Origin: a virus
IMG/VR virus record: IMGVR_UViG_3300032296_003213
Span: 1-30,169 of that record
DNA length: 30,169 nt
Strand: one strand, 5' to 3'
A program made the position numbers and the translations under genes. Below, piece after piece: positions 1-30,169 of this stretch (positions are counted from its first letter, which is position 1; each line of letters starts with the position of its first letter). The notes beneath the pieces were generated by a model. It did no database searches and was not told the origin of the DNA. It saw only the letters and a program-made list of their open reading frames with translations.

Positions 1-42
1 GTGGACCAAGGTCCAGCCGTCTCGCTCAATTAATTGTTTCAT
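1..42 (-). CDS. Partial small phage protein, N-terminus only
   Basis: Only the first 14 codons are inside the window (MKQLIERDGWTLVH); the gene runs off the left edge. The ATG at 40-42 lies 2 nt beyond the stop of the preceding gene (TGACCATG) and is preceded by a GAGGAGG Shine-Dalgarno sequence, so it is translationally coupled as the last visible gene of the leftward operon. Function cannot be judged from 14 residues. Confidence 0.6.
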   Translation of the reverse strand, partial: MKQLIERDGWTLVH

Positions 43-44
43 GG

Positions 45-275
45 TCAGGCCTCCTCGACTTCCGGAGGAAGAACCTCCGCATACGGGTTACCCGCGAACA
101 GGCGGGCCAGAGGGACCATGGCAACATTGTCCCCCTCTTCCTCTTGGACCGCGCAAATCACGGCGACATATTCGCCGGTCACTGCATCGGTGCATTCAAG
201 CAGGGCAACATCCTTGTTCTTGAAGGCGCGTTTTATCGTCTCGAAATTCGAGACGTCTCCGGGCTTGAGGGCCAT
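45..275 (-). CDS. Small hypothetical phage protein (76 aa)
   Basis: I do not recognise a function. The ORF is open for 19 more codons upstream, but the ATG at 273-275 is chosen because it follows AAGAAAGGATAGAGAT, the same leader seen before several other genes of this operon. The product (MALKPGDVSNFETIKRAF...) is soluble and acidic at the C-terminus (PPEVEEA), with no membrane segment or Cys motif. It includes a segment reading VALLECTDAVTGEYVAVIC, which could be a small beta-barrel. It sits between a GC-rich hairpin region and a coupled downstream gene. Confidence 0.8.
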   Translation of the reverse strand: MALKPGDVSNFETIKRAFKNKDVALLECTDAVTGEYVAVICAVQEEEGDNVAMVPLARLFAGNPYAEVLPPEVEEA

Positions 276-320
276 ATCTCTATCCTTTCTTAATCCGGGG
301 CACCGCGCCCCGGTCCGGGA

Positions 321-346
321 ATTATACACCAAAATTCGTGCGTCAA
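321..346 (-). promoter_or_regulatory. Possible promoter for the leftmost genes
   Basis: Read leftward there is TTGACG (341-346) and a perfect TATAAT (321-326). The 14-nt spacer is short for sigma70, so this is uncertain. It lies 46 nt upstream of the ATG at 275, just after a strong hairpin, as expected if a terminator and promoter separate the last two genes from the DUF932 gene. A CCTAGGGGAAACC motif directly abuts the -35. Confidence 0.4.
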
Positions 347-351
347 CCTAG

Positions 352-389
352 GGGAAACCCGGTCCGGCTGCCGCCGGACCGGGTTTCCC
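352..389. other. Perfect 17-bp stem-loop
   Basis: GGGAAACCCGGTCCGGC (352-368) and its exact reverse complement (373-389) are separated by a 4-nt TGCC loop. No T-run follows on either strand, so it is not a textbook intrinsic terminator. It may still end transcription of the upstream DUF932 gene, protect a transcript end, or serve as a binding or replication site. Confidence 0.8.
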
Positions 390-396
390 GGGCCAC

Positions 397-422
397 GGTC
401 CGGGGCCCAAGGACCCCGGACC
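397..422. other. Second GC-rich stem-loop
   Basis: GGTCCGGGG (397-405) pairs exactly with CCCCGGACC (414-422) around an 8-nt loop. It directly follows the 17-bp hairpin in the 290-bp noncoding stretch 276-565 and shares the GGTCCGG core with it, so the two may be related or compete for pairing. Confidence 0.65.
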
Positions 423-495
423 ACGCGCCAAGCGCCACGTTTTACGGGGCGAGCGGCAGGGACCGGGGGCCAAGTTTCCCCCTGCAAATCTAACC

Positions 496-559
496 GGGCC
501 AGTTTTCCATTTTCCGGGGATTTACAGAGGGAAAACCAGGGCCAGTTTTCCATTTTCCG
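496..559. repeat. 21-bp direct repeat, period 43
   Basis: GGGCCAGTTTTCCATTTTCC plus a final G occurs identically at 496-516 and 539-559. Between the copies lies GGGAAAACC, giving local inverted symmetry with GTTTTCC. The pair sits just beyond the 3' end of the DUF932 gene in noncoding DNA. It could be a protein-binding iteron, an operator pair or a recombination remnant. Confidence 0.75.
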
Positions 560-565
560 CAAAAG

Positions 566-1525
566 TTAAGCGGCGAGCAGTTCCATAGCCCGATTTTTCA
601 GGGCTGCACCAGTGCCGAACCATGCCGATTCAAGGCGGGTCGACCCTTGGCGGCCGCGCTCATGGTCGACCATCTCGGTCACTGCGTTAAGCATTCCCCA
701 GCGGGTACCCGTGACTCCGGGAATTTCGGACCCAATAGCCGAGCCCTTGAACAAATCCATGATGCGGCGGTATCCCTTGGTCTCAGGGATATCGAGTCGG
801 CCGGTATGGTAGGGCTCAAGCAGGGCCTTTATAAATTCGTCCGCCTCGGGCTCCGACATGGGGCGGCCGGCGAGGGCTCGGGACTCAATCAAAAATCGCT
901 CCCAGTTATCCGCCACAATGCCCAGCTCGAGCCGGACCCGGTCCGCATCGAATCGCTCAGAGTGCAGGACCCGGACCTCCCCGGTAGTCTCGCCGGCCAG
1001 GGCCCGGACGATGGTGTTATTGCACACTACCCGTACGGCCGTGAATTTCGCGACCGTGGCCATGGTCCCATCGTATGACGTCCCGAGCAGGATATAAGGC
1101 TTGACGATATCGCCGCCCAGAACCTCAGCGCCGGGGTTGACCCGTGCCAGCGCCCAAACCCGGCGGCCGTGACTCAGGGCCCCGGCGGTTTCCAGTTCAA
1201 ACCCGCCGATGTCCGCAAGCTTGCCGAAAAACCCCATAACCTCGGCCGGCTGCACGGTCCGGTAGCTGTCCGAAACCACGGACAAGGCCGCCCCGGTATC
1301 GCTGCGGTGCAGCACTTTGCGCCCCTTGAAAATCTCGGGCTCGGTGGCCGCCTCGGTCCGATACAGAACCGGGGATTCGAGCACGGTATAGGCTAACCCG
1401 GCCTGCCGGGTCCATTCCTCGATTGTGGCCCCGGGCTGCAGCTGGTGGCCGAGGCCGTGCCATGGGGTTTGGCCGAGATATGCCATAGCAGCGCGGCCGG
1501 TGGTGGTGTCGATCATGTGAGCCAT
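566..1525 (-). CDS. DUF932 phage/plasmid-like protein
   Basis: This 319-aa protein matches the DUF932 family (TIGR03299, phage/plasmid-like protein), whose usual length is about 300 aa. Visible family signatures are the N-terminal TPWHGLGHQLQPGATIEEW (about residues 20-38), VLHRSDTGAALSVVSDSYRTV near 91-111, and the core YILLGTSYDGTMATVAKF followed by VRVVCNNT near 165-190. The molecular role of DUF932 is not established; members are common in phages and plasmids. The start follows the TCAAGAAAGGATAGAAAA leader. A noncoding, AT-rich gap separates it from the preceding gene, and structured noncoding DNA lies downstream. Confidence 0.92.
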   Translation of the reverse strand: MAHMIDTTTGRAAMAYLGQTPWHGLGHQLQPGATIEEWTRQAGLAYTVLESPVLYRTEAATEPEIFKGRKVLHRSDTGAALSVVSDSYRTVQPAEVMGFFGKLADIGGFELETAGALSHGRRVWALARVNPGAEVLGGDIVKPYILLGTSYDGTMATVAKFTAVRVVCNNTIVRALAGETTGEVRVLHSERFDADRVRLELGIVADNWERFLIESRALAGRPMSEPEADEFIKALLEPYHTGRLDIPETKGYRRIMDLFKGSAIGSEIPGVTGTRWGMLNAVTEMVDHERGRQGSTRLESAWFGTGAALKNRAMELLAA

Positions 1526-1606
1526 TTTTCTATCCTTTCTTGAGGGTGTCCCGCTGCACCGTGCGGCGGGACTGAGTGAATTCTAAGCCTAAATCAGGCC
1601 CGGTCT

Positions 1607-1661
1607 AATTGATTTTTTCAATTGCAAATCTAATCCCAATTGCCGAATTTATCGATTAGAT
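1607..1661. promoter_or_regulatory. AT-rich inverted-repeat cluster upstream of the DUF932 gene
   Basis: Two perfect inverted repeats are visible: AATTGA/TCAATT at 1607-1612 and 1618-1623 (5-nt loop), and ATCTAATC/GATTAGAT at 1628-1635 and 1654-1661. CAATTGC also occurs twice. The right-hand repeat overlaps the end of the 23-aa membrane gene. This fits an operator or transcript-end structure. A weak leftward promoter (TTAGAC, 17 nt, TAGAAT) can be drawn just downstream. Confidence 0.4.
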
Positions 1662-1701
1662 ACCATGCCACCAGGAACAGCAGCAGGACGATTACGAACA
1701 T
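1630..1701 (-). CDS. 23-aa single-pass membrane microprotein
   Basis: The ORF encodes MFVIVLLLFLVAWYLID followed by KFGNWD: an uninterrupted hydrophobic helix (residues 2-16) with a short charged tail. Its ATG overlaps the stop of the upstream gene as TAATG. A strong Shine-Dalgarno sequence (GGGAGG, 8 nt before the ATG) is embedded in the upstream coding sequence. Coupling, ribosome site and helix together make it more convincing than its length suggests. It would insert in the host inner membrane. Function is unknown; small phage membrane proteins include holin-like, superinfection-exclusion and regulatory peptides. Confidence 0.65.
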   Translation of the reverse strand: MFVIVLLLFLVAWYLIDKFGNWD

Positions 1702-2396
1702 TAAACCGCCCTCCCGATATCGCCGGCCACATGGTGGCGCAGCAGGGACCCCGGGGGCAGGGACCGGGCGAAAGCCCGCAGCGATTGCGCATCATCGGCC
1801 GGGGCCTGCTTTTTAATCCCGTGCCACTGTATAGCTGTACGGCCGCTCGCCGCATAGCATCCGCCGCCAGCATCGGACCCGACTTTTTTAGCCCCGCTGC
1901 CGTGCGCAACAAAAACGACCACATCGGACCGTTCAGGCCTTGCGCACAGTGGGCGGCCGTTCCCGCACTGGGCACAAGTAAAAGCCTCGGACAGTTCAGC
2001 GGGGCAGCGATAAAACCGGACCCCGTCAACGATAGCCGGCCAATTGTCGGCAGTGTGCTTAGGGGCAGCGTACACGGCAGGACGGCCGGCTTTTACCGCC
2101 GCCACAGCATCCGCCACGGTATCGCAGGACGCATTAATTACAGTCTGGCCTTTCTTGGCCTTCGGAATAGCAGCGGCCGGAAAATGCGAATAAGTCCAGG
2201 CCAGCCCCTGCCGGGGGACGGACTCGAGCAAGGCCTGTAGATACCCTTCGTCGATCAGGGTTGCGCCCTGCTCACTCTGGGGATGCAGCTTGCACGTTTT
2301 CGGGCACGTTTTATACGTTTCGTGCTCGCCGCTGCGATACGTGACAGCAATCGGGCCGGTTTTACTGTTACCGGACACAGGAACGGTTTTAAGCAT
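1701..2396 (-). CDS. Cys-rich conserved phage protein (DUF7227-like, tentative)
   Basis: This 231-aa protein begins MLKTVPVSGNSKTGPIAVTY, followed near residue 31 by CPKTCKLHP. A second cysteine cluster near 132-151 reads CPAELSEAFTCAQCGNG and continues PLCAR; it is followed by VVVFVAHGSGAKKVG. The spaced cysteines suggest a metal site. The pattern recalls phage proteins of the Gp88/DUF7227 type; this assignment is from memory and tentative. Between the clusters lies INASCDTVADAVAAVKAG, helix-like. The start follows the CCTAAGAAAGGATAGAGTC leader. The gene is 27 nt downstream of the preceding one and coupled by TAATG to the membrane microprotein. Enzymatic function is unknown. Confidence 0.8.
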   Translation of the reverse strand: MLKTVPVSGNSKTGPIAVTYRSGEHETYKTCPKTCKLHPQSEQGATLIDEGYLQALLESVPRQGLAWTYSHFPAAAIPKAKKGQTVINASCDTVADAVAAVKAGRPAVYAAPKHTADNWPAIVDGVRFYRCPAELSEAFTCAQCGNGRPLCARPERSDVVVFVAHGSGAKKVGSDAGGGCYAASGRTAIQWHGIKKQAPADDAQSLRAFARSLPPGSLLRHHVAGDIGRAV

Positions 2397-2423
2397 GACT
2401 CTATCCTTTCTTAGGTTGCAGCA

Positions 2424-2627
2424 CTATGCCGCCGTGACAGTATAGCCCAAAGCCTTGCGGATGTATTCGATCCTCTCCGCCGCCTTCGTGGTGACAATGG
2501 GCTCCACAATAAAAATTCCCAGGAACGAATCCCGCCCCCACTGCATCGCGTCTCGCTTTCGCTTGAAAATTCGGGAGGGCTGCTGCGGGTTCGTGTGGAC
2601 CCAGTAAATGAATCGCTGGCGCGTCAT
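2424..2627 (-). CDS. Small basic hypothetical protein (67 aa)
   Basis: Not recognised. The N-terminal half is basic and aromatic (MTRQRFIYWVHTNPQQPSR, then KRKRDAMQWGRDSF), followed by a short strand (GIFIVEPIV) and a helix (AAERIEYIRKALGY). The layout could suit a small nucleic-acid-binding protein. The start has the CCAAGAAAGGATAGAGTC leader directly before the ATG. It is the first gene after the promoter at 2667-2694. Confidence 0.75.
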   Translation of the reverse strand: MTRQRFIYWVHTNPQQPSRIFKRKRDAMQWGRDSFLGIFIVEPIVTTKAAERIEYIRKALGYTVTAA

Positions 2628-2666
2628 GACTCTATCCTTTCTTGGTTTGCCGATATGGCGGACGCC

Positions 2667-2694
2667 AGTTTACACTGAGCGTACATTTTGTGAA
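2667..2694 (-). promoter_or_regulatory. Predicted sigma70-like promoter
   Basis: Leftward TTCACA (2689-2694), 16-nt spacer, TAAACT (2667-2672). The architecture matches the promoters at 8510 and 16428. It would drive the genes at 2627 and below, 40 nt upstream of the ATG. A GGTTTTCCCCTA motif abuts the -35. Confidence 0.6.
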
Positions 2695-2706
2695 TAGGGG
2701 AAAACC

Positions 2707-3120
2707 CTAGCTGGCCTCACTCATGGCCTGCACCAGTTCCGGCCACGGCATGCCCCGACTCGGCCAATCGAACAGGGGCGGAAGCTTCAAGCCGTGCTCA
2801 GCAAGGGCAACCGCATCGCGCCCATGGTAGAGGTAGATTCGGGGCGGCCGCAGCAGCGTTCCTTTGTAAAAAACCAGGACAAAGCAGGGACGACCCTTCA
2901 AAGCATGCCGGGTCAAAAAGGCAATCTGATGCGGCCTCAGCGATACTTGAAGCCCCCGGGCGACTACTTTAAGTTCGACCGAGACAAAGCGCGGACCGAC
3001 TCCCATCAGGCAATCGGAGACCCCGAGGTTTACCCGGTTTTCGATTCGCTCGATATCCACGCCCAGGGGCAGCAGCCCCTCTCGGACCCGGGTTGCAAAA
3101 GCAGCTTCAGGGGCTGTCAT
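2707..3120 (-). CDS. PD-(D/E)XK nuclease, VRR-NUC/resolvase-like
   Basis: Reading from the ATG at 3118-3120, this 137-aa protein shows the fold's signature: E28 in the first helix, G33 and D36 in NLGVSDCLM, the ExK pair E49/K51 in VSVELKVV, and Q65 in RPHQIAFL. This is the order of VRR-NUC and Holliday-resolvase-type endonucleases. Mg-dependent cleavage of branched or flapped DNA is the likely role; the exact substrate is not evident. The ORF is open 33 codons further upstream, but this ATG is preferred: it overlaps the terminase stop by 14 nt and has AAAGG and GGAAG upstream. Its position after the small terminase gene suggests help in clearing branched DNA before packaging. Confidence 0.82.
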   Translation of the reverse strand: MTAPEAAFATRVREGLLPLGVDIERIENRVNLGVSDCLMGVGPRFVSVELKVVARGLQVSLRPHQIAFLTRHALKGRPCFVLVFYKGTLLRPPRIYLYHGRDAVALAEHGLKLPPLFDWPSRGMPWPELVQAMSEAS

Positions 3121-3784
3121 CTTCCGGGCCTTTCGAATTGTCCCGCTCAAAAATGTCGGGGGGAGGTTCTGCCACTGGAGAGACAAAAGCCGGGTCCCGA
3201 TCTCGTTCTGCACTTTCAATCACTGCTCCCGTGCTGGCGTCGATCAGGGCGGACGGTGGCGGGCCGCCGTACAGCTTGCGCAGTTCGTCCAGCTTTCGCT
3301 GCACTTCCTCTTTCGACATGGAGTCAATCGTACCGTGCCTGATTTCCTTGCGGTCGACATAGATTGTCCCCAGGGCCTGCCCTCGGCGGTATTCTGCCTG
3401 CACGGCCGCTGCATAAGCTCCGGCCTCAAGCGCCTTGTCTCGGATCAGCTGCAAGTCTCGCATGTGCCGCTCATACGAGGTGTTGTACTTCGAGTTCAGC
3501 TGGGCCCGGTACTCCTGAATGGCAGCGACCACATGCGGGTACTCTTCTGGGTTCGTCAGCTTCCAGGCCATGACAGAGGCGGACTTTTCGTTGTACCCCG
3601 CCCGGATGGCGGCCTCCTTCATGGTGATGCGGCCGTCCCCGCTCACCAGTTCGGTTACAAACTTCCACTGCTTGGAGTTCATGGTCCGCCGCTGCTTGCG
3701 CAACGGGGCCACTTCCCGGGACATCCGGGTGCGGGCCTTGTCCGGCGTTACCGGGGCAACATTCCAGACATCCTTCTTGGGCAT
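3107..3784 (-). CDS. Terminase small subunit
   Basis: The 225-aa protein has an N-terminal DNA-binding region (about residues 36-80: SKQWKFVTELVSGDG, then ITMKEAAIRAGYNEKSAS), a helix-turn-helix layout typical of small terminase subunits. A long helical segment follows (90-190), for oligomerisation. The tail is acidic and disordered, rich in D, E and P. The family recognises phage DNA and feeds it to the large subunit at the portal. The ATG at 3782-3784 is chosen because it overlaps the preceding stop as TGATG; an upstream in-frame ATG at 3799 lies inside the previous gene. No large terminase gene adjoins it, which is unusual. Confidence 0.78.
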   Translation of the reverse strand: MPKKDVWNVAPVTPDKARTRMSREVAPLRKQRRTMNSKQWKFVTELVSGDGRITMKEAAIRAGYNEKSASVMAWKLTNPEEYPHVVAAIQEYRAQLNSKYNTSYERHMRDLQLIRDKALEAGAYAAAVQAEYRRGQALGTIYVDRKEIRHGTIDSMSKEEVQRKLDELRKLYGGPPPSALIDASTGAVIESAERDRDPAFVSPVAEPPPDIFERDNSKGPEDDSP

Positions 3785-3999
3785 CAGGCCTTCCTCCACA
3801 GCCGCCAGCCGCCTTCGACCTTGCGCAGGACAAAAGACCAGCCGGGCTGGTGGACCTTCACAAACCGGATCGAGGCCACCCGTGCAGAGTTGGCCTGCTC
3901 CTTGGATGTGAATCGAATGCTGTCCCCCGGCTGCATGTCAGCGAACGGATACTTGGTTCTGGCCACGGGCAACTCGATCCCTTGTTCAATTCGTAACAC
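3784..3999 (-). CDS. Small phage protein, paralogue of the 5743-5940 product
   Basis: This 71-aa protein starts with GTG at 3997-3999 behind a GGAGGATAGCT ribosome site. It shares a pattern with the plus-strand product at 5743-5940: IE.G..LP near the N-terminus, YPF..M..GDS in the centre, a conserved R.A..R.VK helix, and F..RK..GG..WR at the end. Both look like one compact small-domain family often found in phages, possibly DUF7303 (tentative). Function is unknown; the basic C-terminus could bind nucleic acid. It is the first gene of the leftward operon, directly after the divergent control region. Confidence 0.8.
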   Translation of the reverse strand: MLRIEQGIELPVARTKYPFADMQPGDSIRFTSKEQANSARVASIRFVKVHQPGWSFVLRKVEGGWRLWRKA

Positions 4000-4025
4000 A
4001 GCTATCCTCCGAAAAACTGCTGCGC

Positions 4026-4054
4026 AGTGTAAACGTCCTCCAAGGCGAAGTCAA
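4026..4054 (-). promoter_or_regulatory. Predicted leftward promoter
   Basis: TTGACT (4049-4054), 17-nt spacer and TACACT (4026-4031) read leftward, 27 nt upstream of the GTG start at 3999. TACACT recurs as the -10 of the promoters at 8510 and 16428. Confidence 0.65.
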
Positions 4055-4068
4055 TTCGAGAGGTTTCC

Positions 4069-4277
4069 TATAGGACTTTTAGGGGGTAACAACGATTTTA
4101 TTTTTTTTGAAAGTGTCGCGCGGAGCCCCCCTGAAATATTCCACTGAATCTCCCTCCGTAATGCTCCGAAAGGTCCTACAAGCCGCATAAACACTGCATT
4201 CTTACGCCATTACGTCTATTACGCCCAAATCCACAAAAAAAATTTCAAAAACACACTCGACCCCTAAAAGTTCTATA
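4069..4277. repeat. Inverted pair of 17-nt elements facing outward
   Basis: TATAGGACTTTTAGGGG (4069-4085) matches, at 16 of 17 positions, the reverse complement of 4261-4277. Read outward on each strand both give CCCCTAAAAGTYCTATA. Each is preceded on its own strand by an A-rich tract. The left copy sits 14 nt upstream of the -35 of the leftward promoter. This fits twin binding sites for one regulator in the divergent region. Confidence 0.7.
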
Positions 4278-4373
4278 TATATCTCCAAAAAGTCATAAGG
4301 CCCCGGTCCTTGATCCTTGATCCGTTATATAGCCCCCTCCCACCTAGGGAAACCACCTATGTTTTTCTTCACT

Positions 4374-4403
4374 TTGCTTAATCCAACTACATCCATGTAA
4401 GAT
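4374..4403 (+). promoter_or_regulatory. Weak candidate rightward promoter
   Basis: TTGCTT (4374-4379), 18 nt and TAAGAT (4398-4403) precede the first rightward gene by 48 nt. The match is modest; it is listed because a promoter is needed here and no better one is visible. Confidence 0.3.
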
Positions 4404-4451
4404 AGACTACCTCTCCTACTTCATTCATCAACGCAGAAAGGATAGCTACAC

Positions 4452-4697
4452 ATGAGTGACAAGTCATTTCAAATTCCAGACCCCATCATTGACGATGCCA
4501 AGCGTCTCATTGACCTCTGCTCTCGCGAGTTTGAGCAGCCCACTGAGGCCTTGTTCGCTGCGATCTTGGTCGTGGCGGTGATTGCTAAGGGTGCTGGCAT
4601 GCCTTTGCAGACCCTGCTCGAGGGCGTGGCTTCTGCCTATTCGGACCTTGATCCGATGATCTTGGACGTAGGAGCAAAGCCCCGTGGAACCCACTAA
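4452..4697 (+). CDS. Small helical hypothetical protein (81 aa)
   Basis: Not recognised. The product is mainly helical and acidic: a first amphipathic helix around PDPIIDDAKRLIDLCSREF, then a hydrophobic stretch (ALFAAILVVAVIAKGAG) that could be a core helix or weakly membrane-active, then MPLQTLLEGVASAYSDL. The start has AGAAAGGATAGCTACAC directly upstream, the same leader type as in the leftward operon. It is the first gene of the rightward cluster. Confidence 0.75.
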   Translation: MSDKSFQIPDPIIDDAKRLIDLCSREFEQPTEALFAAILVVAVIAKGAGMPLQTLLEGVASAYSDLDPMILDVGAKPRGTH

Positions 4698-4727
4698 GCC
4701 CCTCAAACAATTTTTCTGGAGCATGCT

Positions 4728-5003
4728 ATGACTGTGCCAAAAAGTAAAGTTCCGTACCATCCGAGTTATCCATCGATAGAGTACGAGTGTGATCTGCTCG
4801 GTGTGACGTTGACCTGCTTTTTTGAATACGAGGCCCCGAGCCGTGGTCTTCGGGAGGCGGGCCTACAGATCGAGCCTGACTACCCGGCCACATACACGCT
4901 GGTCCATGCTTACACGCCCGAGGGGCTTGATATCTCTCCGGTGATGAAGATGGACATGATTGAAGAGTTGGAAGAGCAAGCTTACCTGAGGTGGGAGGAA
5001 TGA
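4728..5003 (+). CDS. Hypothetical phage protein (91 aa)
   Basis: Not recognised. It contains a predicted strand region (YECDLLGVTLTCFFEYE), then PDYPATYTLVHAYTPEGLDI and an acidic C-terminal helix (MDMIEELEEQAYLRWEE). No signal peptide or catalytic motif is evident. The start is preceded by CTGGAGC. Its stop overlaps the start region of the next gene (AATGATGG). Confidence 0.75.
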   Translation: MTVPKSKVPYHPSYPSIEYECDLLGVTLTCFFEYEAPSRGLREAGLQIEPDYPATYTLVHAYTPEGLDISPVMKMDMIEELEEQAYLRWEE

Positions 5004-5233
5004 TGGAAGACCCGACAAAAAAGAAAAATGACCAAGCTGCTGTGTTGAGCAGGAAGGCCGTGGAGTTGTTCTTTGGAGATGGGGTGGACAAGAAGGTTGC
5101 TGCGGTGGTTGCAACGCGCCTTGCGGCCGGTTGCTGCCGTGCAGCGCAGATATCTGCCCACACTTCAACGGACATGTTTTTAACTTTCTACAAAGATGCT
5201 GATGAGCACTGGACAAGGAAATTCAATGACTGA
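5003..5233 (+). CDS. Hypothetical phage protein (76 aa)
   Basis: Not recognised. The product begins MEDPTKKKNDQAAVLSRKAV and has a small-residue-rich central helix (KVAAVVATRLAAGCCRAA). The ATG at 5003 lies 5 nt from GGGAGG; the ATG at 5000 (ATGATG) is too close to it. The end overlaps the next gene by 8 nt. Confidence 0.7.
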   Translation: MEDPTKKKNDQAAVLSRKAVELFFGDGVDKKVAAVVATRLAAGCCRAAQISAHTSTDMFLTFYKDADEHWTRKFND

Positions 5234-5471
5234 TTCAAAGCCTTTTGTGTACACCCCTGAGTCCTCCGACTCGGAGGTGGCGGTGTTGAAGATCACCATG
5301 GAGCAGCGCGGCTGCTTGGTGGAGGTTTGCGTCCCGGAGGTGGCTTTGCCTCCGGTGATGGAAATGAAGGAGTACATGAGGAATACCGGGGCCGACATGT
5401 ACGCCCGCCTGTACCACATGATGCAGCAGTTGGAGCGCCGTGATGGACCCGGACACCAAGTTGGTCCTTGA
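5226..5471 (+). CDS. Hypothetical phage protein (81 aa)
   Basis: Not recognised. It begins MTDSKPFVYTPESSDSEV, then beta-type segments (VAVLKITMEQRGCLVEVCV) and a Met-rich C-terminal helix (MEMKEYMRNTGADMYARLY). The internal ATG at 5226, behind ACAAGGAAATTCA, is chosen because it overlaps the previous stop (ATGACTGA); ten upstream codons are not used. Confidence 0.7.
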   Translation: MTDSKPFVYTPESSDSEVAVLKITMEQRGCLVEVCVPEVALPPVMEMKEYMRNTGADMYARLYHMMQQLERRDGPGHQVGP

Positions 5472-5631
5472 TGCGTGGCGCAAGCTGGTTTTAGAGAACT
5501 ACCGGCTGCGTCTTCAGGTGGCCTTTTTACGAGGGGAGATCAAATTTGACATGGCGCAATATTCGTGGCGAGTCGATGACGGGAGACATAGTGGTTCATG
5601 TAGTTCCGATGGACGACATCCGCCGACATGA
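5443..5631 (+). CDS. Small basic hypothetical protein (62 aa)
   Basis: Not recognised. It begins MDPDTKLVLDAWRKLVLENY and RLRLQVAFLRGEI, a plausible amphipathic helix; the C-terminal third (DGRHSGSCSSDGRHPPT) is low quality and lies in the 56-nt overlap with the next gene. GGAG sits 7 nt before the ATG. Because of the long overlap, the true 3' end or even the gene is less certain than its neighbours. Confidence 0.5.
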   Translation: MDPDTKLVLDAWRKLVLENYRLRLQVAFLRGEIKFDMAQYSWRVDDGRHSGSCSSDGRHPPT

Positions 5632-5746
5632 GTTGACGGCCGAGTGCTGGTGCGAGCCGGAGCTTGATTACGAGCACATGGTTGCTGTTCACAACAGTGC
5701 AGATGGCCGGGAGAAGTTTGAGACCGGAGAAAGGAAAGTATCGTGA
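5576..5746 (+). CDS. Small conserved phage protein (56 aa)
   Basis: The pattern VHVVPMDDIRRHELTAECWC followed by a short acidic stretch and HNSADGREKFE recalls small proteins often seen in phages of Proteobacteria, with a Cys-Trp-Cys centre; their function is not known to me. The ATG at 5576 has only a weak GGCGAG ribosome site. The frame is open upstream to a TTG at 5546, so ten more residues are possible. The stop overlaps the next GTG start (GTGA). Confidence 0.65.
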   Translation: MTGDIVVHVVPMDDIRRHELTAECWCEPELDYEHMVAVHNSADGREKFETGERKVS

Positions 5747-5940
5747 AGATTGAAAAGGGGCGGCTTTTGCCGCGTAGTTACCCGTTTGAGCAGATGGAAG
5801 TAGGCGACAGCTTCCTGATTCCTGAGCACATCAAACCGCAGACGGTGCGGATGGCTATGGCAAGGTATGTGAAGAAGACGGGGAAGAAGTTTTCTGTTCG
5901 CAAGACTGCGGACGGATATTGCTGCTGGAGGGTGGAATGA
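5743..5940 (+). CDS. Small phage protein, paralogue of the 3784-3999 product
   Basis: This 65-aa protein starts with GTG behind GGAGAAAGGAAAG and overlaps the previous stop by GTGA. It carries MKIEKGRLLPRSYPF, then Q.MEVGDS, a R.A.ARYVKK helix and FSVRKTADGY..WRVE, in the same order as the minus-strand protein at 3784-3999. Compared with that copy it lacks 3 residues before YPF and has a Cys-Cys near the end. Function unknown; possibly DUF7303 (tentative). Confidence 0.78.
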   Translation: MKIEKGRLLPRSYPFEQMEVGDSFLIPEHIKPQTVRMAMARYVKKTGKKFSVRKTADGYCCWRVE

Positions 5941-6119
5941 ACGCAAAGAGAACTGATCCGTGGATTCCCGTTGGGCATCCTGATTTTGTATGGACATCGG
6001 GGGCTGATGTACAGAAAACATGGCGCAGGTATGGGTGGGTGCCGCCCAGCGAAACGCGGCCGCCGGTTGTGGTGGAGAGCAAAGAGCCCGAGTGGGTGAC
6101 GGTAAGGAGGGTCAAATGA
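5937..6119 (+). CDS. Small hypothetical protein (60 aa)
   Basis: Not recognised. Trp- and Pro-rich (DPWIPVGHPDFVWTSGADV, then WRRYGWVPPSE), ending in basic VRRVK. ATG chosen at the ATGA junction behind GGAGGGTGGA. The repeated Trp-Pro pattern with basic ends could be a small peptide-binding or nucleic-acid-binding module, but this is a guess. Confidence 0.7.
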   Translation: MNAKRTDPWIPVGHPDFVWTSGADVQKTWRRYGWVPPSETRPPVVVESKEPEWVTVRRVK

Positions 6120-6334
6120 ACAATAAATCCGTGGCGCACGTTTATCGCATGGAGGCAAACGGGCGGCCTGTGGTTGCATGGGACGATGCGAGGGGCATTG
6201 AGATTGGCACGAAGCTCTACACCGCCCCGCGCCCGTGGGTCAATCTAACCGATGAGCAGATCAATCAATACGACTACGAATACCTCGATCTGCTGTATGA
6301 CGTAGAGAAGATGCTCAGGGAGAACAATGCATGA
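6116..6334 (+). CDS. Small phage protein with LYTAP...LT module (72 aa)
   Basis: It begins MNNKSVAHVYRMEANGRPVV and contains the module GTKLYTAPRPWVNLTDEQI (about residues 38-56), then a Tyr/Asp-rich helix ending in EKMLRENNA. The TAP-linker-LT motif recurs in the next gene and in many phage small proteins I recall, usually as G(T/S)KLYTAPP; function unknown. The ATG overlaps the prior stop (ATGA) behind GGAGGGTCAA. Confidence 0.75.
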   Translation: MNNKSVAHVYRMEANGRPVVAWDDARGIEIGTKLYTAPRPWVNLTDEQINQYDYEYLDLLYDVEKMLRENNA

Positions 6335-6702
6335 CACTTATTGAAGCAGCACGGCTGGCGCTGGGGGAACTGTCGAAGATTGCCGTGGCCATGCCATATC
6401 CTGTTGGGAGAAATGCCATCACCGCCTTACAAACCGCCATCGCAGAGGCTGAGAAGCAGGAGCCGGTGGCGTGGCAAGCCACAGCCGACAAATGCCAGAT
6501 TCAAACAGTGCCGGCTAAAGGTGGACTACTGCCGACCGCCCCACCCGCAGCACAGCGCCAGTGGGTCGGGCTGACTGGTGAGGAAACAACTGCAATTGAA
6601 TTAGGTTTAAGAATTCCTACTGGTTATCGGGATGCTTATGACTTGTCTTTGCGAGACTTTGCCCACGCCATTGAAGCCAAACTCAAGGAGAAGAACACAT
6701 GA
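6331..6702 (+). CDS. Phage protein with TAPP...LT module (123 aa)
   Basis: Helical N-terminus (MTLIEAARLALGELSKIAVA, then ITALQTAIAEAEKQEPVAW), a Pro/Ala linker reading LLPTAPPAAQRQWVGLTGEE and a C-terminal helix (DLSLRDFAHAIEAKLKEKN). The arrangement helix - EPVAW - TAPP linker - W.GLT matches a widespread but uncharacterised family of phage small proteins. It shares the linker module with its upstream neighbour, to which it is coupled by ATGA. Confidence 0.78.
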   Translation: MTLIEAARLALGELSKIAVAMPYPVGRNAITALQTAIAEAEKQEPVAWQATADKCQIQTVPAKGGLLPTAPPAAQRQWVGLTGEETTAIELGLRIPTGYRDAYDLSLRDFAHAIEAKLKEKNT

Positions 6703-6881
6703 AAACCAAAGAAGAAATTAAAGAAGAAATCATTGAACTGTACGGGGCTACGCAGGCCTTGGGAGATGCAATGAACATACTACATGCACAGCGCATGGAG
6801 AAAAGCAAACAGATGATGGCGTTAAACCACATGCTTAAAGAGATGGGTGACGACGAGCCCGAGGAGAAGAACAATGGCTGA
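6699..6881 (+). CDS. Small charged helical protein (60 aa)
   Basis: Not recognised. Starts MKTKEEIKEEIIELYGATQA and continues as one long amphipathic helix with heptad-like spacing, then an acidic tail (MGDDEPEEKNNG); a short coiled coil is likely. GGAGAAGAACA lies directly upstream of the ATG, and the same sequence recurs at its own 3' end, encoding EKNN. Confidence 0.75.
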   Translation: MKTKEEIKEEIIELYGATQALGDAMNILHAQRMEKSKQMMALNHMLKEMGDDEPEEKNNG

Positions 6882-7164
6882 ACAAACCGAAGCCCTGCGG
6901 CTGGCCGATGCGCTAGAAGAAAAAGACTACCCGCCACGCCGAGCAGCAGCCGCTGAATTACGCCGCTTGTATCAGACCGCGCAAGAACAACACACGGAAA
7001 TTTATGGGCTGCGTCTTAAAGTTTGCAACCTGTTAGAGGCGCTGGAAACGCTTGTAGGAAACGAAGATGCCCGTAGCTGGGGCGTTTTTGGAGTAGACAA
7101 CAGGTCTGCTTTCACCAAGGCCCGTGCCGCAATCGCTGCGGCAAAGGAGAAGAACAATGGATGA
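6874..7164 (+). CDS. Small helical phage protein (96 aa)
   Basis: It begins MAEQTEALRLADALEEKDYP and has a helical core (AAAAELRRLYQTAQEQHTEI) resembling widespread phage proteins that start with an EALRLADAL helix. Function unknown. ATG chosen within ATGGCTGA behind GGAGAAGAACA; the nine upstream codons belong to the previous gene's tail. The C-terminus again ends in KEKNNG because the next ribosome site lies in its last codons. Confidence 0.75.
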   Translation: MAEQTEALRLADALEEKDYPPRRAAAAELRRLYQTAQEQHTEIYGLRLKVCNLLEALETLVGNEDARSWGVFGVDNRSAFTKARAAIAAAKEKNNG

Positions 7165-7291
7165 CTACGACAAGGTCTTACAGGTCATCAAAGAGATGCG
7201 CCCAGCAGCGGCAGTGGTAAAGGACAAGCCCGCATCATGGTGGCTGGATCGGTTTGAAGAGGCCGTTAAACAACTCAAGGAGCAATCATGA
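7157..7291 (+). CDS. 44-aa helical protein
   Basis: Short but well framed: ATG behind GGAGAAGAACA, overlapping the previous stop (ATGGATGA), and ending in ATGA shared with the next start. The product reads MDDYDKVLQVIKEMRP, then AAAVVKDKPASWWLDRFEEA and VKQLKEQS: two helices around a Trp-Trp. Not recognised. Confidence 0.65.
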   Translation: MDDYDKVLQVIKEMRPAAAVVKDKPASWWLDRFEEAVKQLKEQS

Positions 7292-7611
7292 AAGAAGACA
7301 TCATCCGCATGGCGCGGGAGGCTGGGTTACTGCGAAGCGGCGACGGCTGGACAGAGCCAAACCGCTGGGGTCTTGCCGAGATTGAACGCTTTGCCGCCCT
7401 TGTGCTTGCCAAGCACCCACCGCAGTCATCAATGGCGTGGCAGGAAGGGTTTGAAGCAGGGCGGCTGGCCGAGCGCGAGGCGACTGCCAAACGCTGCGCT
7501 GAGATTGCCGACCAAGCCGAGCCGTACCAAGCCGCTGATCTGATCCGCAAAGCGTTTGCCGTGGACCCCATGCCCTTGTTCGATGACTGGCCAGGAGGAT
7601 GGAAGAAATGA
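7288..7611 (+). CDS. Conserved small phage protein (107 aa)
   Basis: The N-terminus MKEDIIRMAREAGLL, the central WGLAEIERFAALVLAKH and the motif AEREATAKRCAEIAD resemble a widespread family in phages and prophages of Proteobacteria with the pattern MAREAG...ERFAALV...EREACAKVC. Function unknown; it is fully helical. Coupled upstream by ATGA and downstream through a GGAGG and ATGA overlap. Confidence 0.78.
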   Translation: MKEDIIRMAREAGLLRSGDGWTEPNRWGLAEIERFAALVLAKHPPQSSMAWQEGFEAGRLAEREATAKRCAEIADQAEPYQAADLIRKAFAVDPMPLFDDWPGGWKK

Positions 7612-7802
7612 TCGATGTGAAGAAACTGCAGTACCTGACGATGGCAGAAAGGCTGCGCGGCTATGCCGATGGCCTCGAAGATGAGTACGCGGCCAAATAC
7701 GAAACGCTCATCCATACCCTGAACAAGGCAGCGGGCCTGCTCGAGGCGGTGTGGGACGAGCACCTGGAAGAAGTGGACGAGAAACCCGGAGGAACCGACT
7801 GA
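7608..7802 (+). CDS. Small acidic helical protein (64 aa)
   Basis: Not recognised. It begins MIDVKKLQYLTMAERLRGYA and ends in an acidic region (WDEHLEEVDEKPGGTD). ATG 7608 lies 9 nt from GGAGG at 7594 and overlaps the prior stop; the earlier ATG at 7599 directly abuts GGAGG and is unlikely to be used. Confidence 0.7.
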   Translation: MIDVKKLQYLTMAERLRGYADGLEDEYAAKYETLIHTLNKAAGLLEAVWDEHLEEVDEKPGGTD

Positions 7803-8167
7803 TGATTGACTTTGTCTCAACCCACCCCAACGCAGACCCGCAAACTGTGGCCTGTGCCCGCCTGCTCGCGGCAGTCATTGCCCAGGCAGTTGATGATGCC
7901 TCCAACAGCAATGCAAGCGCAGGAGACGCGTTGGCCGCGATCAATTGGCTGTTCAGCAAGGACACATCGTTTGAGCAGTATGCCACCTTGATCGGCGCAA
8001 ACCCACAGTCCATGCGAGACGCTTTGCTTCGGTCGATTGACCCGCTCGAGGTAGCGCCAAAACTAGACCGCTTCGACGAGAACAAACGCCGCAGGCTGCG
8101 CTACAACTACACGCAGTGGCTTCGCCGCAGACAAGAACTGATTGAGCGAGGGACCATAAAAAAATGA
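7802..8167 (+). CDS. Helical hypothetical phage protein (121 aa)
   Basis: Not recognised. Starts MIDFVSTHPNADPQTVACAR, with helical segments LLAAVIAQAVDDASNSNASA and DALAAINWLFSKD, and a strongly basic C-terminus (DENKRRRLRYNYTQWLRRRQ). The basic tail suggests contact with nucleic acid. Start chosen at TGATG, with CCCGGAGGA upstream. Confidence 0.75.
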   Translation: MIDFVSTHPNADPQTVACARLLAAVIAQAVDDASNSNASAGDALAAINWLFSKDTSFEQYATLIGANPQSMRDALLRSIDPLEVAPKLDRFDENKRRRLRYNYTQWLRRRQELIERGTIKK

Positions 8168-8334
8168 AATGCCCTCTGTGTGGAGCAGCAACAGATGTCA
8201 AGAGCACCAAATCAGTTGACGGAGTCCCAATCAGACGCCGGCACTGCTTCAACGATCACAGCTTCAACACCAAGGAAGTTGCGATCACGCAGCCAAAACT
8301 CAAAAGGGCTCGACGCCAAGGAGAAGTGAAATGA
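8164..8334 (+). CDS. 56-aa zinc-ribbon protein, NrdR-N-like
   Basis: Begins MKCPLCGAATDVKSTKSVDG, then VPIRRRHCFNDHSFNTKEVA. The CxxC knuckle, central RRRHC and following F.T.E pattern match the N-terminal zinc ribbon of the repressor NrdR, which reads CPxC ... RRRxC..C...F.T.E. Here the last ligand appears to be a His in CFNDH rather than Cys. The NrdR ATP-cone is absent, so it is a stand-alone zinc ribbon. DNA binding is likely, ribonucleotide reductase control not implied. Coupled on both sides by ATGA overlaps; the C-terminus is basic (KLKRARRQGEVK). Confidence 0.75.
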   Translation: MKCPLCGAATDVKSTKSVDGVPIRRRHCFNDHSFNTKEVAITQPKLKRARRQGEVK

Positions 8335-8513
8335 AATGGAGAACCTGGAACACTGACTATTGGATTTTGGAGTCGCCTAAGGGCGAGGTTCTTGATGAAA
8401 TCACCAGGGACCATGAGCAACTGTTCTTTCTCAAGAGCAGCCAGAAGCGATACACATCGCTCAAGGCAGCCCAGGCAGAGGGGAAAAAGAATCAGGAAAA
8501 CGCCCCCTCTTGA
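8331..8513 (+). CDS. Small hypothetical protein (60 aa)
   Basis: Not recognised. Trp-rich start (MKWRTWNTDYWILESPKGEV) and a Lys-rich tail (KRYTSLKAAQAEGKKNQE). It is coupled to the zinc-ribbon gene by ATGA with AAGGAGAAG upstream. The stop lies within the -35 of the promoter at 8510, so the operon may be split here. Confidence 0.7.
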   Translation: MKWRTWNTDYWILESPKGEVLDEITRDHEQLFFLKSSQKRYTSLKAAQAEGKKNQENAPS

Positions 8514-8537
8514 CATGTGTTTCAGGTAGCGTACACT
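8510..8537 (+). promoter_or_regulatory. Strong sigma70-like promoter
   Basis: Perfect TTGACA (8510-8515), 16-nt spacer, TACACT (8532-8537), 24 nt before the ATG at 8562. Same boxes and spacing as the leftward promoter at 16428-16455. The direct repeat GCGTAC flanks the -10 (8530-8535 and 8541-8546). It probably drives the last four rightward genes. Confidence 0.75.
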
Positions 8538-8561
8538 ATGCGTACAGCAGAAAGGAGAACT

Positions 8562-8708
8562 ATGGCTGAACAACCTAAACAACGATTGACAGAGGAAGAA
8601 CTCAAGCGGTGGTGGCCGTTTGATCGCTTGGACCCCAAGCTGATGCCCAAACCACCGAAGAAGCAAAACCCACAACCTGAAGAACCTATAGAGGAAGCAT
8701 GGCTATGA
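8562..8708 (+). CDS. 48-aa Pro-rich protein
   Basis: MAEQPKQRLTEEELKRWWPF followed by a Pro/Lys-rich stretch (DPKLMPKPPKKQNPQPEEP). Start chosen behind AGAAAGGAGAACT. No recognised domain; probably a short disordered peptide with one N-terminal helix. First gene after the 8510 promoter. Confidence 0.65.
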   Translation: MAEQPKQRLTEEELKRWWPFDRLDPKLMPKPPKKQNPQPEEPIEEAWL

Positions 8709-9208
8709 AAAAGTTTTCTGCAAAATCCCGGAGTGTGATTGACCACTTTAAAAACGATCCTGCCGCCAACGTAGCGGAGGCGGCTAAGAAGTTCAAGATG
8801 AACGTCCAGTACGTCTACAAGCTGCGCCAGCGGTCGCGGACAGAAGGGAAGGCCGAGAAGCGGGCTGTCCAAGCAACGTGGAACGCTGTGAAGAAGGAGT
8901 TCACTGTCACGGTGCCCAAGGAGTCCAAGAACACTATCTCTGTTGATGGCATCCTCGATGCGCGGGCCGTGGACTACGGTGCGTTCAAGGACGGCGCATC
9001 GCTCATGCAGGGCATCAAGCGCCTGATGGCAGAGCATGCCCAGCGGCACAACAAGACCTTTGCTGATGACCAGTGGGAGGCCCTGGAGATGATCGTCCAC
9101 AAGATGGGCCGAATCGTCAACGGCGACCCCGATAAGGTCGATCACTGGGCCGACATCGCCGGCTACGCCAAGCTGGTCGCAGATCGCTTGGAAGGGAGGG
9201 TACGATGA
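8705..9208 (+). CDS. DUF6378-type phage protein with N-terminal HTH
   Basis: Residues 1-45 (from MKKFSAKSRSVIDHF) form a helix-turn-helix-like region (PAANVAEAAKKFKMNVQYVY) ending in basic KLRQRSR. The C-terminal half (SLMQGIKRLMAEHAQRHNKT, then DQWEALEMIVHKMGRIVNG and HWADIAGYAKLVADRL) matches the DUF6378 pattern of phage proteins. Function unknown; the HTH implies DNA binding or oligomerisation. The ATG at 8705 overlaps the prior stop (ATGA) and lies 9 nt from GAGGA; an ATG at 8699 is an alternative adding two residues. Confidence 0.8.
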   Translation: MKKFSAKSRSVIDHFKNDPAANVAEAAKKFKMNVQYVYKLRQRSRTEGKAEKRAVQATWNAVKKEFTVTVPKESKNTISVDGILDARAVDYGAFKDGASLMQGIKRLMAEHAQRHNKTFADDQWEALEMIVHKMGRIVNGDPDKVDHWADIAGYAKLVADRLEGRVR

Positions 9209-9372
9209 CTAACATCCTAGGCATCCTCGGAGTAGCGTGGGTTGTCCTGGCTTGGTTCACCCATGTCATCACTTGCCTTAGCACCGCCAAGTGGGGTTTC
9301 CTGATTGCAGGGGCCATCTTCTTTCCCGTGGGCTGCGTACATGGCACGGGAATTTGGTTCGGGTGGTTCTGA
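9205..9372 (+). CDS. 55-aa membrane protein, two helices
   Basis: Two hydrophobic segments are visible: residues 4-25 (ILGILGVAWVVLAWF..) and 31-52 (GFLIAGAIFFPVGCVHG), joined by a short polar loop (LSTAKW). The gene is coupled by ATGA to its neighbour and has GGAAGGGAGGG upstream. Such two-TM small proteins with a P.G..HG motif are frequent in phages; their role is unknown (holin-like or exclusion functions are possible). Confidence 0.72.
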   Translation: MTNILGILGVAWVVLAWFTHVITCLSTAKWGFLIAGAIFFPVGCVHGTGIWFGWF

Positions 9373-9389
9373 TACCAGGGAAGGACAAG

Positions 9390-9740
9390 ATGACTACGAT
9401 CAAAGCAGTCCGAATGTCCTCGGAGGAAGTGCAGACAGCCATCCTGGCCTTTCTGCGCCAATCCAACTACGTCCCGCAGCGCACCAGCGAGATATCCAAG
9501 GCCCTGGGGTTCCAGCCGTCCTGCGTCCGCAGGGCGGGGCTGGCCTTGGTCTCTCGCGGCGTGTTGCAGGCCGATCTGGTCAAGGGCCGGGGCCGTGGAG
9601 AGTATCTCTTTACTCTGCAGCAGTTGGACCTGTTCTACGACCAGAAACCCGCCCCAAGCCTGTCTTTGGACAGAATCCTTGAAGCGTTGGCCGAGGTCAA
9701 GACTAAGCTCTTGATGCTCACCCTGCGCCGCAGGGCATGA
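9390..9740 (+). CDS. Winged-helix-like DNA-binding protein
   Basis: 116 aa from the ATG at 9390 behind GGGAAGGACAAG. Residues 10-60 resemble a winged helix: a first helix (SEEVQTAILAFLRQSNYVPQ), then TSEISKALGFQPSCVRRAGL as turn and recognition helices, and a wing with RGEYLFTL. A C-terminal helix (LDRILEALAEVKTKLLMLTL) suggests dimerisation. It is likely a transcription regulator or replication accessory; its position at the end of the small-gene cluster supports the former. Its stop abuts the polymerase stop on the other strand. Confidence 0.7.
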   Translation: MTTIKAVRMSSEEVQTAILAFLRQSNYVPQRTSEISKALGFQPSCVRRAGLALVSRGVLQADLVKGRGRGEYLFTLQQLDLFYDQKPAPSLSLDRILEALAEVKTKLLMLTLRRRA

Positions 9741-11606
9741 TCACTTTGCCTCTCCCCAGCTTGGTCCGATCTCCACATCGCACCGGCTGGGGACTTCCAG
9801 GCGTACCGCCTCGGCCATGATTCTGGCTCCTTCCTCGGCTTCTTCCCTGCTCTTGACCGACAGCGCCACCTCATCGTGAACCTGCAGGATCGGCGTCAAG
9901 CCGGCCTTGGTAAGGGCCACCATGGCGGCTTTGGTCTGATCGGCAGCTGACCCCTGAATCAGGCGGTTCAGGCCCTTGTAGGTGCCGGCCCGCTTGATCC
10001 GTGCGCCGTATTCAATGACGGCCTGCTCACGCGGCAGCGCCTTGTTCACGCCCCACTCCATCGGTTCCCACAGCGGGAAGCGGCACTTGCGGCCCAGCAG
10101 GGTGCGGATCGCGCCGCCCGAGGCTGCGTGGTCAATCCTGGCCATCACCGCGTTGACGGTGCCCTTGAGGAAGGGGACGTTGCGGTGAAAGTTGTCGATC
10201 AGTTCGCTCGCCTCATCCAAAGACAGGTCCAGGCTGTTGGCCAGCTTGTTCTTGCCCATGCCGTACATCAGCCCCAGGCCGATGGTCTTGGCCGCCTTGC
10301 GTTTGATGCCGGCCATGTCCGCAACCATCTGGTGGAAATCGGTGGTGGGGTCCTCCCGATAGGCCTCAACCAGATTGTCGGCCCCGGGCAAGGACAGCAG
10401 GCTGGCGTAGTGAACCAGCAGGCGGGGCTCCTGGGAAGAGAAATCGTTGGAGGCCCACAGTTCGCCGTCCTCGGGCAGGAAGAGGCTCCTGACCATTGGT
10501 CCGATCACCTCATGGCGGGCGGGAACCTGCTGCAGGTTGGGGTTGGCCATGGACAGGCGGCCCGTGACGGTGCCCCCATCATCGGAGCGCATCTGGTTGA
10601 CATGCGGATGCACACGGCCGGTCTTGGCGCTGAAGTCCATGTAGGGCTGTAGGAACGTGCTGTGCGTCTTGTTGGTCTCTCGCACCTCTACGATCATCTT
10701 GGCCAGCGGATGCTCACAGCCATCCAGAAACCCCTTGGTAAAGCTCGGCAGCCCCGTGGCGGTCTTGGCGTACGGAATGCCGAGGCGATCAAAGGCTTGG
10801 GCGATGGATTGCGCGGCCCAAACATCTACCTGCTGGCCGACCTGGGTCTTGATCTGCTGCAGCAGTTCCTTCTCCCGCTTTCGCATCTGGCTGATCAACT
10901 GCTCGCATTTCTCGCGGTCAAACCGAATGCCGCGCCGGGTCATCTCCAGCAGCACGGGGAACACATCGGTCTCAAGGTTGAAGATTGACTCGACCTCTTC
11001 CTGCCGCATCTTGATCTTGAAGTGTTGCCAGAGCTTGAGGGTCAGCGCAGCGTCTTGCTCGGCGTACTCACCAACATACATGGCCGGGAGCTTCCAAAGC
11101 TCCTTTTTGGGGTGAACCCCGAAGTCAGCGGCCGCCTGCTTGAGGGCTTGCTCACTCTTGACCTCTTTAAGGTAATCGAAGCCAAGCGCATTGAGGCTGT
11201 ACGAGAAGCGGTTTTCATCGAGGAGCGGGGCAGCAAGCATGGTGTCATAGATTCGACCGTTGATGGTGAATCCACTTGCACCCAGCCACCCGGCGTCATA
11301 GGCTGCGTTGTGCATGATCTTGTCCGCTGGGGTGTTGAGGACATCGCGTATCCAACGCTCCACAAGCCGCCGATCCAGGTTGCCGCCACCGCCGTGGCCA
11401 ACAGGAAAATACCCAGCCCAGCCGTCGACTGCGACTGCGTAACCAACAATACTCCCGTCACCGCGAGGCCAACCGGGACCCATAGACTCCATGTTCGGGT
11501 CGCATGTTTCGAGGTCAATTGCAATCTCCTTGGCTGTGGATAGATCGGGGAAGGCCTGTGGAGGAACCCACTCGGTGAGGGTCGGAAACAGGGGCATCGT
11601 TTTCAC
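9741..11606 (-). CDS. Family A DNA polymerase with 3'-5' exonuclease
   Basis: This 621-aa protein replicates the phage genome. The exonuclease motifs are intact: D31/E33 in IDLETCD, N100/D104 in HNAAYD, Y181/D185 in YAEQDAAL. Polymerase motif A is NDFSSQEPRLL (D388), motif B RKAAKTIGLGLMYG (R436, K440, L444, Y448) and motif C VHDEV (D578, E579). The residue aligned with E. coli Pol I F762 is leucine (L444). There is no 5' nuclease domain. Translation starts at a GTG (11606) overlapping the upstream helicase stop (GTGA), with AAAGGA 8 nt before it; an internal ATG three codons on is possible. It is last of six genes in the replication operon, after the SF1 helicase. Confidence 0.95.
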   Translation of the reverse strand: MKTMPLFPTLTEWVPPQAFPDLSTAKEIAIDLETCDPNMESMGPGWPRGDGSIVGYAVAVDGWAGYFPVGHGGGGNLDRRLVERWIRDVLNTPADKIMHNAAYDAGWLGASGFTINGRIYDTMLAAPLLDENRFSYSLNALGFDYLKEVKSEQALKQAAADFGVHPKKELWKLPAMYVGEYAEQDAALTLKLWQHFKIKMRQEEVESIFNLETDVFPVLLEMTRRGIRFDREKCEQLISQMRKREKELLQQIKTQVGQQVDVWAAQSIAQAFDRLGIPYAKTATGLPSFTKGFLDGCEHPLAKMIVEVRETNKTHSTFLQPYMDFSAKTGRVHPHVNQMRSDDGGTVTGRLSMANPNLQQVPARHEVIGPMVRSLFLPEDGELWASNDFSSQEPRLLVHYASLLSLPGADNLVEAYREDPTTDFHQMVADMAGIKRKAAKTIGLGLMYGMGKNKLANSLDLSLDEASELIDNFHRNVPFLKGTVNAVMARIDHAASGGAIRTLLGRKCRFPLWEPMEWGVNKALPREQAVIEYGARIKRAGTYKGLNRLIQGSAADQTKAAMVALTKAGLTPILQVHDEVALSVKSREEAEEGARIMAEAVRLEVPSRCDVEIGPSWGEAK

Positions 11607-13105
11607 AGAACAAATCCTTTTTCTCGTTGCTTGGGCAAGATCAGGTGAAGCGATTTCTTGGCACGGGTCACGCCTACGTAGAAGAGGCGGTTGATGTTGT
11701 CGCTCTGGGCCGCGTATTCCTTGGCCGACTTGGGCGAGAGGTCCATGAACAGTAGGACGTTGTCGGCCTCCCCGCCCTTGGCTCCATGAATTGTGGACAA
11801 CTTTATGCGGCCGGCCGTGGATAACTTGGTGCCTCGACGCAGAACGGCGATCAGGTACTCACGCTTTTCCTCGGCAATGCGCTCCAGGGCTTCGTGCCAG
11901 ATGGCACTGGTCCGTAGGCCATGATCCTTGGTCAGCGTCTCAAGGGTGTACATCGCGGTCGGGTCCCCGCCCTTGAAGGTTCGGTGGCCTCGGGCAACGA
12001 ACTCTCCACCCAAGTACTTGTAGATGTCCATTACGTGCGCCCCAACAACTTCCTCGCCCCGGCGCAGGGCCTCCCAATGCACCACCGCCTCGATCATCTT
12101 GACCGGCAGGCTCGGCACCCCGCCGCGCTCAAACAGGATGCCGCTTGAGCGCAGCCATTCATGCACCGGGTTGAGCATGTAGTTGGTCGAAGCCAGGATG
12201 AGCCAAGGCTCGTCGTTGAGGGGCACATCCTCGAACCGGTAGTAGGTCTTGACCATGCCCTCGAAGTCCCGGGCCTTCCACTTCTTGGGCTGGCGTTCCC
12301 TGATCCGGTGGACGATGTGGTTGGCCAGGGCGTGGACGGTGCTGGGGACCCGGTAGGACTGCTCGAGCACGGTGATTTGCCCCTGAAAGGACAGGAAACT
12401 CTTGACATCAGCGCCGGCCCAGGTGAATACTGCCTGATCGTCGTCTCCGGCGAGGAAGGCCCGTTTCGCCTTGGAAACCAGTAGCTCGACCATTTGCCAT
12501 TGAAGTCGGCTCAGGTCCTGCGCCTCATCGATGATCACCACCTCCAGGGCCGGGATCAGCGATGCGTCGAGCACCACCATCTCCAGCAGGTCCGTGAAGT
12601 CAAACAGGTTGCGCGAGCGCCGGTAGTGGCGGTAGGACCGCTCTACGAACTCGAAGTGATACCACTCGATGTCCAGGCCGCTTTGGTCGTAGTGCTGGCG
12701 CAAATCGATGCCTTTAATGCGGGCCAGATTGATCTCGTTGAGGATCGGATTGTCGGCCTTGGCAAGGTTTACATCGTCTTCGGTGCCCAGGGCGATCTCA
12801 ATGCCCACCTCGGCGGCAAACTCCCGGTAGTGCTCGGGCTTCATGATCATGTCGGCCTTGACGGCAAGGCAATGGAAGGCCAGGGAGTGCAGCGTCCGGA
12901 AGAACGGGAAGTCGGTCTTGGGATGGAGGAACGGGAACTTGACCATGGCCCGGTCCCGCGCTTCGTTGGCGGCCTTGCGCGTGAAGGAGAAGTAGCCGAT
13001 CTGGGACGATGGTACGCCGGCCTCTAGTTCCTGCTCGACGCGGTTGAGCAAGTAGGTTGTTTTACCAGCCCCCGGGGGCCCGAAGATTTTGTGAATCTCT
13101 GTCAT
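11603..13105 (-). CDS. SF1 DNA helicase, UvrD/Dda-like
   Basis: 500 aa with the full SF1 motif set: Walker A GPPGAGKTT (9-17), motif Ia FSFTRKAANEA (39-49), Walker B IIDEAQD (191-197), motif III GDDDQAVFTWAGAD (220-233), motif IV QSYR (249-252), motif V TIHGAKGGEADNV (438-450) and motif VI YVGVTRAKKSLHL (476-488). Such enzymes unwind DNA 3'-5' (UvrD/Rep/PcrA) or 5'-3' (Dda); polarity cannot be read here. It is shorter than UvrD (about 720 aa), closer to phage Dda. Between primase and polymerase, it likely serves as the replicative or recombination helicase; no DnaB-type helicase is in the window. The ATG lies 2 nt from the primase stop. Confidence 0.92.
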   Translation of the reverse strand: MTEIHKIFGPPGAGKTTYLLNRVEQELEAGVPSSQIGYFSFTRKAANEARDRAMVKFPFLHPKTDFPFFRTLHSLAFHCLAVKADMIMKPEHYREFAAEVGIEIALGTEDDVNLAKADNPILNEINLARIKGIDLRQHYDQSGLDIEWYHFEFVERSYRHYRRSRNLFDFTDLLEMVVLDASLIPALEVVIIDEAQDLSRLQWQMVELLVSKAKRAFLAGDDDQAVFTWAGADVKSFLSFQGQITVLEQSYRVPSTVHALANHIVHRIRERQPKKWKARDFEGMVKTYYRFEDVPLNDEPWLILASTNYMLNPVHEWLRSSGILFERGGVPSLPVKMIEAVVHWEALRRGEEVVGAHVMDIYKYLGGEFVARGHRTFKGGDPTAMYTLETLTKDHGLRTSAIWHEALERIAEEKREYLIAVLRRGTKLSTAGRIKLSTIHGAKGGEADNVLLFMDLSPKSAKEYAAQSDNINRLFYVGVTRAKKSLHLILPKQREKGFVL

Positions 13106-13107
13106 GG

Positions 13108-14640
13108 CTAGAACGGGCTCCCCTCAGTGCGCTGGGTGTGCGTCTCAAAGGGCGCATCCTGCTTCTGAAAGCGGGGGATGCGCCAGCAGCGCACTGTCCG
13201 GTTTTTGAGGAACAGGCTGATAGGCTCACCACCCATATCCCGCAGCCTCTGGGCCATCTTGGGCGCGGACAGTGAAGCGAAGTTGTTGCGTTTGAGGTGG
13301 GTCTCCAGGTCTTTCATCCTGAAGTAGGTGCGGGCCTCCTCATCATCCGTCCATGGCCGGCCCATGATGATCTCATCGCGCACAAGCGCCTGCTGCATGT
13401 GGGTGGTGAACTCTTCGAGCAGGTCCATAAAGCGGCCGGTCACGCTGGTGTCTTCGCTGGCCTCAGTGATCTGCTCGGTCTCAATCATTTCCTTGAGCAG
13501 GGCATTGAGCAAGTTCTCCCAGTCCTGTTTGCGCAGGGTCGGGGGTAGGACATTGAGCTTTTCCAGGCAGGACTTTTGGAACGCACCCTGTAGGAATAGG
13601 CTGTCAGTGTCAAGTTCGATGCGCCGTCCGTTGACGTCCAAGAACCACAGCGGTGGCTCACTGGCGTACTTCGACAAGCTTGCGATCTGTGGCGCGTCAG
13701 GTGCGTTGGCCCCGATGCCAAACTTGCGGGTGCGGCACAGGCCTGAGTGGCAGAAGGAATTTAGCGGCGCATCTTTGCACTTGTAGTGGTAGTCTTTCTT
13801 GCCAACCTGTTTGACCAATATTTGGACTTCGTTGTTGGGCAGAGGGGGAGCCACATATTTGTAGTTATATTCAACCATCTTGTCTTCCCAACCGGCGGGG
13901 TGGGCCCGTTTAAGATAGATGCCAATGTTGAATAGGCCATTATTGCGGGTGCCCTCCGGGAAGCCTTGGGCGCATAGCGCTTGTAGACATGGCGGGCCAT
14001 CCTTGATGGGGCTCTCTGCCTGCTTAGGCGGCTCAGGAAAACTGAGCGGCAACTCTTGAACCGCTGCATCGTATAGAGCGTAGAACTCTTCCAAAGTCGC
14101 CGCAGACCCATCCGGGTTGATTGCGTAGCGAAGGCCGGCGTCTCCACCGAAGTACGGCAGGTTGAGGAAGTTGCCGGTGTCTCCTCGATCAACAAGGATT
14201 TCCGCTTGCTTCGGGAATATTTCGCGTCCAGCTTCGCCGAGAAGAGCCGCAGCATTTTTGAGATACGTCTGGAAATCTCTTGCCGGGGCAGGTGTTTTGG
14301 TAAAGAGGAAGACATGGGCACCCCCAGATTTACTTCTGCAAACGACCAGTGGCAGCTTCAGCTGCGCGATGCGCTCTACGAGACCTTTGTGGTCCAGAGG
14401 GTACTGGTCAATGTCAATACAGCCCCAGATGCAGGTGTTATCCGCCCTGATCGGGATAATTCCAAGACTCGGTTCAACACCCTCGAGGTGTGCAATCCAC
14501 AAGTCATCCGTTGGGGGCTTGCGCACGACTGTGGCCTGCCCAGCTTGTTTTCCGTCTCCACGTTCTGCCTTTATTCGGTACGTACCGTAAGCGATGTCCA
14601 GTCCACTGAAGATCGCTTTGAACCTTGTTATGTCTGTCAT
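13108..14640 (-). CDS. Archaeo-eukaryotic primase (AEP), TOTE-type
   Basis: The N-terminal ~170 residues form an AEP catalytic domain: the metal-binding DxD in WGCIDIDQY (D76/D78), the nucleotide-binding SKSGGAHVFLF (S105, H109) and GNFLNLPYFGG (157-166). The pattern matches the TOTE conflict-system/phage primase branch rather than DnaG. The central part (218-310) carries CLQALCAQG, GTRNNGLFNIG and three further cysteines (C288, C297, C302) in YKCKD...SFCHSGLC, a plausible zinc or Fe-S site. The C-terminal 180 residues look like an alpha-helical, possibly winged-helix, extension. It would prime replication and may also have polymerase activity. It is followed by the SF1 helicase and polymerase genes. 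Confidence 0.88.
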   Translation of the reverse strand: MTDITRFKAIFSGLDIAYGTYRIKAERGDGKQAGQATVVRKPPTDDLWIAHLEGVEPSLGIIPIRADNTCIWGCIDIDQYPLDHKGLVERIAQLKLPLVVCRSKSGGAHVFLFTKTPAPARDFQTYLKNAAALLGEAGREIFPKQAEILVDRGDTGNFLNLPYFGGDAGLRYAINPDGSAATLEEFYALYDAAVQELPLSFPEPPKQAESPIKDGPPCLQALCAQGFPEGTRNNGLFNIGIYLKRAHPAGWEDKMVEYNYKYVAPPLPNNEVQILVKQVGKKDYHYKCKDAPLNSFCHSGLCRTRKFGIGANAPDAPQIASLSKYASEPPLWFLDVNGRRIELDTDSLFLQGAFQKSCLEKLNVLPPTLRKQDWENLLNALLKEMIETEQITEASEDTSVTGRFMDLLEEFTTHMQQALVRDEIIMGRPWTDDEEARTYFRMKDLETHLKRNNFASLSAPKMAQRLRDMGGEPISLFLKNRTVRCWRIPRFQKQDAPFETHTQRTEGSPF

Positions 14641-14731
14641 TGCACTCTCTATGGAAGGAGGGGCCTACTCGCTGCGTCTGAGGCTCAATGCCCATGCACC
14701 GTAGTGGCAGCATCCGCTTTCGGCCCCAAAA

Positions 14732-15499
14732 TCAGAACGGGGCTGGTCCGTTGTCCACGGCACCTTCGCCTTCATGCTTGACCTTGACCTCGCCTGCACT
14801 GATCTGTGAGGCAAAGGACTTGGCGGCCTGATACTGATTCATATCCTGAATCGGGCCGATCTTCTCGATCTCCCATCCATACCACTTGCCCTTGTCGTTC
14901 GACTCGGCCTGGGTGGTCAGGCGATACAGGTGGCTGTACATCGGAGGAGTGTACGGGCCGTTCTTGCCCATGAGCTTAGTGCTCATCATCATGCTGTTCC
15001 ACTTGCGCGACTTTTTCAGTTGCGTGGACTTCATGACGATCAAAGCAGGCTCAGGGATGCCCGCATCGTTGACGATCATCACATAATGATTGGCCGTGTT
15101 CTCGATGTAGTTGCCGTTGTCCAGATAGTCCTTGTTGTCCCCCGGCTCCCGGTGGGTGCGGGTGAGGATGTCGGATGTTGCCGGATAGATTGCAATCGGT
15201 GCGCCACTGCCCGAACCGCGAGGGGCCCACTCAATGTACTGACGCACATAGGCCACCGGGATGACGGTGATGCCTTTCTTGCCATCGTAGATTTGTCCAG
15301 TGACGCTGTTCATCACGCAACCGGGCATCGCACCTTCAACCTCGCCCACTTCAGGGCTGGTGCTGGTGAGCAGCTTGAGGAACGGGAGAGCAAAGTCCTC
15401 CTGCCCCATGCCGTCAAAGCCGCTGTTCGCGTCCTGCTCAAAGTCACCGCCCAAAGCGACGGCATATTCTTTTTTCTCGACTACTTCATTCTTGGCCAT
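14732..15499 (-). CDS. Conserved phage protein, putative ssDNA-binding
   Basis: 255 aa from the ATG at 15497-15499, behind AACAAGGAAATTAATC. It contains EDFALPFLKLLTSTSPEVGE, then EGAMPGCVMNSVTGQIYDGK, ITVIPVAYVRQYIEWAPRG and YSHLYRLTT..., a mostly beta pattern I associate with phage replication-module proteins often annotated as ssDNA-binding. The tail (KVKHEGEGAVDNGPAPF) is disordered and ends in a terminal Phe, as bacterial SSB and T7 gp2.5 do. It is encoded directly before the primase. Function is inferred from context; no OB-fold is provable here. Confidence 0.65.
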   Translation of the reverse strand: MAKNEVVEKKEYAVALGGDFEQDANSGFDGMGQEDFALPFLKLLTSTSPEVGEVEGAMPGCVMNSVTGQIYDGKKGITVIPVAYVRQYIEWAPRGSGSGAPIAIYPATSDILTRTHREPGDNKDYLDNGNYIENTANHYVMIVNDAGIPEPALIVMKSTQLKKSRKWNSMMMSTKLMGKNGPYTPPMYSHLYRLTTQAESNDKGKWYGWEIEKIGPIQDMNQYQAAKSFASQISAGEVKVKHEGEGAVDNGPAPF

Positions 15500-15515
15500 G
15501 ATTAATTTCCTTGTT

Positions 15516-16073
15516 TCACGCTGATTTGATGGTCGCTCTTTGGCCAACGTAAACACCAAAGAGTTCTGTGGGGAACTCGCTTCCGCGTTCCACCTGCTCG
15601 CGAACCCAGGCCTTGAGGGTCTGGGGTTCGATCTTCTGCGCTTGCTCCACAGGGTAGTTTTGCTCGCGCAGTTGATTCAGGAGTGCCTCGCACAGCTTGT
15701 CCTCATTGCGGCCAAACCGTACTGACACAGTGTTCTTGATGATGTCGTCGTACCCATGCTCACGCAGCCACTCGTAGGCCTGCGCCCGCTTCTCTTCGGG
15801 GATGCTGGCGCTGTAGAACGGCTTGACAACAATCTCGCTGCCATCGGTCATGGTGAACTTGGACATGCCCAGTTCTTGCAGCATCGCAGGGATTGCCTCT
15901 TCCATCATCTTGCGCTGCTGTTCCTTGCGCTCCTTGAGCACTGACTCCATGTCAAGGATTTCTTTCTCAAGCTCCTTGGCCCGCTTGGCCAAAGCACCGA
16001 CAGAGGACAGGTCCTCGTTCTTGATGGTCAGGGCGTCTGCGTCCTGCTCAAACACGCTGTTGATATCACTCAT
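15516..16073 (-). CDS. Coiled-coil phage protein of the replication operon
   Basis: 185 aa from ATG 16073 (GGAGAAAGAG upstream; further in-frame ATGs exist). Residues 28-62 form a coiled coil (ALAKRAKELEKEILDMESVL). A compact domain follows with IPAMLQELGMSKFTMTDGSE, IPEEKRAQAYEWLREHGYDD and IIKNTVSVRFGR. I recall this coil plus KFT.TDG plus AFEWLREHG arrangement from many phages as an uncharacterised protein. Placement between a conserved small gene and the ssDNA-binding candidate suggests a replication or recombination accessory. It overlaps the upstream gene by 8 nt. Confidence 0.72.
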   Translation of the reverse strand: MSDINSVFEQDADALTIKNEDLSSVGALAKRAKELEKEILDMESVLKERKEQQRKMMEEAIPAMLQELGMSKFTMTDGSEIVVKPFYSASIPEEKRAQAYEWLREHGYDDIIKNTVSVRFGRNEDKLCEALLNQLREQNYPVEQAQKIEPQTLKAWVREQVERGSEFPTELFGVYVGQRATIKSA

Positions 16074-16395
16074 CTCTTTCTCCATTCTCGGTAACATCGA
16101 TCTTGACGGGGATGTACAGCTTCTCACGCCGGTCCCACTTCAAGGCTGTGTATCGGCCAGAGTTATAGAAAGCAGCTATCGAGCAGGCCAAGCCGATAGC
16201 CACAGGGTCGCCTGTCAGTAACAGGGCATCCCCTTCCTTGTAGTCCCGCAGCTTGCGCCTCAAGGTGCGAACAGTCGGGACGGTGCTGAAAGCAATTTGC
16301 GTGTTCGAGGGCAGCAAAACCTTGATCTCCCCGAAGCGCATGGCGGCGGAAATATCGTGGTTGGGCATCTCTTGCACAACGTATACGGTAGGCAT
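16066..16395 (-). CDS. Conserved small phage protein (109 aa)
   Basis: Starts MPTVYVVQEMPNHDISAAMR and contains EIKVLLPSNTQIAFSTVPT, RKLRDYKEGDALLLTGDPVA, ALKWDRREKLYIPVKIDV. This VVQE...G...VLLP...GDP.AIG...LKWDR......P..I pattern is common in phages and found near replication genes; function unknown. The ATG at 16393-16395 follows GAGAAAGGAGAATGTAAAC; upstream in-frame codons lie across the promoter and are not used. It is the first gene of the leftward replication operon. Confidence 0.8.
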   Translation of the reverse strand: MPTVYVVQEMPNHDISAAMRFGEIKVLLPSNTQIAFSTVPTVRTLRRKLRDYKEGDALLLTGDPVAIGLACSIAAFYNSGRYTALKWDRREKLYIPVKIDVTENGERDE

Positions 16396-16427
16396 GTTTA
16401 CATTCTCCTTTCTCAAACCGTGCGCCC

Positions 16428-16455
16428 AGTGTACACTACTTCCCGGGCATGTCAA
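16428..16455. promoter_or_regulatory. Divergent promoter with palindromic -10
   Basis: Leftward: TTGACA (16450-16455), 16-nt spacer, TACACT (16428-16433). The -10 lies in the perfect palindrome AGTGTACACT (16428-16437), so a rightward TACACT (16432-16437) also exists, with TTCTCA (16410-16415) 16 nt upstream as a weaker -35. Both operons could fire from one site. The leftward start is strong; the rightward one is an inference. Confidence 0.75.
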
Positions 16456-16484
16456 GCCCCGCAACCACAGAAAGGAAGAAAGCA

Positions 16485-17936
16485 GTGGACTACTTCTTGG
16501 AAAAGTACCCGTTTAAGAACAAGCCGTACCTTCATCAGGCCGCGTACCTGCAACGATTCTGGGAAGACCCAGCGGTTGCTCTGTTCGCAGACATGGGCAC
16601 TGGCAAGAGCTTCATGCTCATCAACAACGCCGCCATGCTCTACGACAAGGGCAAGATCAACGCCATGCTGGTCGTGGCCCCGAAGGGCGTCTATCGTAAC
16701 TGGTACACGGGGCAAATACCAGAGCATATGCCTGCGCATATACCCTACACCATGGCATGCTGGTCGCCTACGCCGAAGAAGGCCGAGCGGGCGGAGATGG
16801 ACAAGATGCTCAACGCCACCGACACGCTGCGAGTCCTGGTCATGAACGTCGAAGCATTCAGCACGGAGAAGGGCGCGGCATTTGCCCGCACCTTCCTGCG
16901 GGTGACCACCGCTTACATGGCCATCGACGAGAGCACTACCATCAAGACGCCGCAGTCCAAGCGCAGCAAGAACATCGTCAAGATTGGCCGTGATGCGCGG
17001 TACAGGAGGATTGCAACGGGCTCCCCGGTGACCAAGAGCCCGCTGGACCTCTTCAGCCAGTGCTATTTCCTCTCCCCCGACTACCTGGGCTACGACAGCT
17101 TCTACGCCTTCCAGGCCCGGTACGCCATGATGATTGAGCGCAAGCTGGCCACCCACACCTTCCGCCAGATTGTGGGCTACCGGCACTTGGATGAGTTGCA
17201 CCAGAAGCTGGGCACCTTCAGCTTCCGGGTGACCAAGGACGAGTGCCTGGACCTGCCCGACAAGGTATTCACGCGGCGCGAGATTGAATTGACCGATGAG
17301 CAGCGCAAGGCCTACGACCAGATGAAGCTGATGGCGCTCACGTTGATCGACGGCAACCTCATGTCGACCAACAATGCCTTGACTCAGATCATGCGGCTGC
17401 ACCAGATCGTCTGCGGGCACGTAAAGTTCGACGATGGCCGGCAGGAGGATTTGCCCAACAACCGGGTCAAGGAACTGCTGGCAACCGTCGAGGAGTGCAA
17501 CGGCAAGATCATCATCTGGGCCAACTACCGCCGGGACATCGAGAACATCAAAAATGCTCTGGCCGAGGAGTACGGCATGACCACCGTGGCGACCTACTAC
17601 GGCGATACGGAGGCAGAGGATCGGCAGGACATCGTCAACCGCTTTCAAGACCCGGAAAGTGGCTTGCGCTTTTTTGTCGGCAACCCCCGCACGGGCGGCT
17701 ACGGCTTGACGCTAACAGCGGCGCACACCGTCATCTACTACAGCAACAACTTCGACCTGGAGGTGCGGCTGCAGAGTGAGGACCGGGCCCACCGGATTGG
17801 CCAGACCAACAAGGTGACCTACATCGACTTCATCAGCCCGGGCACAGTAGACGAGCACATCGTCAAGGCCCTGCGCAGCAAGATCAACATCGCCTCGCAA
17901 GTGCTGGGCGAAGAACTCAAGGAGTGGATTAAATGA
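16485..17936 (+). CDS. SNF2-type SF2 helicase/translocase
   Basis: 483 aa from a GTG at 16485 with AGAAAGGA 9 nt upstream; an ATG at 16449 lacks a ribosome site and lies in the promoter. Motifs (numbered from the GTG): Walker A ADMGTGKS (35-42), Walker B MAIDEST (145-151, DEST rather than DEAH), motif III ATGSPV (177-182), motif V NPRTGGYGLTLTAA (400-413) and motif VI QSEDRAHRIGQ (430-440), the last being diagnostic of SNF2. These are ATP-driven dsDNA translocases. It begins the rightward operon beside the nuclease gene, so it may remodel forks or clear DNA-bound proteins in replication or recombination. The protein is short, without accessory domains. Confidence 0.9.
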   Translation: MDYFLEKYPFKNKPYLHQAAYLQRFWEDPAVALFADMGTGKSFMLINNAAMLYDKGKINAMLVVAPKGVYRNWYTGQIPEHMPAHIPYTMACWSPTPKKAERAEMDKMLNATDTLRVLVMNVEAFSTEKGAAFARTFLRVTTAYMAIDESTTIKTPQSKRSKNIVKIGRDARYRRIATGSPVTKSPLDLFSQCYFLSPDYLGYDSFYAFQARYAMMIERKLATHTFRQIVGYRHLDELHQKLGTFSFRVTKDECLDLPDKVFTRREIELTDEQRKAYDQMKLMALTLIDGNLMSTNNALTQIMRLHQIVCGHVKFDDGRQEDLPNNRVKELLATVEECNGKIIIWANYRRDIENIKNALAEEYGMTTVATYYGDTEAEDRQDIVNRFQDPESGLRFFVGNPRTGGYGLTLTAAHTVIYYSNNFDLEVRLQSEDRAHRIGQTNKVTYIDFISPGTVDEHIVKALRSKINIASQVLGEELKEWIK

Positions 17937-18649
17937 TGCTGGTGCCCGTCCGCCGCAAGTACGTCTACAAGCGCCTCGAGCGCCTCGACAGGTCCTCGGG
18001 CCGCGTTTATCGCATCGATGGCGATGACATCCCGATGCCTAGCGTCACGACCATCCTCAATGAGACCAAGGACCGCAGCAGTCTTAAAGCTTGGGAAGAG
18101 CAAGTGGGCAAGGAAGCGGCCGAGCGCATCAGGAACGAGGCAGCCACCATCGGCACCCACATGCACGGCGTCATCGAGCGATTGCTGCTGGAGCGGCCGC
18201 TGGACATCCCCAGAACATGGCAGCAGGTCAGGGGCTACTGGATGGGCTACAGGCTCATCGAGCACTTCTTCCCGCATGTCAACGAGGTGTGGGGCGCGGA
18301 AGTGTCGCTGTACGTGCCAAGCACATACGCCGGCACTTCCGACTGCGTGGGCGTCTACAAGGACAAGCCCAGCATCATAGACTTCAAGCAGACCAACAAG
18401 CCCAAGAAGCGCGAGTGGATTGAGGACTACTTCCTACAGCTTGCCGCGTATGCGGTTGCGCACGACAAGGTGCATGGAACGAAGATCGACCAGGGCGTGG
18501 TGATGATGATGAGTCAGGCCGGAGAGCCGCAGGAGTTTGTCACCGCCGGCCGCGAGTTCGACGAGTACAAGGACAAGTGGTGGCGGCGCGTGGAGCAGTA
18601 CCAAAAAAGAGGCCGGGAGGTCCAGCCTCCCGGCCAAAGTGCCATCTAG
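17933..18649 (+). CDS. PD-(D/E)XK exonuclease, MGME1/RecB-like
   Basis: 238 aa. The motifs of the PD-(D/E)XK superfamily are in order: helix with GTHMHGVIE (74-82), acidic D137 in GTSDCVG, the IIDFKQTNK core with D150/K152, and Q169 in YFLQLAAYAVAH. This matches the MGME1/phage exonuclease and RecB-nuclease branch that trims DNA ends, producing substrates for recombination. The ATG overlaps the helicase stop (ATGA), linking the two. Its last 15 codons contain the terminator of the opposing late transcript. Confidence 0.85.
   Translation: MMLVPVRRKYVYKRLERLDRSSGRVYRIDGDDIPMPSVTTILNETKDRSSLKAWEEQVGKEAAERIRNEAATIGTHMHGVIERLLLERPLDIPRTWQQVRGYWMGYRLIEHFFPHVNEVWGAEVSLYVPSTYAGTSDCVGVYKDKPSIIDFKQTNKPKKREWIEDYFLQLAAYAVAHDKVHGTKIDQGVVMMMSQAGEPQEFVTAGREFDEYKDKWWRRVEQYQKRGREVQPPGQSAI
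18603..18635 (-). terminator. Intrinsic terminator of the late leftward operon
   Basis: On the minus strand GGCCGGGAGG, a 5-nt loop and CCTCCCGGCC (18611-18635, a perfect 10-bp stem) are followed by TCTTTTTT (18603-18610). It lies inside the 3' end of the oppositely oriented nuclease gene, about 70 bp beyond the last leftward gene. No T-run exists on the plus strand. Confidence 0.8.
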
Positions 18650-18703
18650 GGGTGGAGACGCCCCGAGGAAGGAAAGATGGCAACTGCAATCGGTGGAAAG
18701 AGT

Positions 18704-18973
18704 TTACTTCTTTCCAAGCTTTTCGCGTTCTTCCAGCAGCCTGACTTTGACCTGAAGCTCGTTGATGTGCTGCATCAACTGCTCTTTTTGGATAGCTCGA
18801 CGTTCGGCGGAAATAGGACTATCCGTTGGGACGCCCTCTTTGGTAATCAAAGCAGGCATCGCGCCTTCAATCTTGGTCAGGCGATTGGAAAAGTCAGCCA
18901 CCTGCCCCAGCAGCCAAGCCAAAGCGGCCACCACAATTGGAATGACGGCCTTGAGTACGTCTGACCAAGCCAT
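18704..18973 (-). CDS. Membrane-anchored coiled-coil protein (89 aa)
   Basis: From ATG 18973 the product has one N-terminal transmembrane helix (VLKAVIPIVVAALAWLLGQV, residues 6-25), then a linker (LTKIEGAMPALITKEGVPTD) and a coiled coil (RAIQKEQLMQHINELQVKVR). The topology resembles small phage proteins in or near lysis or late genes. Holin or spanin function is possible but not shown. The start overlaps the preceding stop as TAATG. It is the last gene before the late terminator. Confidence 0.75.
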   Translation of the reverse strand: MAWSDVLKAVIPIVVAALAWLLGQVADFSNRLTKIEGAMPALITKEGVPTDSPISAERRAIQKEQLMQHINELQVKVRLLEEREKLGKK

Positions 18974-19134
18974 TACTTCTTCCTCGCCGCCCGCATGTTG
19001 TCCACCAGATTGGGGTAGGGCCGGCCGGCCTTTTTGGCCATGGTCTTTGCCGCGCTCTTCTTGGCAGGGCTTAGCTTCTTGGGCTTGCCGATGTCCGTGG
19101 GCCGTGGTTTGTCCCACACGGGCTTTTTCATCAT
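18973..19134 (-). CDS. 53-aa Lys-rich basic protein
   Basis: Begins MMKKPVWDKPRPTDIGKPKK, then LSPAKKSAAKTMAKKAGRPY and PNLVDNMRAARKK. It is very basic with a Pro/Ala/Lys composition like histone-tail or DNA-condensing peptides. An AAGGAG Shine-Dalgarno sequence lies 6 nt before the ATG at 19134 and the stop overlaps the next start (TAATG). It may bind DNA in the virion or act as a scaffold. Not recognised as a named family. Confidence 0.7.
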   Translation of the reverse strand: MMKKPVWDKPRPTDIGKPKKLSPAKKSAAKTMAKKAGRPYPNLVDNMRAARKK

Positions 19135-19153
19135 GATCTGCTCCTTGGTGAAG

Positions 19154-20188
19154 TTACATCCGGAAACTGCCCGCGCCGCCGGCTGCGCCGCCGCCCAGGC
19201 TGGCTATGCCGCCAGAGGTAGCAGGGTTTGCTTGCTGGCCCATCGTAGACTGCTGCTGGTTCATCGGCGTGACTTGCTGCGGACGAGCCTGCTGATTCAT
19301 TTGGCCAAATGCCGGCGGTTGGCCCATTGGAGATGGCGTTCCGAGCTGACCGAACCCAAGTTGAGACAGGGTCTGAGAAAACGGAACACTCTGCGTCGGA
19401 GCGCGAGTCATGTCAGCCGTGGTCGTTGTGTTGTATGGGCCGATCATTCCTGATTGGTATGGGCTGGTCATCCCTGGTGGGATCATTCCGGGCTGGCCCA
19501 TCGAACCCAACGGCATCGAACCCAACGGTTGACCCATCATTCCCGGTTGGCCCAACGGCATCGAACCCACCGGCATCTGCGTTGCCATTCTGTCCAGTTG
19601 GCCCACCATTGGGGTAAATTGGCTTTGGAACGCTTGGTCTTGCGCTAACATATTTTTGTATGCATCGCTGCTTTCGAAAGCGTTTCTCAATTGGGCCAGC
19701 TGTTGCAGTTGGTCTTGGGTGGGCATTTGGCCAGGGGTGAGGCCGCTCTTCATCGACTCAACGTATTGTTGCATCGCCAGGAACTCTGGCGAAGCCTGCA
19801 CTGCGTTGTTAGCGTCAAAAAGCGATTGCGGGGGCCTCACTGCTGGAAAAGATTGACTAATCGGCGCGGTTGGCATTGCCGGGCGCGCACCGCCAGTCGT
19901 CGCACCGCGAGTGCTCATGAAATCGTCCACAGTCATCGACGCGGGCATGAGGGGTTTGATAGCGGGAAAAGTTTGATTAATCGGCGCTGTCAACGGAGCA
20001 GGCCGTGGCCCACCAGTCGTCGCACCGCGAGGGCCCGTGAAGTAATCTGCGGGCACAAGTGGCCTTGGTTGCATGGGCGGCTGACCGAACGGGCCCCCCA
20101 TGCCCCGCCCAGGGCCTCTGTCCATACCCGGCCGCCCAGGACCTCTGTCCATACCCGGTTGCTGGCCAAGATTATCAAATGGTTTCAT
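19154..20188 (-). CDS. Pro/Gly/Met/Gln-rich disordered repeat protein
   Basis: 344 aa with almost no globular sequence. Residues 12-29 hold a 9-aa tandem repeat (PGMDRGPGR twice). Two 40-aa modules follow, sharing RGATTGG.RPA..TAPI.Q.FPA (near 55-76 and 95-116). A helical stretch (125-195; EFLAMQQYVESMKSGL) contains the only folded-looking region. Then GSMPLGQPGMMGQP-type repeats and a Gly-rich tail. The ATG at 20188 sits 8 nt from AAAGG; a GTG 9 nt upstream overlaps that site. A virion-associated role is inferred from the late operon; function unknown. Confidence 0.75.
   Translation of the reverse strand: MKPFDNLGQQPGMDRGPGRPGMDRGPGRGMGGPFGQPPMQPRPLVPADYFTGPRGATTGGPRPAPLTAPINQTFPAIKPLMPASMTVDDFMSTRGATTGGARPAMPTAPISQSFPAVRPPQSLFDANNAVQASPEFLAMQQYVESMKSGLTPGQMPTQDQLQQLAQLRNAFESSDAYKNMLAQDQAFQSQFTPMVGQLDRMATQMPVGSMPLGQPGMMGQPLGSMPLGSMGQPGMIPPGMTSPYQSGMIGPYNTTTTADMTRAPTQSVPFSQTLSQLGFGQLGTPSPMGQPPAFGQMNQQARPQQVTPMNQQQSTMGQQANPATSGGIASLGGGAAGGAGSFRM
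19893..20158. repeat. Internal duplications in the disordered-protein gene
   Basis: CCAGTCGTCGCACCGCGAG occurs at 19893-19911 and 20013-20031, exactly 120 bp apart, inside a diverged 120-bp (40-aa) tandem duplication. CCTCTGTCCATACCCGG occurs at 20115-20131 and 20142-20158 (period 27 bp). A further set of 15-bp CGAACCCAACGGCAT-type repeats lies at about 19500-19575. All preserve the reading frame. Confidence 0.85.
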
Positions 20189-20215
20189 GGTGGTCACCTT
20201 TGTTAAATATAAAAG

Positions 20216-20590
20216 TCACTTCAGCTTGCGCAGCTTATAAAGAGTGCTCAAGAAGGTTTCGATAGCCCCATCGATGAGATTCTGGATCGGGCTGTCCTTC
20301 TTGTCCACCGCATCGTAGCGAAGCTTCTCGATGTCATCGAGCATGTCCTCTAAGGCCTTGATGCAGTCCGGCTCGTCAGGCATCTTGAGGTACGGGATGT
20401 GGATGATCACATCGTATCTGCCTTGGTATGCCTCGGTGATCGTATCGGCATGGCCAATGATGGCTTCGTAGAACTCGCCCAGGGCGGAGTGCTTGGCAAA
20501 GCTGCCAGGGCCAGTCACGCTCAAATGCGCTCGATGGGCATACTCCCGTGCCAGGAACATAGTTCCAACCAAACGGCCAATCATTTCCAT
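20216..20590 (-). CDS. Dps/ferritin-like protein (DUF5856-like)
   Basis: 124 aa. Residues 18-54 align without gaps to the Dps ferroxidase region: H22 and H34 (AHLSVTGPGSFAKH), then D49 and E53 (EFYEAIIGHADTITEA). These match E. coli Dps H51, H63, D78 and E82. Dps proteins oxidise iron and protect or condense DNA; the phage DUF5856 family has this fold. The remaining sequence is helical (DEPDCIKALEDMLDDIEKLR). A GGAG Shine-Dalgarno sequence lies 6 nt before the ATG. It is encoded among virion-protein genes, so packaging within particles or host protection are both open. Dodecamer formation is not deducible. Confidence 0.78.
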   Translation of the reverse strand: MEMIGRLVGTMFLAREYAHRAHLSVTGPGSFAKHSALGEFYEAIIGHADTITEAYQGRYDVIIHIPYLKMPDEPDCIKALEDMLDDIEKLRYDAVDKKDSPIQNLIDGAIETFLSTLYKLRKLK

Positions 20591-20601
20591 AAGCTACTCC
20601 A

Positions 20602-23600
20602 TCACTGTTGCGGTTGTGCGGGCTGCATTGCGGCTTGGCGCTGCATCAAAAGTCCGCTTATCGGGTCGTTGGGGAACATCGCCGGATACATCAAAGGCAC
20701 CTGCGTGGACGCAGGTGCAGCAGGCTTTGTCGTAGGCAGGCGCAGGTTGGGCTCGTAGCCGCGAGTTGGCGGAGCAGGCGGCAGATTGCGCAGCATCTGG
20801 CTTGCAGAAGTGCGGGGCACTACCGGCTGGCCTTCCATACCCTGCACGGGGGTGGTCCGCCCTTCGCGCTCAATGTCAGTAATCTCTCGGGGGATGGCCC
20901 GAGTAGCGGCTGCAACTGCAGGCTTGCCAAAAATCATCTCTTTGCTGATACCGATGTCCTGCAACTGCTTGAGGACCTTCTCACCGTCTTTGGGCGTGGC
21001 GATGTTGGTGATGCCCCGAGCAAACTCAGGGCTCTCCAGGGCCTTGGTAAAGATGCGCTTGTAAAGCTCGTTCTCCAAGCTGCCGGTCATACGAACCATC
21101 AATGCCAGAGCGCCGGTCTCAGGAGCAATCCTGCCTACCATCGCTTCACGCATGGTGGTCGTCAGGAACTGAATACCTGTTCCGAACGTGCGGCGCAGAG
21201 CCTGATCCAACGATTCAAACGCTGGAATCTGCCCAGTTACGCTGGCAAATGCATTGACGCGCCGCTGCAGATCGGCGAGCTTCTTGAGATCATCAAGGTG
21301 GCCAGTGCCGCCAAAGAGAACCCGCAAAGACTTCTCGTTGGTATCCAAGAACGATTTAAGCCCGCCGCCGCCCTGCGCCCCCTGTGCTGCAAGCTCGTAG
21401 ACGGAGCGACGAAGCGAGGCAATCTTCTCAGGGTCGGTGCCCATCGTGTCAACCAGCTTCTTCATGATCGCCGGGTCACGAATGGCGTCCACAAGAACCT
21501 GCTTGGGATCAGCCTCGGGCCGTGATGCGCGGGCAAAGACCCGATCAAGCTCGTTATCCTGCGCGGCAACCATGCGGCGGTCAATTTCACCCAACCGGGC
21601 AACGTAGTCGTTGGCCAGATTGAGTTCATCCTTCAGCCGTGCCTGGATGGGCTGCGGCAACGCCTCGACAATGTTGCGGTTCTTGTCGAGCACACTGCGC
21701 ATGAGCTTGGGATCGATCAAGCCTTCTTTGTTGACCACGCCCTTGCTGCGCAACCAATCAATCGTGCCATTCATCATCAGGCGCTGGGCCTGCTCATCGC
21801 TGCCGAGGATGGTGGTCACACTTCTCAGGTTGTCTGCGTTCTTAAACGCATTCCTCATTAGGTCTTCGTTTGGCAGCAAATACTCCATGCCGCCGCGCTT
21901 GGCCTGCGTCATCAGCAGAGGCAGCGTCTTGTCGTACGTGCTCTTGTAGTCATCAACCATGACCTTCAAGGCTTGGTATTCGCTCTTGAGCCGTGGTGCG
22001 CGGTCCAGGACCAGTGCCTCAACGTCCTTGAACACAGCGTTGCCTGTGTCAAGGATTCGCTGCGCATCAGTCTGACGTACACGGCCCTTCATCATGGCCG
22101 CGTTGTAGTCGTTGAGCGCATCGTTGCGGAATCGCTGGGCCGCTGTCAAGTAGTCCAGGGCCTCTGGAATGTTGATGTCGATCTTCGTGCTGTCAGCAGC
22201 GATCCGAGCAGCGTCCTGGCGAATCTGCTCAGGGTTGATGATGATCTTGCGACCAGGGATAACTGTGGGAATGGCGACGTTGCCCTGAGCATCCGGAGTA
22301 GCAAGTTCCGTGAGCCCTGGAGTGCGGCGGCCGCCTTTGGGCTTATCCCCACGGACAAGAGATTGCACAGAAGAACGGATCGCCTTCATGATCTCGGGAT
22401 CATCAAAAGCTTTGCCCATGCCGGCAATCTGGCTGTCAATGGCCTCGTTGGTAAGGTCATTGAGCATCCGAGCCTCGAGCCTTTCGCGGTTGCGAAGCTG
22501 GCCCTGTACAAAGCTGTCGAGCAGTCGGATAGGCTCAGGCACTGCCTGACGCATGGATGGGCGCTCGATCTTGTACTTGCTGATCAGCGACAGCACCTGC
22601 TCTTCCATGTCCCTGGCATCGAAGAGCGACTTGCCTTGATCACGGGTAGGCATAGGCGTTCCGTCCGGGGCCGTGGCTTGCTTGAGGCCAATTCGGGACA
22701 GGACGCTCTGCCGCATCCGGTTGTCGGCTTCCATAGAGGCCTGAATGACGCCGCGTAGCTCGTTGTTGAGCATGTTGATATTCTGCGGGCCCAGGCGCTC
22801 GGAGATTGCCAGGATTTCAGCGTCCGTCAGGTCTTTCTTTTGGCGCACCAGATTTTCAAAGAAAGCCTGCCGGTCAGCCTGCGCGGCCTTGAAGGCATCC
22901 ATTACCGGGGTACGTGCCTCGGGGGACAGGTTGCCAAACAGGCGATCCAGCGCAGCTTGGTTTTGGCTGATGCGGGCCTTGACGCCCTCGAGGTCCTTCG
23001 GGCCCAGTTGCTGCAGCAGCCGAAGCTTTTCCTGCACCAGCGGCGTGTACATGGTGGTTTCGGCCGCATCAAAAACAAACCCCGCCTCTGCAAAGCGCGG
23101 ATCGTCCATCGCTGCACGAAGCGCAGCAAGCGCCTCTTGTGCTTCCTTGCTCTCTGCAATAGGCCCAAACACCTGCTCAAGCTTGCGCTCGGCGTTTTGC
23201 ATCAGCTTCTTAGGCACGATGCGGACAATCGGAGCCTGCCAGAACTTCGGGGCGCTCTCCAGAACTTCTCGCTCAACATCCGTGAGCCGTGATCCGGGGC
23301 CGGTGAGTTGCTCTCTTGCAAACCCGACCGCCTTGCCAGTGGGCGTCATCTGCGCTAGTTTCCCAGCGGCAGAAAAACCGCCGGACAGGGCAAGCGGTAG
23401 TCCTACAAACGCAGCAGCGGGCAGCAGTTCCTTGAGCAGGGCCTTGGAGGGCTGGTCGTCGGAGACGTTTTCTTCCACTGCCTGACGCATGGTCTCGTAG
23501 CCCGCGCCAAACGCCATGTCCAGGGCAAGCGCCTTCTTCGGGCTCTTTGCAATCATGTCCATCGCATCCTTGGCCACGGCCCGCAGGACGGTGGGGGCGG

Positions 23601-24015
23601 GAGTAGCAACAGCCAGTGGGGTGCGCATGGCCGCAGCCGCACCAAGAACACCCGTAAACGGCAAACCTGCTCCCGCGCCTTCGCCGACGGCCCGGGAGTA
23701 TCGCTCCAAAGAATTACGGGGCGATACCTCGCCCCGGTTGAAGAACTTTGCAAACTGGAAGACTTGCTTGTCGTCCAACCCCAGGCCCCTGCCGATGACT
23801 CGCTGCGCGGCATCAGGCAGTGCAAACAGGGCCGTGTTGAAGCCCCAGGAGGCTTGGTTGATCAGGCCCTTGACCTTGTCCGCGCCCTCCGTTACCTGCT
23901 CCGGGGCCCCTGCTTTGCGGGGCTCGGTTGCAACAGGAGCGCCTTCTGCACGGCCGACAATATCGCCCGTGTCGGCATCAACTACTTGGCCCTGGGTGTT
24001 GATGAAGGTTGGCAT
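20602..24015 (-). CDS. Giant helical putative internal virion protein (1137 aa)
   Basis: Not matched to a named family. It is long, mostly alpha-helical and charged, with Ala-rich stretches near the N-terminus (AGAGLPFTGVLGAAAAMRTP) and around 160-215 that may be weakly membrane-associated. It has heptad-like helices in the middle and a Pro-rich C-terminus. Such size, composition and late position match podovirus-type ejection proteins (gp15/gp16-like role). No lytic transglycosylase motif was found. Translation is coupled to the preceding gene by TAATG. Disulfides are unlikely: the protein has almost no Cys. Confidence 0.72.
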   Translation of the reverse strand: MPTFINTQGQVVDADTGDIVGRAEGAPVATEPRKAGAPEQVTEGADKVKGLINQASWGFNTALFALPDAAQRVIGRGLGLDDKQVFQFAKFFNRGEVSPRNSLERYSRAVGEGAGAGLPFTGVLGAAAAMRTPLAVATPAPTVLRAVAKDAMDMIAKSPKKALALDMAFGAGYETMRQAVEENVSDDQPSKALLKELLPAAAFVGLPLALSGGFSAAGKLAQMTPTGKAVGFAREQLTGPGSRLTDVEREVLESAPKFWQAPIVRIVPKKLMQNAERKLEQVFGPIAESKEAQEALAALRAAMDDPRFAEAGFVFDAAETTMYTPLVQEKLRLLQQLGPKDLEGVKARISQNQAALDRLFGNLSPEARTPVMDAFKAAQADRQAFFENLVRQKKDLTDAEILAISERLGPQNINMLNNELRGVIQASMEADNRMRQSVLSRIGLKQATAPDGTPMPTRDQGKSLFDARDMEEQVLSLISKYKIERPSMRQAVPEPIRLLDSFVQGQLRNRERLEARMLNDLTNEAIDSQIAGMGKAFDDPEIMKAIRSSVQSLVRGDKPKGGRRTPGLTELATPDAQGNVAIPTVIPGRKIIINPEQIRQDAARIAADSTKIDINIPEALDYLTAAQRFRNDALNDYNAAMMKGRVRQTDAQRILDTGNAVFKDVEALVLDRAPRLKSEYQALKVMVDDYKSTYDKTLPLLMTQAKRGGMEYLLPNEDLMRNAFKNADNLRSVTTILGSDEQAQRLMMNGTIDWLRSKGVVNKEGLIDPKLMRSVLDKNRNIVEALPQPIQARLKDELNLANDYVARLGEIDRRMVAAQDNELDRVFARASRPEADPKQVLVDAIRDPAIMKKLVDTMGTDPEKIASLRRSVYELAAQGAQGGGGLKSFLDTNEKSLRVLFGGTGHLDDLKKLADLQRRVNAFASVTGQIPAFESLDQALRRTFGTGIQFLTTTMREAMVGRIAPETGALALMVRMTGSLENELYKRIFTKALESPEFARGITNIATPKDGEKVLKQLQDIGISKEMIFGKPAVAAATRAIPREITDIEREGRTTPVQGMEGQPVVPRTSASQMLRNLPPAPPTRGYEPNLRLPTTKPAAPASTQVPLMYPAMFPNDPISGLLMQRQAAMQPAQPQQ

Positions 24016-26405
24016 TACTGCATCAATCCTATAAGCTGGGTTGGCGTTGCGCTCTGAATGGCTCCGTTGGGCATCCGCAGATAGACCGTGGCCCGTGGGT
24101 CTTGAATCCTGCCAATCGTGCCGCCAAGGAAGGTGTACATGCGCTTCCTTGCATCCGCATCGGAGGGGATCACAAACGGATCAGACTGTGTGCCCGTGTT
24201 GGGCGTGGACATGACAAAGTCGTTCTTTTCATAGCCCAACTGCGTGAGCACCTGCTGTCGGGCATTTCGGAGCATGGCTTCCATGCTGTTGAATTGCTTG
24301 GCAGCAAGCTCTTTGTCCGCAAAGAATCTAGTGGGGTCGCTAATACCCTTGGCCGTCTCACGCGCCCACTCCTGCTCTTGCACCGCAACCCGTCCGCCAT
24401 CATTGGCAGAAGCGATGTTTTTCAAGATGGAGTTCATGCCGGTGCTGATACGAGTTGAGGCATCAGTCAGGTCAAGGTTTGGCCGCAAAGTTGCAGAGGG
24501 AAGAACAGGGACCAGCAGGTTGTTGACCTTGTCCGAGAACCACGCACCGGGGCCGTAGGCCTGCGTGTAGACGCCCTTGAGGCTGTCCAGTGTTGCCAAA
24601 CTGTTGTCCAGTGAGCGCAGCGTTGAGGTGAGCTTAATGCGCTCGCCTTTGTCTGTTTCCACCGAAGTGGGGGCCTCGCCGCGATTGGTGACGAATGGAT
24701 TGTCAGTCGGCCGCAGCGTAAAACGGCTTGCGACCGCCGTTTTGACGGTTGGGTTGCTGGGGTCAACAGAAAAACCAATGAAGCTACCGCTCTTGTCCTT
24801 GGAAACCAAAAGGCCCGCCCCACCGTCTTCGGTAATCACGCCGCCTTTCTTAGCCTGCTCCCTGAGTAGTTCGTAGTCGCCCCTGAGCATGATCTCTTTA
24901 AGGCGTTGGGCAAACTTGTCCTGCTCCTGGACATCGCTGACTGCTTGAGACAGCGCGGCGGTGTCGACCTTAATTTGACGATCCTTGGCCTGAGCAAGAA
25001 GCGCCATGAAGCCTTGCGGCAAGCCCTGAGAAGCCTGAGCAAGCAGAGATATCGGGGTTGTGCCTGACTTGGCCGGCAGCGATGCGTACTTGAACCCGGC
25101 ATCGGCCAGCATCAGCATGGCGTTGACATACATGTCATCCTTGGTGTCGCCAAGAAGTTCTTTGTACAGAGGCGCATACTCTTTCTGCGCCTCGCGGATT
25201 CTTTCTATCCGGCTCTTCTCGGCTCCAACTTTTGGCGCGGCCACGTTGGGCTTGACTTCTGCTGTTCCTGCAGCGGCAGCCGGGGCAGGCGCAGCGGCGG
25301 CGGCCGAGTCGCCGCCTTCGATGACCTGACGAATAAAGTCTGCGTTGTCCGTGGGCGCTGCTGGCGCACCTTCGGCACCCCTAGTAGCGGGAACTTGTAC
25401 GGGCGGAACTGCCTTGGCCTGTAGGCCCGCGACAAACTGAGCCAACTGTTCGTTGCTCACGTTCGACAGGGAGGGCATTGGGATGCTTCTGTCGGTGACT
25501 TTGTAGTAGGCGTCTTCGTAATCCTTCAAAAGCTTCTGCCGTACCGGGTCTTCGCCAGGAGCAGTTGCACCTCGGTATGCCCCCACCGCACCCAGTGTGC
25601 CCACAGCCCCTAAAACGGCGGGAGCGCCGGGTGTAGCTGCCCCAGTAAGGCGGCTTAGCGGGCCCATGACCTGCGGCCCAACAAGGTTGGACATGTGTTG
25701 AGTAAAGGTCGGGTACGTCAAGAACTGCTCAGCGGTGTACCGGCCACCAGGGCCACGCACGTTCTCAAGAATCGGCCGGAAAGTCTGTGGGAAGCCCTGC
25801 GACATGAGACGACCAGCGGCGGCATTGGCCGCCGACATCTTGTCCGCACCAAACTGAGCGAAACGTGTGAGCGGAGTGATAAACGCGCCCCCCGCCGCTT
25901 GGATCGGAGGCAGGCCATCGGGAGTGGGCGGAGCCTGCTCAGCCCCGCCCTGGGAAAAAGGGGGAGCACCCGCCATGCCTTCAGGCATGGGAATTCCTGC
26001 TCCTTGGTCCGTGGGCATCGCACCCATACCCGGCATCATGCCCTGCGGAGCCATCGCCTGTGCCTGGGGAAGACCACCAATACCACCTTGCTGCGCAAAC
26101 TGGGGCTGCAGCATAGCCAGCACTTCCGGAGGCGTCTCCATGGCCGCCTCTTCGCCAACCATCTGAGCAAGCTCCATGTACCGAGCGTCCACCGAGCGCA
26201 TGTCACCGCGCAGGTTGTTCATCAAGATTTCTGGATTTTGCGGGGTGCGGGCCATTTGAGGCATTTCCTCAGACGGCTCCTCCGGCTCTTCCATTTCATC
26301 CATGTCTTCTAGTTCGTCCTCAAACCCAGACAGAATGCCGGAGTTGCGAGCCTCCTTAGACAGGGGCATCGCAAACATCGCCCGCTTCAGTACTTCTTCT
26401 TTCAT
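24015..26405 (-). CDS. Large putative internal virion protein (796 aa)
   Basis: N-terminal acidic segment (EDELEDMDEMEEPEEPSEE), then the motif PEILMNNLRGDMRSVDARYM and a Met/Pro/Gly-rich region (MAPQGMMPGMGAMPTDQG). I recall the PEILMNNLRGDMRSVD motif from phage late genes but cannot give it a function. Further on lie helical segments, an Ala-rich linker with AAAAAPAPAAAAG, and a C-terminal region rich in helices and strands (TLRSLDNSLATLDSLKGVYT). It fits an internal or ejection protein next to the 1137-aa gene. No catalytic motif seen. Confidence 0.7.
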   Translation of the reverse strand: MKEEVLKRAMFAMPLSKEARNSGILSGFEDELEDMDEMEEPEEPSEEMPQMARTPQNPEILMNNLRGDMRSVDARYMELAQMVGEEAAMETPPEVLAMLQPQFAQQGGIGGLPQAQAMAPQGMMPGMGAMPTDQGAGIPMPEGMAGAPPFSQGGAEQAPPTPDGLPPIQAAGGAFITPLTRFAQFGADKMSAANAAAGRLMSQGFPQTFRPILENVRGPGGRYTAEQFLTYPTFTQHMSNLVGPQVMGPLSRLTGAATPGAPAVLGAVGTLGAVGAYRGATAPGEDPVRQKLLKDYEDAYYKVTDRSIPMPSLSNVSNEQLAQFVAGLQAKAVPPVQVPATRGAEGAPAAPTDNADFIRQVIEGGDSAAAAAPAPAAAAGTAEVKPNVAAPKVGAEKSRIERIREAQKEYAPLYKELLGDTKDDMYVNAMLMLADAGFKYASLPAKSGTTPISLLAQASQGLPQGFMALLAQAKDRQIKVDTAALSQAVSDVQEQDKFAQRLKEIMLRGDYELLREQAKKGGVITEDGGAGLLVSKDKSGSFIGFSVDPSNPTVKTAVASRFTLRPTDNPFVTNRGEAPTSVETDKGERIKLTSTLRSLDNSLATLDSLKGVYTQAYGPGAWFSDKVNNLLVPVLPSATLRPNLDLTDASTRISTGMNSILKNIASANDGGRVAVQEQEWARETAKGISDPTRFFADKELAAKQFNSMEAMLRNARQQVLTQLGYEKNDFVMSTPNTGTQSDPFVIPSDADARKRMYTFLGGTIGRIQDPRATVYLRMPNGAIQSATPTQLIGLMQ

Positions 26406-26414
26406 GACGCTTCC

Positions 26415-27494
26415 TTAGAAGAACTTGCTTGCGGCATTGGCTGCCGCTGCGGTGCCCAAGATGCCAGTGCCTACGCCAGCGATTTGCTGGAACGGGCTTG
26501 GTGCAGGCTGCTGTTGCTGAGTAACTGCCATCTGTGTAGACGGCGCACCCTTGTAGATATCCGATTGGAAGGCAATCTGCTGCATTGGGGCCATGGCCTC
26601 TTGCATCTTTGTAGCCCGCAGTGCATCGGCCTCGGCTTGGGTTTGCCGCTGCTGCTGTGCGCCAAGGTTGTAGAGGAAGTTGACATCCTGCTGGCCCAAT
26701 TGCTGTGCAGTCTGTCCCAGAGCGGCCTGTTGAATGCCCAGATTTGCCGATTGGGTGCCCAGTGCGCCCAGGCCCTGGGCCATAGATTGCCCCAAGCCAA
26801 ATTGCTGAGCAGCAAGATTGCCAATCCCTTGGCCAATGTTTGAAAGGCCCTGGCCCTGGGCCATTTGCCTTTGCTGCTGCTGCTCAAAAGCCTGCTGCGC
26901 CTGTTGTTGCGCGGCACCATACCCTTGTTGCAGTGCGCCAAGAATAGCTTGGTTGCGGGTCTGGGCCAGATTACGCTCCAGTTCCGCCCGCTGAATGCCC
27001 TCGCGGCTGCCACCAAAAGCGCCCGACCGAACCGCCTGCGCCTGCAGGTTTTGCCGAGCAATATCGCCCTGCCGGTTGATTTCTTGCAAAGATTGCTGAA
27101 TGACCGCCTGGGTATACGGATTCATGAAAGCTTGGGCAGCGTAGGGATCGTAACCCTGCGCCGCCCCAAGCAAAGAGCCCACCCCAAGATTTGTTGCCGC
27201 TTGCGCTGCCGAAAACTGATTTCGGGTATCGGCTCCCCGCAGCACATCGGCCGCTTCTCCAATAGTTGCAGCGCCTGTCTGCAACTTTTGTGTGCCCTGC
27301 TGTAGGTAGGGCAGGTACGATCCAATGCCTGATGCCCCGATTTCCAATGCTCTTTTCTGGGCATCCGACATCCCCGCTACTTGATAAGCGGGTAATGTAG
27401 GAGAAGGCAGCGCCTGGGCTGCCTTCATGAGGCCTAGCTTATACGCCTCAATCTCTGGCGCTTCGCGGACTATCTGTTCAGTGACTTCAGCCAT
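26415..27494 (-). CDS. Gln/Ala-rich late phage protein (359 aa)
   Basis: The middle carries SGAFGGSREGIQRAELERNL, in a pattern (Q..L..INRQG.I..Q.L.AQAVRSGAFGGSREG...AE) common in phage late proteins, often annotated as structural or internal. The sequence is helical and extremely Gln-rich from about 185 to 300 (QQAQQAFEQQQQRQMAQGQG), then hydrophobic Ala/Gly at the end (GTGILGTAAAANAASKFF). Between two large late genes, it probably is a virion component; possibly analogous to T7 gp14. Role inferred from context. Confidence 0.72.
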   Translation of the reverse strand: MAEVTEQIVREAPEIEAYKLGLMKAAQALPSPTLPAYQVAGMSDAQKRALEIGASGIGSYLPYLQQGTQKLQTGAATIGEAADVLRGADTRNQFSAAQAATNLGVGSLLGAAQGYDPYAAQAFMNPYTQAVIQQSLQEINRQGDIARQNLQAQAVRSGAFGGSREGIQRAELERNLAQTRNQAILGALQQGYGAAQQQAQQAFEQQQQRQMAQGQGLSNIGQGIGNLAAQQFGLGQSMAQGLGALGTQSANLGIQQAALGQTAQQLGQQDVNFLYNLGAQQQRQTQAEADALRATKMQEAMAPMQQIAFQSDIYKGAPSTQMAVTQQQQPAPSPFQQIAGVGTGILGTAAAANAASKFF

Positions 27495-27497
27495 GGC

Positions 27498-29873
27498 TTA
27501 TCCCCGTGAAGCATTACGCTCGAGTTGATGCATAAGGGCGTACATTTTCTTCGCCCCGGCTCTGCGGTTCCCCTTGCCCGCGCCGCGAACAGCCTTCGCG
27601 GTCATGACAAACTCGCCGTCAGAGAGCATCGCAGGGATGGAATCCGAAGTCTCGGTTCCAGGGCCGCTGATCTGTCCAGTGCGACGAGGATACCCTCCTT
27701 GAGCCAAAGAGGCAATACCACCGTAGGCTCGGCGGAGGGGGTTGTAATAGTCGAAAAACAGATTTCCGTACAGATTAGCGGTGTTGTATGGCTGATAAAC
27801 CGGACGGCCGCTGCCAAGGGCTTGCGGAGAAGGCCCATACAGGGTTCCGGCGGGCATAATTCCCGGCGTTTCCAACCGAATATCCTCCACGGTACTTCTG
27901 CCGCCATACGGAGTAGAGCCAACAATTTGGCCGCGCTCATCGTATTGAAGCCCGGGCAGGCCCTGTGGAATATATTGACTGGGGTTGGCCCTGATTAAGT
28001 CCTCTCCCGGAGTGCCACCAAGCCGGTTGGCTAATTCGGATGGGGGAGGCTGTTTTGGCGTAAAGCCGCCCGTCATCCCCATAATGCCCAAGCCCGCTGC
28101 AAGCCCAGGCCCGTAGCTTCTGATGATGCCGGGGTTGTAGGCCTTGCCTGCCTCGGCCAGTGCCGTTGCATCCGTAGCCCCTTTGGCAATTGCAGAGGTG
28201 TATTCGGGCGTTTCGCGAAGCTGGGCTGGCGTAGCGCCCCCCGGCATAAATAGGTCTTTTGACCCGGCCGCAAGTTCCCCAAAGCCTTGTTTGACATTGC
28301 CTTGCAGTATGTTAGAAATGCCCCCGCCCATCCGACCAAGAGAATCCATGACGCCGGGTACTGGGCGAGGGGCACCAGGAGTCGCTGCCTGGGCAGCGCC
28401 AGGGGCAGCACCGGGAGCAGCACCGGGAGCAGCGCCAGGGCCTCCACTCTGGGCAATATCGCCGTAAATTTGGTTTAGGGCGGTTTGAGAGGCACCAGGA
28501 GCAGCGACTGCCGCTGGGGCCACGGGCGCGGGTGCCCCCGCGCCGGGAATGTACCGGCCCGTAATCCTGTCGCCATACGTCTCCTGCAGCCGTGCGACGC
28601 GACTAAAATCCCCCTCCTGCGCCGCTTGATACGCCAAGACTTGAGGATAGTTAGCTATTCCTTCCGGCCTATCAGGTATAAACAGGTTCGCCGGGGGAGT
28701 GCCTCCAAAATCGAGTGACTCCACTGGAGACATGAGACCTGTAGGCGAGGTTCCTGGTGCTTGCCCTGCCATAGAACCGCCCAAAGGCATTGGAAGGGTC
28801 ATGGGCTTGGGAACCTGCGCCCCGAACCCCTGTTGGAAGCCCGTTATGCCTCCAGAGATTGCTCCGGAAATCAAGCCGCTCTTGACAGCATCGGACAGTT
28901 TTTGGCCCGACAACAGGCCTACGCCAGTGCTGACAAGTCCTGCGTTGATCGCCGAAGCCGCCGCCGCGTTTGTAACGCCCATGGCACCTGCGCCAATGGT
29001 GCTGCCCACATAGTTGGCCACCGGGCCGCCAGGAGCCCCAAGGTATCCCACAGCGGCACTGCGCAAAATGTCCTTGAGGTTGCCGCCGCCAAGCGCACTA
29101 ATTGTGGCGGAGGAAAACGCCGCAGTACCAGCCGTCCCTAAGCTGGCACCAAATGCAGTGGGCCCAATGAACGCGGCCAACGCGATAGTTCCCAGGATTC
29201 GGCCAATTGGAGACTTGACGACCTTCTTGACTGCGTTGACAACGCCTTTGATAACGTTACCAATCGCTTTAAAAACGCTCTTTAAAAAGAACTCAGGCAA
29301 GCCGGTTTCGGGGTTGATGGTCCCCGAGCCGCCCTTGGCTTTGAGCATCCGGGCTTCTTGCGGCGTGATGTGTGCCAGCATGGTGTCGCCGTTGCGGCCT
29401 TTGGAGGCAACCATGCGAGCCGCTTCAGCGATTCCTCCGCGAGCCATCTGGGCCGGGGGCATCGGCATTTCAGCCACGGCCTCCCGCTGATTGCCCATTT
29501 GCCGCTGCCGACGGGCTTCCACAAAAACCATCAGGATGGCAGAAAGAATCTCGGGGTCGTATTTCTCCGGCAGCATTCCCGGATCAATGACCTCGTCGTC
29601 AATCAGCTCTTTGACATTTTTTTCGTACTCTTCGGGTTTGTTGAGCATCTCCTGGAACGCTTGAATGAGCAACTCTAGCTGCTCATCGTCCAGTTGATCA
29701 AGCATCGGCATGATGCTGCTGAGGGCTCCCTGAACATCTCCAGCAACCTGTGAAGACACCTCTTCAAGGCCCCCACGGACGGCATCGTAAGCGTCATCTA
29801 TGGAAATTTGGGGAGCGGTGGCGGTTTCGCCTCCCTGCGGTAGAGACATGATGCCTTCGTTTTCAGCGGCCAT
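27498..29873 (-). CDS. Large late phage protein with GGIA motifs (791 aa)
   Basis: N-terminal helical acidic domain (residues 20-125: LDDEQLELLIQAFQEMLNKP). Residues 146-196 hold GGIAEAARMVASKGRNGDT followed by HITPQEARMLKAKGGSG and TINPETGLPEFF. Then come a basic hydrophobic region (197-345) with membrane-like segments (ILGTIALAAFIGPTAFGASL), a low-complexity middle with a GAAP repeat, and a C-terminal 78-aa domain with GPGTETSDSIPAMLSDGEFV and KKMYALMHQLERN. The two GGI(A) segments and the DSIPAMLSDGEF motif recur in phage late proteins known to me. An ejection or tail-associated role is likely. ATG behind AAAGGAACC. Confidence 0.72.
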   Translation of the reverse strand: MAAENEGIMSLPQGGETATAPQISIDDAYDAVRGGLEEVSSQVAGDVQGALSSIMPMLDQLDDEQLELLIQAFQEMLNKPEEYEKNVKELIDDEVIDPGMLPEKYDPEILSAILMVFVEARRQRQMGNQREAVAEMPMPPAQMARGGIAEAARMVASKGRNGDTMLAHITPQEARMLKAKGGSGTINPETGLPEFFLKSVFKAIGNVIKGVVNAVKKVVKSPIGRILGTIALAAFIGPTAFGASLGTAGTAAFSSATISALGGGNLKDILRSAAVGYLGAPGGPVANYVGSTIGAGAMGVTNAAAASAINAGLVSTGVGLLSGQKLSDAVKSGLISGAISGGITGFQQGFGAQVPKPMTLPMPLGGSMAGQAPGTSPTGLMSPVESLDFGGTPPANLFIPDRPEGIANYPQVLAYQAAQEGDFSRVARLQETYGDRITGRYIPGAGAPAPVAPAAVAAPGASQTALNQIYGDIAQSGGPGAAPGAAPGAAPGAAQAATPGAPRPVPGVMDSLGRMGGGISNILQGNVKQGFGELAAGSKDLFMPGGATPAQLRETPEYTSAIAKGATDATALAEAGKAYNPGIIRSYGPGLAAGLGIMGMTGGFTPKQPPPSELANRLGGTPGEDLIRANPSQYIPQGLPGLQYDERGQIVGSTPYGGRSTVEDIRLETPGIMPAGTLYGPSPQALGSGRPVYQPYNTANLYGNLFFDYYNPLRRAYGGIASLAQGGYPRRTGQISGPGTETSDSIPAMLSDGEFVMTAKAVRGAGKGNRRAGAKKMYALMHQLERNASRG
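28391..28438. repeat. Four 12-bp tandem repeats
   Basis: Four consecutive 12-mers of the type GGGCAGCRCCRG (28391-28402, 28403-28414, 28415-28426, 28427-28438) encode a GAAP repeat on the minus strand. Units differ at one to three positions. It is an in-frame microsatellite-like linker in the 791-aa protein, prone to length variation. Confidence 0.85.
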
Positions 29874-29909
29874 TTTGGTTCCTTTGCTGGGCAGGAAAGG
29901 GGTTGTTTG

Positions 29910-29938
29910 AGTCTATCATGGGGGATTTGTTTGATCAA
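29910..29938 (-). promoter_or_regulatory. Predicted late promoter
   Basis: Leftward TTGATC (29933-29938), 17-nt spacer, TAGACT (29910-29915), in the 73-bp gap upstream of the 791-aa gene start at 29873. Five of six positions in each box agree with the phage's other promoters or consensus. Supports a local transcript start for the late genes. Confidence 0.55.
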
Positions 29939-29946
29939 TTACTGTG

Positions 29947-30169
29947 TCAGGTGCCGTTTGTCAGGTCCCAGAACGTCAGAGAGCCAACTGCGTCACCTGT
30001 GGTTGCGCCCGACACGGTGCGAATGGCAATGGTGTAGATGTCACTAACCCCCGCCAAGGACTCACCAAGCTGCAAGTCCCAGTTGTACCCAGACGGATCA
30101 ACAAGAGGATTTGCGCCGCCACTGCCGCTGGATGTTACATAGTCGGTCTGAACAATCCTGCTGGCCGCA
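29947..30169 (-). CDS. C-terminal end of a structural protein (partial)
   Basis: The gene enters from the right edge; 73 residues are visible before the TGA at 29947-29949. The sequence is Gly/Ser/Thr-rich and beta-type: VTSSGSGGANPLVDPSG, YNWDLQLGESLAGVSDIYT, IAIRTVSGATTGDAVGSL and TFWDLTNGT at the end. This resembles the end of a phage tail, appendage or other surface domain. The full identity cannot be judged. Confidence 0.7.
   Translation of the reverse strand, partial: AASRIVQTDYVTSSGSGGANPLVDPSGYNWDLQLGESLAGVSDIYTIAIRTVSGATTGDAVGSLTFWDLTNGT

Follow-up and report, generated by a model that had tools for sequence, protein, structure and literature searches.

A gene on the minus strand (20216–20590) of the 30,169-base IMG/VR virus record analysed here (the window, a fragment without capsid genes) encodes a compact Dps-type protein of 124 residues that is not an orthodox Dps, and the chances are about even that this protein is a virion-carried ferroxidase limiting the harm done to DNA by iron and peroxide. 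The ATG is located at 20590 and the stop codon ends at 20216, and a GGAG motif resembling a ribosomal binding site is found 6 nt ahead of the ATG (20597–20600, same strand). The protein matches the Pfam family DUF5856 (PF19174) with 53.3 bits against a curated cut-off of 34.6 (E 5.9e-14), and this is its sole Pfam match at E values up to 1. There is no match to Ferritin (PF00210), a family that is reached by 3 of 19 diverse DUF5856 relatives. By comparison to PHROGs the protein belongs to phrog_858 (E 2e-17). DUF5856/phrog_858 is a catalogued phage family with rI.-1 of T4 as a member, and it is present in T4 and more than 1000 sequenced phages, while a scan of 84,980 bacterial and archaeal genomes gave only three relatives, of which two are on MAG contigs, and no plasmid relatives were found for the CBA120 member.

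The sequence-only reading had placed H22, H34, D49 and E53 without gaps on the ferroxidase residues H51, H63, D78 and E82 of E. coli Dps. This is confirmed by phmmer against the PDB sequences, where E. coli Dps (6gcm) aligns ungapped over residues 17–54 in a weak match, and Bacillus brevis Dps (1n1q) aligns over residues 6–54, also ungapped, with an E value of 0.0045. The four codons are located on the minus strand at 20525–20527 (H22), 20489–20491 (H34), 20444–20446 (D49) and 20432–20434 (E53). The claim of "all four ferroxidase residues" is correct for the four that were matched but amounts to four of five. Dps has a fifth ligand, an acidic residue (Asp or Glu) four positions beyond the second His, which is Asp67 in E. 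coli Dps and Glu in MrgA and HP-NAP; in the alignment its place is taken by Gly38 (20477–20479, minus strand). Gly is found at this position, H34+4, in the clade of this phage, whereas T4, RB49 and CBB have Asp or Glu; these three and the crAss-like member are among the only 8 of 164 relatives with an acidic residue here. The two His residues are 12 residues apart in this clade, as in Dps, compared to 9 in the Vi01, P22-like and T4 members.

A search of the window in all six frames finds the exact spacing H-12-H-15-D-4-E once, and shuffling the 124-residue protein 100,000 times reproduces it in 81 cases (0.08%). Among 164 distinct relatives, drawn from IMG/VR and phage records, only five columns are invariant, namely H22, H34, D49, E53 and L120. 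The same five are invariant in a set of 19 very diverse members with identities down to 20%, which includes T4, RB49, RB16, LIMEstone1, Sajous1, CBB, 121Q, the crAss-like cr127_1 and Caulobacter phage GB2A. The codons of the four ligand residues vary synonymously among the relatives while the residues are fixed. If invariant sites were random, all four ligands would be found among five invariant columns with P ~5e-7, a rough guide only as every site is treated as equal. A chance alignment to Dps is ruled out by this invariance test together with the predicted fold.

AlphaFold2, run with 45 aligned relatives, gives a four-helix bundle with a mean pLDDT of 97 and a pTM of 0.90, and with helices at residues 3–24, 30–59, 76–94 and 100–122. 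The top solved structures in Foldseek are Dps proteins (probability 1.00, TM ~0.75, best E 0.004), and VIA-align also ranks Dps first, with a Z score of 14.7 over 122 residues at 2.4 Å. Against E. coli Dps the Z score is about 13, with the model lying on residues 30–166 in the same register as in the sequence alignment. Unrelated helical bundles may reach a Z of about 13, so the score is not a proof by itself, and it is the register and the ligand match that complete the case. Thus the suggestion of a Dps-like protein, made from the sequence, is borne out by a predicted ferritin-like fold, and the best matches among solved structures are without exception Dps. The metal site of Dps, a dodecamer, is formed between two subunits, and clustering of the ligands in a monomer is therefore the wrong test for these models, which are single chains. 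Kinship with Dps and the fold itself are in our judgement highly probable, and a putative metal site is likely present.

In comparison with Dps (E. coli Dps, MrgA, HP-NAP and M. smegmatis Dps2) the protein shares the four-helix bundle and the ungapped H/H/D/E, but it is shorter (124 residues compared to about 145–167), it has Gly38 in place of the fifth ligand, no BC helix is present between residues 59 and 76 of the AlphaFold2 model, and there is no Lys/Arg-rich N-terminal tail, helix A starting at residue 3. With the other DUF5856 members (rI.-1 of T4 and RB49, Vi01_092c, LIMEstone1 ORF78, Sajous1 gp217 and CBB_169) it has in common the same four ligands, a similar length and the fold. Ferritin and bacterioferritin, including the mini-bacterioferritin 9qq5, resemble it as helical bundles with Z ~12, but have their ligands on all four helices of one subunit, whereas here they are on the first two helices, as in Dps. 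A classical ferritin is ruled out, as the invariant ligand-type residues are on helices A and B only.

The names given to phrog_858 ("starvation-inducible transcriptional regulator") and phrog_3636 ("DNA binding protein") would suggest a nucleoid-type DNA-binding protein or a transcription regulator. We regard such a role as very unlikely; the database names are probably inherited from Dps, Pfam shows no DNA-binding domain in the 124 residues, the basic tail is missing, and the pI is 5.5, with 15 Lys and Arg against 20 Asp and Glu. For the same reasons of tail and charge, DNA binding by this protein is not supported.

The gene is part of a minus-strand operon, 29873–18704, which ends at a strong hairpin resembling an intrinsic terminator (18611–18635) that closes the late genes. 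The first gene (27498–29873) encodes a 791-residue protein with a C-terminal tape-measure/internal-virion motif (phrog_23013, E 3.5e-9), followed by a 359-residue protein (26415–27494) that weakly matches phrog_4287, "DNA ejection protein" (E 1.1e-6), a 796-residue protein (24015–26405) without a family match in PHROGs, and a 1137-residue lineage-specific protein (20602–24015) which is separated from the DUF5856 gene by 11 bp. Downstream follow a low-complexity protein of 347 residues (19154–20197), rich in Pro, Gly, Gln and Met, a protein of 137 residues, and then the hairpin, all on the minus strand. The hairpin has ten pairs, is G+C-rich and is followed by a T-run, and it faces convergent helicase and nuclease genes. 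The 1137-residue protein gave zero tblastn matches in 50,697 phage records; its gene lies immediately upstream throughout this clade and is conserved in dozens of IMG/VR contigs beside the Dps-type one. The 347-residue protein, in which tandem PGMDRGPGRPG-type repeats and Gln/Met-rich stretches are found, has no family at a useful E value in Pfam or PHROGs, and BLAST did not detect it in relatives.

The gene order 796–1137–DUF5856, followed by the convergent nuclease/helicase pair, is kept in relatives. The operon content, the terminator and the order in 68 loci place the DUF5856 gene within a late structural operon, and the proposed location among internal virion genes is accordingly upheld by the annotation and by the conserved order. 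In 196 loci, which are not independent phages as some contigs were entered twice, the upstream gene is of the 1137-type in 68, a P22-type portal in 81, and another gene or an unreadable contig edge in 47. In ten of the 47, genes for structural, virion and tail-fibre proteins occur upstream, and so do genes for a glycosyltransferase, an HNH endonuclease and a 2OG-Fe(II) oxygenase. In P22-like short-tailed phages (L062:7986-8348, L063:7986-8348 and the 81 IMG/VR loci) the final base of the portal gene is also the first of the DUF5856 gene, which suggests translational coupling, and in ctNMl277 and DSL-LC05, where the portal arrangement is annotated, the stop codon of the portal gene overlaps with the start of DUF5856. 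Genes for 2OG-Fe(II) oxygenases are located near the Dps-type gene in two relatives (L112:2397-2942 and L062:12527-13138), a possible iron-related pairing.

The T7-type head-tail connector (PF12236) and the phrog_2 terminase were absent from the 8 relative contigs searched, and the lineage was therefore judged from SU10-type adaptor proteins, two separate ones being encoded upstream in one relative contig (L252:1899-2573 and L252:2906-3745), which suggests a short-tailed phage lineage. The genomic contexts cluster in a tree of the relatives, indicating that inheritance within a clade largely accounts for each, and since the site is invariant in all of them the H/H/D/E chemistry, whatever its nature, is probably common to all contexts.

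Homologues have been found in virions by mass spectrometry, at modest abundance. For ORF78 of LIMEstone1, 3 unique peptides gave a coverage of 28.2%; all 12 unknown structural proteins were reported to have structural counterparts in ViI (PMC3296691). The gene marked "confirmed structural protein" at ORF78 in the LIMEstone1 record is the DUF5856 gene, and its product has the same predicted fold (AlphaFold2 pLDDT 92.9, Z 14.5). Sajous1 gp217, found with 10 spectra in virions and named a ferritin in 2024 through Phyre2 (PMC10892097), is a DUF5856 protein identical to the Vi01 protein, and CBB_169, present in particles of the jumbo phage CBB with 3 peptides and 26.3% coverage (PMC5259590), also belongs to the family. 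The link to the virion thus holds for homologues, in the published proteomes of LIMEstone1, Sajous1 and CBB; the proteomics of PhiSboM-AG3 covered six bands only and has no bearing on this protein. Longer Dps proteins, detected by mass spectrometry, are found in virions of the short-tailed phages SU10 and Privateer, and relatives of this phage have adaptor proteins of the SU10 type. CDS67 of SU10 is the longer protein (21.2 kDa), with its gene among the middle genes. From the position of the gene in its operon and from the homologues in virions, we infer that the 124-residue protein would be associated with the virion in this uncultured phage as well, and its packaging is reasonably probable.

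The chief rival explanation is a Dps-type ferroxidase that is not packaged and acts only in the infected cell, where it would bind iron and remove peroxide while the phage replicates, the traces in homologous virions being carry-over. This would agree with the position of rI.-1 in T4 beside rI and tk, and of the crAss-like member near DNA ligase and thymidylate synthase, that is, among early or nucleotide-metabolism genes, and the same explanation has been given for Dps proteins encoded by phages of the gut and of Lactobacillus (PMC8008677, PMC6669764). The peptides in homologue virions are also few, and according to the authors of the Sajous1 study proteins with low peptide counts may be contaminants (PMC10892097). 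Both P22-like phages and the clade studied here have the gene inside the structural operon, however, and the homologues appeared in three independent virion preparations. We consider activity confined to the infected cell to be rather unlikely, though not negligible.

The detection of homologues as structural proteins, the genes adjoining portal or ejection genes and the loss of the fifth ligand could also be explained by a structural or ejection accessory, in which a di-metal site (e.g. Zn or Mn) merely stabilises a helical dimer and has no redox role. A purely structural bundle should not need the exact ferroxidase set of Dps, yet this set is fixed in 164 sequences, which makes a purely structural role unlikely. 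For Sajous1 gp217 a "ferrojan horse" has been proposed, where an iron-loaded virion protein exploits the iron uptake receptors of the host, but plating on TonB- and on FeoB-deficient Salmonella was similar to that on the wild type (PMC10892097). The DUF5856 genes studied here are moreover located beside portal and internal proteins, not exposed fibres, and this mode of entry is highly improbable.

The preferred explanation, a virion-carried ferroxidase, has support from the fold, the invariant ligands, the loci behind the 1137-residue or portal genes and the homologues in virion mass spectrometry. Against it weigh Gly38 and the missing basic tail and BC helix, the T4 and crAss-like members outside virion genes, and the possible contaminants among proteins with low peptide counts. 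In this explanation a mini-ferritin would be produced in late infection and travel in the particle, either together with the internal or ejection proteins or next to them. The subunits would probably dimerise or form a larger cage, one chain contributing H22 and H34, and the adjacent chain D49' and E53', to a di-metal (iron) centre. Fe(II) would be oxidised there, with peroxide as the preferred oxidant, which would spare the phage DNA from Fenton chemistry, whether inside the head or on entry. We infer that the metal is iron, that the subunits assemble as a dimer or cage, that this phage packages the protein and that it is protective; given the fold, the metal site and packaging, a protective ferroxidase role is likely. 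A wider proposal, that DUF5856 is a widespread mini-ferritin branch found only in phages, with a trimmed four-ligand site, loaded at the head or portal and ejected with the DNA as an antioxidant, is more tentative and falls somewhat short of an even chance.

This is not a new system, as DUF5856/phrog_858 is catalogued and the Sajous1 member has been called a ferritin. In the literature searched we found no mention of DUF5856 by name and no biochemistry on any DUF5856 protein. Nor is the family as a whole described there as a reduced Dps-type branch whose four-ligand site is fixed, or as encoded immediately after portal or internal-protein genes in many short-tailed-phage contigs from the environment. 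A domain of "function unknown" would turn into a metalloenzyme family that can be tested. If particles carry the DUF5856 protein, phages bring their own defence against peroxide and iron, and bound iron should be present in purified virions, which bears on the debate over iron in phage particles and their role in ocean iron cycling. Three phage proteins of 333–763 residues in BFVD, labelled "prohead protease" (A0A6J7XDU5, A0A6J7WIS1 and A0A6J7WPK9), contain a segment that matches this fold, and they may possibly represent a Dps-like domain fused to capsid proteins.
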